The position numbers and the translations under genes are program-made. Of a stretch of DNA of 64,000 bases, positions 1-64,000 are shown piece after piece. The stretch comes from Thermomonas beijingensis (GTDB taxonomy: Bacteria; Pseudomonadota; Gammaproteobacteria; Xanthomonadales; Xanthomonadaceae): the NCBI RefSeq assembly GCF_020034655.1, contig NZ_JAIQDJ010000001.1, positions 248,001 to 312,000 of the forward strand, read 5' to 3'. The stretch's first letter is position 1. Each line of letters begins with the position of its first letter. The notes under the pieces were generated by a model that searched no databases, had not been told where the DNA came from, and worked only from the letters and a program-made list of their open reading frames with translations.

Positions 1-1004
1 CCACCTTCGTGATCGGGGGCAAGTTGCTTGCCGCCGGTGCCAATGCGCGGTTGGGCAAAGGTGATTGGTTGGTGGCCGAAGCCGACGAGAGCGACGGCAG
101 CTTCCTGCGCCTGAATCCGGTGGTCGCGGTCATCACCAATATCGATGCCGACCATCTGGAAAATTACGGTGGCGATTTCGAGCGGGTCAAGCAGGCGTTT
201 GCCGAGTTCCTGCATCGCCTGCCGTTTTATGGGTTGGCCGTGCTGTGCATCGACGATGACGAAGTGGCGCAGCTGGCCCACGCTACGCCACGCCATATCG
301 TTACCTATGGCTTCTCGCACGAGGCCGACGTGCGTGCTGCCGACATCCGGCAACAAGGCGCGCGCATGCACTTCACCCTGTGCCTGCCGGATGGTTCGCG
401 CACGGCTTGCACGTTGGCGTTGCCGGGCCGCCACAACGTGCAGAACGCATTGGCCGCCGCAGCAATCGGTTGGCAGCTGGGCGTGCCGAATGCGGCGATT
501 GCACGCGCATTCGAAAAATTCGAAGGCATTGGCCGCCGCTTCAACCAACTGGCCAAGTTGACGTTGGCACAAGGTGGCGAAGTGGCATTGGTTGATGACT
601 ACGGCCATCACCCGAAAGAATTGGCCGCAGTGTTTGCCGCCGCGCGTGGCGGCTGGCCGGATAAGCGTTTGGTGGTGGCGTTTCAACCGCATCGCTATTC
701 GCGTACACGGGACTTGTTCGATGAATTCGCCGCTGTGTTGTCGAGTGTCGATGCGCTGGTGTTGACCGAGGTGTATCCCGCCGGCGAAGCACCGATTGCG
801 GGTGCCGATGCGAAGTCGTTGGCGCGTTCCATCCGTACCCGCGGACGGGTCGATCCGGTGGTGGTGAGCGCGGCCAGCGAATTGCGCACGGTATTGCCGG
901 GCGTCTTGCACGATGGCGACCTGTTGTTGCTGATGGGCGCCGGTGACATTGGCGCTGCTGCGCAGTTGATTGCGCGCGAAGGTTTGCAAGGAGCGGGGGC
1001 ATGA
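1..1004 (+). CDS. murC: UDP-N-acetylmuramate--L-alanine ligase (partial, 5' end outside window)
   Basis: Cytoplasmic ATP-dependent ligase that adds L-alanine to UDP-MurNAc, the first amino acid of the peptidoglycan stem peptide. The reading frame is open from the left edge (first full codon at base 3), so the N-terminal Rossmann domain and the GTHGKTTT P-loop lie outside. Visible are the central Mur-ligase motifs ADESDGSF and NIDADH, the [10 protein letters not shown] region, and the C-terminal domain with DDYGHHPKE and FQPHRYSRT. The stop overlaps the ddl start (ATGA). It belongs to the division and cell-wall cluster that continues through ftsZ. Identity is secure; only the length is unknown. 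Confidence 0.96.
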
Positions 1005-1951
1005 CCGTTACCCACAGCCATCGTCCACGCGGGAATGACCCGCAGGTATTTGGCCGCGTTGCAGTGTTGATGGGCGGCAGCAGCAGCGAGCGCGAAGTGT
1101 CGCTGGATTCTGGCCGCAACGTGCTGGACGCATTGCGTGCACGCGGTGTCGATGCGCATCCGGTGGATGGCATTCCGGCCTTGCTGGATGCCTTGGTGCA
1201 TGGCCAATTTGATCGCGTGTTCAACATCCTGCACGGCAACAAGGGTGGTGGTGAAGACGGCGTGTTGCAAGGTTTGTTGCAAGGCTTCGAAGTGCCGTAT
1301 ACCGGTTCTGGCGTGCTGGGTAGTGCGCTGACCATGGACAAGATCCGCACCAAGCAAGTGTGGCTGAGTGCCGGCTTGCCCACGCCGCGGTATCGGCGTT
1401 TGCAAGCAGGTGCCGATTTGCGTGCGGCGGCGTTGGCACTGGGCTTGCCGGTGTTCGTCAAGCCATCCAGCGAAGGCTCCAGTGTGGGTGTGGCGCGGGT
1501 AGAAACGCTGGACGATATCGATGCCGCCATCGCGGTTGCACGCGGCTACGGCGGTGAGATGTTGATGGAACAAATGGTCATCGGTGATGAACTGACCGTA
1601 GGCATTTTGGGCGCGCAAGCACTGCCCTCAATCCGCATCGTACCCAAGGGGGGTTGGTACGACTACAACGCCAAATACATCGCCGAAGACACCCAGTACC
1701 TGTGTCCTGGGCTGGACGTCGCAGAAGAAATCGCGATTGGTCAGTTGGCAGTGGATGCATTCCTTGCCGCAGGTTGCAGTGGCTGGGGACGAGTGGATGT
1801 GATGCGTGACCGCAGCAGCGGCAAGTTGCTGTTGCTTGAGGTCAACACCGCGCCGGGCATGACCAGTCACTCGCTGGTACCAAAGGCCGCCCGTCAACTC
1901 GGCATCAGTTTTGAAGACCTGTGTTGGATGATCCTGGAGCAGACCTTGTGA
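1001..1951 (+). CDS. ddl: D-alanine--D-alanine ligase
   Basis: Makes the D-Ala-D-Ala dipeptide that ends the peptidoglycan stem. 316 residues, the normal family length. The ATP-grasp fold is shown by an N-terminal [14 protein letters not shown] loop (about residues 25-38), [11 protein letters not shown] in the ATP-binding domain (about 154-164) and the metal-binding [16 protein letters not shown] near the end. The ATG overlaps the murC stop by 4 bases and the gene ends inside the ftsQ start (GTGA), so it is translationally coupled on both sides. In this cluster it is the ddlB-type copy. Confidence 0.97.
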
Positions 1952-2736
1952 AAGCTTTGCTGCGCCCCTTGGCTTGGCTGCTGGCGGTAGCGCTGATCGC
2001 GCTGCCGGTGGTGGCTGTGGTCGAAGGGTGGATGGGCGCGGCGCATTGGCCGCTGCGCACCTTGCGGGTGACCGGGCCGCTGCAACGGGTGGATCGTGTG
2101 CAACTGCAGGCGGTGGTGATGCCACTGGCGCAGCGCGGTTTTTTTGCGGTGGAGTTGGGCCAGGTGCAGCAAGCGGTCAATCGCCTGCCGTGGGTAGAGC
2201 AGGCGGAAGTTCGCAAGCACTGGCCGGATGTGCTGGAAGTGCGGATTCGCGAATTCAAACCGGTCGCACGCTGGGGCGCTACACGCCTGTTATCCGAGAA
2301 TGGACGCTTGTTCCCGGCCGGGAAATTGCAGCTGCCCGCAGGTTTGCCGCTGTTGGATGGTCCGGAAGCCCGGGTGCCGGAAGTAGTGGCGTTGTATCAC
2401 CAGGCGCAACAGCAACTGGTCAATGCGGGCGGGGTGCTGGGCGTGGCGCTGGATCGGCGCGGCAGTTGGTCAGTCACCCTGCACGATGGTACCCAACTGG
2501 TGTTGGGCCGCAATGATGCACAGTTGCGCATGGAGCGCTTTGCTGCGCTGTTGCCGAACTTGCTTGCGCAAAACAACATGCGCCGTTTGCAGCGCGCCGA
2601 CCTGCGTTACACCAACGGCTTTGCACTCACTTGGGCTGTGCCCGAGACACTCCATCCCAGCCGCAGTGGCGCAGCCGGCACCCAATCGCCGCGCAGCGCA
2701 CCCTCATCCACATCTCATCACGGCTCCAACACATGA
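1948..2736 (+). CDS. ftsQ: Cell division protein FtsQ
   Basis: Bitopic inner-membrane divisome protein linking FtsA/FtsZ to the FtsBL/FtsWI synthase complex. I take the GTG at 1948, which overlaps the ddl stop as GTGA and gives 262 residues; an earlier in-frame start would lie deep inside ddl. A short cytoplasmic tail and one transmembrane segment (about residues 7-27) precede the POTRA domain ([15 protein letters not shown], then [19 protein letters not shown]) and the beta domain. The C-terminal 25 residues are Ser/Pro/His-rich and probably disordered. The stop overlaps the ftsA ATG. Confidence 0.93.
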
Positions 2737-3968
2737 ATCGCAAGGGCGACAAATCGCTGATCGTCGGGCTCGACATCGGCACCTCCAAGGTCACCGCACT
2801 GGTCGGCGAATACGCACCGGGTGAGCCGATCGAGGTGATCGGTATCGGCTCGCATGAATCGCGCGGGCTGCGCCGTGGGGTGGTAGTGGATATCGACTCC
2901 ACCGTGCAATCCATCCAGCGCGCAGTGGAAGAGGCCGAGCTCATGGCCGGCTGCGAAGTCAGCAGTGTGTATGCCTCGATTTCAGGTAACCACGTGCAGT
3001 GCAAAAATTCGCCAGGGATCGTGCCGATTCGCGATGGCGAAGTCACCCACGCCGATCTTGAGCGCGTGCTGGAGGCAGCCAAGGCCGTCGCCATCCCGGC
3101 CGATCAGAAAATCCTGCACGCCATTCCCCGCGAGTATGTGCTGGATGATTCGCAGGAAGGCATCCGCAATCCCGTGGGCATGACCGGCGTGCGCCTGGAA
3201 GTGCACGCGCATTTGGTCACTTGTGCGCAGTCGGCGGCGCAGAACATCAGCAAGTGTGTGCAGCGTTGCGACTTGCAGGTGGATGAGCTGGTGTTGTCTT
3301 CACTGGCCTCCAGCACGGCAGTGTTGACCAGTGATGAAAAAGAGCTGGGCGTGGTGATGGTGGACATGGGCGCGGGTACCACCGACATCGCCGTGTTCAT
3401 GCAAGGCGCGATCTGCCATACCGCGAATTTGGCGATGGCCGGCGACAAAGTCACCGAAGACATCGCGCATATGTTGCGCACGCCAACACCGCATGCCGAA
3501 GACATCAAGGTCAAATACGCCTGCGCGCTGGTGCAGTATGCGCGCGCCGAAGAGAGCATCCAGGTGGAAAGCGTGGGCGACCGGCCGCCGCGCCGGATGC
3601 CGCGGCAAGCCCTGGCGCAGGCGGTACAGGCACGTTACGAAGAAATTTTCGAAATGGTGCAGGCGGAGTTGCGGCGCAGTGGTTTCGAGCAACGCGTACG
3701 TGCAGGCATGGTGCTGACCGGCGGCGCAGCCAAGATGGAAGGGGTGGTGGAGTTGGCCGAAGAGATGTTGCAAATGCCGGTGCGCATCGGCATTCCGCAG
3801 CACGTGACCGGCTTGGGTGAAGTGGTGGGCAACCCGGTGCATGCCACCGGCGTGGGCTTGTTGCTGATGGGCGCGCAGATGGAACACCCCAAGCGCCCGA
3901 CCCTTCCCACCGGCAAGGTTGGTGGCTTGATCGGCAAGGCATTGAAGTGGTTCCGCGGCGAGTTTTGA
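2733..3968 (+). CDS. ftsA: Cell division protein FtsA
   Basis: Actin-like ATPase that tethers FtsZ polymers to the membrane and recruits later division proteins. The ATG at 2733 overlaps the ftsQ stop (ATGA) and gives 411 residues; the open frame further upstream lies inside ftsQ. Actin-fold motifs are GLDIGTSKVTALVGE (phosphate 1), VDMGAGTTDIAVF (phosphate 2) and LTGGAAKMEGV (adenosine motif). The basic amphipathic C-terminus (GLIGKALKWFRGEF) is the membrane-targeting helix. A gap of 100 bases separates it from ftsZ. Confidence 0.97.
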   Translation: MNRKGDKSLIVGLDIGTSKVTALVGEYAPGEPIEVIGIGSHESRGLRRGVVVDIDSTVQSIQRAVEEAELMAGCEVSSVYASISGNHVQCKNSPGIVPIRDGEVTHADLERVLEAAKAVAIPADQKILHAIPREYVLDDSQEGIRNPVGMTGVRLEVHAHLVTCAQSAAQNISKCVQRCDLQVDELVLSSLASSTAVLTSDEKELGVVMVDMGAGTTDIAVFMQGAICHTANLAMAGDKVTEDIAHMLRTPTPHAEDIKVKYACALVQYARAEESIQVESVGDRPPRRMPRQALAQAVQARYEEIFEMVQAELRRSGFEQRVRAGMVLTGGAAKMEGVVELAEEMLQMPVRIGIPQHVTGLGEVVGNPVHATGVGLLLMGAQMEHPKRPTLPTGKVGGLIGKALKWFRGEF

Positions 3969-4068
3969 CATGCGATGAAGTCGAGCGGTGAAGGCGTGCA
4001 GTGAAGACGAATAAGTAACGAATTTGTGGTTTCACAACAACACATCAAAACAACAATAGGACACGGAC

Positions 4069-5319
4069 ATGGCACATTTTGAATTGGTCAACCAGGTGGC
4101 ACCCAATGCGGTCATCAAAGTCATCGGCGTCGGCGGCGGCGGCGGTAATGCGGTGGCGCACATGGTCAACAGCAATGTGATTGGGGTGGAGTTCATCACC
4201 GCCAACACCGACTCGCAAGCGATCAAGAACTGCGGCGCGAATGTGCAGCTCACCCTCGGTTGCAACGTCACCAAGGGCCTGGGCGCGGGTGCCAACCCGG
4301 AAGTGGGCCGGCAGGCTGCGCTGGAAGATCGCGAAGCAATCATGGATGCGCTGCAGGGTGCCGACATGGTGTTCATCACCGCCGGCATGGGTGGCGGCAC
4401 GGGCACCGGCGCTGCACCGGTGGTGGCGCAGTTGGCCAAGGAAATGGGCATCCTGACGGTGGCTGTAGTCACCAAGCCGTTCCCGTTTGAAGGCCCGCGC
4501 CGCATGCAGGCTGCGCAAAAGGGCATTGAAGAATTGAGTCAGCATTGCGATTCGCTGATCACCATTCCGAATGAAAAACTGATCACCGTGCTGGGTCGCA
4601 ATGCCACCATGATCCAGGCATTCCGCGCCGCCAATGAAGTATTGCAAGGCGCGGTGCAAGGCATTGCCGATTTGATCGTCAGCCCCGGCTTGATCAATGT
4701 CGACTTTGCCGACGTGCGCACCGTGATGAGCGAAATGGGTCTGGCGATGATGGGCACCGGCGTGGCGCGTGGCGATGATCGTGCGCAAGCTGCGGCCGAA
4801 GCGGCAATCAAAAATCCGCTGCTGGACGATGTGAATCTGCACGGTGCCAATGGCGTATTGGTCAACATCACCTCGGGTTCGGATTTGACCATGTCCGAGT
4901 TCGATGAAATCGGCCGCGTGGTCAGCGACTTTGCCAGTGAAGATGCGACTGTCATCATCGGCACCTCGCTGGATCCGAATATGCAAGACGAAGTGAAGGT
5001 GACCGTGGTGGCCACCGGCCTGAGCCGTGCGGCAACGGGTGTGCGCGTACCAGTGACCGAAACCACCCGCGGGGTACGGTTCGAGCCGGTGCAAGAACCG
5101 TCGCGCCGTCCGCAAGTCGAGTTGGTGCGCTCGCAGATCAAACGCGATGGCACTACAGGCTTGCCGATCGACGCGGTCACCGACAGCTTTGTGCCGCCGA
5201 TGCCGTCCAGCTTCTCCAGTGCACTGCGTCGCAATGTGGATGCCACCCCGCAGGCTGCTGAACTGCCCAGGGACGACTATCTGGATATCCCGTCGTTCCT
5301 GCGTCGTCAGGCCGACTGA
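4069..5319 (+). CDS. ftsZ: Cell division protein FtsZ
   Basis: Tubulin-like GTPase that forms the Z ring. 416 residues. The GTP-binding signature GGGTGTGAAP is at about residues 106-115, the T7 synergy loop appears as NVDFADV, and the conserved C-terminal peptide DDYLDIPSFLRR, which binds FtsA/ZipA, ends the protein after a variable linker of roughly 60 residues. AGGA lies about 8 bases before the ATG. It closes the murC-ddl-ftsQAZ run; a hairpin terminator follows at 5380. Confidence 0.98.
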   Translation: MAHFELVNQVAPNAVIKVIGVGGGGGNAVAHMVNSNVIGVEFITANTDSQAIKNCGANVQLTLGCNVTKGLGAGANPEVGRQAALEDREAIMDALQGADMVFITAGMGGGTGTGAAPVVAQLAKEMGILTVAVVTKPFPFEGPRRMQAAQKGIEELSQHCDSLITIPNEKLITVLGRNATMIQAFRAANEVLQGAVQGIADLIVSPGLINVDFADVRTVMSEMGLAMMGTGVARGDDRAQAAAEAAIKNPLLDDVNLHGANGVLVNITSGSDLTMSEFDEIGRVVSDFASEDATVIIGTSLDPNMQDEVKVTVVATGLSRAATGVRVPVTETTRGVRFEPVQEPSRRPQVELVRSQIKRDGTTGLPIDAVTDSFVPPMPSSFSSALRRNVDATPQAAELPRDDYLDIPSFLRRQAD

Positions 5320-5379
5320 TGCGGTAACCCGCATCTCTGTCCTGCGGCCGGGGGTGCGATGCGGTGCTTGTGTCCCCGG

Positions 5380-5406
5380 CCTGTGGGCGGCCTGCCCACG
5401 GGTTTT
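5380..5406 (+). terminator. Rho-independent terminator candidate after ftsZ
   Basis: The arms GTGGGC (5383-5388) and GCCCAC (5394-5399) pair around a 5-base loop and extend outward by one U-G and two C-G pairs. TTTT follows at 5403-5406. It sits 60 bases past the ftsZ stop and 130 bases before lpxC, so it could separate the division cluster from lpxC. The short U-tract makes full termination uncertain. Confidence 0.5.
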
Positions 5407-5519
5407 GCGGTCGATCGGCGTTGCCGGTCGGCCGGTTTTCCAGCTTCGTGCAAGGCGCTTGCGCGGCGTTGTTTTGACAGCTGTTTTGGCGGCAGTTTTG
5501 GCGAGTATTCAGCTTCACG

Positions 5520-5536
5520 CGTGGTAATCTTCCACG
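5520..5536 (+). promoter_or_regulatory. Small dyad with possible -10 directly before lpxC
   Basis: CGTGG (5520-5524) and CCACG (5532-5536) are perfect inverted arms around TAATCTT, ending one base before the lpxC ATG. TAATCT resembles a -10 element; if used, the transcript would begin at or next to the start codon. No clear Shine-Dalgarno is visible here. The dyad could equally be an mRNA hairpin or chance. Confidence 0.25.
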
Positions 5537-6451
5537 ATGCTGCGCCAACGTACACTCAAAAACCTTATCCGTGCCACCGGCGTGGGCTTGCATGGCGGGG
5601 AAAAAGTCTTTCTCACCATCCGCCCGGCCCCGGTCAATAGCGGCATCGTGTTTCGTCGCACCGACCTCGATCCGGTGGTCGAAATGCCGGCCGCCGCAGC
5701 CTTGGTGACTGAAACCACGCTGTGTACCGGGCTCAGCTGCAACGGTGCCAAGGTGCAGACGGTGGAACACTTGATGTCGGCGCTGGCCGGGTTGGGCATC
5801 GACAATGCGTATATCGACCTCACTGCGCCGGAAGTGCCGATCATGGACGGCTCGGCCGGGCCATTTGTATTCCTGCTGGAATCGGCCGGAATTGTCGAGC
5901 AGTCGGTGGCCAAACGCTTTATCCGCATTCTGAAGCCGGTGGCAGTGAGCGATGGCGACAAGTACGCCAAATTCGAGCCTTACAACGGCTTCCGCCTGGA
6001 TTTCACGGTGCGGTTCGACCATCCGGCGATTCCGGATGCGCTGTCGCGGGTGGAGTTCAACTTTTCCACCGATGCCTATATCAAGCAAGTCAGCCGTGCG
6101 CGCACCTTCGGTTTCATGCGCGATCTGGAATTCATGCGCGATCGCAACCTTGGGTTGGGCGGGTCGATGGACAACGCCATTGTGCTGGATGAGTTCCGCG
6201 TGCTGAACGAAGACGGCCTGCGCTACGCCGATGAATTCGTACGCCACAAGATTCTGGACGCGATCGGTGATCTGTATTTGGCGGGGCATCCGATCTTGGG
6301 GGCTTATACCGGCTACAAGTCCGGCCATGCCCTGAACAACCACTTGGTGCGCACCTTGTTGGCCGACCAAGCAACCTGGGAAGTGGTCAGTTTTGACGAT
6401 CCGGCGCAACTGCCGGAGCTGGGGTACGGTGCCGCGCAGCCGGCGTTGTAA
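5537..6451 (+). CDS. lpxC: UDP-3-O-acyl-N-acetylglucosamine deacetylase
   Basis: Zinc deacetylase, the committed step of lipid A synthesis. 304 residues, typical. The N-terminus [17 protein letters not shown] is characteristic. Zinc ligands are visible in [10 protein letters not shown] (His), [15 protein letters not shown] (His and Asp), and the catalytic His lies in [10 protein letters not shown]. The lpxC position directly after ftsZ is the usual gammaproteobacterial order. No good ribosome binding site precedes the ATG, and a small dyad touches the start codon. Confidence 0.97.
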
Positions 6452-6550
6452 GCGGCGCAGTTTTGCGATCGGCTTGGCAGTCCTGCGCGCGTTGTTTCGC
6501 CTTTCTTAACAAAATCAATGATGTATCCCGTTAGGATGCGCGCTGACCGC

Positions 6551-7045
6551 TCAGCTGCGGGGTGCTCGCACCCCCGCTGTTGCGGTGTTGTGCAGGCTGT
6601 CGGCGTCTTCCGCCGCGGGTGCGCGCAATAACGCCAAGGCCGCCGCCAGACCTTTCTGGCTGGCTGCCGATGGGGGAATGCGGGGCGTGATGGTCGCAGG
6701 GTGCGGCTGCCAAGGCCGCGTGGCCAGCTTGATGGTCACGGCATCCACCTCCAGCCCGATGGAGCGGGCAGCGGCGATCAACTCGGGTGTGGCCAGCCGT
6801 AATTTGGCGTGCCAGACCGGGGCATCGGCGATGAATACCAAGGTTTTGCCGCGCAGATTGGCCAAACGCGCATGCGCGTTGACCCCTGCCGGCAATGCAG
6901 GACGTAGCAACTGATCCACTGCGTCGAGCCAGCGGGCGCGGCGCAGAGTTCCACCGGCTTTGCCGGCGAGCAGCGTATCCAGCGCCGCGCGCGGGCCAGC
7001 AGGCGGGGCAGCCTGGTTCGGGGGCGTGGATCGCGACATAGGCAT
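6551..7045 (-). CDS. dciA: DUF721/DciA-family protein (candidate replicative-helicase operator)
   Basis: About 164 residues. The DUF721 region (LDTLLAGKAGGTLRRA, then DAPVWHAKLRLATPELIAAAR) matches the DciA family, whose members load or recruit DnaB in bacteria without DnaC. It is oriented against its neighbours, with its start 5 bases from the divergent M23 peptidase start. Two close ATGs (7045 and 7039) are possible and neither has a good ribosome binding site. The C-terminal part is Ala/Pro-rich and probably disordered. The position between lpxC and secA is a common Xanthomonadaceae arrangement. Confidence 0.75.
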   Translation of the reverse strand: MPMSRSTPPNQAAPPAGPRAALDTLLAGKAGGTLRRARWLDAVDQLLRPALPAGVNAHARLANLRGKTLVFIADAPVWHAKLRLATPELIAAARSIGLEVDAVTIKLATRPWQPHPATITPRIPPSAASQKGLAAALALLRAPAAEDADSLHNTATAGVRAPRS

Positions 7046-7050
7046 GGGCA

Positions 7051-7992
7051 ATGATTGAAGTGAACAATTCACACAATACCCGTCAGCGCGCCGTCGCGCA
7101 GGCCCAGCGTTTGCGCTGGTGGGCGCTGCGGCACCCATGGGCAGCATTGGCGCTGCTGCTGGGGGCTGGCATGCTGTGCGGCGCGGCGATGCGCAGCGTG
7201 ATTGGCATGGCGCAGGTGGAAGCCTTGCAGACCTCGGATGCCAGTCGGCAGGCCGAATTGGAGCAGGTGCGCCGGGATGCCCAGCGTGAGGTCAATGCAC
7301 TGGCGGCGCGGCTGGCGGAATTGCAGGCGCAGGCCAATCGGTTGAATGCGTTGGGCGCTCGCCTGACGCAATCCAGCCAGCTGCAAGACGGCGAATTCAA
7401 TTTCGAAAACCCCGTCGGCCAAGGCGGGGGTGGGGCCACGCGGGACATGCCTGTCCATGAGCTGCAATCGCGACTGCATGCGCTGGAAGGTGATTATCAA
7501 CACGCCGATACCCAGCTGTCCGTGCTGGAGAGCTTGCTATTTAATCGCCAGCTGGAGCGCAGCAGCCTGCCCTCGCGCGAGCCGATCGCGGGAAGTTTCG
7601 TCACCTCGGGTTTCGGTGGTCGCGCCGACCCCTTCGGTGGCGGTTTCCAGTTCCACAAAGGTATTGATTTCCAAGCCAATATCGGTGATCCGGTGCTGGC
7701 GGTAGCCGACGGCGTGGTGAGCTTTGCCGGCGTGCGCAGTGGCTACGGCAACACCATCGAAGTGGATCACGGCAATGGCCTGGTCACCCGCTATGCGCAC
7801 AACTCGCAGCTGGATCGGCAGGTCGGCGATCTGGTGCGGGCCGGGCAAGACATTGCCAAGGCCGGCTCCAGCGGGCGCTCCACGGGTGCGCATGTGCATT
7901 TCGAGGTGTGGCAGGACGGCGTGGTGGTCAATCCCCGCAAGTTCCTTGGCCATAACAACGCCCTGGCACGGCATGGGCCGCAGAACGGCTGA
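7051..7992 (+). CDS. M23-family (LytM-type) metallopeptidase, membrane-anchored
   Basis: 313 residues. A short cytoplasmic N-terminus and one transmembrane helix (about 29-50) are followed by a coiled-coil stretch (about 60-115, rich in Q/E/L/A) and a C-terminal LytM domain. Metal-binding motifs are present: HKGIDFQANIGDPVLA (His and Asp) and HVHFEVWQDG (HxH) near residue 285. This suggests an active or near-active peptidoglycan endopeptidase at the periplasmic face, unlike the degenerate EnvC/NlpD activators. It starts divergently from dciA and lies upstream of secA. Confidence 0.88.
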   Translation: MIEVNNSHNTRQRAVAQAQRLRWWALRHPWAALALLLGAGMLCGAAMRSVIGMAQVEALQTSDASRQAELEQVRRDAQREVNALAARLAELQAQANRLNALGARLTQSSQLQDGEFNFENPVGQGGGGATRDMPVHELQSRLHALEGDYQHADTQLSVLESLLFNRQLERSSLPSREPIAGSFVTSGFGGRADPFGGGFQFHKGIDFQANIGDPVLAVADGVVSFAGVRSGYGNTIEVDHGNGLVTRYAHNSQLDRQVGDLVRAGQDIAKAGSSGRSTGAHVHFEVWQDGVVVNPRKFLGHNNALARHGPQNG

Positions 7993-8134
7993 TTGCGACG
8001 GGCTTGCATACGCGGCGGCCCGCCTCCAGCTAAACTAGCGGATTCCCGCACGCGCGCCTGCGTTCGGGGCTACGTTGCCTCTATTTTTCGATGCCGCGCC
8101 ATTGGCGCGCATCCCGCCAGGGATTGCCATTCTC

Positions 8135-10846
8135 ATGCTCAACAGTTTGCTTACCAGTGTTTTCGGCAGCCGCAACGAGCGCCTGCTCAAGCAGTACGGC
8201 GCCATCGTCAAGAAGATCAATGCGCTGGAAGCGCAGACCAAGGCGCTATCGGATGACGCGCTGAAAGCCAAGACCGACGAGTTCCGCGCCCGTATCGGCA
8301 AAGGCGAATCGCTGGACAAGTTGCTGCCGGAAGCATTTGCGGTCTGCCGCGAAGCCTCGGTGCGCGTGTTCGGCATGCGCCATTTCGATGTGCAGCTGAT
8401 CGGCGGCATGGTGCTGCATTCGGGCAAGATCGCGGAAATGCGCACCGGCGAAGGCAAGACGCTGACCGCCACCTGCGCGGTGTACCTCAATGCGCTGGAA
8501 GGCAAGGGCGTGCATGTGGTCACCGTCAATGACTACCTGGCACGCCGCGACGCCGCGCAAATGGGCAAGTTGTACAACTGGCTGGGGCTGTCGGTCGGTG
8601 TGATTTATCCCGGCATGAACCATACCGATAAAGGCCCGGCCTACGCCTGCGACATCACTTACGGCACCAATAACGAATTCGGCTTCGATTACCTGCGCGA
8701 CAACATGGCGCTGGCCAAGGAAGATCGCTTCCAGCGCGGGCTGAACTTCGGCATCGTGGACGAAGTGGACTCGATCCTGATCGACGAAGCGCGTACCCCG
8801 TTGATCATCTCCGGCCCCGCCGACGAATCCCCCGAGCTCTACCTGCGGGTCAATGCGGTGGTGCCATCGCTGATCCGCCAGAAGGAAGAAGAGGGTGAGG
8901 GTGATTTTTGGGTGGATGAAAAGCAGAAACAGGTGCACTTGTCCGAAGTCGGGCAAGAACACGCCGAACAACTGCTGCGGGACGCGGGCGTGTTGGGTGC
9001 CGATGAAAGCCTGTACGCCGCGCAGAACATCCATGTGGTGCATCACTTGAATGCGGCGATGCGCGCGCATGCGATCTATCAGGCCGATGTGGACTACATC
9101 GTGCGCGATGGCGAGGTCATCATCGTCGATGAATTCACCGGCCGCACACTCCCGGGGCGGCGCTGGTCCGATGGCTTGCATCAGGCGGTGGAAGCCAAGG
9201 AAGGCGTGCAAGTGCAGCGCGAAAACCAGACGCTGGCCTCGGTGACTTTCCAGAATTTGTTCCGCATGTACAAGAAATTGTCGGGCATGACCGGCACCGC
9301 GGATACCGAAGCCTACGAATTCCAGAATATCTACGGGCTGGAAGTGGTGGTGATCCCCACCCATCGGCCGATGGTGCGCAAGGATCATTCCGATCTGGTG
9401 TTCCTCAATCGCGCCGGCAAATACCGCGCCGTGGTCAAGGACATTCTGGAATGCTCGGCACGCCAGCAACCGGTGCTGGTGGGTACCACCTCGATCGAAG
9501 TGTCCGAGCTGCTCAGCAACGAGCTGAATGCTGCCGGGATCGCGCATGAAGTACTCAACGCCAAACAGCACGAACGCGAAGCGCATATCGTGGCCAATGC
9601 CGGCGCACCGGGCGCGGTGACGATTGCCACCAATATGGCTGGTCGCGGTACCGATATCGTGCTGGGCGGTTCGCTGGAGGCGGCATTGGCGGCACTGGGC
9701 GAGGGCGCCAGTGACGCCGAGATCGAGCGCACCAAGGCCGAGTGGAAGCAGCGGCACGAAGCCGTGAAAGCGGCTGGCGGGCTGCATATCCTCGGCACTG
9801 AACGGCACGAATCGCGGCGTATCGATAACCAGCTGCGTGGCCGTTCCGGCCGTCAGGGCGACCCCGGTTCCAGCCGCTTCTATCTGTCGCTGGAAGACAA
9901 CCTGATGCGCATCTTTGCCGCCGGCTGGGTGCAGACGGTGATGGCCAAGATGGGGCTGAAGGAAGACGACATCATCGAAAGCCCGTTGGTTACCCGCCAG
10001 ATTGCCAATGCGCAGCGCAAGGTGGAAGCCCACAACTTCGACATCCGCAAGAATTTGCTGGACTTTGACGATGTGAATAACGACCAGCGCAAGGTGATCT
10101 ACCAGCAGCGTAACGAATTGCTGGAAGCGGCCAGCGTCAAGGACAATATCGACGGCATCCGCAACGATGTCATTGCCGATATGGTGCAGCGCTTCGTGCC
10201 GGCCGACTCGGTGGACGAGCAATGGGATCTGCCGGGTCTGGAAGCCGAGCTTGCGGCCGAGTTTGGCGTGCAGCTGGATCTGGTTGGCCTGCACAAGACG
10301 CAGGAAGAATTGGATGCCGCACAAATCCGGGCGCACGTGCAGGCCGACATTCTGGCGCTGTTCGAAGGCAAGGAAGCGCAGACCGGTGCCGATACCATGC
10401 GCATGCTGGAAAAGCACGTCATGTTGAATGTATTGGATCAAAACTGGAAGGAACACCTGGCGCGCATGGACTACCTGCGCCAGGGCATCCACCTGCGCGG
10501 CTATGCGCAAAAGCAGCCCAAGCAGGAATACAAGAAAGAAGCCTTCGAGCTGTTCTCCGAGCTGCTGGAAAAGGTCAAGCGCGAAGTGATCTCGCTGTTG
10601 GCACGCGTGCGTATCCGCAGCGAAGAAGAAGTGGCCGCTGCCGAAGCACAAGAGCGCGCACGCGCCGAGTCGATCAACCGGCAGATGCAGTTCCAACACC
10701 CCGATATGGGTGGCATGGGTGCCGACGAAGAAGCCGCAGACGTGCGTGTGCAGCAAGCGCTGGCATCCGGCCAAGTAGGCCGCAACGATCCGTGCCCCTG
10801 TGGCAGCGGCAAGAAATTCAAGCATTGCCACGGGCAGCTTGCGTAA
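8135..10846 (+). CDS. secA: Preprotein translocase ATPase SecA
   Basis: Motor of the Sec export pathway, 903 residues. I choose the ATG at 8135 ([19 protein letters not shown]), the conserved SecA N-terminus; a longer frame upstream adds 20 residues unlike the family. Walker A is [13 protein letters not shown], the DEAD-type box is [15 protein letters not shown], and the C-terminal SecB/zinc motif is [15 protein letters not shown] hairpin follows directly after the stop. No SecM-like upstream regulator is evident. Confidence 0.98.
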
Positions 10847-10851
10847 AGGGG

Positions 10852-10875
10852 GTGCCCCGGATCGGGGCGCATTTT
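10852..10875 (+). terminator. Hairpin terminator between secA and mutT
   Basis: GCCCCG (10854-10859) and CGGGGC (10863-10868) form a perfect 6-bp stem with a GAT loop, extended by a U-G and a G-C pair, followed by ATTTT. It ends 7 bases before the mutT start codon, so it may weaken rather than end transcription, or also shape mutT translation. Confidence 0.55.
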
Positions 10876-10882
10876 GGCGCGG

Positions 10883-11269
10883 ATGAAACAGCTTCACGTT
10901 GTCGCCGCCATCTTGCGTGATGCAGATGGCCGCGTGTTACTGGCCCAACGCACCGACGCGGAACATGCGGGCTTGTGGGAATTCCCCGGTGGCAAGGTCG
11001 AGCCGGGGGAGACCCCGGAGGTGGCGCTGGTACGTGAATTGCGTGAAGAGTTGGGGATCGACGCGGTTGTCGGTAACGCGATCATCCGTGTACATATGCA
11101 GCAACCTGAAAAGCACTTGCTGCTGGATGTGCGCGAAGTCAGTTTTGTCGGTGCACCACAAGGCCTGGAGGGACAGGCACTGGCGTGGGCCGCACCGGAC
11201 ACACTACGCGACTACCCGATGCCGCCAGCGGATCTTCCTGTGGTGGACACATTGCTGCGCGGCAATTGA
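10883..11269 (+). CDS. mutT: MutT-type Nudix hydrolase (8-oxo-dGTP diphosphatase)
   Basis: Removes 8-oxo-dGTP from the nucleotide pool to prevent A:T to C:G transversions. 128 residues from the ATG at 10883 (MKQLHVVAAILRD). The full Nudix box GGKVEPGETPEVALVRELRE, continuing EELGI, lies at about residues 35-59. Position after secA is the usual one in this group and in Escherichia coli. It is convergent with coaE, with only 4 bases between the stop codons. Confidence 0.92.
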   Translation: MKQLHVVAAILRDADGRVLLAQRTDAEHAGLWEFPGGKVEPGETPEVALVRELREELGIDAVVGNAIIRVHMQQPEKHLLLDVREVSFVGAPQGLEGQALAWAAPDTLRDYPMPPADLPVVDTLLRGN

Positions 11270-11273
11270 GACC

Positions 11274-11885
11274 TCAAGCGGCGGCCAAGCGACGATATAA
11301 CTGATCGAGTGCCAAGACTTGTGCGTCCAGAACAGCTAATGCGCCATCATTGACCAGCACGTCATCGGCAATCGCCAAGCGCTCCTGGCGCGTGGCTTGC
11401 GCGGCGATCATGCGCTGCGCCAAGGCAGCATCACTACCGTCGCGCTGCTGCAGGCGCGCCAATTGCACAGTGACGGCCGCGTCCACCACCAAGATGCGAT
11501 CCAGCCACGGATAGGCACTACGACCACCACTTTCGGCAAGCAACGGGATGGACGCGATAGCATAGGTCGAACTCGCCATCTGGCAGGCATCAGCCAATGC
11601 GGTGCGTACGCGCGGATGGACAATCGCCTCCAGGGTCTTGCGCGCCGGACTCTCTGCAAACACGCGTTGTCGCATCGCCGCACGATTCAGACTGCCATCC
11701 GCGGTCAAGATGCCGCTGCCAAACGCAGCCACCACTTCGGCCAAGCCATCGCTACCTGCAGCCACAGCTTCTCGTGCAGCGGCATCAGCATCGGCGACGA
11801 CGATATCCAGTGCACGAAATCGCGCTTCGACCGTACTTTTGCCGGAGGCGACACCGCCGGTAAGGCCGATGATGTATTCGCTCAT
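11274..11885 (-). CDS. coaE: Dephospho-CoA kinase
   Basis: Last step of coenzyme A synthesis, phosphorylating the 3'-hydroxyl of dephospho-CoA. 203 residues from the ATG at 11885 (MSEYIIGLTGG). The P-loop GLTGGVASGKST lies at residues 7-18 and the CoA-kinase region VVDADAAAREAV follows. It is the downstream end of the pilB-pilC-pilD-coaE run, as in other Xanthomonadaceae and Pseudomonas. 118 bases without any recognised element separate it from pilD. Confidence 0.95.
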   Translation of the reverse strand: MSEYIIGLTGGVASGKSTVEARFRALDIVVADADAAAREAVAAGSDGLAEVVAAFGSGILTADGSLNRAAMRQRVFAESPARKTLEAIVHPRVRTALADACQMASSTYAIASIPLLAESGGRSAYPWLDRILVVDAAVTVQLARLQQRDGSDAALAQRMIAAQATRQERLAIADDVLVNDGALAVLDAQVLALDQLYRRLAAA

Positions 11886-12003
11886 GCGTGCATTATGTGG
11901 TGGATTCCATTCGCATGGCGTGCTCCTGCGGTTGTGGATGCGCTGCCGAGTCTGCACAAGCGCGGCCGCCAAGCCAGGGCACGTTCCCGCTGGGCTGCGC
12001 TTG

Positions 12004-12867
12004 CTACGCCAAGCCGGCGAGCCGCATGTACCAGCCCACTAGGTCGTGCCCCCAAAAGAAACTGATCCAGCCAGCAAGCGCCAGATACGGACCAAACGGA
12101 ATGGGAGTGGCCTTGTCGCGGCCTTTGACCGCCAGCCAGATCGAGCCGACGACGGCCCCGATGAACGACGACAGCAAGATGGTGGGCAGCACCCCTGCCA
12201 AGCCCGTCCACGCGCCCAGCGCAGCCAGCAGTTTGAAATCGCCGTGCCCCATGCCTTCCTTGCCGGTGAGCTGCTTGAATACCCAGTACACCGACCACAG
12301 GCTGAGGTAGCCCGCCATCACCCCCAGCATCGCGGATTTCTGCCCGACGTACAGGTTTTCCACGGCCGCAATCATGCCTAGCCATAACAGGGGCAAGGTC
12401 AACTGGTCAGGCAATAGTTTGGTGCGGAAGTCGATCCCGGACAGCGCAATCAGATAGCCGGTCAACAGCATGGCGCCAAAGCCCTTCCAGCCAAACCCAA
12501 ATTGCCAGACACAGGCCAGAAACAATACGCCGGTCAGCAGCTCCACCAGTGGATACTGGATCGAAATCGGAGTCTTGCAGCCCCGACATTTGCCACCTTG
12601 CAGCACCCAACTCAGCAGCGGGATATTCTCGTACCAGTGCAGCGGCTTTTTGCATTTTGGGCAGTGCGAGCCCTCCACCACGATGCCGGGTGGCGGGGGG
12701 TCGTACAGTTCGGGTTCGTCCAGGATCTCGCGGGCGTCGCGCTTCCACTGCCATTCCAGGCGTGCGGGCAGGCGCAAGATCACCACATTGAGGAAACTAC
12801 CCACCAGCAAACCAAGCCCGGCTGCGGCGGGATAGCCGAAGCCGGGGTGCGCATCAAGGAAGGCCAT
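12004..12867 (-). CDS. pilD: Type IV prepilin peptidase / N-methyltransferase
   Basis: Inner-membrane bifunctional aspartyl protease that cleaves prepilin leaders and methylates the new N-terminus. 287 residues. The cytoplasmic loop has two CxxC pairs (HCPKCKKP and KCRGCKTP, about 70-100). The catalytic aspartates are in SGIDFRTKLLPD and the GxGD motif GMGHGDFKLLAALGAW. Roughly eight hydrophobic segments are visible. It processes the two pilins encoded at 36-37 kb and probably the type II pseudopilins too. Confidence 0.95.
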   Translation of the reverse strand: MAFLDAHPGFGYPAAAGLGLLVGSFLNVVILRLPARLEWQWKRDAREILDEPELYDPPPPGIVVEGSHCPKCKKPLHWYENIPLLSWVLQGGKCRGCKTPISIQYPLVELLTGVLFLACVWQFGFGWKGFGAMLLTGYLIALSGIDFRTKLLPDQLTLPLLWLGMIAAVENLYVGQKSAMLGVMAGYLSLWSVYWVFKQLTGKEGMGHGDFKLLAALGAWTGLAGVLPTILLSSFIGAVVGSIWLAVKGRDKATPIPFGPYLALAGWISFFWGHDLVGWYMRLAGLA

Positions 12868-12882
12868 CGCGTCGCAAGTCCC

Positions 12883-14151
12883 TTACATCACCGTCATCGC
12901 GATCTTGAAGATCGGCAGGTACATGGCCACCACGATCGAGCCGACCAAGCCACCAATGATCACCATCACCATCGGTTCGATCAGGCTGGACAGCGCATCC
13001 ACCGTATTGCTGACCTCTTCCTCATAGAACTCGGCGACCTTGTACAGCATGGTGTCGAGTGCGCCGGCCTCTTCGCCGATCGCGGTCATCTGCACCACCA
13101 TATGCGGGAACAAGTTGACCTGTTTCATCGCGACATTGACCGGGTAACCCACCGCAACGTCGTCCTTCATCTTCATGACGGCCTGTTCATACACCATGCT
13201 GCCGGTGGCACCGGCCACACTGTCCAGCGCCTCCACCAGCGGTACACCGGCCTTGAAGGTGACCGCCAAGGTACGTGCAAAGCGGGCAATGGCCGATTCG
13301 TGCAGCACCTTGCCAATCACCGGCAACTTCAACATCATTCGATCCACGGTGTGCTGCAATTTGGCCGAGCGCTTGTAGCTGTAAATGAAGAAGCCGATAC
13401 CGCCGGCAGCGATGATGCCAATCAGCCAGAACCACTTGACGAAGATGTCTGATATGCCGAACACCAAACTTGTAAATGCAGGCAACTCAGCCCCGTAGCT
13501 GCTGAATGTTTCCTTGAAGATCGGCACCACATAGACCATCAACACCGCGCAGACCAGGATGGCAACCGCGATCACCGCAGTTGGATAAAACAGTGCTTTC
13601 TTGATCTTGCCTTTGATGCTTTCCAGATTTTCTTTGTAAGTAGCAATGGTTTCCAGCACCGTTTCCAGCACGCCGGAGGCTTCGCCGGCGCGCACCAGAT
13701 TGCGGTACAGCTCGTCGAATTGCACCGGGTATTGACTCATCGCTTCGTAGATCGACGCGCCGCCCTCGATATCACTACGCAGACTGTTGACCATTTTTTT
13801 CATGGTCGGGTTCTTGCTGCCACCACCGATGATTTCCAGTGAGTTCACGATCGGGACGCCGGATTTCATCATGGTCGCCAGCTGGCGGCTGAACACGGCG
13901 ATATCGCGTGCCGACACCTTTTTGCCAGAGCCACCAAACAATGGCTTGGACTTGGGTTTGACTACGGTGGGGTTGATGCCCTGCTTGCGCAGCTCGGCAC
14001 GCAGCAGATTGGCGGTGCGTGCCAACTGCTCGCCTTTCATTTCCTTGCCACGCTTGTCACGGCCCTGCCAGACAAATTCTTCCAACGGGTTCAAACGGCG
14101 GGCTTCGGCTTTATCCCTGGCCTTGCTGATCGCGGCTCTACGAGCGGACAT
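12883..14151 (-). CDS. pilC: Type IV pilus inner-membrane platform protein PilC
   Basis: Platform protein that couples the PilB/PilT motors to pilin insertion. 422 residues from the ATG at 14151 (MSARRAAISKARDK); AAGGGGAG lies just upstream and supports this start over one 15 bases earlier. Two T2SF domains are visible (DIAVFSRQLATMMKSGVP and ARFARTLAVTFKAGVP), each followed by hydrophobic helices, and the protein ends with the usual PMVMVIIGGLVGSIV segment. It lies 11 bases downstream of pilB. Confidence 0.95.
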   Translation of the reverse strand: MSARRAAISKARDKAEARRLNPLEEFVWQGRDKRGKEMKGEQLARTANLLRAELRKQGINPTVVKPKSKPLFGGSGKKVSARDIAVFSRQLATMMKSGVPIVNSLEIIGGGSKNPTMKKMVNSLRSDIEGGASIYEAMSQYPVQFDELYRNLVRAGEASGVLETVLETIATYKENLESIKGKIKKALFYPTAVIAVAILVCAVLMVYVVPIFKETFSSYGAELPAFTSLVFGISDIFVKWFWLIGIIAAGGIGFFIYSYKRSAKLQHTVDRMMLKLPVIGKVLHESAIARFARTLAVTFKAGVPLVEALDSVAGATGSMVYEQAVMKMKDDVAVGYPVNVAMKQVNLFPHMVVQMTAIGEEAGALDTMLYKVAEFYEEEVSNTVDALSSLIEPMVMVIIGGLVGSIVVAMYLPIFKIAMTVM

Positions 14152-14162
14152 GGGGCTCCCCT

Positions 14163-15887
14163 TCAATCCTTGGTGACGCGGTTGATCTCAATGAGGCTGG
14201 TGACCCCCTGTCTCACCTTGTCCAACGCAGAACGCCGCAAATCGCGGACGCCGCTGAGCAGGGACGCCTCGGTAATCTGTTGCACATTACCACCGGCCAG
14301 CACGATTTGCTGAATTTGCTCGGTCATCGGCATCACTTGGTAGATGCCGGCGCGACCTTTGTAGCCCTCGGTGCAGTCCTCACAGCCCACGGCCTCATAC
14401 ACGGTGATGCCTGCGTGCACTTCATCGGCGGTGAAGCCTTCCGCCAGCAGCGCATGTTCCGGCAGATGCACCGCGCGCTTGCAGTCATGCAGGCGGCGCA
14501 CCAAGCGCTGGGCAATGACCAGGCTGACCGAGCTGGTGATGTTGTACGGGGCGATGCCCATGTTCATCAGGCGGGCAATCGTCTGCGGGGCATCGTTGGT
14601 ATGCAGGGTGGAGAGCACCATGTGGCCGGTCTGCGCGGCCTTGACCGCGATTTCTGCGGTTTCCAGGTCGCGAATTTCACCCACCATGATCACGTCCGGA
14701 TCTTGGCGCAGGAAGCTACGCAGAGCGGCGGCGAAGGTCATGCCGCGCTTGACGTTCTGCTGCACCTGGTTGACGCCGGGCAGCCGAATTTCCACCGGAT
14801 CTTCCACCGTGCTGATGTTGCGCGTTTCATCGTTCAGGATTCCAAGCCCGGTGTACAGGCTGACGGTCTTGCCGGAACCGGTGGGGCCAGTGACCAGCAC
14901 CATGCCATAGGGCTTGTGGATGGCGTCCAAAAACAATTTTTGTTGCACTGGCTCGTAGCCCAGCTTGTCGATGCCCATCTTGGCGGCGCTGCCGTCAAGG
15001 ATACGCAGCACGATCTTCTCGCCAAACAGCGTCGGCAGGGTGCTGACGCGGAAGTCGATTTGCTTGGTCTTGCTGAGATTGAGCTTGATGCGACCGTCCT
15101 GCGGAACACGCTTCTCGGCAATGTCCAGTTGCGACATCACCTTCAGCCGGGCGGCGATGCGCGCATGCAGCTTCACCGGCACTTTCTTTGCAGTCTTCAG
15201 GATGCCATCGATGCGAAAACGCACCCGATATTCGGTTTCATAGGGCTCAAAATGGATGTCCGAGGCCCCTTTGCGAATCGCGTCCACGAGCGCTTTGTTG
15301 ATGAATTTGACGGTTGGGGTGTCCTCGCCACTGGCATCGACCCCGGAGTCATTGGAAAAATCATCATCCCCCCCGCTGACCTCCAGTCCTTCCAGACCGT
15401 CGGCATCGTCCATGTCGGCAGCCAGCGCTTCGGCGGCTTCCAACCAAAGATCCAGGCAGCGCTTGATGCGGTCGGCATCCACCAAAATAGGCTCTACTGC
15501 CAGATTGGTATGGAACTTGAGTTCTTCCAGCGCCTGATTGTTGGTCGGGTCTGAGGTGCCCACGAACAGCCGATTGCCGCGCTTGTACAGCGGCAATACC
15601 TGATGCTTGCGCAGTAGATCTTCCTTGACCAACGTAATTGCGGACTGGGCCGGATCCAGTGCCAGTGCATCGACGATCGGCATGCCGAACTCCACCGAAT
15701 TGGCTGCCGCCAACGCTGCCGGCGAGGCCAGCCGGTGCTGTACCAGATACGCTGCCAGTGGCGACTTCTCGGCAGTGGCGGCGTCCATTGCCTTGCGCGC
15801 CACCGCCTCATCCAGCGCGCCGTCCATGACCAAGCGCCGGGCGATGCCGGTGATACCCATCAGATTGGCGGCGGTGGCAGTGCTCAT
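14163..15887 (-). CDS. pilB: Type IV pilus assembly ATPase PilB
   Basis: Hexameric cytoplasmic ATPase that drives pilus extension. 574 residues from the ATG at 15887 (MSTATAANLMGITG), preceded by GGGGAG. The T2SSE N-terminal domain (about 20-160) is followed by Walker A GPTGSGKTVSLYTGL, the His box QTGHMVLSTLHTN and Walker B GEIRDLETAEIA. A zinc-binding cysteine cluster (LHDCKRA ... CEDC) lies near residue 500. In relatives it sits next to the pilins; here a 20-kb same-strand glycan island separates them. Confidence 0.96.
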   Translation of the reverse strand: MSTATAANLMGITGIARRLVMDGALDEAVARKAMDAATAEKSPLAAYLVQHRLASPAALAAANSVEFGMPIVDALALDPAQSAITLVKEDLLRKHQVLPLYKRGNRLFVGTSDPTNNQALEELKFHTNLAVEPILVDADRIKRCLDLWLEAAEALAADMDDADGLEGLEVSGGDDDFSNDSGVDASGEDTPTVKFINKALVDAIRKGASDIHFEPYETEYRVRFRIDGILKTAKKVPVKLHARIAARLKVMSQLDIAEKRVPQDGRIKLNLSKTKQIDFRVSTLPTLFGEKIVLRILDGSAAKMGIDKLGYEPVQQKLFLDAIHKPYGMVLVTGPTGSGKTVSLYTGLGILNDETRNISTVEDPVEIRLPGVNQVQQNVKRGMTFAAALRSFLRQDPDVIMVGEIRDLETAEIAVKAAQTGHMVLSTLHTNDAPQTIARLMNMGIAPYNITSSVSLVIAQRLVRRLHDCKRAVHLPEHALLAEGFTADEVHAGITVYEAVGCEDCTEGYKGRAGIYQVMPMTEQIQQIVLAGGNVQQITEASLLSGVRDLRRSALDKVRQGVTSLIEINRVTKD

Positions 15888-15951
15888 TGGTGCGGATCTC
15901 CCCGGGAACGGATGTGACTGTATCGCAAACCTGCGCCGCCGCGAACCATCA

Positions 15952-17886
15952 TCACTTAGCTGCAAGTGGTGCAACGAGGTCAGTGCATCGGTACAAGAAG
16001 AGCTTCGAGTCCGGCTGCAGGCCAGCCGGATCCACAAGCCTCCAAGTACCAATGGGTGCTTGAGTTTGTTGATAAGGCAGAACCAAGTAGTCCGGCGGCG
16101 GCACAGCGCCGGGTTCGCAGGCAATTCGAAGATTGCGGGGACTGATTGCGCATTCCCGATGGTAGGTGCCTGCAAGTCGCGCCTGGTCACAGCCAAGGCC
16201 TTGCTCGATCAATGGGCGCAGCTTTTCGATGCGAGACCTAGCATCAATGGCAGTTTCGCGGTTGAAAATTTCGCCGGCAACTTGCCCCGGGCTGAAATAA
16301 TTGGTGCGTTGCAATACTAGCCAAGGCCCCATGATGGAGCCTGGGTACCAAAACACCTGAGCGTGCTCCGGGATCCTGATCCCGAATATCGAAGGATTGA
16401 AAACATTATTTTCAAACACCCGGTTGGCAAGGCCGCGGGAATCCCAGCACCAGCAGCTGAGCATGGTTAGGGGGATCAGGCAAGTCAGGAACACAATTTT
16501 CTGGCCACTTCCAGTTAAACGATTCCAAAGCAACACACAGAGCAGGGGCAATCCAAATCCTATTGCAGGGAATGCCAAAAGCAGCCGGTCAAGGGGGAAC
16601 AGGTCCAGTTGATAACCAGCATTTTCAAAGCCCGCAAGTTGTAATGAGACGTGCTCAACTGCCAGAAGCAACACTAAGCCGCCAGGCAGGGTGCCAATCA
16701 GCTTGGCAACGTTGGAGGGCAAACGGTGATCAAGTAGTGGCCAGATGGCATACAGCATCGCAAATGCGCCCCACTCCCAGGTGCCCTCTCCCCAGGCAAA
16801 GATTGCAGCAAGCAGCAGTAGCAAAGTGCGGGAGAAATTATTGGTGTGAATGCCGTAAAAACACAGCGCGCCGATAGCGGCGATACCAAGCCAATGAGCT
16901 AGCCAATGAACACGCCACAGTTGGAGTGCGGAGGGGAGGGCAAGGTGAAGCGAATCCACCAACAGGGCTGTAACCGCAATGCCAAGCACTAACCCGAAGA
17001 GAGCGGCACGACACCAGCGCGCAAAGTCCAGCGGCAGGATTCGTTGTGCGATGGTTAGTAAAAAAATATCAAATAAGAGATTGTTGAAGTCGGCCAGGCT
17101 CCACTTCGACAAAAATAGCTGAGGGGTTGCGTCGTATAAGTTGTAAAGCCAAGTTGGGTCGATGCGGACATACAAATCAGGAAATGGTTTGACTCCGAGA
17201 TAAGCAAGAAACAAAACCGGAATACCTAGCCAGCAGGCGTGTAGCCAGCGTCTATCCTGCATCACCAGCCAGGGCCAAATGATCAGGCTGGCAGCCAGCA
17301 TCTGTAGCGGATGCAGAATGCATGCAAGTGCCAAAAAAAAGAAAGCAAGCCGGGTGCGCTTGCGGGTAAAAAATGCAATGGAAACCAAGCATAGAGCTTC
17401 GGAAAATGGCCTGGGTGTAAGAAATTTTTCGCCATAACTGAATAGCTGGGTCATGCCATATACAGGTGGCAGGCAAATTGTAGCTAACCATGCCCGGTAC
17501 CGTAGATCGGGCGGCAATAACACACGGAGGCAGTACCAGCCAGCGAAGAAAAACCCCAAGAGACCAACTGCGGATCCCCAAAGAAAAAGCACTGGCGGGT
17601 TGATGCTTCCGACTGCTTCTGAAAGCAGCCAAGGAGCTATCGAGTAACGATCCTGACTGCCGTGCACGAAAAAAAGATCCTGGCCAAATATTTGCGGCCA
17701 GCGCCGCGCAAGCGCTTGTCCCAAGTACAAGATGGAATCGTGATTAATGCCGACATAACGGTGAAGCAACAACACCATCACGATGCCAAACAGACCACCT
17801 GCGATCGGTGTACGCCAGCGGCCAATGGGAGCGTGGCTGCTAGTAGACACTGAGTCGTGTCCATGCAACGCCATCCGGCTACTCAC
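15952..17886 (-). CDS. Multi-membrane protein, candidate GT-C-type glycosyltransferase (paralogue 3)
   Basis: About 644 residues with ten or more hydrophobic segments and a soluble C-terminal part. I do not recognise a named family. Right after the first helix comes NHDSILYLGQAL ... GQDLFFVHGSQ, an acidic loop in the position where GT-C enzymes carry catalytic Asp residues. The C-terminus carries IPEHAQVFW, YFSPGQVAGEIFNRETA and a final LFLYRC motif, all shared with the proteins at 17883-19805 and 34306-36261. The GTG start at 17886 overlaps the upstream stop (GTGA); ATG 17874 is an alternative. It is the last island gene before pilB. Confidence 0.6.
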   Translation of the reverse strand: MSSRMALHGHDSVSTSSHAPIGRWRTPIAGGLFGIVMVLLLHRYVGINHDSILYLGQALARRWPQIFGQDLFFVHGSQDRYSIAPWLLSEAVGSINPPVLFLWGSAVGLLGFFFAGWYCLRVLLPPDLRYRAWLATICLPPVYGMTQLFSYGEKFLTPRPFSEALCLVSIAFFTRKRTRLAFFFLALACILHPLQMLAASLIIWPWLVMQDRRWLHACWLGIPVLFLAYLGVKPFPDLYVRIDPTWLYNLYDATPQLFLSKWSLADFNNLLFDIFLLTIAQRILPLDFARWCRAALFGLVLGIAVTALLVDSLHLALPSALQLWRVHWLAHWLGIAAIGALCFYGIHTNNFSRTLLLLLAAIFAWGEGTWEWGAFAMLYAIWPLLDHRLPSNVAKLIGTLPGGLVLLLAVEHVSLQLAGFENAGYQLDLFPLDRLLLAFPAIGFGLPLLCVLLWNRLTGSGQKIVFLTCLIPLTMLSCWCWDSRGLANRVFENNVFNPSIFGIRIPEHAQVFWYPGSIMGPWLVLQRTNYFSPGQVAGEIFNRETAIDARSRIEKLRPLIEQGLGCDQARLAGTYHRECAISPRNLRIACEPGAVPPPDYLVLPYQQTQAPIGTWRLVDPAGLQPDSKLFLYRCTDLVAPLAAK

Positions 17887-19805
17887 CGGCGAACCGGCGG
17901 GCTGCTACTACCGCCTCTAAAATTGAGAATATCGTCGCAACGGTAGAGACGAAAGGTAATTGCAGGAGTCTTTGATACCGGATCAGGGATCGCCCACTGC
18001 CCAACGTATGGCTGTGGCTGTGGATAAGACAGCACCATGTAATCAGGGCGCTTGCCTCCATTTAGAGAGCACGCTTGTTTCATGCTGCGATCGCTGATAT
18101 GGCAACGTACACGTTCAGTGACATTCAGTTTTTCATCTTGACACCCAAGACTCTCACGCATCAGTGGCATCATTCTGTTTTCACGCTGCAGACCGTCTTC
18201 AGCAGTGTCACGGCTAAACATCTGCCCGGCCAGTTGGCCTGGGCTGAAGTAGCTCGCACGATGGAGTACAAGCCATACTCCAACTAAAGATTCTGGCTCC
18301 CAATAGATTTGGGCATGTTCTGGAATCGAGGTGCCAAATATATCAGGTTGAAATGCCGCATCTTCCATGATGTGTTGTGTGCTGTCGCGAGCATCCCACA
18401 GGTACAGTGTTGCTGCCACTGCAGGCACCAGGAAACCGGCAAGCAAAAGCTTCTTTCCGATTGATCCGCATCGCTCCCATAGCAATAGCCCGAAAAGTGG
18501 TAGGCCAAATGACAATGCCGGGAAAACTAGTAAACGGCGGTCAAACGGATACAGATCGATTCGAAAATGTGCCTCTTTGAACCAATGATATTCATTGCTG
18601 GCGTGGTTATAGAACAGCAGTACAGTCGACATGCCAAAGATCCAACAGAGCAAACGGCCAAGCCGTTGGCGGGAGTCGTGTGGAGCAAACTGCCAGCCGA
18701 CGTACATTGCAGCAAGCAATAGCCAGCCCCAATCGGTCTCGCCCCAGGCCAAGAGTGCGGTGAGCGTCAGCAGCAGTGCTGAAACGGAGTCCTTTGCACG
18801 CAAATGAAATAGCAGGAGTGCACCAATGGCCGCCAATGAGAAGAAGTGTGCCAGCCAATGAACGCGCCAAAGTTGTAGGCCAATAGGCAGAACCAAGTGC
18901 AGGTGATCAACCAAGAGCAAACTGGCAAGAATGCCAATCGTGCAGCCGATCAACGATGCCAAGCACCATCCACCAAACCGGCCCCGTAACCAGTGCCACG
19001 CACTCAGCAAAACCACAACATCAAAGCCAAGATTCTTGAAGTCATTGACACTCCAGAGCGTGACGAACACTTGGCGAGAATAGGTCAGCTCCTTGAACCA
19101 GCCGGCATCTGCGCGCTGCAGCAGCCCATTGAACGGGGTTATCCCGATGTATGCCAGCGCGCTGACTGGAAATATCAACCATAGCGCATGCAGCCAGCGG
19201 CGATCCTGGCCAACAGCCCACACCCAGATGATTGCCGCACCTGCAATCGCTTGCAGCGGGTGAAATAGTCCGGCTAGCAAAAGACTGGCGGCAGCAAGTA
19301 GCCATTTTTCGCGGATGAGCCAGCCAATGCCAAGCAAACAGAATGATTCTGCTAGTGGACGGGATGTCAAGAATGGTTCGTTGTAGCTAAATATGTGGAC
19401 TACGCCATAGATAGAGGGCAAGCACAGCGCACCCAGCCAGGCCCAATAACGCTGCTGCGTCGGCAACAGAGCCTTCAATGCAAACCAGGCAGATGCCGCA
19501 AACAGTAGCATGCTGATGAATGCACCCATCAACATGACTAACGGGGGCGATGCAAAGGAAAACGCTTTACCCAAGATCCACGGCATGATGGTGTAGCTGG
19601 CCTGGCTGCCATGTGCAAAAAACAAGTCTTGCCCATAAATCTGCGGCCAACGCTGCATCAAGCCTTGACCCATATACAGAATCGAGTCGTGAAAAATGCC
19701 GGGGTAGCGGCGCAACAAGAGCATCATGGTAATGCCGAGTGCGCCGCCTGCGAGCAATTTTATTTTCGAACAAATTTCCGGTGAGTCGAGCTTGATTTCT
19801 TTCAT
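17883..19805 (-). CDS. Multi-membrane protein, candidate GT-C-type glycosyltransferase (paralogue 2)
   Basis: 640 residues, ATG at 19805. The same architecture as its downstream neighbour: one N-terminal helix, then HDSILYMGQGL ... GQDLFFAHGSQ, many further helices (YSRQVFVTLW and WRVHWLAHF are shared marks), and a soluble tail with IPEHAQIYW, YFSPGQLAGQMFSRDTA and FRLYRCDD. The pair looks like a tandem duplication that has since diverged. A 110-base gap, the longest inside the island, lies upstream, so a separate promoter is possible here. A role as polyprenyl-phosphate-sugar-dependent transferase acting in the periplasm is inference from topology and neighbours. Confidence 0.6.
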   Translation of the reverse strand: MKEIKLDSPEICSKIKLLAGGALGITMMLLLRRYPGIFHDSILYMGQGLMQRWPQIYGQDLFFAHGSQASYTIMPWILGKAFSFASPPLVMLMGAFISMLLFAASAWFALKALLPTQQRYWAWLGALCLPSIYGVVHIFSYNEPFLTSRPLAESFCLLGIGWLIREKWLLAAASLLLAGLFHPLQAIAGAAIIWVWAVGQDRRWLHALWLIFPVSALAYIGITPFNGLLQRADAGWFKELTYSRQVFVTLWSVNDFKNLGFDVVVLLSAWHWLRGRFGGWCLASLIGCTIGILASLLLVDHLHLVLPIGLQLWRVHWLAHFFSLAAIGALLLFHLRAKDSVSALLLTLTALLAWGETDWGWLLLAAMYVGWQFAPHDSRQRLGRLLCWIFGMSTVLLFYNHASNEYHWFKEAHFRIDLYPFDRRLLVFPALSFGLPLFGLLLWERCGSIGKKLLLAGFLVPAVAATLYLWDARDSTQHIMEDAAFQPDIFGTSIPEHAQIYWEPESLVGVWLVLHRASYFSPGQLAGQMFSRDTAEDGLQRENRMMPLMRESLGCQDEKLNVTERVRCHISDRSMKQACSLNGGKRPDYMVLSYPQPQPYVGQWAIPDPVSKTPAITFRLYRCDDILNFRGGSSSPPVRR

Positions 19806-19915
19806 GAAGTCAGCGCAACAATTGAAATATTTGACTGGTGGTCGCGTCCAAGAAAAGTGCGTATGCCGGCATAGATGGTCACATGGTTTTATGTTGCGTT
19901 GGCTAGGCTTTGTTC

Positions 19916-20845
19916 TTAAAAATTGATCCGCTCTGATTCTACTACTAGTGGCAGTTTTCGTACTTGGGTTTGAATGGATGCGATATATTCACCCAGCATT
20001 CCAAGAAATAGCATCTGGATAGCGCCGAATAAAAACATTCCAATTAGAATGGGTGCAGTTCCGAATTGGAACTTGTCCCAAAAAAGAAGTTTGGCAAGTA
20101 GATAGCCGAATGCTGCCAACAGGCTAACAATTGCCAACGCAAAGCCAAGCATCGCCATGAGCCGTAGGGGCAGTTTGGAGTGCTTGGTGATGCCAAGCAT
20201 GGCGATGTCGTACAACGTGTAAAAATTTTGACTGGTGACACCACGTGTGCGGCGTGGCTGCTTGAATGGCACTGTCGCAATGGGGTAGCCAATTTCACAC
20301 ACCAAGCCTCGCGTATAGGGGTAGGGGTCGGCGATGCTGCGTAATATTTCGATCACATCACGATCGAACAAGCCGGCACCAGTTGCGTTGTCGATCAGGG
20401 GGACTTCCGAGATGCGGTTGATTATCTTGTAATATATCTTGCGGACAAAAAATATCAACGAAGACTCTTCGCTTTCCGGTTTTACCGCCATTACTGTCTT
20501 GAAGCCGTCTTCCCATTTTTTGATGAACTCTGGGATCATCTCCGGCGGGTCTTGTAGATCGCCTGCAATCACCACTACGGCATCGCCGGCAGCTTGCAGC
20601 AGTGCATGATATGGAGAGCGGATATGTCCAAAATTGCGAGCATTGACAATGACTTTTAGTTTGGGGTCGCGTGCAGCGCGAGCGCGGAGTAAGGCAACAG
20701 TGCGGTCTTTTGAGCAATTATCGATACAAAGATGTTCATAGTCGTAGGGCAAAGATGCCATTACCGCTGCAATCCGGGAGCATAGATCATCGACGTTTTC
20801 TTCTTCGTTGAAGAGTGGAGTGACGATGCTGATGAGTTTGGTCAT
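19916..20845 (-). CDS. Family 2 glycosyltransferase, GtrB/dolichol-phosphate-sugar synthase type
   Basis: 309 residues. A GT-A domain begins MTKLISIVTPLFNEEENVDD and carries the metal/nucleotide motif AGDLQDPPEM (about residue 95). Two C-terminal transmembrane helices (about 230-295) follow, the layout of GtrB, ArnC and DPM1-like enzymes that transfer a sugar from a nucleotide to undecaprenyl phosphate on the cytoplasmic side. The start overlaps the GtrA-like stop (ATGA), and a GtrA/GtrB pair is the standard companion set. It is the best candidate to move the island's CDP-sugar or another sugar onto the lipid carrier; the donor cannot be read from sequence. Confidence 0.85.
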   Translation of the reverse strand: MTKLISIVTPLFNEEENVDDLCSRIAAVMASLPYDYEHLCIDNCSKDRTVALLRARAARDPKLKVIVNARNFGHIRSPYHALLQAAGDAVVVIAGDLQDPPEMIPEFIKKWEDGFKTVMAVKPESEESSLIFFVRKIYYKIINRISEVPLIDNATGAGLFDRDVIEILRSIADPYPYTRGLVCEIGYPIATVPFKQPRRTRGVTSQNFYTLYDIAMLGITKHSKLPLRLMAMLGFALAIVSLLAAFGYLLAKLLFWDKFQFGTAPILIGMFLFGAIQMLFLGMLGEYIASIQTQVRKLPLVVESERINF

Positions 20846-21246
20846 GTTCGGAATACAAAGCGGCTATTGAGGAAGTAAGAGAGCATGGCGCATGGTAGAA
20901 TCAACAGCAGTCCACCTAGCCAAGGCGGAATCTTCGCCATTGATAACAGCGATAGCCCAAGCACATTTACGAGATACACAACAACATACACGCCTAAAAA
21001 TAATGGCAGGTGGCGATAGTTGGTGCTACTGAATACTAGCTTGCCCGTGCTATGGAAGTTGAACAATACACCCAATATCGTAGCTGCGGCAGCAGCTATT
21101 GCGTAGTGCATCCCCAGCCATAGACAGGCAACAAACGCAGCATAGCCGAACGCGGTGTTGATGCCGCCAACCAACAGGAAACGGAAGAAGCGGCGCCTGG
21201 ACCGGATGCGTTCGGGTAGTTGCCGGGTAATACGCTCGAAACTCAC
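20842..21246 (-). CDS. GtrA-like membrane protein (second copy in island)
   Basis: 134 residues with four hydrophobic helices and the GtrA signature FRFLLVGGINTAFGYAAF near the N-terminus and SYFLNSRFVF at the end. GtrA proteins are thought to flip undecaprenyl-phosphate-linked sugars across the inner membrane. It starts with GTG overlapping the upstream stop (GTGA) and its own stop overlaps the GT2 gene, so the three are translationally coupled. Another GtrA-like gene lies at 33879-34322. Confidence 0.85.
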   Translation of the reverse strand: MSFERITRQLPERIRSRRRFFRFLLVGGINTAFGYAAFVACLWLGMHYAIAAAAATILGVLFNFHSTGKLVFSSTNYRHLPLFLGVYVVVYLVNVLGLSLLSMAKIPPWLGGLLLILPCAMLSYFLNSRFVFRT

Positions 21247-22220
21247 ACGCTTCCCGATTCGATTTGTGCGATGAAATCGGCGGTGTCGTTGATCTGGCGT
21301 GCTAGCGGGTGTTCATCGATACCGTGCAGGGCCAGCAGTTGGCGGTAGCGAGCACCATCGCCAACGTAGCGGTCTGCTGGTTCCGCCAGCATGGGGAGGC
21401 GCGCGATGGCGGCATCTGGTGCCACGAACTCTCGCACCATCTGTGCTAGGTCACCTACTTCAACCTCGCATTCACCGGTGGTTTCCACGCAGAGGAAGGG
21501 ATCGGCCTCGGTGGTCAATAGTTGGCCCATAGCGACGCCCAACAGATTGGCCGCGCTTGTGTAGGAACGCACCACAGGATGGCGTGCGTGAATCTGGATG
21601 CGTCCTTGGCGTGCCTGCCGGATGAATGAGGCAAGTGCATAGGAATTCAGCTTGTTGATGTACGGGCCGCTGAGGTTGAACAAGCGCGCAATGAAGGTGC
21701 GTCGCTCAGGTGCTGCTTGGACGAAAGTCTTGAACAGGGCTTCGTCCTCCAGCTTCAGTCGTCCGTAAAACAGGTTTGGATCTTCATCATCAGGCTTCGC
21801 CATTGCTGCATTTACGGCACCGGAGGAGGTAACAAAAACGCGCTCTACACCGACGCTGGCCCCGCCTTCAGCTGCCAAGCGCGACAGCATACGGTTGGTA
21901 TTGATGTACGCATCGGCGGACATCGTTGAAGCTTTTTCACGCGTCAAATAGGCGAAATGAAGCAGCAGTGAAGGCGAGTGCGGTAATGCGGGTAATTCAG
22001 TTAACGGCCGCTGGCTGACTACCGTGCCGTCACGTAGCGACCAAGTGCGTGCCTGGCTTCCAAATGCAGATACACGGGTGTGCCACCGACTACCCAGTGT
22101 ATTGGATAGAAGTTCCAGAGTCGCCTGCCCGAGCCAGCCGCTGGCACCAGTGACGAGAATGCGCCAGTGGCTGCGACGCAACTGCTCGATGAGTGTATAT
22201 GGTAACACTAGTTGAGTCAT
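21243..22220 (-). CDS. NAD-dependent epimerase/dehydratase (extended SDR)
   Basis: 325 residues from the ATG at 22220. The Rossmann motif TGASGWLGQATLELL sits about 25 residues in, the catalytic pair is YGRLK (YxxxK), and a Ser/Thr run VTSSGAVNAA precedes it. This is the extended SDR fold used by nucleotide-sugar epimerases, 4,6-dehydratases and reductases. In context it probably sets a stereocentre or reduces a keto group on the island's modified sugar. 28 bases separate it from the aldolase-like gene upstream; its stop overlaps the GtrA-like gene. Confidence 0.8.
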   Translation of the reverse strand: MTQLVLPYTLIEQLRRSHWRILVTGASGWLGQATLELLSNTLGSRWHTRVSAFGSQARTWSLRDGTVVSQRPLTELPALPHSPSLLLHFAYLTREKASTMSADAYINTNRMLSRLAAEGGASVGVERVFVTSSGAVNAAMAKPDDEDPNLFYGRLKLEDEALFKTFVQAAPERRTFIARLFNLSGPYINKLNSYALASFIRQARQGRIQIHARHPVVRSYTSAANLLGVAMGQLLTTEADPFLCVETTGECEVEVGDLAQMVREFVAPDAAIARLPMLAEPADRYVGDGARYRQLLALHGIDEHPLARQINDTADFIAQIESGSV

Positions 22221-22248
22221 GGACGGCTGCGAGTAACTAGTGAGACCG

Positions 22249-23052
22249 TCATTGTTCGCTCGATAAGACCTTCCAGCGGCTCTCCAACATCTCGATTCTG
22301 CGATCATCTTCTGCGGTGATCAGTGCGTAGTAGTCGCGCTTATTCAATAGCCACAGCAACTCGAAATGAACTGCCTGCAGCAGAGCCTTGTCAATATTTT
22401 CTTTGGCGAGGGCTTCATTGCCAAAAATTACTTTACGCGTCTCGAATCGAGTCAGATAGTTGTCATTGATTCGTTTAAGCATAGGTAATGCATCCATAGA
22501 GACCCCGCCGCCGACCACTAGGTCAATATCAAATTCCTTACAGATGTTGCCGGTTTTAATGCAATATTCGGTCACAGGATCGGTATTGATGGCGTTGCGA
22601 TCCCATCCCATGGAGCCAGAAAAGTCCACTCGACCAAAAACCATTCCGTCTGTTCCATTTGGCGCAGCGGCAAGTCTTGCCATTTCGTTAATATTATTGA
22701 AGGCGGTAATCGTCTCGATATTAAATAAGAAGTCAGTGTATTCCTGCTCGTCTTTGGTGTAGATCTTGTTCTTTGCGTCGATGAACTTGGACAGTGCATA
22801 TGGAGTTTCCACCATCGGTGCGATGATGTACTCAACGCCAAATTGCTTGCTTTCGATCAGGTCACGCACAGCCTCGCAGCCACCAATCTTGAGGCCAACA
22901 TCAAGGTCCGCCTTGCGGGCGATTTCCATCAGGCGTAGTAATTCATCAACACGGGTACCTTCGGCCTCAAACTCAGCTTTCACTGCGACGGCACCAAATT
23001 CATTCCGCAGTAGGCTGAGGATATCGAGCATCTTTTTTTCGTGCTTGTTCAT
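22249..23052 (-). CDS. HpcH/HpaI-type aldolase / citrate lyase family protein
   Basis: 267 residues. The family's barrel and metal-site features are visible: [10 protein letters not shown] (about 78-87), [11 protein letters not shown] with the metal-binding Glu (about 111), and [15 protein letters not shown]. Members use Mg/Mn to add or remove pyruvate or acetyl units on aldehydes. The gene is translationally coupled (ATGA) to the ThDP enzyme upstream. Its DNA is clearly more AT-rich than the flanking pil genes, with many AAT, ATT and GAA codons, a sign of transfer. Within a sugar cluster it could extend a carbon chain with pyruvate; that role is inference. Confidence 0.75.
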
Positions 23053-24833
23053 GGGATTTCTCCGCCTTGCTTGGGTAGGTATCTGAGAACTGAATCGAAG
23101 ATATCGGCATCGAGTTCCGGCGTCATCAGGTGGAGCGGGTTGGATTCCATCGTCCCGGAATCGGTGATCCGGCTGGTGATCTTCGGGAAGTATGTCTGAT
23201 CCGGGTCAAGCTTGACCACGAACGCAGCCATGCCAGGCTGGTTGAAACTGGCGGAGAATTCGGCACAGCCCATGTTGCTGGCTTCCAGTGTCATCACCGG
23301 GACCGACCATGCTGCGAACAGTTTTTCCCAGTCCGGTAGGCCCAGTCCGGTGCTGCGATCGCAGCCAACATAGCGGCCCTTGAAATAGTTGCGCTGGGTC
23401 GCACGGATCGAGGCGTAGCCGCCGTCGTCGAACAAAAATATCTTCAGGTTCAGGCCGTTGATTCGGGCGGTGCCGATTTCCTGCAGGTTTTGGGCGAAGC
23501 CGCCGTCACCCTCCACCAACACCACCCGTCCGTCGGGGTTGGCGAATGCAGCCCCGATGGCACCCGACAGGCCGTAACCCATTGATGCCAGTCCCTTGTT
23601 GGTGATCATGATCTGGCCAGCTTTCTGGCGGAAGGCCTGCATCATCACGGTGAAAGCGCCGCCGCTGCTGCAGGGTATGATGGTGTCCTGCGGGTGGCAG
23701 AGCGTGGAGATGTGCTCGACGAAGCAGTAGGGCGAGATATAGCCGTCTGCGGTGTTGTTGATCGCCTCGACAGTAGGCAGGGTGTCACGGACGTGGCGCG
23801 CGTATGCCAACCATTCGGCGTGGTCGCCCAGCTCCATTCGTGCGAGCCTAGCTAGCATGTCGTTGGCATCGATGCATAGGCCTTGGGCGATGCGGGGGTG
23901 CCCCTTCTCCAGTTCGGTGCGATCCAAGTCAACCTGGATCACTTCGCCGCTTGGAACGAACTGGTGCCAGTTGAAACCGGTCTGCTGCATCCCGAGCCGG
24001 CTTCCGAGCGCGACTAGGAGATCTGCCTGCTGCAGCACTATGTTGGCGCTGCGCTGCCCCCAGGTATTGGGCCTGCCCACGTAGACCGGATGGTCGGCAT
24101 CAATGCGGTCGGCAGCATTCCAAGTGGTCGCCAAAGGGATCCCCAGTTCGCCGAAGCGTACCCACAGACCGGCGGCTGTCGCACGGTCGATGCCGCCGCC
24201 GAGCAGCAGCACGGGCCGCGTGGCATGCCGGATGCGGTCGGCGACTTCGGCCAGCACCTGGTCAGTGATGTGTGGCAAAGGGCGCGGTGTGATGGCTGCT
24301 TCATCTGCCGTCACAGGCTCGACCTGCCTCGCCTGTACGTCCAGAGGAATCTCGATGAAGACCGGGCCCTTTCGTCCGTGCCGCGAGGCCTGCACGAGGT
24401 CGACGAATGCTTTCATCCCCAGCGGTTCTTCTAGCAGTACGGACTCGACCGTGATCGGGCGGGTGATGGATACCCCGTCAATTTCCTGAATGCCGCGCTG
24501 CCGCAGTGTGCCGTGCGCTAGGTCGGCGGTCTTGACCTGACCTCCGATCACCAGCAATTCCCGGCTTTCCAGAAAAGCGCCCGCGATCGCTGTCATGATA
24601 TTGGTGAGCCCTGGACCTGCGGTCACTAGGGCGAGTGCCTTCGCGCCACCGCGGCTCGCCTCGTTGAAGTATTCGGCTGCGATGCCAGCGGCAACTTCAT
24701 TGATGACGGGGTGACAGTCGAGGCGTAGGCTAAGACTCTCAATCAGGTGCATGATGTTGCCACCGCCCACGTAGAAGCAATGGGTGTAGCCCAGCGCCAA
24801 AAGCCAGTCTCCGATCTGGTCGCTATATTTCAT
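23049..24833 (-). CDS. Thiamine-diphosphate-dependent acetolactate-synthase-like enzyme (YerE-like role possible)
   Basis: 594 residues, the usual three-domain ThDP fold. The cofactor-activating Glu lies in [11 protein letters not shown] (about residue 45). The ThDP/Mg motif [11 protein letters not shown] starts near residue 433 and closes with FLFDDGGYA, where most family members have NN. It differs from housekeeping IlvB in having no ilvN partner and in sitting in a CDP-sugar operon. The established precedent is YerE of Yersinia, a ThDP flavoenzyme that attaches a two-carbon branch from pyruvate to CDP-4-keto-3,6-dideoxyglucose, exactly the product of the ddh genes upstream. The substrate here is inferred. 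Confidence 0.8.
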
Positions 24834-25917
24834 CTAATTCTCTTTCCATCGCGGCGAAGGCATGGTGCAGTGTCCTTTCGATCGCCGCCGTACGTGGTGT
24901 CAAGTGGCGGACTAGGGCACCGTCCGCATCGTAGGCGATGACGACATAGTGTTCCGCCGTGTGTTTCTTGTCGGAGTCGAAGTGTCGCAGTAGGTCGTCA
25001 GCGGGGATCCTTGCCAGTTCGGCATCCAACCCCGGTACCTGCGCAAGCAACCAGCGTAAATGTGCACGTAGCTTGGAGGCGCGCGCGCAGGATCGGTCGA
25101 CCAGCCCCTGTGCTTCGGAGAATGAAAAGCTGGCCAGCATGCCGAGACCCACCGCGATGCCGTGGCTGATACGGTAGCCGCTCGCACCTTCAAGCGCATG
25201 CCCGAAGGTGTGGCCGAAGTTGAGCAGCAGGCGGATGCCGGTATCGAATTCGTCTTCCTCAATGAAAACCTTCTTGGTGGCGAGGGTCAGGGCGATGACT
25301 TTTACTACGTGGGCAGGGTCACGCAGCAGGTCCCCGGCGTCGGCGAGAGCAAGGTATCTGTCGAAGGCATTGTCGGTGCTGGCGTAGCAGATCTTCACCG
25401 CTTCGCAGAGGCCTTCAATCATCTGTGCAGAGGACAGCGTTGAGCAGAAATCCGTGTCCACCCAGATCGTGTCCGGAGGATAGAAATTGCCGGCGATGTT
25501 CTTGTAGGAGCCGACGTTGATCGAGGACTTGCCGCCGACACACGAGTCGACCATCCCGAGCAGAGTGGTCGGTACGTAATCCCAGCCGATCCCACGCATG
25601 TAGCAGGACGCTGCGAATGTGGCGACGTCCTGGATGATTCCGCCACCGACCGCGATGACCCGCGCGGAGCGTGTGGTGCCACGCTTGCGCAACTGCTCGA
25701 TCAGCACGCCGATAGTATCAAGCGTCTTGAACTCTTCGCGTGCCTGGATGAGGATGCTGGCCTCGCGCTCAAGCCAAGGGTAATAGGTCGGCAGGACTTC
25801 GTCACAAATCAGTATCGCGCGGGAGCCCTCCACATGTGGGCGCACGATTCCGGTGCCGGCCAAGACGTGGTATGACTTCGCGCTAGAGTGAATGTCGAAC
25901 TCAAATGATCCTGACAT
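24823..25917 (-). CDS. 3-dehydroquinate-synthase-like sugar-phosphate cyclase
   Basis: 364 residues. The NAD-binding GGGIIQDVATFAASCYMRG, PTTLLGMVDSCVGGKSSIN and the zinc ligands in GLCEAVK (Glu), NFGHTFGHALE (His) and ISHGIAVGLGM (His) are all present, so catalysis looks possible. Family-diagnostic positions differ: the HGEAV motif of AroB reads HGIAV, and the AroB NHPxGKN loop reads NVGSYKN. The location in a CDP-sugar operon also argues against shikimate synthesis. Relatives in this superfamily make carbocycles from sugar phosphates. It overlaps the SDR upstream by 17 bases and the ThDP gene downstream by 11. Confidence 0.78.
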   Translation of the reverse strand: MSGSFEFDIHSSAKSYHVLAGTGIVRPHVEGSRAILICDEVLPTYYPWLEREASILIQAREEFKTLDTIGVLIEQLRKRGTTRSARVIAVGGGIIQDVATFAASCYMRGIGWDYVPTTLLGMVDSCVGGKSSINVGSYKNIAGNFYPPDTIWVDTDFCSTLSSAQMIEGLCEAVKICYASTDNAFDRYLALADAGDLLRDPAHVVKVIALTLATKKVFIEEDEFDTGIRLLLNFGHTFGHALEGASGYRISHGIAVGLGMLASFSFSEAQGLVDRSCARASKLRAHLRWLLAQVPGLDAELARIPADDLLRHFDSDKKHTAEHYVVIAYDADGALVRHLTPRTAAIERTLHHAFAAMERELDEI

Positions 25918-26626
25918 GCGTGTAACCGAGGTCGACGTTGAGGAATTGACCAGTAGTACCGGTATTGCGGAACGAGGCTAGGCCATAAACGGCTGCAGCG
26001 ACATCATCAAGGGTGGCGAGGCGACCGAAGCGGGTGGAGGCCTCCACATTGCGAATCTGGCTCTCGCTCAGGTTTGCCCGGGTCATCGGGGTTTCGAGAA
26101 CCCCAGGCAGAACCGCATTGACAAGATGACCGTCGCGGCCTAGATCGTTGGCAAGGGAGAGAATCAGGCCTTGGACCGCAGCCTTACTGACGCAATAGGA
26201 CAGCTTGTCCTGACGCGCTTGGTTCTGCCAGATTGAGCTGATGACGCAAAGACGCGAAGGCTTTGTCAGTGCGTCCCGGGTCAGCAGGTGATTGAGCGAT
26301 ACCAGGATTGACAGGACATTGGCCCGATAAATCGATTGGTGGGTGCTGGCATTGAACTGGAAAATGTTGTCGTTACAGTTCGCTCCGTGTGCCCAGCATA
26401 CGGCATCGAAGGGACCGGCTGCAGCGACCGCAGCCTCGCCGGCGGGATCGTCATCTAGCGGATTCCATGCCAAGAATGAGCCAGAAGGTGCGTAGTTTGT
26501 GTCGCGGGTGATACGCACAACCTGCCACCCTTGCTCAGCATAATGTCTGTCGACCGCACCCCCGATGGCACCGGATGCGCCGAACAACAGCAATCGTCCA
26601 GTGCCTGCCGAATCCATTGTCGCCAT
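25901..26626 (-). CDS. Short-chain dehydrogenase/reductase
   Basis: 241 residues. Classical SDR: cofactor loop FGASGAIGGAVDRHY near the N-terminus, catalytic Ser in VISSIWQ, and YCVSK as the YxxxK pair, followed by NAVLPGVLETPMTR. It begins on the last base of the ddhC stop (TAATG), with a second ATG 9 bases on. In yersiniose synthesis a reductase (YerF) reduces the newly added two-carbon branch; this gene is a candidate for a similar keto-reduction here, by position only. Confidence 0.82.
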   Translation of the reverse strand: MATMDSAGTGRLLLFGASGAIGGAVDRHYAEQGWQVVRITRDTNYAPSGSFLAWNPLDDDPAGEAAVAAAGPFDAVCWAHGANCNDNIFQFNASTHQSIYRANVLSILVSLNHLLTRDALTKPSRLCVISSIWQNQARQDKLSYCVSKAAVQGLILSLANDLGRDGHLVNAVLPGVLETPMTRANLSESQIRNVEASTRFGRLATLDDVAAAVYGLASFRNTGTTGQFLNVDLGYTHVRII

Positions 26627-27975
26627 TAGAAACCCAGCCCCAAGAATTCTTCCAGCTTGCCTGCAACATAATCGAGCTGTGCTTCCCCAAGCCCCGGATA
26701 TACGCCAAGCCAGAATGTTTGTTCCATCACAATATCGGTGTTGACCAAATCCCCACTTACGCGGTAGTTGCGGCCGGCCATATAGGGCTGGCGGGTCAGG
26801 TTGCCGGCAAACAGCAGTCGTGTGCCGATGTTGTGCTGGTTGAGGTAGTTAAGCAGGTCAACGCGCCGGATGCCGGAGTTGGGGCGCAGCGTCACCGGGA
26901 AGCCGAACCAGGAAGGATTAGAGTTGAACGTTGCTTCCGGCAGCATCAAGAACTCGGAGCAATTTTGCAGGCGATCATGCAGATAGGCAAAGTTGGCGCG
27001 ACGGCTAGCGATAAACCCTTCCAGTCGATCCATTTGCGCCAGCGCACATGCAGCCTGCATGTCGGTGATCTTGAGGTTGTAGCCCAGATGGCTATAGGTG
27101 TATTTGTGATCGTAGCCATCGGGTAGGCTCCCGCCGAGTTCACGACAGCTCCAGCCAAAACGCTTGCAGCAGGTGTTGTCCTTGCCTGGCGCGCAATAGC
27201 AATCGCGGCCCCAGTCACGAAAGGATTCAGCGATGAGCTTGAGTTCAGGATTGTTGGTAAAGACCGCACCACCTTCACCCATGGTGATGTGGTGGGCCGG
27301 ATAAAAACTTAGGGTGGCAATATCGCCGAATGTGCCCACCATCTGGTCGTTGTATGAGGCCCCCAGTGCATCACAACAGTCTTCGATCAGCCATAGTCCA
27401 TGCTTCTTGCATAACGCCGTGACGGCATCCAAATTGAATGGATTACCCAGGGTGTGCGCCAGCATCACGGCTTTGGTTTTTGGTGAAATGGCCGCTTCCA
27501 GCTGGCTGGCATCTACATTATGGGTGGCAAGATCAACATCCACGAATACAGGGACAGCGCCGAATTGCACGATGGGATTGACCGTGGTCGGGAAGCCGGC
27601 AGCCACGCCAATGACTTCATCGCCAGGTTTGATCGCACGTTCACCGAGGCGCGGACTGGTCAATGTGGAAAACGCAACAAGGTTGGCGGAAGAGCCGGAA
27701 TTCACGGTGATTGCGTGTTTTACGCCTAGATAGTTGGCTAGGCATTCTTCGAACTGGGTATTGAAACGCCCGGTGGTCAGCCAGCCATCCAATGATGCCT
27801 CCACCATCAATTGCAATTCTTTTCCACCAATGACCTTGCCCGACACCGGCACGGCACTAAGCCCAGGGATGAAGGGTTTTGGTGTATGGGCGATGTCAGC
27901 ATAGCGAGCCACCAGCGCAAGGATCTGGTCACGTAGCTGCTCTGCAGAGGAGGGGGTAGAAAGATCAGTGGTCAT
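26626..27975 (-). CDS. ddhC: CDP-4-keto-6-deoxyglucose 3-dehydrase (E1)
   Basis: 449 residues from the ATG at 27975, which overlaps the ddhB stop (ATGA). Aspartate-aminotransferase fold with PMP in place of an internal aldimine: the usual Lys is His in [17 protein letters not shown], the hallmark of the 3-dehydrases RfbH/DdhC and ColD. A cysteine cluster [16 protein letters not shown] supplies the iron-sulfur ligands of the E1-type enzyme. With DdhD it removes the 3-hydroxyl to give CDP-4-keto-3,6-dideoxyglucose. Also called rfbH. Confidence 0.93.
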
Positions 27976-29042
27976 GGTGGGTGACGATAGCCAGAGATTT
28001 GCTGCATGCACAGAATGCGCATGTTTTCGCCATTGCGCCATGCTTTATGCCAATGAACTACATGGGCAAGCGCTTCTTGCAGTGACCAGCGGGGCTGCCA
28101 GCCCAATTGTTGCCGCGCTTTGGAGATGTCCAACTTCAAGAAACTGGCTTCGTGTGGGTGTTCGCCGGGTTGCATCTGCCAGTTGGCATCCCCCCCCCAG
28201 GTTGCGCATAGTTGCTCCACGATCCACTGCACTGGGCGGGCATCGTCATCATTGGGGCCAAAGTTCCAGCCTTCTGCATAGGGTTGCCCTTGGGTGTACA
28301 AGCGTTCTGCCAATTGCAAATAGCCACTGAGCGGTTCCAGTACATGCTGCCAGGGACGAATGGCGTGCGGGTTGCGGATAAGTACGGCAGTTCCGTGCTC
28401 TAGCGCCCGTAAGATGTCTGGCAGCAGACGATCCTGGGCCCAGTCACCACCACCGATGACATTGCCGGCACGGGCGGTGGCCAGTGCAATACCGGCTTCC
28501 TTCAAGAACGAGTTGCGATAAGCACTACTGACCAGTTCCGCGCAACCCTTGCTGCTGGAGTATGGATCATGCCCACCCATCGGGTCTGATTCACGGTAGC
28601 CCCACACCCACTCTTGGTTTTCGTAGCACTTGTCGGTGGTGATGTTGACGATGGCACGTACCGAGCCTGCCTGACGTGCAGCTTCCAACACATGCACCGT
28701 GCCCATCACATTGGTTGCGTAGGTCTCCAACGGTTGCTGGTAGGAGGCGCGGACCAGTGGTTGTGCCGCCAAATGAAACACGATTTGCGGTTGAAGCTGC
28801 GCAAACAATGGCGCGATGGATGCGTAGTCCCGAATGTCGGCGATGTGGTGCGACATGCCTTGTCCAACATCGGCGACATTGAATAACGATGGCGCGCTGG
28901 GTGGTGGCAGGGCTATGCCAGCAACATCTGCCCCCATGGATTGCAACCACAGGCTCAACCATCCGCCTTTGAAGCCGGTATGCCCTGTCAACAGAACGCG
29001 CTTATCCCTCCAGAAATCGGGTGAGATGTTGGATGTACCCAT
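27972..29042 (-). CDS. ddhB: CDP-glucose 4,6-dehydratase
   Basis: 356 residues. Extended SDR with [15 protein letters not shown] at the N-terminus (about 20-34), [17 protein letters not shown] and the active-site YSSSK. It converts CDP-glucose to CDP-4-keto-6-deoxyglucose. The ATG at 29042 shares its A with the ddhA stop; TTG 29051 is an alternative. A run of nine G (coding strand; 28190-28198) encodes the TWGGD stretch near residue 283 and is a possible slippage site. Also called rfbG. Confidence 0.93.
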
Positions 29043-29815
29043 CACGGCCAACGCTTCCAGGGGGCATTGCCGCTGGCCCAGAGCTCTTCCAGATTCGCTT
29101 TGTCGCGCAGTGTGTCCATGGGTTGCCAGAAGCCATGGTGTTCGAAGGCCATGAGCTCGCCTTCATTCGCCAATGTTTGCAGCGGTGCTTGCTCCCAGAT
29201 TGTGCCGTCATCTTGCAGATAGTCCAGCACACGTGGCGAGAGCACGAAGAAGCCGCCATTGATCATGCCACCATCACCGCGCGGTTTTTCTTGAAAGCTA
29301 TCGACTCGACCGTCCTGCATGGACAGTGCGCCAAACCGGCCGGGTGGAATGGTGGCGGTCACCGTGGCGGCTTTGCCATGCGCCTTGTGGAACGCGATGC
29401 AGGCACCGATGTCGATATCGCCCACACCGTCGCCATAGGTCAAACAAAACGCATCATCGTCCCTCAGATAGTCCGCTACGCGCCGCAGGCGACCACCGGT
29501 TTGCGAGTGATCCCCGGTATCCACGAGCGTTACCTTCCACGGCTCTGAGCGACGCTCATGGACGTGCATGCTGTTGGCTTGCATGTCGAAGGTGACATCC
29601 GACATATGCAGAAAATAATTGGCGAAGTATTCCTTGATGATGTAGCCCTTGTAGCCGCAGCAGATAATGAACTCATTGATGCCGTGACTGGAGTAGATCT
29701 TCATGATATGCCAGAGGATTGGCATGCCGCCGATCTCCACCATGGGTTTGGGGCGCACGGTAGTTTCTTCACTCAAGCGCGTGCCCAACCCACCTGCGAG
29801 AATCACTGCTTTCAT
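29042..29815 (-). CDS. ddhA: Glucose-1-phosphate cytidylyltransferase
   Basis: 257 residues from the ATG at 29815 ([14 protein letters not shown]). Nucleotidyltransferase fold with [23 protein letters not shown] and the metal-site [10 protein letters not shown]. It makes CDP-glucose from CTP and glucose-1-phosphate and so starts the CDP-sugar branch. A single base separates it from the ddhD stop, and it is coupled to ddhB downstream (TGATG). Also called rfbF. Confidence 0.94.
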
Positions 29816-29816
29816 G

Positions 29817-30830
29817 TCATTTGGCCTCGCTGGGGGTTGGTGCGGCGGAGCACACAAAGGCATCCGAATAAAACTGATCGGCAGGAAGCCCCGCACGCAG
29901 CAGCGCTGCCTTGGCAGTATGGATCATCGCGTCGGAGCCGCAAGCATAGACAGCAGCATTGGTGAAATCAGGTTGCATCGCCAACAGGACATCCTGTACA
30001 TGGCCGCGTGCGCCTTGCCAAGCATCGTCAGCGCGCGAGAGTACGGGGATAAATCGAGCGGTGGGTATCAAGGCATGTACATCGAAATAAAGATCTTCTT
30101 GCCTACGCCCCCCCCATAGCACCGTGACAGATTCTGGCTGTTGCTCTGAAGGTAGAGTTGTCAAAGCTACAAGCATTGCCTTGACTGGAGCAATTCCGGT
30201 GCCGGTGGCAAGGAAAAATAGCTGCATACCACTACAGGCGCGCAAGATGAACGTGCCCAAAGGGCCGTGTAAGCGCAAAACGTCCTCCGGTTTTGCATCT
30301 GCAAACCAATATCGCGTCATTTCTCCGTCTTGCATGGCGCGAACATGCAGTTCTAGCGTGTTGTTTGGCAAACGGGGATTGGCAATCGAATAGCTGCGGC
30401 GTAGACCATGCTTGCCGATGACGTCGATGTATTGCCCAGGCAAGAACTCGAAGGCGCTGCTGGGAGGTAGTCGCAGTTGGATGCCAACAACATCGGGGGC
30501 TAAACGCTGCAGTGAGTTGATTTTACAGGGCAGTGTGCGCGGAGGAGGAAGTGTGAGATCACCTAGGTCAAGTACTCCGATGCGCAGATCAGTGTCCGCA
30601 GTGCGTGCACAGCTAAGAATCCACCCGTCTGCTTTTTCTTGCTCGGTTAGAGCCAGCTCGGGAAGTAGGGCGTGCGTGCTGCCCGTCATTACTTTGCACC
30701 GGCACGTGCCGCAGCGGCCAGTCTTGCAGCTGTATGGGAGTTGCAGGGATGCGGTATTGGCGGCGTCAAGCAAGGTAATGCCGGTGTTGGCATCAAAGCG
30801 AAAATTTGTAGTGGTGGTAATAACCGGCAT
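29817..30830 (-). CDS. ddhD: CDP-6-deoxy-delta-3,4-glucoseen reductase (E3, 2Fe-2S flavoprotein)
   Basis: 337 residues from the ATG at 30830 ([12 protein letters not shown]). Plant-type ferredoxin domain first, with ligands in [11 protein letters not shown] (about 36-46) and a fourth Cys in SCART; then an FAD domain (RRSYSIANP) and an NAD domain ([13 protein letters not shown], ending YACGSDAMI). It passes electrons from NADH to DdhC for C-3 deoxygenation. A run of eight G (30108-30115 as C on the + strand) falls in the LWGGRR codons. 10 bases separate it from the membrane-protein gene upstream. Also called ascD/rfbI. Confidence 0.92.
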
Positions 30831-30840
30831 ATGATCAACT

Positions 30841-32325
30841 TCAGTAGGGCTTTTCCTTAGAAACATCTAAGGCTTTTGGCTGTCGCATCAATGCCATCAG
30901 AATGGTTGAGTCTTCGTGTGCAAAATAATGCGCCGGGAAGAGAGATCCCGCTTCCGGATGCTCTCGACGAACTGAAGCCGGAATTGTTTTCCCCAGCGGC
31001 TTCCACGCAGGTTCAATGAATGCACGTTCGGGTTCCTGAGCGGCGCTCAATCCACCTACCAGCAATGTTACGACAAGTAGGCCGTGCCAAAGTGTGCGTC
31101 CTTGCTGCTGCGCCAATGGTCTGATCGTAGCCAGGGCGAGTACACATAGTGCTGGGACTGATGCGCGCATCGCAAGGTCATTGCCAATGCCAAGATAGTA
31201 AAAGGGCAACAGACACAATGTCGCTACTGCGATTTGCATGGGGCGATTGAAATGGGTGATACGCGCCAAAATCAGTGCCAAAAAGCCGAATTCCAGCAAG
31301 CAAAACAGCACGTAACGATAGGCAAACAGATCCCATGTGCCCCACATTTCCGCCATCCAGCCGTGCGGGACTTCTGCGGCATCCATGCCTAGATACTTCA
31401 TGGTGAGCAATGCAATGGGTATGAACGCGAAGCAAGACCAGGGGGAGAACAGGATTTTGCGGTCGCGTCGCCATGCCAGCCCGAACAAAAAAAATGGAAA
31501 TAAACCAATAGCCGCCAAAGGTGACCAAAGAGGCACGGCAGTTGCGAGCAGTGGCGTGATGCGCGCGAGGGAGGGCTGCTGCCAGTGGCGCAGAATCAAC
31601 ACAATGCCAAGCCATGCTGGCAACGCATGGTTAGGTACCCAGAATAGCAAGGTGGTATTGGCTGAGTACTGGATGGATGGCATCCACCACTCGATGTGCT
31701 GCCCTGGCACGGCAATTTCTCGATATGCCCATGCATGACCGAGCAAATCCATTCCGCCAAACAGGGTCAACACCAACAAGCAGAGGATGCGTTCGCGCAG
31801 GGTATCGAATAGGCGGCAGGCAGCCAATAAAAACAGCCACCAGCCCAATACCGTCCATAAATAGATTGCGAAATTGGCGGCATCGGGGCCAAATAAATAA
31901 CCGACAGCTGCAGAGGGTAAAAAATAGCCTACAGGCGCACGTAGAATCAGGTGTGAAGCATCAGCGAGCAGGTAGGTTGGCGGCCAGCCACTGACGGATA
32001 GGTCATGCAGGACAGCATCGCGAGTAAGCCAGTCCGAATTGGAGTAGAAAAAATGACCAACGCCGGCAACTGCAGTCCATCCTAGCGATAGCGCAAAAAC
32101 ACTTAAAATGAATTTTGTGTTTAATCCCGTTGATCCTGTCGATGGGCCACGCAATGCTTGCCATGAGGCGAAGCTTGTCAATACCAGCAAGATAGCTGTT
32201 GCTAGTGGGATAAACCACAGGCAGAACAGAAGGATTGGGAGAATGAGATAGATGGCGATGGATTGGTCGATCCAATCTAAGCTAGTTGCCGGCGAAGACG
32301 CTGTCGCTGCACGAGGGATGAGCAC
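30841..32325 (-). CDS. Multi-membrane protein of unknown family, possible glycosyltransferase
   Basis: 494 residues with roughly eleven hydrophobic helices. It begins with GTG directly after the previous stop; GAGGAG lies 9 bases upstream and supports the start. After the first helices comes a polar loop SNSDWLTRDAVLHDLSVSGWPPTY with several Asp residues, a GT-C-like arrangement, but it lacks the HDSxxYxGQ and DLFF marks of the three 640-residue paralogues. I do not recognise the family. The location between the FAD protein and ddhD points to use or transport of the island sugar. Confidence 0.6.
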   Translation of the reverse strand: MLIPRAATASSPATSLDWIDQSIAIYLILPILLFCLWFIPLATAILLVLTSFASWQALRGPSTGSTGLNTKFILSVFALSLGWTAVAGVGHFFYSNSDWLTRDAVLHDLSVSGWPPTYLLADASHLILRAPVGYFLPSAAVGYLFGPDAANFAIYLWTVLGWWLFLLAACRLFDTLRERILCLLVLTLFGGMDLLGHAWAYREIAVPGQHIEWWMPSIQYSANTTLLFWVPNHALPAWLGIVLILRHWQQPSLARITPLLATAVPLWSPLAAIGLFPFFLFGLAWRRDRKILFSPWSCFAFIPIALLTMKYLGMDAAEVPHGWMAEMWGTWDLFAYRYVLFCLLEFGFLALILARITHFNRPMQIAVATLCLLPFYYLGIGNDLAMRASVPALCVLALATIRPLAQQQGRTLWHGLLVVTLLVGGLSAAQEPERAFIEPAWKPLGKTIPASVRREHPEAGSLFPAHYFAHEDSTILMALMRQPKALDVSKEKPY

Positions 32326-33882
32326 TTATTTTTTCTCCTCGTGATACTCATCATCCACATTGATGCCCCAGATTGCCGCCTTATCCACCACGCCCGCAGC
32401 AATCTGCCGCGCCGCTTCCTTGGCAGTGAGCATGGAGTGATCTTGGTTGTTGTAGCGATGCATACCGTTGCGACCGATCAGGAACAGGTTGGGTACCGCA
32501 TCCAGTGCGGTCTGTAGTTCGTCAAAGCGCGTATAGGCTTCGCCGAAATAGCCGGGATACGCTTTGGGAACATGCAGCACCACCGCATCCAGCGGCGCAT
32601 CGGCGCGCACCAGCCCGATCTGCACCATTTCCTTGTGGGCCATGGCTTTCATCGAGGCCTCGTCCATGTTCCAGAGTGCATCTTCTTCCTTGCAGAAGAA
32701 CTCCAGTCCCATCCATAGCGTAGTGGGGTCGGCCACCATATAGGGGCTCCAGTTATTGAACACCTGCACGCGACCTACATTGACCCCGGGTTCTTGGATG
32801 TAGATCCAGTTATCGTCCAGTTGGCGTGGGATGGCGCTGCGCGGGTAGAGCAGGCCCACGGTGATGAAATCGCGGTAGGAGAGTTGGCTGGCGATGCTGC
32901 GAACCTCCTGCGGGAAGCCACTGCCAGCAGCCTGTACCAAATCCTTGATGGGCATGGTGGAAAGCAGGTGACTGCAAGACAGCAAATGTGTCGAGCCCTG
33001 TGCATCACGGTAGGTGATGCCTTGCACGTGGCCGCCGTGCATATGGATGCCCTCCACGCGGCTTTGCATCAGCAGCATGCCGCCCTGCGCCACAAACCGT
33101 TGCGCGGCGGTTTCCCACATTTGGCCGGGGCCGTACTTGGGGTACAGGAAGCTTTCAATCAGCGAAGTCTGTTCGGCCTTGCCGCCCAGCCCCAGTACTT
33201 TCTTCAGGGCATGGGTAATGGCTTTGACAATGGATAGGCTCTTGATGCGCTGCGCGCCCCACGCGGCGCTGATTTCACCGCAGGGCACGCCCCAGACTTT
33301 TTCGGTGTACTCCTTGAAGAATTGCAGGTACAGCTTGCGACCGAAGCGGTTGACCAGGAAGTCTTCCAGCGAATGTTCAGGTTTGCGTGGATGGATCTTG
33401 GCCCAAACATAGCTGAGGCCAAAAGTGAAGGTCTTCCACGGTCCCAGCTTGAGCAGGGTGTCGGGGTTGAGCTTGAGCGGGTAGTCGAAGAACTGCTTGT
33501 TGAAGTAGATGCGCGAGAGTCGGCTGCGCACCAGCAGTACGCCTTCATCAGATTCCTTGGCATTGCTGGCAGGGACGTTGGCGCTGGCGCCTTGATAGCG
33601 CAGTTCGCGCCCGCTGCTTGTGTCGGCAGGTGCGGCGACTGGCATCAACTTGCGCCACCAGTCCATTACCCAGTCGGACTTGGAAAAGAACCGATGCCCG
33701 CCGATGTCGATGCGGTTGCCGTGATGCTCCACGGTGCGAGAGATTCCGCCCACTTGCGTGTCCGCTTCCAGCACGGTGATGTTGTCAATGCCAGCGGCCT
33801 GTAGTTCAAGTGCAGCGGTCAGGCCGGCAGGACCCGCACCGACGATGACGATGGCATGTTCTGTTGAATTGGAATTGCTCAA
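32326..33882 (-). CDS. FAD-dependent oxidoreductase, UDP-galactopyranose-mutase/amine-oxidase-like
   Basis: 518 residues. The dinucleotide-binding [16 protein letters not shown] is followed by an FAD-contact stretch [11 protein letters not shown] and [12 protein letters not shown]; the C-terminal FAD motif is [16 protein letters not shown]. Family members in polysaccharide loci are often annotated as protoporphyrinogen-oxidase-like or mutase-like without proven function. The only reasonable start is TTG at 33882, overlapping the GtrA-like stop (TTGA), with GGGGA 7 bases upstream; no in-frame ATG exists near it. It may catalyse a ring contraction or a redox step on a sugar; this is speculation. 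Confidence 0.75.
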
Positions 33883-34322
33883 ACCACATTCCCCGAGGCG
33901 GCGCGACTGCGGCGCGATGTAGCAAAGAGTAGCGTTTTACGGGCGATGTAGTTGAAGGCAAACGTCACCACAGCGGCGGCCAGCTTCACTGCTTCTGGCA
34001 GTAGGCCCAGTTCTGTGACGCCGATCCACAACACCAGCTGGGTGATCGCCAGGCCTGCCACACCAATGCCAACAAAGGTCAGGAATTCGAGTGCGGGTGC
34101 ATTGCCGAACGCGCGCGCCCTAAACACCCAGCGGATGCTGAGGACATACGCCACAATCGCACCGGTGATGAAGCCCAGTGTTGCCGACCATGCCAAGCTC
34201 AGGTGCAGTAACCGCAGACACATCGAGAGCGTGCCGGTATCCACTAACAGCGCCAGCAGAGAGGCGGCGAAGTAGCGGATGAGGTCATGCTGCAAAAGTC
34301 TGGCGTTAAGGTGCTGGCGCAT
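33879..34322 (-). CDS. GtrA-like membrane protein (first copy in island)
   Basis: About 147 residues from the ATG at 34322 ([10 protein letters not shown]), overlapping the upstream gene by 17 bases. Four hydrophobic helices with the GtrA pattern [18 protein letters not shown] near the start and [13 protein letters not shown] at the end. GtrA-family proteins are believed to flip polyprenyl-linked sugars. It differs clearly in sequence from the second copy at 20842-21246, so the two may serve different lipid-linked sugars. Confidence 0.82.
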
Positions 34323-36261
34323 GCGGTGTTGGCTGTGCTGATGATTGGATTGTGATGCCGGTATTTGCCAGCTCGCGACAAGCGTACAAGTAATACGTCG
34401 ATTCGGCACCGTTGTCAGGTGCCCAGATACCTGCTGCTGGGTAATTCAATGGGTAGTACAGGACGACATAGGTGAGCTTGTTCCGAGAATTCTCGCAAGC
34501 CTGACGCACGGCAGCAGCATCAGGCTTGCATGCGATGAAAGGCTCTTTGGGGAAGACCACGATGCGGCAATCCTTGCCTTGCGCATCCTTCACATGCAGG
34601 AGTTCTTTCCGTCGATAACCTTCGATGGATGTGGCGCGATTGAACACGATGCCGGACAACTGCTGTTGCTGGATGTAATGCGAGCGATGCAATACGCTCC
34701 AGGCCGGCAACAGGTTACCTAGCCATAACACTTGCGCATCGGGAGCGATGTTGATCCCGAAGGGTTGCGCATCATGCATCGGATCTGTGAACGCACGCTG
34801 CAGTGCAGAGCGCTGATCCCATTGGTATCCAGAAAATAGTGCGGCAAAGAAGAGGGCTGGAAGCGCAATCCAATACAAGCGGGCTGTGGCGTAGCGCTGC
34901 CAAAACCATAGGGTTGCCAACACTGTCGGCAATGACAGAGCGGCTGGCAGGCGTGGCTGCATCAGTGCATCTACCCAACGCATAGTGCCAAGCGGTGCGC
35001 CCCAGGGAGTCAGGGCTAGCGTATTGGGTAGCACGTAAATCATTGCGACGCCAAGGCACAGCACCACCAGAGTGCGCTGCAGTGGCATGCCAACGCGTTG
35101 ACTCAGCCAAGGCCAAACCCAATACAGCAGTGCCGCAATCATAAACATCGGGTGCGCGGCGGATGGCATCAACCCCAAGACCACGGCGCAGACAAACACC
35201 AGCAACCGGAGCTTGTCATGGGCAGGCTGTCGCCAAAGGCGTACGCAGAGCCAAGGCAACATTGCGGTGGCTGTCCAGTGCAGCAACCAATGCACACGCC
35301 ACAGTTGCAGTCCTGCCCCCCAAGCCAGATGCAAGCCATCGGCCAAGAGCAATCCAAGGGCAAATAGCATCACTGATGCACCGAGAACAGAGTGCAAATA
35401 CCGGCGCAAAGCCGGGGCTGCATGGCGGGCGGCGACTGCAGCTACGAACAGATCCTTCACTAAATAGTTCCAATCGCCAACGCCTGACTGCGAATAGAAC
35501 ACCACCAAATTTCGATCCCACACTTGCTGGAACCAGAGTGCATCCATGCGGGCAGTCAGAAAACTCAACTGCGGCAAAGCAAAACACGCTGCCGCCGCGA
35601 GTGTCGGCAGCCATAGCAAATGCAGCCAGCGGCGATCTTGCTGGGCAAGCCACAACCAGCCGATAACGAATGCAGGTCCCGCTTGCAAGGGGTGCAATGC
35701 GAGCGCGGCAAGCCCAAGCAGGCCGGCCAAGGTGCGGCGTTGTGCCACCAGCGCTGCAAGTGCTGCCAAGCACAAGGGCTCGGCAAAACTGCGCCCGGTA
35801 AGGAAGGGTTCGGCGTAGGACAAAATACCCCAAGCACCGTAGCTTGCCGGCAGCAGAAGCAGTGCCAGCAAGGCGGGAAAACGTGATGACTCTGGCAGCA
35901 GTTGATGCAGTAGCCCCCAGCTGGCAATGACAAATGCCAGCAGCCCGGCCAGCGTCAGCCACAAGAACGCGTTGCCAAGACCCAGCGTCTGAACCAGGTG
36001 CGCCACTAGGCTTGGGAACAAACTGAATTGCGCTTGGCTGCCGTAGGCAAAAAACAGATCGTGTGCAAATGGCGCCGGATCGAGTAGCGCAAGCACTTGG
36101 CCTGCGTAGATCGTGCTGTCGTGCAAAATGCCGTGATAGGGATGGAACAGCAACAGCAGGACAACAGCAAGCAAGCTTGCAGCCAGTGTTGTGGCGAATC
36201 CAGATTCGAGCCTTGGCTGTTTGGGGGGGCTTTGCTCTGTTGTAAGGAAGCCGGCGTTCAA
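34306..36261 (-). CDS. Multi-membrane protein, candidate GT-C-type glycosyltransferase (paralogue 1)
   Basis: 651 residues from a TTG at 36261, chosen because GAGAGT lies about 7 bases upstream; a TTG at 36312 would give 668 residues but has no visible ribosome binding site, and no ATG occurs in the N-terminal half. After one helix comes LHDSTIYAGQVL ... HDLFFAYGSQ, matching the two proteins at the other end of the island, as do HRSHYIQQQQLSGIVFNRATS and the final YYLYACREL. It is the island gene closest to the pilins (85 bases), the place where Pseudomonas aeruginosa carries the pilin glycosyltransferase genes tfpO or tfpW. Confidence 0.6.
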   Translation of the reverse strand: MNAGFLTTEQSPPKQPRLESGFATTLAASLLAVVLLLLFHPYHGILHDSTIYAGQVLALLDPAPFAHDLFFAYGSQAQFSLFPSLVAHLVQTLGLGNAFLWLTLAGLLAFVIASWGLLHQLLPESSRFPALLALLLLPASYGAWGILSYAEPFLTGRSFAEPLCLAALAALVAQRRTLAGLLGLAALALHPLQAGPAFVIGWLWLAQQDRRWLHLLWLPTLAAAACFALPQLSFLTARMDALWFQQVWDRNLVVFYSQSGVGDWNYLVKDLFVAAVAARHAAPALRRYLHSVLGASVMLFALGLLLADGLHLAWGAGLQLWRVHWLLHWTATAMLPWLCVRLWRQPAHDKLRLLVFVCAVVLGLMPSAAHPMFMIAALLYWVWPWLSQRVGMPLQRTLVVLCLGVAMIYVLPNTLALTPWGAPLGTMRWVDALMQPRLPAALSLPTVLATLWFWQRYATARLYWIALPALFFAALFSGYQWDQRSALQRAFTDPMHDAQPFGINIAPDAQVLWLGNLLPAWSVLHRSHYIQQQQLSGIVFNRATSIEGYRRKELLHVKDAQGKDCRIVVFPKEPFIACKPDAAAVRQACENSRNKLTYVVLYYPLNYPAAGIWAPDNGAESTYYLYACRELANTGITIQSSAQPTPHAPAP

Positions 36262-36345
36262 CCCGATACTCTCGACGCTTGGTTCAGCCGGGTATCTTGC
36301 ACCAGCAAGCAACTAGGCGAGCGGCGATGCGTGCAACGCCTGCAC

Positions 36346-36678
36346 TCAAGTTGCCAAGACGCAGTTGGCAGTTTCCATATCGCAGGTTGTTGTCTTGACG
36401 CCAGGATCCTGTGGGGTGCCAGTAATGGGCGCACTCATTACGGTAGCGGTGGTTGCTGTTTTGCAGGCCCTAGCAGGGGGCGCGCTTGGCGTGGTCTTGG
36501 TGTAGATGGCCGCCAGCGAAAAATTCGCGTAATTTTTCATCTCCATCTGGCAGGCCCCCTCTGCCGAGCGGATGCGGTAATTGTTGTACGCCGGCAGGGC
36601 GATGGCAGCCAAGATGGCGATAATCGCAACAACGATCATCAGCTCAATCAGGGTGAAACCGGATGTGCTGCGGTTCAT
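36346..36678 (-). CDS. pilA: Type IV major-type pilin, downstream copy
   Basis: 110 residues. Short basic leader ending in Gly (MNRSTSG), cleaved by PilD before Phe, then [19 protein letters not shown] with the conserved Glu5 and the N-terminal helix. The mature protein is short. The globular part has four Cys (GACQ, ARACK and a closing CDMETANC loop) and a Thr/Ser/Pro-rich stretch TTPSAPPAR that could carry O-glycans. It is preceded by its own sigma-54 promoter at 36715-36730. It shares 36 of 37 residues around the N-terminal helix with the second pilin but diverges after it. Confidence 0.92.
36550..36660 (-). repeat. Pilin 5' direct repeat, copy in downstream pilin
   Basis: 111 bases encoding the N-terminal helix to the first Cys. 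It encodes 36 of the same 37 residues as 37026-37136 in the other pilin, in the same orientation about 476 bases apart. Third-position differences show the copies are not recent perfect duplicates, but recombination between them would fuse the two pilins. Confidence 0.8.
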
Positions 36679-36714
36679 GGTCGGTGCTCATGGAGATGAC
36701 TCAACAGACCACTG

Positions 36715-36730
36715 AGCAAGAATCGGGCCA
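36715..36730 (-). promoter_or_regulatory. Sigma-54 promoter of downstream pilin
   Basis: Read on the minus strand: TGGCCCGATTCTTGCT. It has the invariant GG, ten bases, GC, and matches the consensus TGGCACG-N4-TTGCW at all but one position. It lies 37 bases before the pilin ATG, so the transcript start would fall about 25 bases upstream of the gene. It follows the terminator of the other pilin, so the second pilin has independent control. Confidence 0.8.
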
Positions 36731-36758
36731 ATGCAGTTGATTTCAGCTGAGTGGCCCC

Positions 36759-36784
36759 AAAAAAAAGAGGGGCCGAAGCCCCTC
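36759..36784 (-). terminator. Strong intrinsic terminator after upstream pilin
   Basis: On the minus strand GAGGGGC, loop TTCG, GCCCCTC, then eight T. A 7-bp GC-rich stem with a stable tetraloop and long U-tract is a textbook terminator. It lies about 30 bases after the stop of the upstream pilin gene and in front of the promoter of the downstream pilin, so it separates the two transcripts. Confidence 0.9.
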
Positions 36785-36815
36785 TATTGGTACTACCAAC
36801 TGTTGGCGGCTTGGA

Positions 36816-37151
36816 TCAGGTGGCCAGCGTGCAGGTGCCGATATCGTTTTCGCAGGTGGTTGCCTTGTCGCCAGGGCTTGCCGGGTTGAAAACGGTGGTG
36901 CCGCTGATCGTGGTCACCGCCGTGGTCGGGCCACTGCAAGCCTTGGCCTTCGGGGTCGGGGCGGACATGCCCGGGGTCATGTTGGCGGCCACGGCGGAGT
37001 TGATGTAAGCCTTGGCTTCGGCTTGGCATGCGCCATTGGCCGAACGGATACGGTAGTTGTTGTACGCCGGCAGCGCGATGGCGGCCAGGATGGCGATGAT
37101 CGCGACCACGATCATCAGTTCGATCAGGGTAAAGCCTTGTTGGTTCTTCAT
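36816..37151 (-). CDS. pilA: Type IV major-type pilin, upstream copy
   Basis: 111 residues from the ATG at 37151, preceded by AGGGGAT. Leader MKNQQG, then [19 protein letters not shown]. Four Cys (GACQ, KACS, TTCE and GTCT), the last two enclosing a short C-terminal loop; the protein ends CTLAT, like CVLAT in the other pilin. It has a sigma-54 promoter at 37252-37267, a long upstream region with a dyad, and a strong terminator, so it is a self-contained, PilS/PilR-type regulated gene and the likely major pilin. Confidence 0.94.
37026..37136 (-). repeat. Pilin 5' direct repeat, copy in upstream pilin
   Basis: Partner of 36550-36660. It covers the codons from the cleavage-site Gly to the first Cys. 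A crossover would delete the terminator, the second promoter and one C-terminal domain. Confidence 0.8.
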
Positions 37152-37251
37152 GGGTAGATCCCCTAGGGTTTTGGGTGGGTATTCACGTGCCGCAGTGCTC
37201 GCTGATCCAGTCCTTCGGCAGCCGTGCGTGTGGCACGTGCGGAAGGTAACA

Positions 37252-37267
37252 TGCAGGATGCGTGCCA
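37252..37267 (-). promoter_or_regulatory. Sigma-54 promoter of upstream pilin
   Basis: Read on the minus strand: TGGCACGCATCCTGCA. The -24 element TGGCACG is a perfect consensus match and the GG-N10-GC spacing is exact. The predicted transcript start is near 37240, giving a leader of about 90 bases before the ATG. PilR, encoded immediately upstream, is the expected activator. Confidence 0.88.
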
Positions 37268-37361
37268 ACATGCATTTTTGCGGTGTATTTTGCGTATTCC
37301 ATCGCACTCTGGGGACAAACCTGTTTGGAATGATGAATTGGGTGGGTGACGCACGGGGACG

Positions 37362-37386
37362 ATTTGTGACATATCGCGTCACAAAT
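37362..37386. promoter_or_regulatory. 25-bp dyad, candidate PilR activator site
   Basis: ATTTGTGAC (37362-37370) and GTCACAAAT (37378-37386) are perfect 9-bp inverted arms with a 7-base spacer. The centre is about 134 bases upstream of the predicted sigma-54 transcript start, within the usual distance for enhancer-binding proteins. Another GTGAC lies at 37346-37350, 20 bases from the GTGAC of the left arm. Assignment to PilR is inference. Confidence 0.5.
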
Positions 37387-37561
37387 TGAAGCTGGGTTCA
37401 GGTGTTTGGCTTGGATTGCAGGGAGCTTCAGGCCTTGCCGGTGACTGCGGCGTCCATAATCAATATGGATCTTGGCCACGGACAGGGCATAGGCCTGGCC
37501 GTCGATGCAGTGAAGCGTACAACTCCCGGGCGCGGCAGTCTTCAACGCGGACGATAGGGGG

Positions 37562-38983
37562 TCAATCGATCCCCAACTTTTTCAGCTTGTAGCGCAGGGC
37601 GCGGTAGGTGATGCCCAGTTGCGCGGCGGTGCGGGTTTTGTTGAAGCGGTTTTCGGCCAGTGCCAGTTCGATGGTCTTGCGCTCGACTTCTTCGATGAAG
37701 CTGGGCAGGGCACTGGTGGAGGATTCGCGCGGGTCGATTTTGCTGGGGTCCAAGCTGATTGCCGCTGGCGGAGTGGCGTGGGCGGGGCGGTGCAGATCCG
37801 GCAGGCGCAGGTCGGCGGCGCGGATGCCGTCGTCGTCGGCCAGGGCAAAGGCGCGCTCCAAGATGTTTTCCAGCTCGCGCACATTGCCGGGGAAGCTGTA
37901 ATGGGCCAGTGCTTCGATGGCGCCGGCGTGCAGTACCGGCTGCGGGCGGCCTTGCGCGGTGGCCAGCCGGGTGAGGATGGCGTCGGCCAACAGGGTCAAG
38001 TCCTGCCGGCGTTCGCGCAGCGGCGGCACGCGCAGTTCGATCACATTGATGCGGTAGTACAGGTCGTGCCGGAAGCGGCCTTCATCGACCAAGGCGGCCA
38101 GATTTTTGTGGGTGGCCGAAAGAATGCGCACATCGACGGCGACTTCGGCATTGGCACCCACCGGGCGTACTGATTTTTCCTGGATGGCGCGCAGCAGTTT
38201 GACCTGCATGGGCATCGGCAATTCGGCGATTTCATCCAAAAATAAGGTGCCACCCTCGGCGGCCTGAAACAGCCCGGTCTTGTCGGCATGGGCACCGGTG
38301 AAGCTGCCTTTTTTGTGGCCGAAAAACTCGCTTTCCATCAGTTCGGCCGGGATCGCGCCGCAGTTGACCGGCACAAACGGGCCGGAGGCGCGCGCGCCTT
38401 CGTCGTGGATGGTGCGTGCCACCAATTCTTTGCCCACGCCAGACTCGCCGGCGATATACACGGGGGCTTGGCTGCGGGCGACCTTGGCCAAGGTGGTGCG
38501 CAGGTCGGTCATGGCCGGCGACTGGCCCAGCAGGCGTGCGGCCATGCCGCCTGCGGCCGGCGAGGGTCTGCCGGTGTCGTTGGCTGTACGCGGTTGCGAG
38601 CCCAGTTTCAATGCGTGCTGCACCAGCCCGCGCAGCACGGTGAGGTCCACCGGCTTGCTGACAAAATCGAAGGCACCGGCTTTCAGTGCGCCAACCGCGG
38701 CTTCTTGATTGCCGAAGGCGGTGATCATCGCCACCGGGGTGTGCGGGTACAGTTGGGTGATTTCCTGCACCAACTCGATACCGGAACCGTCGGCCAGGCG
38801 CATGTCGGTCAGGCATAGTGCGTATTGGTTGTGGCGCAGCAGGGCGCGGGCGTCGTGCAGGGACGAGGCGGTATCACTCTTCAGCCCCATCCGGCCCAGG
38901 GTGAGCACCAACAGTTCACGGATGTCGCGTTCGTCATCGACGATGAGGACGCTGTTGGACGTACTGCGCGCGAGTGTATTCAT
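37562..38983 (-). CDS. pilR: Sigma-54-dependent response regulator PilR
   Basis: 473 residues from the ATG at 38983 (MNTLARSTSNSVLIVDDE). Receiver domain with the phospho-Asp in LTDMRLADG (about 58), AAA+ domain with Walker A GESGVGKE (about 177), the sigma-54 contact loop as GSFTGA (Ser instead of the usual Ala; about 226) and Walker B FLDEIAELP, then a Fis-type HTH at the C-terminus (KTRTAAQLGITYRALRYKL). It activates pilin transcription; two sigma-54 promoters lie just downstream. It follows pilS by 74 bases. Confidence 0.95.
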   Translation of the reverse strand: MNTLARSTSNSVLIVDDERDIRELLVLTLGRMGLKSDTASSLHDARALLRHNQYALCLTDMRLADGSGIELVQEITQLYPHTPVAMITAFGNQEAAVGALKAGAFDFVSKPVDLTVLRGLVQHALKLGSQPRTANDTGRPSPAAGGMAARLLGQSPAMTDLRTTLAKVARSQAPVYIAGESGVGKELVARTIHDEGARASGPFVPVNCGAIPAELMESEFFGHKKGSFTGAHADKTGLFQAAEGGTLFLDEIAELPMPMQVKLLRAIQEKSVRPVGANAEVAVDVRILSATHKNLAALVDEGRFRHDLYYRINVIELRVPPLRERRQDLTLLADAILTRLATAQGRPQPVLHAGAIEALAHYSFPGNVRELENILERAFALADDDGIRAADLRLPDLHRPAHATPPAAISLDPSKIDPRESSTSALPSFIEEVERKTIELALAENRFNKTRTAAQLGITYRALRYKLKKLGID

Positions 38984-39057
38984 TAGGTTGAAAGATACCC
39001 GGTTGCCGCGCTGCGTCCAAGTGCGACGTTTTGTGGCAGTGTGCGCAGGGGTACGGT

Positions 39058-40665
39058 TCAGCCGGTGCTGATCGCACGGACGCCGGTCAACCGGATCCGA
39101 AAGCAGGTGCCGCCGGCTGGCAAGGGGATGTGTTGCAGCTCGGCCTGGTTGGCTTGGCACATCTCCTGGGCGAGGTAGAGCCCCAGCCCGGTGCCGTGGC
39201 TGGAGGTGGTAAAGAATGGGCGAAACATCTGTGCCGCCACGGTTTCCGGGATGCCGGGGCCGCGATCTTGCACATCCAGCACCGGCGCGCCTTTGTCATC
39301 GCGGTACACATGCACGCTGACGTGTGCCGGTGCGCCGGGCATGCGCCCGTACACCAGTGCGTTGTGCACCAGCACCGTCACGATTTGCTGCAATTGGCGG
39401 CGATCTGCCAAGCAGGGGAACGCGCCGGGTGCGACTTTGATGTCCAAGGTGTCGTTGTCCAGCGGGTGGTTTTGCAGATATTCGGCGACAAACTGACGCG
39501 CAAATTCGCCCAAATCCAGATGCTCGTGCTGGGCGCGTTCGCGCCGGGCCAGCCCCAGCACGCTTTCCACGATGCCATTCATGCGGCGGGTCTGCTGGTA
39601 GATGATTTCCAGCAGGCGGCGGTCGGAGGCGTTGATGTCTTGCGACTCTTCCAGCAACTGGGTGGCGTAGCTGATGGCCGCCAACGGATTGCGAATTTCG
39701 TGCGCCAAACTGGCAGAAAACCGGCCCAAGGTGGCCAAGGTCAGGCTCTCGGCGCGGCGTGACGCCAGCTCGGCATCGTCCAGAAACACCAATACCTGAT
39801 CACCTTCGGCCAGCATGCGTGCAAAGCGCGGCAGGATTTCTGGCAAATCCTGTGCCAATTGCAGGGGGGTAGTGTCTTGTGTGCCATCGCGCTCCCACAA
39901 GCGCAGCCGCGCATACAGCGCGGGCGCGGCGGTGGCCAGCATGCGCCGGCCCTCGCCGGCGGCACCCAGATGCAGCAACGCGGCTTCATTGGCCAGCCGG
40001 ATCTCGCCATCCCCATCCACCAGCAACACGCCGGTGCGCATGCGGCGGATGATCAACTCGTTCACTTCGGCCAGATTGGCGGCTTGGCTGCCGCGATGTT
40101 CGGCCAGAGCGGCGGTGGCGCGCAATTGTTGGCCCAGCAAACTGGTCAATGTTGCAATTGCCAGATAGCTGAGCGCGAACATCGGAATTTCGATCAGCGG
40201 GCGGTTGATGGCCTCTTGGGTCAGGTAGCTCCAGGCCAGTTGCAGCGCCAGCGCCACGCTGGCGATGGCGGCCAGCATCAGCCCCTTGCGCAACGGCAGG
40301 AACAACGCGGCCGCGCCGATGTTGAACAACAACATCATCGCAATGCCCGAGCCCACATTCGGCAGTGCGTTGGTGGCCAGCGTGCTGGCCAGGATGTCAA
40401 GACTGATGCCGGTCCATACTTGGGTGTTGACTTGGCCACGACGGCCACTGAAGAACAAGGCAATGGCGGCAATCAGGTAAACAATAGCGATGCCCGCAGC
40501 CAAGTGCGGGTGCCGCGGCTGGCCAAAAATCATGCCAACTGGGGCGAACACGGTCAAACACAGCAGCGCCGCTTCCAGCAGCCGATACAGGGTGAACGAG
40601 TACAGCTCGCGGCGAATCGCGACCTGCAGTGACTGGGTGTCGGAAGGAAGATAGGCCTGCAACAT
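39058..40665 (-). CDS. pilS: Sensor histidine kinase PilS
   Basis: 535 residues from the ATG at 40665 (MLQAYLPSDTQSLQ). Six hydrophobic helices (about 25-190), a PAS-like region (NELIIRRMRTGVLLVDGDGE), the phospho-accepting His in SLAHEIRNPLAAISYA (about 322), and the ATPase boxes HNALVYG, DRGPGIP and GTGLGLYLA. It pairs with PilR and in Pseudomonas senses pilin level in the membrane. The frame stays open upstream through the opposite strand of sucC-sucD; that extension is a shadow. Divergent from sucC. Confidence 0.94.
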   Translation of the reverse strand: MLQAYLPSDTQSLQVAIRRELYSFTLYRLLEAALLCLTVFAPVGMIFGQPRHPHLAAGIAIVYLIAAIALFFSGRRGQVNTQVWTGISLDILASTLATNALPNVGSGIAMMLLFNIGAAALFLPLRKGLMLAAIASVALALQLAWSYLTQEAINRPLIEIPMFALSYLAIATLTSLLGQQLRATAALAEHRGSQAANLAEVNELIIRRMRTGVLLVDGDGEIRLANEAALLHLGAAGEGRRMLATAAPALYARLRLWERDGTQDTTPLQLAQDLPEILPRFARMLAEGDQVLVFLDDAELASRRAESLTLATLGRFSASLAHEIRNPLAAISYATQLLEESQDINASDRRLLEIIYQQTRRMNGIVESVLGLARRERAQHEHLDLGEFARQFVAEYLQNHPLDNDTLDIKVAPGAFPCLADRRQLQQIVTVLVHNALVYGRMPGAPAHVSVHVYRDDKGAPVLDVQDRGPGIPETVAAQMFRPFFTTSSHGTGLGLYLAQEMCQANQAELQHIPLPAGGTCFRIRLTGVRAISTG

Positions 40666-40721
40666 GAGGCGAGTATGCGGGAACCGTGCGGGCTGGCAAC
40701 GCATGACGCGCCGCAACACGC

Positions 40722-40727
40722 TAAAAT
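40722..40727 (+). promoter_or_regulatory. Possible -10 element upstream of sucC
   Basis: TAAAAT lies 67 bases before the sucC ATG in the 129-base divergent gap to pilS. No convincing -35 stands at the right distance, so this is only a weak candidate. Confidence 0.3.
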
Positions 40728-40794
40728 GGGGTTCCATCCGGGCCGGACTGGTTACTCCAGCAGCACGGATGTCCGTCCTCTCCCCGGGTGATCC

Positions 40795-41961
40795 ATGAAT
40801 TTTCACGAGTACCAGGCAAAGCAATTGTTTGCCGATTACGGCATTGCAGTTCCGACCGGGCGCGTTGCGCGCACGCCGGAGGAGGCCGTTGATGCGGCCA
40901 AAACCATCCCAGGTGACCTGTGGGTCATCAAGGCGCAGATCCACGCTGGCGGCCGCGGCAAAGCCGGTGGTGTGAAGCTGGCCAAGACCTTGGACGAAGT
41001 GCGTGAGTATGCCAAGGGCATGCTGGGCACCAGGATGGCGACGTATCAGACCGCCGGCGTTGAATTGCCGGTGGATTCGGTGTTGGTGTGCGAAGGCACC
41101 GACATCGCAAAGGAGCTCTATCTGTCGGTGTTGGTGGACCGCGATACCAAGTCGATCACCTTCATCGCCTCCGCCGAAGGCGGTATGGATATCGAGCAGG
41201 TGGCGCACGAGAAGCCCGAAGCCATCAAGACCCTGCACGTCAATTACGTGCAAGGCTTGCAGCCGTTCGAGTGCCGCGACCTCGGTTTCGCGCTGGGCTT
41301 GACCGCCAAGCAAGTGGGCCAGCTGACCAAGATCATGTTGGGCCTGTATCGCCTGTTCAACGAAAAAGATTTGGCATTGGTCGAATTGAACCCGCTGGCC
41401 ATCCTCACCGATGGCAATCTCGCGGTGCTGGACGGCAAGATCAATTCCGATGACAACGCCAGCTTCCGCCACGCCGATTTGACCGCGATGCGCGATATTC
41501 GTCAGGAAGACGAAACCGAAGTGCGCGCCAGCCAGTACGACCTGAACTACGTCACGATGGACGGCAATATCGGCTGCATGGTCAATGGTGCGGGCCTGGC
41601 GATGGCCACCATGGACGTGATCAAGCTGGAAGGCGGCGCGCCTGCCAACTTCCTGGATGTCGGCGGTGGTGCGAATAAAGAACGCGTGACCGAGGCGTTC
41701 AAGCTGATCCTGTCGTCGGACAAGGTGAAGGCGATCTTCGTCAACATCTTCGGTGGCATCGTGCGTTGCGACATGATCGCCGAAGGCATCATCGCGGCGG
41801 TCAAGGACGTGGGCGTGCAGATCCCGGTGATCGTGCGGCTGGAAGGCACCAATGTGGAAGCGGGCAAGGACCTGCTGAAGAACTCCGGCTTGGCCATTAT
41901 TCCGGCCGACGACATCAACGATGGCGCGAAGAAGGCGGTTGCCGCCGTCGCTGGCCAGTAA
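40795..41961 (+). CDS. sucC: Succinyl-CoA synthetase (ADP-forming) beta subunit
   Basis: 388 residues. ATP-grasp subunit with the N-terminal [16 protein letters not shown], nucleotide-binding [14 protein letters not shown], and the CoA/nucleotide region [10 protein letters not shown] ... [14 protein letters not shown]. It forms the alpha2beta2 TCA-cycle enzyme with SucD, interconverting succinyl-CoA and succinate with ATP formation. sucD follows after 12 bases. In this group sucC-sucD regularly lie next to pilS; no sucAB genes are in the window. Confidence 0.97.
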
Positions 41962-41973
41962 AAGGATCCCCTC

Positions 41974-42849
41974 ATGTCCGTTTTGATCAACAAGAACACC
42001 AAGGTGCTGGTGCAGGGCTTTACCGGCTCGCAAGGCAGCTTCCACGCCCAGCAGATGCTGGATTACGGCACGCAGGTTGTGGGCGGTGTGACACCCGGCA
42101 AGGGCGGCAGCACCCACCTGGGTCTGCCCGTGTTCGACACCGTGGCGCAGTGCGTGCAGGCCACCGGTGCCGATGCCTCGGTCATCTACGTGCCACCGCC
42201 GTTTGCCGCTGACGCGATCATGGAAGCGGCGGCTGCTGGCATCAAAGTCATCGTGTGCATCACCGAAGGCATCCCGGTGCTGGACATGCTGCGCGTCAAG
42301 AACGTACTGAAGGGCACTCCGGACGTCGTGCTGGTCGGCCCCAACTGCCCCGGCGTGATCACTCCCGGCGAATGCAAGATCGGCATCATGCCCGGTCACA
42401 TCCATTTGCCCGGCAAGATTGGTATCGTCTCGCGCAGCGGCACGCTGACCTATGAAGCGGTCAAGCAAACCACCGACGTGGGTCTGGGCCAGAGCACCTG
42501 CATCGGCATCGGCGGCGACCCGATCAACGGCACCAACTTCATCGACGCGTTGAAGTTGTTCCAGGCCGACCCGCAGACCGAGGGCATCATCATGGTCGGC
42601 GAAATCGGCGGCAGTGCCGAGGAAGAGGCCGCCGAGTTCATTGCCAAGCATGTGACGAAGCCGGTGGTGGGCTTTATCGCCGGTGCGTCGGCACCGAAGG
42701 GCAAGCGCATGGGGCATGCCGGTGCGATTGCCTCGGGTGGCTCGGGCACCGCCGAAGGCAAGTTTGCCGCGATGGAAAAGGCCGGCATCACCACCGTGCG
42801 TAGCCCTGGTGATCTGGGCGCGGCGATTGCCAAGCGGTTGGCGAAGTAA
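41974..42849 (+). CDS. sucD: Succinyl-CoA synthetase alpha subunit
   Basis: 291 residues. CoA-binding [13 protein letters not shown] at about residues 14-26, [17 protein letters not shown], and the phospho-His loop [17 protein letters not shown] near residue 245. AAGGAT precedes the ATG. A strong symmetrical hairpin 22 bases after the stop ends the sucCD transcript and probably that of hppA from the other side. Confidence 0.97.
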
Positions 42850-42870
42850 GTCAGGCGCACAATGCTCAAA

Positions 42871-42902
42871 CAAAAACGGCGGCCTTGCGGTCGCCGTTTT
42901 TG
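42871..42902. terminator. Bidirectional terminator between sucD and hppA
   Basis: The arms CAAAAACGGCG (42871-42881) and CGCCGTTTTTG (42892-42902) are a perfect 11-bp inverted repeat, and the loop closes further through G-U, C-G and C-G pairs to a TTGC tetraloop. The A and T runs lie at opposite ends, so it works on both strands for the two convergent genes. Confidence 0.88.
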
Positions 42903-42922
42903 TTGCTGCGTGTTGATGAAAC

Positions 42923-45127
<2,205 letters not shown>

Positions 45128-45173
45128 GAATCCCCTCCCCGGGTGTTCGAAATGGAAAACGGCAGGTTGATGT

Positions 45174-45193
45174 GCCTACTCCAAATGGTAGGC
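45174..45193. other. Small inverted repeat upstream of hppA
   Basis: GCCTAC (45174-45179) and GTAGGC (45188-45193) with an 8-base spacer, about 50 bases upstream of the hppA start. It could be a leader hairpin or an operator half-site pair. The 169-base gap holds no other recognised element. Confidence 0.25.
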
Positions 45194-45296
45194 GACGCCT
45201 GACTATCGCATACCTCGGCGGGAATTGGAGCGCCGCACGCAGGATTCAGCTTGGACGTGCGAATCTGCCTGCATGGTGATGAAAACGGAGTGTTCG

Positions 45297-45812
45297 ATGC
45301 TGCGACTGCACATGTTTCTGGCTGGCCTGTTACTTGCCTTGGCGATGGCAGCCGCTGCGGCGCAAAGTCCGGAAATCCAGCGCGGGCCGATCCCCGCGCA
45401 GGTACCGGGTGTGCTGCACACGCTGCGCACCATCCCCGAGGCGTGTACCCGCCTGGAAGGACGGTTCACCAAGGCCAAGGAAGCGTCACCTTACGCACTT
45501 ACCCAAGTGCGGACCAGCACACGCTGTCAGGCCCGCGCGCGGTTGCTGGATGCGCGCAAAGCGCAGGCATCGGCAGCCAATGGCTGGATTTTGAATGATG
45601 TATTGCGTGTCCCCAATGCCAGTTGCAGCGGCCAATCTGCGGTCATCCGGATCTGGCGCAAGGACGCTGCCAGCGCCACCCCTAAACTCGATGCGCAAGG
45701 GCGGGTGCGGGTCTATCTCAAGGACGGTTTGGATGCCGCAGCACAGGGCCAGCTGGGGGCGGTGCCGCAGTTTGCGGTGGCGCTGGGCGTGGAAGGACGC
45801 GGCTGCGACTGA
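45297..45812 (+). CDS. Exported hypothetical protein
   Basis: 171 residues from the ATG at 45297, with GGAG 6 bases upstream. A clear Sec signal peptide (MLRLHMFLAGLLLALAMAAA, cleavage near AAAAQ) precedes a mature domain with four or five Cys (ACTR, RCQA, ASCSG, GRGCD), suggesting disulfides in the periplasm, a fit with the Dsb-type proteins elsewhere in the window. I do not recognise the family and propose no function. Divergent from hppA and convergent with the DUF167 gene. Confidence 0.7.
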   Translation: MLRLHMFLAGLLLALAMAAAAAQSPEIQRGPIPAQVPGVLHTLRTIPEACTRLEGRFTKAKEASPYALTQVRTSTRCQARARLLDARKAQASAANGWILNDVLRVPNASCSGQSAVIRIWRKDAASATPKLDAQGRVRVYLKDGLDAAAQGQLGAVPQFAVALGVEGRGCD

Positions 45813-45820
45813 GGTCGAGT

Positions 45821-46045
45821 TCAGTCAGGCACGGTCACCAACTTGATGCGCCCACCCGCACCCAATTTGATCTGCACATCGGCTTTGCGGCAGCCGAACT
45901 GTTTGGCGATCAACCCGATAAGTTCGGCATTGGCCTTGCCATCGATCGGTGCGGATTTGAGGTGTGCCAGCCACGTACCGTCCTCCTGCAACGTCAGTGC
46001 ACAGACGCGGGAATTGGGTTTGGCTTTGACTTGCAAGACGGGCAT
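45821..46045 (-). CDS. DUF167/YggU-family protein
   Basis: 74 residues from the ATG at 46045 (MPVLQVKAKPNSR). The family core is evident: VKAKPNSR, then LKSAPIDGKANAELIGLIAKQF and a short basic-hydrophobic end. YggU proteins are small, conserved and of unknown function. A longer start would add 17 residues that overlap a terminator-like hairpin, so the short form is preferred. Confidence 0.8.
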   Translation of the reverse strand: MPVLQVKAKPNSRVCALTLQEDGTWLAHLKSAPIDGKANAELIGLIAKQFGCRKADVQIKLGAGGRIKLVTVPD

Positions 46046-46080
46046 CCGCGCAGCATCGCATGTGCGTGCGTGGCTGCAAA

Positions 46081-46111
46081 CGCAAGCGCCCGGCAATACC
46101 GGGCGTTTGCG
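46081..46111 (-). terminator. Terminator hairpin after CsgG-like gene
   Basis: A 13-bp stem, CGCAAGCGCCCGG (46081-46093) against CCGGGCGTTTGCG (46099-46111), loop CAATA, with one G-U pair. On the minus strand it follows the 46133 stop by 22 bases. The U-tract is poor (TTTG), so efficiency is uncertain. Confidence 0.55.
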
Positions 46112-46132
46112 TCATCACTGCAATCGGTGGGC

Positions 46133-46942
46133 TTAGTCACCGACTTTGAGCTTGCCGCCCTTGCCCAGCCCGCCTTCCACTTCTTGCGGCCGGTAGTCGC
46201 GCATCGCGCGCACCAAGTTGTTGTAGGCATTGGCGAACGCAGCCGCCAATGCCTTGCCTTCGGGAGTGTTGGTGTAGCCGCCCAGCCCGCCGAAACCAGA
46301 ACCGCCGCCGCCGAGGAAGCCCAAGCCGAAATCGGTCTTGGTGGCATTCCCCTGCGCCACACCGATCTGTACGCCGGAGCGGTTGTCGATCATGGTCAGC
46401 ATGGTTTCCGCTTTCTTGAACTTCAGGCTGCCGGCAATCGCACCCACGGCGCCCCACTTGCCACCAAACGAGCCAATGACGCCGCCAATGCCGCCGGCAT
46501 TGCTTTGCGAGAAATTGATGCTGGGGTTCATGGTGTAGTCGGCTGCCACCATCTGGCCTTTGCCGAAGTTGCTGCCTTCGCGCAGTTCGCCGCTATCCAT
46601 CAGCGCACGTTCCTGCATCATGTTCTTCATGGCACGGCCGCGTTCCACCACCACAAAGCAGTTGGATTGCTGGATCAACATGCGGATCACTGGAATGGTG
46701 GACGGCAAACGCAAATCCGAGGTCAGGTAGCGGTACCAGTCACCGTCCTGTTCTTCCACCACTGCAATCGTGCCCATCGATTGATCACAATGCTCAAGAT
46801 TGAGGCCGGCGCCTTGCGAATTGGCACTCGCAGCCGCACCTTGCGGGTCATTTTTTTTCTTGCTGAACTGGGCTTGGGCCGGCGTACTGGCAACTGCCAG
46901 TGCCAGGGCCAACGAGGAGAGCGCAATTGCGGTCTTGATCAT
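46133..46942 (-). CDS. CsgG/HfaB-like exported protein
   Basis: 269 residues with a signal peptide (MIKTAIALSSLALALAVAST, cut after AQA) but no lipobox Cys, unlike CsgG itself. The core VIRMLIQQSNCFVVVERG.. MQERAL and ADYTMNPSINF resembles CsgG-family proteins, where NMMQERAL-type helices and the conserved VVERG strand occur. Gly-rich stretches (GGIGGVIGSFGGKWG, GGGGSGFGGLGG) follow. No curli or holdfast genes are nearby, so the role is unknown. AGGA precedes the ATG. Confidence 0.6.
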   Translation of the reverse strand: MIKTAIALSSLALALAVASTPAQAQFSKKKNDPQGAAASANSQGAGLNLEHCDQSMGTIAVVEEQDGDWYRYLTSDLRLPSTIPVIRMLIQQSNCFVVVERGRAMKNMMQERALMDSGELREGSNFGKGQMVAADYTMNPSINFSQSNAGGIGGVIGSFGGKWGAVGAIAGSLKFKKAETMLTMIDNRSGVQIGVAQGNATKTDFGLGFLGGGGSGFGGLGGYTNTPEGKALAAAFANAYNNLVRAMRDYRPQEVEGGLGKGGKLKVGD

Positions 46943-47004
46943 GGAGGTGTCCTGAAGCGAGAGTTTGGGGATTCGAGTTGGGCGCAGTGTATGCCAGCTT
47001 CGCC

Positions 47005-48261
47005 TCAGCCGTTCCAGGCGGGCAAGCGGCGACGTACCAGCGTCATCTTGGGGACAACGTAATTGGGTAGTCCATCCCGGACATACGGGGGATAGGCTTC
47101 CCCTTCGATCAGTGGCAATAGGTAGTGACGGGCAGCGGTGGTGATGCCATAGCCGTCCTTGCGAATAAAACCCTTGGGCATGGTTTTTTCATGATTGGCA
47201 ATGCGTGACAGTGGGGCGATGTCGATATGCCAGTGGTACGGCGCATCGGCATCGCGCACGATCACCGGCATCACCGCGTTTTGCCCGTTCAGGGCGCACT
47301 CCACTGCCGCCCGGCCTACCGCCATCGCCTGTTCCAGATCGGTCTTGCTGGCCAGATGCCGCGCCGAGCGCTGCAGGTAGTCGGGTAGCGCCCAGTGCAC
47401 CTTGTGGCCCAGCACGTCTTTCACCCGGCCGGCCAAATGCGAGGCCACGCCGCCCAATTGGGTATGCCCGAAACTGTCCTTGCCGCCGCCGGCATCGGCC
47501 ACGAAACGGCCATCGGCGGTGCGGATACCCTCGCTGGCCACCACCACGCAATAGCCCACGCGTTTGACGATGGCGGCCACCTTCGCCATGAAATCGGCTT
47601 CATCAAACACGCGCTCGGGGAACAGAATCAGATGCGGGGCATCGTCTTTGCCAGTGCCTGCCAGGCCTGCCGCTGCCGCCAGCCAACCGGCGTGGCGACC
47701 CATGGCTTCATACACAAACACCTTGGTTGAGGTTTCCGCCATCGCCGCCACATCCAGCGCGCATTCGCGCACCGACACAGCGGTGTATTTGGCAGCTGAG
47801 CCAAATCCCGGGCAGCAATCGGTGACGGCCAAATCGTTGTCCACGGTCTTGGGCACGCCCACGCAGGTCAGTGGGTAGTCAAATTCGGCGGCCAGTTGCG
47901 AGACTTTCAGTGCGGTATCGGCCGAATCATTACCGCCGTTGTACAAGAACCAGCGGATATCGTGCGCTTTGAAAACGTCCAGCAGGCGCGCGTACTTGGC
48001 ACGGTCTTCGGTCAGCGATTTCAGTTTCAAGCGGCAACTGCCGAATGTGCCACCCGGCGTGTGCGCCAGGCCTTTGATCTCGGCGCTGGTCAAGGCGGAT
48101 GTGTCGAACAATTCCTCGCCCAGCGCACCCAGGATGCCGTTGCGCGCGGCCAATACGCGTACTTTTCTGGTGCGCGCCGTGTGCAGTACGGCGGAGGCGG
48201 TGGCGTTGATGACGGCGGTGACGCCGCCGCTTTGGGCATACAGCAAATTGCCTGCGGGCAT
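47005..48261 (-). CDS. pfp: 6-phosphofructokinase, pyrophosphate-dependent type
   Basis: 418 residues. Phosphofructokinase fold, with GGNDSADTA near residue 108 where PPi enzymes carry Asp in place of the ATP-type Gly, and PKTVDND near 135 with the Lys typical of PPi users (ATP enzymes have PGTIDND). The substrate loop EAMGRHAGWLAA follows. It reversibly phosphorylates fructose-6-phosphate with PPi, and shares PPi as substrate with the pump at 42923-45127. It is divergent from adk. Confidence 0.92.
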   Translation of the reverse strand: MPAGNLLYAQSGGVTAVINATASAVLHTARTRKVRVLAARNGILGALGEELFDTSALTSAEIKGLAHTPGGTFGSCRLKLKSLTEDRAKYARLLDVFKAHDIRWFLYNGGNDSADTALKVSQLAAEFDYPLTCVGVPKTVDNDLAVTDCCPGFGSAAKYTAVSVRECALDVAAMAETSTKVFVYEAMGRHAGWLAAAAGLAGTGKDDAPHLILFPERVFDEADFMAKVAAIVKRVGYCVVVASEGIRTADGRFVADAGGGKDSFGHTQLGGVASHLAGRVKDVLGHKVHWALPDYLQRSARHLASKTDLEQAMAVGRAAVECALNGQNAVMPVIVRDADAPYHWHIDIAPLSRIANHEKTMPKGFIRKDGYGITTAARHYLLPLIEGEAYPPYVRDGLPNYVVPKMTLVRRRLPAWNG

Positions 48262-48384
48262 GAAGGTTCCTTGGCACTGGCACCAGCAACAGGTGTCAAA
48301 TGCAGTAAGCTGGCCGGGGTTGGCGCAAAATGCAGTCTAGCGCCGTATGACAAGACAATTCACGAGACATTTTGGAGCGATTCG

Positions 48385-48963
48385 ATGCGATTGGTTCTGT
48401 TGGGGGCACCCGGATCCGGCAAGGGCACCCAGGCAACGCGACTGAAGGAGCACCTGCAGGTGCCGCATATTTCCACCGGCGATTTGTTGCGCGCCGAAGT
48501 GGCCGCGGGCACTCCGTTGGGCCTGCAAGCCAAGGAAGTGATGGCGCGTGGCGATTTGGTCAGCGATGACATCCTGCTGGGGATGCTGAAAGACCGCCTC
48601 TCACGCGAGGACACCAGGGCCGGCTTTATCCTTGATGGCTATCCGCGCAATCTTGAGCAGGCCGCGGCGCTGGATGCCTTGCTGGCAGGTCTTGGTCAAA
48701 AGTTTGATGCCGCTGTGCAATTGGTGGTGGATAACGAGCAGATCATCGCGCGTCTGGCTGGCCGCGCCAAGGCCGAAGGTCGTTCTGACGATAGCCCCGA
48801 ATCGGTACGGCATCGCTTGAATGTCTATGACGAAAAAACCGCACCGGTGGTGGATTTTTATCGCCAGCATGGCCAGCTCACCGTGGTGGATGGGGTGGGT
48901 ACGCTGGACGAGGTGTTCACCCGGATTGTGGAAGCCATCCAACGCGGGCATGAGGTTGGCTGA
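48385..48963 (+). CDS. adk: Adenylate kinase, short form
   Basis: 192 residues from the ATG at 48385, with GGAG 7 bases upstream. P-loop LLGAPGSGKGTQ (residues 5-16), AMP-binding STGDLLRAEV and LDGYPRN, and a short LID (GRAKAEGRSDDSPESVRHRL) without the zinc-binding insertion of long adenylate kinases. It equilibrates AMP, ADP and ATP. A hairpin lies between it and mpl. Confidence 0.96.
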   Translation: MRLVLLGAPGSGKGTQATRLKEHLQVPHISTGDLLRAEVAAGTPLGLQAKEVMARGDLVSDDILLGMLKDRLSREDTRAGFILDGYPRNLEQAAALDALLAGLGQKFDAAVQLVVDNEQIIARLAGRAKAEGRSDDSPESVRHRLNVYDEKTAPVVDFYRQHGQLTVVDGVGTLDEVFTRIVEAIQRGHEVG

Positions 48964-48982
48964 GTAGTGCGGGGTGGGTGGC

Positions 48983-49014
48983 GAGTCGGTGTGAGGCTTG
49001 CCTCGCACCGATTC
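48983..49014 (+). terminator. Long hairpin between adk and mpl, without U-tract
   Basis: A 14-bp stem from 48983-48996 pairs with 49001-49014 around a CTTG loop, with two G-U pairs. The bases after it are ACCTCTG, not a U-run. It may be a weak or Rho-assisted terminator, or an mRNA-stabilising hairpin. Confidence 0.4.
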
Positions 49015-49052
49015 ACCTCTGAATTCCGTTGGGATCGACTCAGGAACAACTT

Positions 49053-50417
49053 GTGAAACTCCATATCCTCGGCATCGCCGGCACCTTCATGGGCGGCGTG
49101 GCCGCGTTGGCGCGTGAACTTGGCCACGCGGTGGAAGGCAGCGACCAAAATATCTACCCGCCAATGTCCACCCAGCTGGAGCAGTTGGGCATCACATTGC
49201 AGCAGGGCTATCAGCCGCAAAACATCAGCGCCGATTGCGCTGCGGTCATCATTGGCAACGCGCTGTCGCGCGGCAATGCAGCGGTTGAACATGTGCTGGA
49301 TGCCGGCATGCGCTACACCTCCGGTGCGCAGTGGTTATCCGAACAGGTGTTGCCGGGCCGCGATGTGTTGGCGGTGGCCGGCACCCACGGCAAGACCACC
49401 ACCACCACGATCTTGAGTTTTTTGCTGGATGCGGCAAGGCGCGATCCGGGCTTTTTGATTGGTGGCGTGGCGGAAGATTTTGGCGTGTCGGCGCGCTTGG
49501 GGGCTGGGCGTGAATTCGTGGTGGAGGCCGACGAATACGACACTGCGTTTTTCGACAAACGCAGCAAATTCGTGCACTACCGCCCGCTGGTGGCCATCCT
49601 CAATAATCTGGAATACGACCACGCCGATATTTTCCCGGATGTGGCCGCGATCCAGCGTCAATTTCATCATCTGGTGCGCACCGTGCCACAGCGTGGGCGG
49701 CTGATCGTCAATGGTCACGATGCGCAGTTGGCCGAAGTCTTGGCGATGGGCTGCTGGACGCCGGTGGAGCGTTTTGGCTTCGATGAGAACTTCGAATGGA
49801 GTGCGCGTAAATTGCGCGACGATGGCAGCAGGTTTGCGGTACTGCGTGCGGGCCAGGAATGTGGTGTGGTCGAGTGGTCACTGCTGGGCGACCACAATGT
49901 GTTGAATGGGTTGGCCGCGTTGGCTGCGTGTGCCGCGCAGGGCGTGGCGCTGGCGCAGGTTATCCCTTCGCTTGCACGGTTTCATAGCGTCAAACGGCGC
50001 ATGGAAGTGATCGGGCAACACGCGGGCATCACCGTGTACGACGACTTCGCCCATCACCCCACCGCGATTCACACCACGCTGGCAGGGTTGCGCGCCAAGG
50101 TGGGCGATGCACGCATCGTGGTGGCGATCGAGCCGCGCAGCAATTCGATGCGCCTGGGTGCGCACGCCGATGCGCTGGCACCCTCGCTGGATATTGCCGA
50201 TGCAGTGATTTTTCTGGCGCGTCCGGAATTGCCCTGGGATGCCAGCAACGTCATCAACACCGTGCGCGGTCACGCACAAGCGGTCACTGATGTGGATGCG
50301 TTATTGGCCGCACTGCACACGCAGGTGTGCAGTGGCGACCATGTGGTGTTCATGTCCAACGGTGGGTTTGATGGTGCGCCGCGGCGGTTTTTTGCGGGCA
50401 TGCAAGCGCGCGCATAA
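49053..50417 (+). CDS. mpl: UDP-MurNAc:L-Ala-gamma-D-Glu-meso-DAP ligase (murein peptide recycling)
   Basis: 454 residues from the GTG at 49053, with AGGA 7 bases upstream. It re-attaches recycled tripeptide to UDP-MurNAc. Mur-ligase motifs: N-terminal HILGIAGTFMGGVA, P-loop AGTHGKTTTTTILSFLL (about 110), VEADEYDTAF, LEYDHADIF, DHNVLNGLAALAA and DDFAHHPTAI. The DEYDTAF signature and the early GTFMGG loop separate Mpl from MurC, whose own gene is at the left edge. Convergent with the DedA-PAP2 fusion. Confidence 0.95.
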   Translation: MKLHILGIAGTFMGGVAALARELGHAVEGSDQNIYPPMSTQLEQLGITLQQGYQPQNISADCAAVIIGNALSRGNAAVEHVLDAGMRYTSGAQWLSEQVLPGRDVLAVAGTHGKTTTTTILSFLLDAARRDPGFLIGGVAEDFGVSARLGAGREFVVEADEYDTAFFDKRSKFVHYRPLVAILNNLEYDHADIFPDVAAIQRQFHHLVRTVPQRGRLIVNGHDAQLAEVLAMGCWTPVERFGFDENFEWSARKLRDDGSRFAVLRAGQECGVVEWSLLGDHNVLNGLAALAACAAQGVALAQVIPSLARFHSVKRRMEVIGQHAGITVYDDFAHHPTAIHTTLAGLRAKVGDARIVVAIEPRSNSMRLGAHADALAPSLDIADAVIFLARPELPWDASNVINTVRGHAQAVTDVDALLAALHTQVCSGDHVVFMSNGGFDGAPRRFFAGMQARA

Positions 50418-50432
50418 GCCACCTCTCATGTG

Positions 50433-52352
50433 TCAACGCGGATGCACCCGCACCTGTAGCGGCGCGGCATCAGGCAGGGCTTGCAGGTCTTCCGGCAGCA
50501 CATGTGCCGGCGGGTCGGGTGTCCACAATGACAGCAGGCGCAATCGATGGTGCAATTGCATCCGTTCGTAGCGGGCCACCCATAGCGGCGTGCCATCGGC
50601 CAGGCGCACCGGTGCAGGCCACACGCGCAAGACTTCGATGCGTGCAGGATCGCTGCTCGTGCGGCGCAGCAACAGGCGCTCTGGATGCGCGCTCAAGGCA
50701 ACCGGCAGCACCGGGCGCTCGGCTGCGGGGGTACTGTCATCCAGTAGCCGCAGCGCCGTGACCCAATCGGCGGCGGTCTGCGCGCGCCAGCCATGCTTGA
50801 GCAGCGTTCCTTGCAGGGTTGCCAAATCACCGGCTACTTCCAGATCAAAACGCACGCTGGCGTTGGCCATGCCTTGCGCTTGCCAGTTGCGCATGGTGAT
50901 CGTTTCGCTGGGCGGTGGGGGTTCAAACTGAGCCAGTGTGTGCGGTGCGCTGCGTGGTGCATACCAACAGGCGGCAAGTACGAATACGCCATAAAAACTC
51001 CAGCTGAGCGGGCGCATCCAGTACGAACGCTCGCTGTGACGCCGGTAGGCAATCCCGATCACCAGCACCCACGCTGCGCCAAGTAGCACCCCGCCAATGA
51101 TGTCAGACAACCAGTGCGCACCCAGATACAAGCGCGCAAAGCCCACCAATGCGGTGGCCACGCCGGTCAACAAATATGGCCATACCCGCTGCCGGCCCGG
51201 CAGTTCGCGGGCGATCAATACCGCAAAAAAACCGAACACCACCGTGGTCATGGTGACCGCCACCGATGGGAAGCCAAAACCTGCCGCAGCAAAGGGGGGG
51301 CGTGGCATATCGATCACCGCGTCCAGGGCTTCAGTCAGGCCCAGCCCAATGGCAATGGCGGCCAGCCAATGCAGTGCTGCTTTCCAGCGCCTGCGCCACA
51401 ACAGCCATGCCAGTGCCGCGGCTGATGCCAACCCCAGCACCGGCGCGCTGCCAATGCCGGCCAAGGTGGCCATGGCCCGGTCTGCCAACGGGTTGCGCAG
51501 TGAAAACATCAGCGCATACACCTCGTGGTCCAACCGCAGTGGGCCGCCCTCGGCGAGCAGGGAAACACTGAACCACGTCCACAACCATGCCACCGCAAAC
51601 AGGCAAAGCGCGAGCAATACCAAGGGAGCGGTTTCCGGCCGTCGGCGATCAATCAAGGCCCCCACATGGCGGCGCAAACGGGGATGTGCGTGAATCCAGC
51701 GCAACGTACGTGCCAGCAAGCTGTCGGCATTCAGCGCAAACCAGCGCCATGTGTACAGCACCACGGCCCATGCCAAGGCCAGGGCCGCGAGTAAACCCAA
51801 TAGCACCAACAGCAGTTTGTCGGCCACCGCTGCCACCGCATCGTAAGCTTGGCCCAAGGCCCAGCCCGGCAGCAAGAACAGGATCGCCCACGAGACACAG
51901 GCTAGGCCACTGGCTTTGAAATAGGGCAGCAGCGGCATCTTCGCCATGCCGGCAATGGCCGGCACAAATGGACGCACCGCACCCACGTAGCGGGCAATGA
52001 AAATACTTTTGAACGCATTGCGGCGGAACAGATTTTCGCCGCGATCCAGTAGGCCAGGGTGGCGACTGAACGGCCAGACCCCGCGTAGCGATTCGCCCCA
52101 GCGGCGGCCTATCCAATAGCTCAAACCATCGCCCAGGAACGCACCCAGCGCCGCGCAGCTGACCGCATACGGGCCGGATAATTCGCCCATGCCAATCAAC
52201 ACGCCAATCGCGATCATCAGCGGTAGCGCAGGCACAATCGCACCGATGATGATGATGGCATCGCAAAACGCGATCAAGAACACCAGCACGCCCGCGGCCA
52301 GCGGGTGGGCGCTGATCCAGGCGAGGGTGGCGTCGAACCAGGCACTGTGCAT
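50433..52352 (-). CDS. DedA-PAP2-LssY_C three-domain membrane protein
   Basis: 639 residues. A DedA (SNARE-associated) domain (about 1-200, with GAFLGDGLSYWIGRRWG and RYVGAVRPFVPAIAG) is fused to a PAP2 phosphatase domain (about 240-420) and a soluble LssY-type C-terminal domain. DedA proteins flip undecaprenyl phosphate or other lipids; PAP2 domains dephosphorylate lipid pyrophosphates. PAP2 motif 1 (DMPRPP) and motif 3 (RLYLGAHWLSD, with the nucleophile His) are present, but the PSGH motif reads PSVA, so the general-acid His is missing. The frame upstream of 52352 is a shadow. Confidence 0.85.
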   Translation of the reverse strand: MHSAWFDATLAWISAHPLAAGVLVFLIAFCDAIIIIGAIVPALPLMIAIGVLIGMGELSGPYAVSCAALGAFLGDGLSYWIGRRWGESLRGVWPFSRHPGLLDRGENLFRRNAFKSIFIARYVGAVRPFVPAIAGMAKMPLLPYFKASGLACVSWAILFLLPGWALGQAYDAVAAVADKLLLVLLGLLAALALAWAVVLYTWRWFALNADSLLARTLRWIHAHPRLRRHVGALIDRRRPETAPLVLLALCLFAVAWLWTWFSVSLLAEGGPLRLDHEVYALMFSLRNPLADRAMATLAGIGSAPVLGLASAAALAWLLWRRRWKAALHWLAAIAIGLGLTEALDAVIDMPRPPFAAAGFGFPSVAVTMTTVVFGFFAVLIARELPGRQRVWPYLLTGVATALVGFARLYLGAHWLSDIIGGVLLGAAWVLVIGIAYRRHSERSYWMRPLSWSFYGVFVLAACWYAPRSAPHTLAQFEPPPPSETITMRNWQAQGMANASVRFDLEVAGDLATLQGTLLKHGWRAQTAADWVTALRLLDDSTPAAERPVLPVALSAHPERLLLRRTSSDPARIEVLRVWPAPVRLADGTPLWVARYERMQLHHRLRLLSLWTPDPPAHVLPEDLQALPDAAPLQVRVHPR

Positions 52353-52410
52353 CGGCGAATTATAGGCGGCGGGCTTACACTTCCACGCTGATTTCAGACA
52401 GGACACAGGC

Positions 52411-53232
52411 ATGAGCACGCTGGCTGGCAAGACTCTGTTCATCACCGGGGCTTCCCGCGGGATCGGTTTGGCGATTGCGTTGCGCGCGGCGCGTGATGGC
52501 GCAAACGTGGCTATTGCCGCCAAATCCGATGTCGCCAACCCCAAATTGCCGGGCACGATCCATAGCGCCGCACAGGCGGTGGAGGATGCCGGTGGCCGCG
52601 CGCTGGCACTCAAATGCGATATTCGTGAAGAAGACCAGGTGCGCGCCGCAGTCGCGGCGACGCTGGATACGTTTGGCGGCATCGACATCCTCGTCAACAA
52701 CGCCAGCGCGATTTATTTGCGCGGCACACTGGATACCCCGATGAAGCGTTTTGATCTGATGCAGCAGGTCAATAGCCGTGGCAGTTTTCTTTGCGCGCAG
52801 GCGTGCTTGCCGCATCTGTTGCAAGCGCCCAATCCGCACATCCTCACCTTGTGCCCGCCGCCCACGCTTGACCCCAAATGGTGGGGCCCGCACACCGGCT
52901 ACACCCTTGCAAAAATGGGGATGAGCTTTGTCACCTTGGGCTTGGCAGCCGAGTTTGGCGCGCAGGGTGTGGCGATCAATGCGCTGTGGCCGCGCACCTT
53001 GATTGCCACCGATGCGCTGAACATGATCCCCGGTGTGGATGCCGGCAACGGGCGCTCGCCTGCAATCATGGGGGATGCCGCGCACGTGATATTGACGCGC
53101 AAAGCCGCTGGTTTTTCCGGCAATTTCCTGATTGATGATGACGTACTGCACGCGGCCGGCATCACCGACCTGTCGCACTATGCGGTGGATCCAACCCAGC
53201 CGTTGCTGCCGGATTTGTATCTGGACGCGTGA
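52411..53232 (+). CDS. SDR-family oxidoreductase, HSDL2-like
   Basis: 273 residues. Cofactor loop TGASRGIGLAIAL near the start, NNASAIYLR, and YTLAK as the YxxxK pair. The catalytic Ser position reads LTLCPPPTLDPKWW, a pattern typical of HSDL2-like members. The substrate is unknown; the family is linked to fatty-acid or sterol metabolism. ATG with AGG upstream. The glyoxalase-fold gene follows after 25 bases. Confidence 0.85.
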   Translation: MSTLAGKTLFITGASRGIGLAIALRAARDGANVAIAAKSDVANPKLPGTIHSAAQAVEDAGGRALALKCDIREEDQVRAAVAATLDTFGGIDILVNNASAIYLRGTLDTPMKRFDLMQQVNSRGSFLCAQACLPHLLQAPNPHILTLCPPPTLDPKWWGPHTGYTLAKMGMSFVTLGLAAEFGAQGVAINALWPRTLIATDALNMIPGVDAGNGRSPAIMGDAAHVILTRKAAGFSGNFLIDDDVLHAAGITDLSHYAVDPTQPLLPDLYLDA

Positions 53233-53257
53233 TGGCAATGATTTCCGAGGATGTGAA

Positions 53258-53677
53258 ATGAAATATCTGCACACGATGGTGCGCGTGCGCGATGTGGATG
53301 CATCGCTGCGGTTTTATTGCCAAGGGTTGGGCCTGCGCGAAACGCGGCGCATGGACAACCCGCAAGGCAAGTTCACCCTGATTTTTCTGGCCGCAGAGGC
53401 TACCCCGGAGGCCGAAATCGAGCTGACCCATAACTGGGGTTCCGACGAGGACTACGGCAGTGCGCGCAACTTCGGTCACTTGGCCTTTCGCGTTGAAAAT
53501 ATTTACGCCACCTGTCAGCGCTTGCTGGACATGGGCTACACCATCCATCGCCCACCACGTGATGGGCATATGGCGTTTGTGCGTTCGCCCGACCTGATCT
53601 CGGTTGAGCTGTTGCAAGACGGGTACCTGCCGCCGCAAGAGCCGTGGTTGTCGATGCCCAATACAGGAGTGTGGTGA
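53258..53677 (+). CDS. VOC/glyoxalase I-family protein
   Basis: 139 residues from the ATG at 53258 (MKYLHTMVRVRD), with GAGG 7 bases upstream. VOC fold with HTMVRVRDVDASLRFYCQGLG, IELTHNW and HLAFRVENIYATCQ; the metal ligands His6, Glu (EIELTHNW), His (GHLAF) and Glu (SVELLQ) are in the right places for lactoylglutathione lyase. Likely a methylglyoxal-detoxifying gloA-type enzyme. The start of the aminotransferase lies one base after its stop. Confidence 0.87.
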   Translation: MKYLHTMVRVRDVDASLRFYCQGLGLRETRRMDNPQGKFTLIFLAAEATPEAEIELTHNWGSDEDYGSARNFGHLAFRVENIYATCQRLLDMGYTIHRPPRDGHMAFVRSPDLISVELLQDGYLPPQEPWLSMPNTGVW

Positions 53678-53678
53678 G

Positions 53679-54911
53679 ATGCAGCAAGCGGCAAACAGCA
53701 GTGCGTTATTGGCACTGGGGCGTGAGGTGTTGCTGCCGGTATACCGCCAGCGCGAGTTGATTTTGCAGCGCGGCAAAGGTGCACGCCTGTGGGACAACGA
53801 AGGCCGTGACTACGTGGACTTTGGCGCAGGAATCGCGGTGTGCAGCCTGGGCCATTGCAATCCAGAGTTGAATGCTGCGCTGATCGAACAAGCCGGCAAA
53901 CTCTGGCATACCAGCAATGTGTTTTACAGCGAACCGCCGCTGCGGCTGGCGCAGGAATTGGTGGCGGCCTCGCGTTTTGCCGAGCGCGCATTTCTGTGCA
54001 ACTCCGGTGCCGAAGCCAACGAGGCGGCGATCAAATTGGTGCGCAAATGGGCCAGCGCGCAAGGCCGAGCGCCGGAGCAGCGCACCATCATCACTTTCCA
54101 CGGCAGCTTCCATGGCCGCACCCTGGCCACTGTCACCGCTACCGCGCAGCCCAAATATCAGTACGGCTACGAGCCGCTGCCGGGGGGCTTTCGCTATGTC
54201 GATTTCAACGACATCCCGGCGCTGGATGCGGCAATGGCGGCAGGCGATGTGGCCGCCGTCATGCTGGAGCCGGTACAGGGCGAAAGCGGGGTCATTCCCG
54301 CCGCCGCGGGCTATCTGCAAGCCGTGCGCGCGCTGTGTGATCGGCATGCTGCGCTTTTGGTGCTGGATGAAATCCAGGCGGGCATGGGCCGCACCGGCAG
54401 CTTGTTTGCGCATTGGCAAGATGCCGTCGTGCCCGATATCGTCACTCTGGCCAAGGCACTCGGCGGCGGCTTCCCGACCGGCGCACTGCTGGCCGGCCCC
54501 AAGGTCGCGCAGGTCATGCAGTTTGGCGCACACGGCACCACGTTTGGCGGCAATCCGCTGGCCGCCGCCGTCGCCCGCGTCGCCCTGCGCACACTGGCTT
54601 CCGATGACATTGTCGCCAACGTACAGCGCCAGGCGCACGCCTTGCGTGAAGGCCTTGCCGCCATCAACGCAGACCTTGGACTATTTTCCGAAGTGCGTGG
54701 GCGCGGCCTGATGTTGGGCGCGGTGTTGACGCCAGACTACGCCGGCAAGGCCAGTGCCATGCTGGATCACGCAGCGGAACACGGCTTGCTGCTGCTGCAA
54801 GCCGGCCCCGACGTCCTGCGCTTCGTGCCTGCACTGAATATCAGCGATGCCGAAGTCGCCGATGGTTTGGCGCGGCTGCGGGTAGCGCTTGCGGCGTTTG
54901 TTGCAAGTTAG
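53679..54911 (+). CDS. argD: Class III aminotransferase, acetylornithine/succinylornithine type
   Basis: 410 residues from the ATG at 53679, with AGGAG upstream. PLP fold type I with CNSGAEANEAAIKLVRKWA, FHGSFHGRTLATV, the DEIQAGMGRTG motif and the PLP-Lys in LAKALGGGFPTGA. This matches ArgD/AstC, which transaminate acetylornithine in arginine synthesis or succinylornithine in degradation; the two cannot be told apart here. No other arginine genes are adjacent. Confidence 0.87.
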   Translation: MQQAANSSALLALGREVLLPVYRQRELILQRGKGARLWDNEGRDYVDFGAGIAVCSLGHCNPELNAALIEQAGKLWHTSNVFYSEPPLRLAQELVAASRFAERAFLCNSGAEANEAAIKLVRKWASAQGRAPEQRTIITFHGSFHGRTLATVTATAQPKYQYGYEPLPGGFRYVDFNDIPALDAAMAAGDVAAVMLEPVQGESGVIPAAAGYLQAVRALCDRHAALLVLDEIQAGMGRTGSLFAHWQDAVVPDIVTLAKALGGGFPTGALLAGPKVAQVMQFGAHGTTFGGNPLAAAVARVALRTLASDDIVANVQRQAHALREGLAAINADLGLFSEVRGRGLMLGAVLTPDYAGKASAMLDHAAEHGLLLLQAGPDVLRFVPALNISDAEVADGLARLRVALAAFVAS

Positions 54912-55007
54912 CCGGCCTGCCTTGGTGCTTGGCGGTCTTGGTCTTTGGCGAACATCACTACCCGACCCGGCTCTGGTTCGGGTGGCGATCAACATGTTGC
55001 TGGCGCG

Positions 55008-55811
55008 ATGAGTTTCTTGCTGATCTATGTGGCACTGGGTGCCTGCGTGGGTGTGCTGGCCGGCTTGTTGGGGATTGGTGGCGGCTTGGTGCTGGTGGGC
55101 GCGTTGGCGTGGTTGCTGCCGATGCAGGGCGTGCCGGCGGACGCGGCGATGCATGCGGCCCTAGCCAGTTCGTTGGCCAGCATTGTCCTGACGGCAGCGG
55201 CTTCGGCGCGTGCGCATCACCGGCGAGGCAGTGTGTTGTGGCCGACGGTGGCGTGGATGGTGCCGGGGGTGCTGTTGGGGGGCTGGCTGGGCAGTCGCTT
55301 TGCGATTGCGCTGGACGATGGTGTGCTGCGCTGGTGCGTGGCGGGCTACTGCTGGGTGATTGCTGCGCAGATGTGGTTATCAACCCCCCCCGCCACTGGC
55401 CACGCCGATGTGCTGCCGCGTGGGCCGGGTTATACCGCTGCAGGCGGCGGCATCGGCATCGTCTCGGCGATCATTGGCATTGGTGGCGGCAGTTTGACCG
55501 TGCCGTTGTTGGTGTGGCGTGGAGTTGCACCGGTGCGTGCGGTGGGCACGTCGTCGGCCTGCGGTATCTTTATCGGGTTGGGCAGTGCGCTGGGCTATGC
55601 GCTGCAAGCCCCGGCAGGCGCGCTGCCGTTGGCCGGATCGGTGGGTTATGTGTATGTGCCCGCAGCGATTGCGGTGGCCGCCACTTCGGCACTCGCCGCG
55701 CCGTATGGCACGCGCTTGGCACACGCGCTGAGCGGGCCGGTACTCAAGCGGATATTTGCAATATTCCTGCTGCTGGTGGGCAGTGCGTTTGCGTATGGCG
55801 CGCTGCATTAG
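55008..55811 (+). CDS. TauE/SafE-family membrane permease
   Basis: 267 residues from the ATG at 55008 (MSFLLIYVALG). About eight helices and two copies of the family motif: LLGIGGGLVLVGAL and IIGIGGGSLTVPLL. Members export sulfite or other sulfur-containing organic anions. A run of eight C (55384-55391) lies in the central loop. Its stop overlaps the EEP gene's stop on the other strand. Confidence 0.88.
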   Translation: MSFLLIYVALGACVGVLAGLLGIGGGLVLVGALAWLLPMQGVPADAAMHAALASSLASIVLTAAASARAHHRRGSVLWPTVAWMVPGVLLGGWLGSRFAIALDDGVLRWCVAGYCWVIAAQMWLSTPPATGHADVLPRGPGYTAAGGGIGIVSAIIGIGGGSLTVPLLVWRGVAPVRAVGTSSACGIFIGLGSALGYALQAPAGALPLAGSVGYVYVPAAIAVAATSALAAPYGTRLAHALSGPVLKRIFAIFLLLVGSAFAYGALH

Positions 55812-56566
55812 CGCAGTGCGGCATCGGGCACATCCAATTCCACCGACAGTGCCAGATGATCCGACTGCGCGGCGGGCAGGGCTTGCATCGTGGCCAGATG
55901 CAAACCGGGGGTGACCAGCATGTGGTCGATGGCGCGTTGCGGCCGCCACGAGGGAAACGTGGGCACGCATTGCGGCGGCGGTTGCAGGCCGGTACGGCGG
56001 TACAGCGCCTGCATTTCCGGGCGATCTGGGTCGCAATTGAAGTCACCCATCAGCACCGCATGCGGCAGATCGCTGAGTAATTCGGCGATGAAATCCAGCT
56101 GGTTGCGGCGCGACTGGCTACCCAGCGAGAGGTGGGCGATCGCAATCGTCAGCGCATCGCGGCCATCGCCAAATCGTGCGGTGAGTACACCGCGGCCCTT
56201 GACCCGGCCCGGTAGCGGGTGGTCTTCCACCAGCCGCGGTTCCAACCGACTGAGCAGGCCATTGGCGCTGGAGGCCACGCCGCCCACGTTGCGGTTGGGC
56301 TGGTGGCTCCAGTAGGCAAAGCCGGCGCGCTGGGCCAAGTAGTGGGTCTGGTTGGTGAAGCCGGAACGCAGGCTGCCGGGGTCAGCCTCTTGCAGGCCCA
56401 CGATGTCGTGGCGGCCGGCAAGTTCGGCGATGGTGTCCAACGCGCCGCGTTTGTTGCCCGCCGGCAGCACATGCGACCAGCTGCGCGTCACATAGTCGCC
56501 GTAGCCGCGCGTGCTGGAGCCGGCCTGGATATTGGCGCTGAGCAGGCGCAACCGGCGAGTGGACAT
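55808..56566 (-). CDS. Endonuclease/exonuclease/phosphatase (EEP) family hydrolase
   Basis: 252 residues. EEP-fold motifs in order: LLSANIQAG, VGLQEAD with the metal Glu, AHLSLGSQSRRNQ, MGDFNCDP and the closing RAIDHMLVTPG ... SDHLALSVEL. All catalytic acids and the final His are present. No signal peptide is visible. Substrate unknown; it could be a DNase, a phosphodiesterase or a phospholipid-like hydrolase. Confidence 0.85.
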   Translation of the reverse strand: MSTRRLRLLSANIQAGSSTRGYGDYVTRSWSHVLPAGNKRGALDTIAELAGRHDIVGLQEADPGSLRSGFTNQTHYLAQRAGFAYWSHQPNRNVGGVASSANGLLSRLEPRLVEDHPLPGRVKGRGVLTARFGDGRDALTIAIAHLSLGSQSRRNQLDFIAELLSDLPHAVLMGDFNCDPDRPEMQALYRRTGLQPPPQCVPTFPSWRPQRAIDHMLVTPGLHLATMQALPAAQSDHLALSVELDVPDAALR

Positions 56567-56583
56567 GGCAGCTCAGGCGCACA

Positions 56584-57438
56584 TCAGGGCTTGGCCGCCT
56601 CGTTGGCCGCTGGCGCGGCAGGGGCCGCTGCAGTGGCGGGCACCGTATTGGCCAGTTTGGCGCGTTCGGCCACCACCAATTGGTTGATGATGCGGAACAT
56701 GTCGTCAATGGTCTTGCCTTTGACGCGGTACTTGCCGTCGATCAGGAAGGTCGGTGTACCCATCTGGTCGCCATTGGCAAATGCGGCGGTCATGTACTGC
56801 CGCGCGCGGTTGATTTTGGCGGCCACTGCAAAGCTCTGCATACTGCTCAGGAACTGGCCCGGATCGGCACCATAATTCTTATAGAACGCAGCGATGTCTT
56901 CCGGGGTATCCATGCCGCGCTCGCCTTTCAGCGTCTGATCGACGTGGATTGCACGAAACATCGCATCATGCGTCTTGTCGTGTAGCCCCATTGCTTCTGC
57001 GGCATAGAAAGCCTTGGCGTAGTTGTCCCACGGCCCGCCAAATGCGGCCGGCACTTCGACAAAATGCACATCCGGCGGCAGCTTGGCCTTCATCGCTGAC
57101 ACCGTCGGCTGCACCGCTGCGCAGAACGGGCAGACATAGCCGAAAAATTCCACGATCTCGATCTTGCCGGGCGCGGTATCAAACGGCTGGCCATTGGGAA
57201 TGCTGACAAAATCGGTGCCTTCCACCGGCGGCGGGGCCTTGGCGGCGGCCTCGGCGGCGGCTTTGACATTGGCCTCAGCCGCCGCTGCGCGTTGCGGATC
57301 CTCGGCGCTGGCGGCCTTGGTTTGCGCCTGCGCGGTGGCTGCCGCCGGGTCGGCGTTCACCGCAGCCGGAGCCTTGTCCTTGCAGGCCGCCAACGGCAGC
57401 AGGGCGAGCAGTAGCAGAGCGTGGCGCATCATCGTCAT
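56584..57438 (-). CDS. dsbA: DsbA-like thiol oxidoreductase, putative lipoprotein
   Basis: 284 residues from the ATG at 57438; ATG 57432 is an alternative. A lipoprotein signal (LLLLALLPLAACKD) suggests membrane anchoring. An Ala-rich linker of about 60 residues precedes the thioredoxin-type domain with active site CPFC (GYVCPFCAAV) and cis-Pro loop MGTPTFLIDG, and the tail is again Ala/Pro-rich. It lies 34 bases after a second DsbA gene. CPFC rather than CPHC suggests a different redox potential or client set. Confidence 0.88.
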   Translation of the reverse strand: MTMMRHALLLLALLPLAACKDKAPAAVNADPAAATAQAQTKAASAEDPQRAAAAEANVKAAAEAAAKAPPPVEGTDFVSIPNGQPFDTAPGKIEIVEFFGYVCPFCAAVQPTVSAMKAKLPPDVHFVEVPAAFGGPWDNYAKAFYAAEAMGLHDKTHDAMFRAIHVDQTLKGERGMDTPEDIAAFYKNYGADPGQFLSSMQSFAVAAKINRARQYMTAAFANGDQMGTPTFLIDGKYRVKGKTIDDMFRIINQLVVAERAKLANTVPATAAAPAAPAANEAAKP

Positions 57439-57472
57439 GGCATCAACTTCCAATGGTCTAGAGCAGCAAAGG

Positions 57473-58201
57473 TCAGGAACGGGCGGGGGCAGACTTGGCC
57501 GCTGCGGCTTTCGTGGCGGGTTTGCCTGCAGGCTTGGGTGCAAGTTTGGCCGGCGCGGCGGATTTGGGTGCCAAGGCGTTGACCACCGCGAGTGCATTGG
57601 CCAGCAGGCCCTCGTAGCTGTCACCTTTGATCCGGTAGCGGCCAGCAACAATGATCGACGGAGTGCCTGGAATTTCACTGCGCGCAGCAAATTCATAGGC
57701 GGATTTGAGCTTGGGAAGCAAGCTGGCATTGTCCAGCATCGCAGCCTTGAACGCGGCCGCATTGACGCCTTGCACCTTGCTGGCGAACGCCATGATTTGC
57801 GCGCTGTCGGCATTGCGTGGCAGGTCGCCGGTTTCATGGATGGCAGCGAACAGACGCGGGTGCAGCACATTCAAGGATTTGCTGCTCTGCGCGGCGAAGA
57901 ATGCACGCGACCACGGGTCATCGCGGTCAAACACTCCCGGTACCAGCACCAGTTTGGCGTGTGCCGGCAGTTGTCTGGACCATGCGTCCAGCATCGGAGC
58001 AAAGTGGGCGCAATGGGGGCAGGTATAGGCGAATACTTCCGCCACTTCGACCATGCCCGGCGGCAATTGCTGATAGGGCTGCCCGGCATCGATCAAATCA
58101 TATTGCACACCTGCAGTCAGCCCCGGCAGGGCCTGCTGGGCATGGGCTGGCAACAGCGTGGTGGACAGTAACAGGGCAAAGGTCAGCAGCAGGGAGCGCA
58201 T
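57473..58201 (-). CDS. dsbA: Thiol:disulfide interchange protein DsbA
   Basis: 242 residues. A cleavable signal peptide (MRSLLLTFALLLSTTLLPAHA) precedes a DsbA domain with active site CPHC (YTCPHCAHF) and cis-Pro loop IPGTPSIIVAG. The C-terminal 35 residues are Lys/Ala/Pro repeats. It introduces disulfides into periplasmic proteins, which may include the four-Cys pilins. GGAG lies upstream of the ATG. Tandem with the lipoprotein-type DsbA. Confidence 0.93.
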   Translation of the reverse strand: MRSLLLTFALLLSTTLLPAHAQQALPGLTAGVQYDLIDAGQPYQQLPPGMVEVAEVFAYTCPHCAHFAPMLDAWSRQLPAHAKLVLVPGVFDRDDPWSRAFFAAQSSKSLNVLHPRLFAAIHETGDLPRNADSAQIMAFASKVQGVNAAAFKAAMLDNASLLPKLKSAYEFAARSEIPGTPSIIVAGRYRIKGDSYEGLLANALAVVNALAPKSAAPAKLAPKPAGKPATKAAAAKSAPARS

Positions 58202-58280
58202 CGCATCAGTCTCCAGCGATCAGGGTGGCCGAGCAACAAGCATGCACGGGACAAAACGAACGCATGGTGAAGCGGCATCC

Positions 58281-59048
58281 TCAGCGGGCGATGCTTTCCT
58301 TGGTGGTGCCGGGTGTGCGGGTGTGCAAGCCCTGCACATAGCTGGCCAGTGACTTGATTTCCTCATCGCTCAGCGACTTGGTGACATCCGCCATCAGCTT
58401 GAAATGCGCCGGGTTGGTGTAAGTCGTGGCGCCGGTGCGGTATTCCTCCAGACGACGTGCCACATAGGTGGCATCTTGACCATGCAGGGCCGGATAGGCG
58501 GGGCCGGGGTTGCCCGCACCCGAAGGGCCGTGGCAGGCCATGCAGGCGGGGATGTTGCGGCCGGCATCACCATTGCGGAACAAGATTTCACCCAATTGAT
58601 AGAACTTCTTGCCTTGGTTCGGCCCGGTGGCGATGACGGTATCGTCGGCCACACCTGCGCCGGCCGACTGTTTGGCAAACCACGCGCCAACATCACGCAT
58701 GTCCTGCGCGCTGAGCATGCTGGCAAACGGCACCATCACCCCCGCCAAGCCACTGGTGCGCTGGCTGGTTTTGAACAAATGCAGCTGCTCGGCGATATAG
58801 CGCTCGGGCATGCCTGCGATGCGCGGTGCGCTTTGCTGCATGGCATTGCCATCCAGCCCGTGACAGGCGGCGCAAGCGCCGGCCTTGCTTTGGCCTACTT
58901 GCGGGTCGCCCCAAGTCGCAGGTTTTTCCTGCAATGGTGCAGCTTGTACGGGGGCATTGTCGGGTGCGGCTATCGCCGTGCTCTGGGCATAGGCCACCGC
59001 AGCTAAGGCAAGACAGGCAACACCGGCAAGGGCATGGACAGGACGCAT
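58281..59048 (-). CDS. Diheme cytochrome c4-type protein
   Basis: 255 residues from the ATG at 59048, with GGAG 6 bases upstream. A signal peptide (cut near AYAQS) is followed by two class I cytochrome domains, each with a CxxCH heme site (CAACHG near residue 60 and CMACHG near 165) and a distal Met region. A periplasmic electron carrier, in many relatives to terminal oxidases. It is divergent from engB across a 117-base gap with a palindrome. Confidence 0.92.
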   Translation of the reverse strand: MRPVHALAGVACLALAAVAYAQSTAIAAPDNAPVQAAPLQEKPATWGDPQVGQSKAGACAACHGLDGNAMQQSAPRIAGMPERYIAEQLHLFKTSQRTSGLAGVMVPFASMLSAQDMRDVGAWFAKQSAGAGVADDTVIATGPNQGKKFYQLGEILFRNGDAGRNIPACMACHGPSGAGNPGPAYPALHGQDATYVARRLEEYRTGATTYTNPAHFKLMADVTKSLSDEEIKSLASYVQGLHTRTPGTTKESIAR

Positions 59049-59074
59049 GCAGAACTCCACTGACACGAAAGGAT

Positions 59075-59091
59075 GCAATCCTGAGGATTGC
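59075..59091. promoter_or_regulatory. Perfect palindrome between cytochrome c4 and engB
   Basis: GCAATCC (59075-59081), TGA, GGATTGC (59085-59091). It lies 27 bases upstream of the cytochrome start and 75 bases before engB. Its size suits a dimeric repressor or activator, but no regulator is identified. Confidence 0.35.
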
Positions 59092-59165
59092 TCAACCGGC
59101 AAATTATGGTGGCCACGCGGGAAGCGGTCAAACGGCTCCGATTCCTCCCCCAAGCATGCCATGCT

Positions 59166-59783
<618 letters not shown>

Positions 59784-59885
59784 GTCGATTACTTGCGTTG
59801 GCGGAACACTGCAGGCGTGCTGCCCCGACTTTGTTGCAAGGCTGCACGGGATTAAGCTGGCGGGACTTTCCGATAGATCACGTCG

Positions 59886-61265
59886 ATGTCTGGACCCAGC
59901 AGCGCCAGTGACACCCCCATCACCGATCCCCGCGAATTGGCCGCTGTATTGGCCTCGGGCGAGAAGCCGCGCACGGATTGGCGGATCGGTACCGAGCACG
60001 AAAAATTCGGCTTCCGGTTGGATGACCTGCGCCCGCCGACGTTCGATGGCGAGCGCGGCATCGAGGCGCTGCTCAATGGCCTGACCCGCTTCGGCTGGCA
60101 GCCGTATCAGGAAAGCGTGGACGGGCAGCCGCCGCGCACGATTGCACTGACCCGGGATAGCGCCTCGGTGACGCTGGAGCCGGCCGGGCAACTGGAATTG
60201 TCGGGTGCGCCACTTGCCACCCTGCATGAGACCTGCAAGGAAGTGGGCAGCCATCTGCGCGAGGTGCGCGAAGTCGCCGACGAACTGCAATTGGGTTTCC
60301 TGGGTATGGGTTTTCAACCCAAATGGCGACGCGACGAGATGCCGTGGATGCCCAAGGGCCGCTACCGGATCATGCGCGACTACATGCCCAAGGTCGGCAA
60401 TCTGGGGCTGGACATGATGACCCGCACCTGCACCGTGCAGGTGAATCTGGATTACGCCTCCGAAGCCGACATGGTGAAAAAGTTCCGCGTCTCGCTGGCG
60501 CTGCAACCGATTGCCACTGCGCTGTTTGCCGATTCGCCATTCACCGAAGGCCAGCCTAATGGCTACCTGAGCTACCGTTCGCACATCTGGACCGACACCG
60601 ACCCCGACCGCACCGGCATGCTGGATTTCGTGTTCGAAGACGGTTTCGGCTACGAGCGCTACGTGGATTACTTGCTGGATGTGCCGATGTATTTCTCGCA
60701 TCGGAATGATGTGTATGTGGATGCCAGCGGCAAATCGTTCCGCAAGTTTTTACGCGGTGAGCTGGATGTGTTGCCCGGCGCGCTGCCTACCTTGCGCGAC
60801 TGGAACGACCACATGACTACCGCCTTCCCGGAAGTGCGGCTGAAAAAATTCCTGGAAATGCGCGGTGCCGACAGCGGCCCGTGGGGGCGTATCTGTGCCT
60901 TGCCGGCGTTTTGGGTGGGTCTGCTGTACGACGCTACGGCGCTGGATGCAGCCTGGGATCTGGTCAAGGATTTTTCGATGGCCGAGCGCCACGCGCTGCG
61001 TGACGGCGTGCCGAAATATGCGCTGCGCTTGCCGTTCCGCAACGGCACGGTGCGTGATTTGGCGCGCGAGGCCGTGAAGATCGCGGTAGCCGGCCTGCAA
61101 CGTCGCGCCATGCGCAATCGTGATGGCGTGGATGAGTCGCGCTTTCTCGATGAATTGATCGAGATTGCCGAATCCGGCAAAACGCCTGCCGAGCGCAAGC
61201 TTGCGCTGTTTCATGGCGAATGGCACGGCAGCGTGGATCCGGTGTTTTGCGAGTTTGCGTACTGA
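59886..61265 (+). CDS. gshA: Glutamate--cysteine ligase, plant/alphaproteobacterial type
   Basis: 459 residues. First step of glutathione synthesis. GTEHEKFGF near the N-terminus, [35 protein letters not shown] and [11 protein letters not shown] match the GshA type found in plants, alphaproteobacteria and xanthomonads, not the E. coli type. Paired in function with the glyoxalase-fold protein if that uses glutathione. ppc follows after 58 bases. Confidence 0.95.
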
Positions 61266-61323
61266 AGAAAGTCACATCCGCAACGATTGCTGCATTGCAC
61301 CAAAAATGGGGTAGCCTGCAGGG

Positions 61324-64000
61324 ATGACCCCATCCAATTCCCCGCTGCGCGAACAGCTTGTTTTCGCCAAATCCGATGCTTTGCTGCGTGACGATGTGCG
61401 CCGGCTGGGCGCGATGGTGGGGCAGATGTTGGCCGAACAGGTCTCGCCTGGTTTTCTGGAACAGGTGGATAGCCTGCGCCGCAGCGCGATTGCGCGGCGC
61501 GAACAGGCCGCGCCGGTGGCCGAGTTGGCGGGCCAATTGGCGCAGGTGCCATTGGAAGAAGCGGAAGGATTGGTGCGCGCATTTTCGGCGTATTTCAGCG
61601 CCACCAATGTGGCCGAGCGCGTGCATCGCATTCGCCGTCGGCGCGACTACCAACGGCAGGCCAGTGCGCCGCAGCCAGGTGGGTTGGAAGAGGTGTTGCG
61701 CGACCTGCGCGATGCCGGTGTGGGCTTGCCGGAATTGCAGGACATGCTTGCGCGCACCTGCATCGAACCGGTGTTCACCGCACACCCCACCGAAGCGGTG
61801 CGGCGTGCGCTGTTGCTGAAAGAAAAAACGATAGTGGAACGCCTGGTGGCCGATATCGACCGCACCCGCACGCCACCCGAGCGCGGCGCGGACGATGCGC
61901 TTATCCGGCAATCGCTGACCACTGCGTGGCAGACCAACGAAGCGCCGCCGCTGCGCCCCAGCGTGACCGATGAAATCGAGCATATCGGCTTCTACCTCAC
62001 GCAATCGCTGTACCGCGTGTTGCCGGTATTTTTTGAAGTACTGAGTGCGGCGGTGGAATCGGTGTATGGGCAGCGCATCGAGCTACCGCCACTGCTGCGC
62101 TTCGGCACGTGGGTGGGTGGTGACATGGATGGCAACCCCAATGTGGGCGCGGCCACCATCCACGCCGCGCTGGCCTATCAGCGGGCGCAGGCGCTGAGTT
62201 GCTATCAAACCGATTTGCGCAAGTTGGGCGACATCCTCACCCAAAGTCATGGCCACGCCGAGGTGGATGCCGCCATCGACGCCCGCGCCGCCGCCCATCG
62301 CGCATTGTTTCCCAAAGGCGCGGTGCGTAGCCGCCCGCGCTTGGCTGACATGCCCTATCGGCAACTGCTGTGGGCGATGCGCGCGCGCTTGCAGGCGACC
62401 GGGGACGGCACGCCGGGTGCGTATCCGGATGCGGCGGCGTTTATTGACGATCTGGAATTGATGGATGCCAGTTTGGCGCGCCATCGCGGCGAGCATGCCG
62501 GTCGTTTTGCGTTGCGCCGGATTCTGTGGCGGGCACGCAGTTTTGGCTTTCATTTGGCCGCGCTGGATTTGCGCCAGGACTCGGCGGTGCACGATGACGC
62601 ATTGGCAGCGCTGTTGGCGGATACCGAATGGGCGGCGCGCAGGCTGGATCAGCGTGTGGCGCAATTGCATGCGTTGATCGAAGGGCAGGTGGCTGTGCAG
62701 CCGGATGCCGCCGCGTTGACCCTGGATGTGTTCCGCGCCGTGCAGTCGCTGCGTGGAAGCTTGGGCAAGAATGCATTTGGGCCTTACATCATCAGCATGG
62801 CGCGTACCGCTGCCGATGCGTTGGCGGTGCTGGCGTTGGCGCGCATTGCCGGGTGCACAGACGCCGGTGAAGTGCCGCTGGATGTGGCCCCGTTGTTTGA
62901 AACGGTGGCTGATTTGGAAGCGGCGCCCGAGGTGATGCGGATGTTGTTTGAAGACCCGTTGTATCGGCGTCATTTGGCCGCGCGCGGGGATCGCCAGATC
63001 GTGATGGTGGGCTATAGCGACAGCGCAAAAGACGGTGGCGTGCTGGCCTCGCGTTGGGCCTTGCAGCGGGCACAGGTCGAGTTGCTGGATGTGGCGCAAG
63101 TGGCCGGCGTGCAGTTGGTGTTTTTCCATGGCCGTGGTGGTTCGGTCAGCCGCGGCGGCGGCAAAACCGAGCGCGCCATCATTGCCGCACCCCGTGGCAG
63201 TGTGGGTGGCCGCCTGCGCATGACCGAGCAAGGTGAAGTCATTCATCGCAAATATGCCATCCGCGCATTGGCGCTGCGCAATCTGGAGCAAATGACGGGT
63301 GCGGTGTTGCGCGCATCGTTACGTCCACGGCCAGCGGAGCCACGCGAAGATGGCTGGCGTGCAATCGCGGCCGAATTGGCGCAGCTCTCGCGCACGCATT
63401 ACCGCGCACTGGTGCACGAGCATCCCGATTTTCCCACCTACTTCCGCGACGCCACGCCGGTAGATGTGATCGAGCGCCTGCACATCAGCTCGCGCCCTTC
63501 GCGCCGCCGTGATGGTGGCATTGCCAATCTGCGCGCCATTCCGTGGGTGTTTGCGTGGTCGCAAAACCGTTCCGGCCTGACCGGTTGGTATGGCTTGGGC
63601 ACCGCGCTGCAATCAGGTATCAATACCCATGGTTTGTCAGCCATGCAAAGCATGGCGCGCGACTGGCCATTCTTCACCGCAATGATCGGCGATGTGGAAA
63701 TGTTGCTGGCCAAATCCGATATCGACATCTTCGAATGCTATTCGCAACTGGCGGGGGACTTGCATCACGCCCTGTTCCCGCAGATTGCCGAAGAGTTTGC
63801 ACGCACGCGTGAGGCCATCCTTGCGATCAAGCAAAGCGACGGCTTGCTGGCCGATGATTACCGCCTGCGCTTGTCGATCCGCTTGCGCAATCCGTATGTC
63901 GACCCGATCAGCCTGCTGCAAGTGGAGCTGCTGCGGCGTTGGCGTGAGGGTGGGCGCACCGATGAGGCGCTGTTGCGTACGTTGGTGTCCACTGTCAACG
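61324..64000 (+). CDS. ppc: Phosphoenolpyruvate carboxylase (partial, 3' end outside window)
   Basis: 892 codons are present from the ATG at 61324 with no stop before the right edge; the family is about 880-930 residues, so only a short C-terminal piece is missing. Catalytic motifs: VFTAHPTEAVRR (the active-site His), VGGDMDGNPNVG, MVGYSDSAKDGG and FFHGRGGSVSRGGGKT. It carboxylates PEP to oxaloacetate to refill the TCA cycle. The GGDRDGNP motif of many relatives reads GGDMDGNP. Confidence 0.96.
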   Translation, partial: MTPSNSPLREQLVFAKSDALLRDDVRRLGAMVGQMLAEQVSPGFLEQVDSLRRSAIARREQAAPVAELAGQLAQVPLEEAEGLVRAFSAYFSATNVAERVHRIRRRRDYQRQASAPQPGGLEEVLRDLRDAGVGLPELQDMLARTCIEPVFTAHPTEAVRRALLLKEKTIVERLVADIDRTRTPPERGADDALIRQSLTTAWQTNEAPPLRPSVTDEIEHIGFYLTQSLYRVLPVFFEVLSAAVESVYGQRIELPPLLRFGTWVGGDMDGNPNVGAATIHAALAYQRAQALSCYQTDLRKLGDILTQSHGHAEVDAAIDARAAAHRALFPKGAVRSRPRLADMPYRQLLWAMRARLQATGDGTPGAYPDAAAFIDDLELMDASLARHRGEHAGRFALRRILWRARSFGFHLAALDLRQDSAVHDDALAALLADTEWAARRLDQRVAQLHALIEGQVAVQPDAAALTLDVFRAVQSLRGSLGKNAFGPYIISMARTAADALAVLALARIAGCTDAGEVPLDVAPLFETVADLEAAPEVMRMLFEDPLYRRHLAARGDRQIVMVGYSDSAKDGGVLASRWALQRAQVELLDVAQVAGVQLVFFHGRGGSVSRGGGKTERAIIAAPRGSVGGRLRMTEQGEVIHRKYAIRALALRNLEQMTGAVLRASLRPRPAEPREDGWRAIAAELAQLSRTHYRALVHEHPDFPTYFRDATPVDVIERLHISSRPSRRRDGGIANLRAIPWVFAWSQNRSGLTGWYGLGTALQSGINTHGLSAMQSMARDWPFFTAMIGDVEMLLAKSDIDIFECYSQLAGDLHHALFPQIAEEFARTREAILAIKQSDGLLADDYRLRLSIRLRNPYVDPISLLQVELLRRWREGGRTDEALLRTLVSTVN

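Follow-up and report, generated by a model that had tools for sequence, protein, structure and literature searches.

Two similar type IV pilin genes, pilA1 and pilA2, lie in tandem behind the genes of a PilS/PilR system in the stretch of DNA analyzed here (64,000 nucleotides, hereafter the window), and the locus raises the question of how the two pilins are controlled from this shared neighborhood. Pairs of similar major pilins also occur in related bacteria, and in Xylella the deletion of one or the other has opposite effects on twitching (PMC9956873); a fixed regulatory asymmetry offers a testable reason, namely common activation combined with unequal promoter strength and control at the RNA level. 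Judging from the sequence comparisons described below, the two subunits are probably under unequal control. The reading that we favor, at a probability of roughly 0.55, is that a shared PilR enhancer would serve two unlike sigma-54 promoters, with RNA-level control acting on pilA1, so that one signal would yield two pilins differing in promoter strength and post-transcriptional control.

The pilin pair and its sigma-54 promoters

The locus comprises the following elements, given in the order of transcription.

39058..40665, minus strand: pilS, with 6TM_PilS, HisKA and HATPase domains
37562..38983, minus strand: pilR, with a receiver, an AAA+ sigma-54 activator domain and a Fis HTH
37252..37267, minus strand: P1, sigma-54 promoter of pilA1, TGGCACG-N4-CTGCA, TGGCACGCATCCTGCA
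36816..37151, minus strand: pilA1, first pilin of the pair, type IV pilin of 111 aa, PF07963 N_methyl
36759..36785, minus strand: intrinsic terminator behind pilA1, 8-bp stem (36785-36766) followed by 8 T
36715..36730, minus strand: P2, sigma-54 promoter of pilA2, TGGCCCG-N4-TTGCT, TGGCCCGATTCTTGCT
36346..36678, minus strand: pilA2, type IV pilin of 110 aa

The nearest solved structures of the pilA1 product are type IV pilins, and the two pilins share 60% identity. Both pilR and pilS are upstream of the pair on the same strand, and a PilR carrying receiver, AAA+ and Fis HTH domains adjoins the pilins, which is the arrangement expected of a pilin gene controlled by PilS/PilR.

The first-pass annotation had proposed a sigma-54 promoter for each pilin gene with exact GG-N10-GC spacing, and the coordinates and the spacing of P1 and P2 were borne out when the minus strand was read. 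Both are the only mismatch-free occurrences of TGGCNCGN4YTGCW on either strand of the window. When one mismatch was allowed, 15 matches were obtained against 13.25 expected, which is the level of chance, and motif strength by itself is therefore weak evidence; P1 and P2 are taken as real because of their position and conservation. They lie 116 and 52 nt upstream of their respective ATGs, and the same gene-specific distances recur in the genus, where 20 genomes (our own included) carry both promoter types in one stretch, the first-pilin site at 111-121 nt and the second-pilin site at 36-62 nt before the ATG, the shortest of these distances belonging to a gene with an extended start codon. In one of the 20 (L131), which has three pilins, the near site belongs to the third pilin rather than the second. 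One further genus genome (G021) has both types split over two contigs.

The comparison drew on loci from the genus and from the rest of the family. Within the genus, pilA1 was matched in 24 of 25 genomes at E 1e-8 (three of the 24 weakly), and 25 stretches around matches were taken from 20 genomes besides our own. A search of 119 family genomes using P0001 at E 1e-20 reached only 11, the pilin heads being divergent, and more were reached with a covariance model of the pilA1 leader (R1), built from 28 leaders and starting 22 nt inside the promoter, without the -24/-12 boxes. This model matched 129 of 197 family genomes, with a single match in 120 of the 129, and the 68 genomes without a match were left out of the locus analysis. 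Matches in a sample of the order amounted to 19 of 200, of which 18 came from this family, and those in a sample of the class to three of 276, namely our own genome and two weak matches. From the family, genus excluded, 80 leader-match places were fetched, at least four of which (L160, L180, L200, L218) probably come from the same genomes as the model sources L010, L009, L008 and L022. All 80 contain a pilin, and in 79 a sigma-54 site, called at 9 or more of 12 consensus letters, stands 124-147 nt before the pilin Gly codon. Altogether, among 100 pilA1 loci a second pilin was found in the stretch for 60 and within 800 nt of pilA1 for 54, the latter being our definition of an adjacent pair (18 from the genus, 36 from elsewhere).

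A sigma-54 site near the second pilin was present in 35 of the 54 adjacent pairs (genus, 17 of 18; rest of the family, 18 of 36). The reverse strand gave 0 of 54, and control windows gave 0 (10-54 nt), 5 (101-146 nt), 2 (147-192 nt) and 1 (193-238 nt) of 54. The recurring distances, together with the empty reverse strand and 10-54 nt window, led us to reject a chance origin of the sites. In a separate scan of 27 named loci, 14 had a pilin and nine had two, and the near site was found at the second pilin in five of the nine (Lysobacter, Xanthomonas, Luteimonas twice and one MAG). Five second pilins without a near site carry a sigma-54 site at 116-189 nt instead. At four loci (L169, L172, L173 and L202) the second pilin has its sigma-54 site at a pilA1-like 116-133 nt, which may reflect duplication of the entire pilA1 unit.

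The two promoter classes also differ in the -12 element, which is VTGCG at pilA1 and TTGCT at pilA2. In the genus, 17 of the 21 pilA1 sites have CTGCG, and 17 of the 22 near sites, which include that of one unpaired pilin-like gene (L142), have TTGCT. Over all loci, the element opens with T in 7 of 103 pilA1 sites versus 36 of 41 near sites, and it ends with G in 83 of the 103 pilA1 sites. Our genome encodes one RpoN match (205 bits), and RpoN dependence of the pilin promoters is likely, as has been measured for pilA1 of Xylella (PMC3224663).

The predicted leader RNA of pilA1

The predicted transcripts of the two genes begin with unlike leaders.

37152..37241, minus strand: pilA1 leader RNA, about 90 nt, predicted to start about 12 nt downstream of the -12 GC
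37232..37239, minus strand: 5' arm of the predicted 5'-terminal stem of the leader
37210..37215, minus strand: AAGGAC in a predicted loop, with a conserved GGA, candidate RsmA/CsrA site
37184..37191, minus strand: 3' arm of the predicted 5'-terminal stem
37159..37163, minus strand: pilA1 ribosome-binding site GGGGA, second candidate RsmA/CsrA contact
36679..36704, minus strand: short pilA2 leader, from its predicted start

In the part of the alignment shown, the pilA2 leader has no conserved block besides P2 and the upstream terminator. The predicted pilA1 transcript starts just 5' of a stem in which the 5' end pairs with a stretch about 40 nt further on. The leader is a candidate regulatory RNA without an Rfam family match where this was searched, and it is directly testable: positions 36200-37700 of the window gave four Rfam matches, every one under the gathering score, and 12 fetched loci gave none (one of the 12, L117, has no pilA1 leader).

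The sequence of the leader is strongly conserved and its fold is likely; the evidence from covariation is mixed. Among 20 genus leaders, three of the eight stem pairs vary on both sides, and changes on both sides were counted in 10 cells against a shuffled mean of 3.2, a value reached by none of 500 shuffles. Two stricter measures did not stand out: there were 3 pairs changed on both sides where shuffles averaged 1.6 (64 of 500 shuffles had as many), and 5 pair types where shuffles averaged 4.6 (252 of 500). For 28 leaders, the stem and the ribosome-site hairpin together gave 8 cells against 1.7 (0 of 500), 2 pairs against 1.2 (158 of 500) and 7 types against 5.2 (3 of 500); all of these shuffles leave shared descent in place. 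In an alignment of 88 leaders, corrected mutual information puts one stem pair ahead of every other column pair, no second stem pair is found in the top 20, and RNAalifold returned the small ribosome-site hairpin alone, not the 5'-terminal stem. The predicted folding energy is modestly below that of shuffled sequences (mean z of -1.15, with 48 of 88 leaders below -1), and the first stem is predicted to be at least 50% formed in 50 of the 88. By eye, the 5' GCACGUGC of many family leaders is able to pair with a far GGCACGUG or with a nearer GCACGG, and two mutually exclusive folds are possible.

The layout of the leader, with its GGA motifs, suggests control by RsmA/CsrA. The enclosed GGA is found in 85 of 88 leaders with a median predicted unpaired probability of 0.78, and the ribosome-site GGA in 84 of 88, where the GGGGA is mostly paired in the prediction (median unpaired probability of 0.37). 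At least two GGA sites, as expected of an RsmA/CsrA target, are thus present, one at the ribosome site and one in a predicted hairpin loop, and CsrA is encoded in our genome. The form recognized by RsmA is an ANGGA hexaloop. The enclosed region contains ANGGA in 62 of 88 leaders against 16.6 expected from shuffles, and 11 of the 20 genus leaders have GGGA there, without the A of ANGGA. Under the reading that we favor, the pilA1 mRNA alone would carry this conserved leader, in which the 5'-terminal stem and the pair of GGA sites would adjust stability or translation, with RsmA/CsrA as a plausible agent; RsmA/CsrA control of the leader is put forward only tentatively, at somewhat less than even odds. 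It is comparably possible that RsmA is uninvolved and that the leader is only a 5'-end stem protecting an abundant mRNA or serves as a substrate for the helicase HrpB. The stem is indeed the part with some covariation, and in Xanthomonas citri three loops are predicted for the fimA leader and the fimA mRNA loses stability when HrpB is absent (PMC4804567). Such an explanation has to account for an enclosed GGA that is nearly invariant and for the almost fourfold excess of ANGGA over shuffles, which a bare stem does not need.

Candidate enhancer, activators and transcription units

Upstream of P1 there is a further conserved element.

37363..37385, no strand assigned: candidate PilR enhancer (UAS), TTTGTGAC-N7-GTCACAAA

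This candidate can be summarized as GTGACGC-N3-GCGTCAC, and its center lies 108 bp from the -24 element of P1; the distance to that of P2 is 645 bp. The dyad TGAC-N7-GTCA occurs once in the window, at 37367-37381, against 0.87 occurrences expected by chance, and the weight consequently rests on its place and conservation. The 260-nt stretches preceding the promoters contain 108 copies in 103 pilA1 regions versus none in 41 pilA2 regions. An exact dyad is missing from 23 of the 103; of the other 80, 28 contain at least two, usually spaced by 29-33 bp. The dyad has the consensus aaaGTGACGCaatGCGTCACttt and starts at a median of 112 bp before the TGG of the promoter. A weight matrix, applied with leave-one-out for the pilA1 loci and with a threshold set at the 99th percentile of the scores of pilA1 regions that had each been shuffled once by mononucleotide, placed 97 of 103 pilA1 regions (six score below) versus 2 of 41 pilA2 regions above the threshold. 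We infer that the dyad is a PilR site since it stands beside a sigma-54 pilin promoter and next to pilR. The PilR sites of P. aeruginosa take the form of TGTC pairs, which are rare in the pilin upstream regions studied here. A CRP/Clp site, whose form is TGTGA-N6-TCACA, was set aside as the identity of the UAS, the dyad having the spacing TGAC-N7-GTCA instead.

With the candidate UAS at pilA1 only, pilA2 would have to be driven from the pilA1 enhancer, at a distance of about 645 bp, or else by a different activator. In the shared-enhancer reading, PilR bound at the palindromic sites about 108 bp upstream of P1 would fire this promoter and, most likely, also that of pilA2 by looping across about 645 bp, the latter having a better -12 element and no enhancer of its own. 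That a single PilR enhancer is common to both promoters is our best guess, at slightly below even odds. It is fairly unlikely that pilA2 is fired instead by an NtrC-like activator or by a third response regulator, with two signals feeding two pilins. Such an arrangement would explain why the pilA1-type UAS is nearly absent from the pilA2 regions (no exact copy in 41, two by the matrix), and our genome does hold two further strong sigma-54 activator genes: seven activator-domain matches were obtained, four of them weak (20.8-28.8 bits), and the three strong ones are PilR, an activator beside a histidine kinase gene that was read as NtrC-like, and the third response regulator. As only these three are strong, there are few competitors for firing pilA2, and the gene is located beside pilR. 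Moreover, the most enriched words in the 260 nt upstream of the pilA2 promoters were mainly terminator or coding sequence, with no dyad among those tested. A point in favor of a different activator comes from six loci in which the second pilin is 2.0-4.0 kb behind pilA1: in three of them (L132, L136 and L184) the near sigma-54 site is kept without an adjoining UAS, which requires long looping or another activator.

The first-pass annotation had instead considered that PilS/PilR tunes each pilin separately, which assumes direct action of PilR at each promoter. This proposal is partly supported, since RpoN and PilR are present, RpoN control of pilA1 has been measured in Xylella (PMC3224663), and two sigma-54 promoters do adjoin pilS/pilR. 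Separate direct action is nevertheless improbable, given that the sole candidate PilR enhancer found is upstream of pilA1 (UAS in 97 of 103 pilA1 versus 2 of 41 pilA2 regions). The leader carried by pilA1 alone is one more difference, which the first-pass annotation did not include.

The claims that an 8-T terminator separates the pilins and that they do not form one operon fared better. The terminator is there, heading a list of 14 terminator-like sites in 35000-39000 (shuffled sequence averaged 4.2), and a counterpart follows pilA1 in 53 of the 54 adjacent family pairs, whereas shuffled intergenic stretches have one in 2.1 of 54 on average and never in more than 6; on the reverse strand 24 of 54 had one, as expected of symmetrical hairpins. 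The conservation of terminator and promoters gives good support for two units, and from these patterns we regard pilA1 and pilA2 firmly as separate single-gene sigma-54 units. A single operon in which the P2 motif is a relic, comparable to the suggestion made for fimA, fimA2 and pilB of X. citri, is very improbable and was rejected, because the 19 of 54 adjacent pairs that lack a near sigma-54 site (five of them with a site farther upstream) have to be set against the 53 terminators and against a near promoter at similar distance in 17 of 18 genus pairs.

Related systems and evolution of the pair

An RpoN-type pilin promoter has a precedent in a related bacterium, Xylella fastidiosa, where the sigma-54 promoter of pilA1 (XF2542) was mapped by primer extension and is RpoN-dependent, its site had the top score among 44 predicted, and control is probably exerted via PilR/PilS (PMC3224663). 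Unlike in the locus described here, XF2542 is the sole pilin gene named there as sigma-54 dependent, and a second pilin promoter, an asymmetry of the UAS and a leader RNA are absent from the available text of that account (PMC3224663). Deletion of pilA1 in Xylella increases twitching and deletion of pilA2 decreases it (PMC9956873).

Xanthomonas citri likewise has two major pilin genes, fimA and fimA2 (XAC3241/XAC3240), and the 5' leader of fimA, whose mRNA depends on HrpB for stability, is predicted to be structured (PMC4804567). The difference is that these genes were treated as a possible operon with -35/-10 boxes, and the accessible portion of that paper contains no analysis of leader conservation (PMC4804567). 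Counting against the reading that we favor, the start of fimA was placed by 5'RACE 113 nt upstream, with -35/-10 boxes (PMC4804567); the best sigma-54 site at locus L015, from X. euvesicatoria, begins 100 nt before the ATG, and the X. citri start, if transferable, would thus lie upstream of it. In Xanthomonas oryzae, RpoN2 and PilRX control the major pilin gene pilAX, as is proposed here for the pilin promoters, and the consulted part of the review reporting this has nothing on paired pilin promoters (PMC8657755). Legionella pneumophila also has two related major pilins, PilA1 and PilA2, at one locus, with the PilS/PilR-like operon standing separate; in contrast to the present case, PilA2 forms the pili there, and a sigma-54 pair is not described in the text available (PMC13170364).

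The GGA in the predicted loop resembles that of the X. citri hrpG leader, where a looped GGA is bound by RsmA, stabilizing the mRNA (PMC3937308). That is another gene with another leader, and the pilA1 leader is accordingly no more than a candidate RsmA target; the hrpC and hrpE leaders of X. citri contain GGA yet were not bound by RsmA (PMC3937308). A literature search of titles and abstract openings, covering few subscription papers, found among the papers listed none that deals with a pair of sigma-54 pilin promoters, with PilR sites, with RsmA and pilA together, or with a pilA leader, and a like search for shared sigma-54 enhancers found none on that subject among those listed.

Besides, the pilin genes and their control regions seem to have had different histories. 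The well-supported branches of a tree of 78 pilins (39 pairs) require promoter class to change at least 12 times, in a tree that rests on few columns with long branches and a bootstrap that has not settled. Such changes suggest that pilin coding sequences have apparently been exchanged or homogenized under control regions that stay fixed. A more ambitious version is unlikely, in which, across much of the family, one PilR enhancer would drive two unlike sigma-54 promoters, an undescribed leader found only on pilA1 would let RsmA set the ratio of the two pilins in the same pilus post-transcriptionally, and coding sequences would be replaced or homogenized while the control modules remain fixed.

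Variation in pilin number was also observed. At two loci (L131 and L233) three pilins stand in tandem, with the far site at the first only and the near site at the third only, and the middle pilin has no sigma-54 site of either class. A third pilin-like match in our genome (L003) was rejected as a third such pilin because it is a GYF_2 fusion. A 209-aa protein (L117:1709-2338, minus strand, C10 of our genome) combines an N-terminal GYF_2 domain, a membrane helix and a PilA-like head, and lacks a prepilin cleavage motif.

Directly 3' of pilA2, with no terminator listed in between, a run of glycan genes occupies positions 25901-36312 of the window on the minus strand. It encodes a 668-aa protein, GtrA, an amine oxidase-like protein, a 494-aa protein, a ferredoxin reductase and RfbF/RfbG/RfbH, the last three being for CDP-dideoxyhexose, and the 668-aa and 494-aa proteins have no match in Pfam or NCBIfam. 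The run may be transcribed from the pilA2 promoter, perhaps serving pilin or O-antigen sugars. Its GtrA and amine oxidase genes are present in 6 of 124 loci, and the gene for the 668-aa protein in one of 124.
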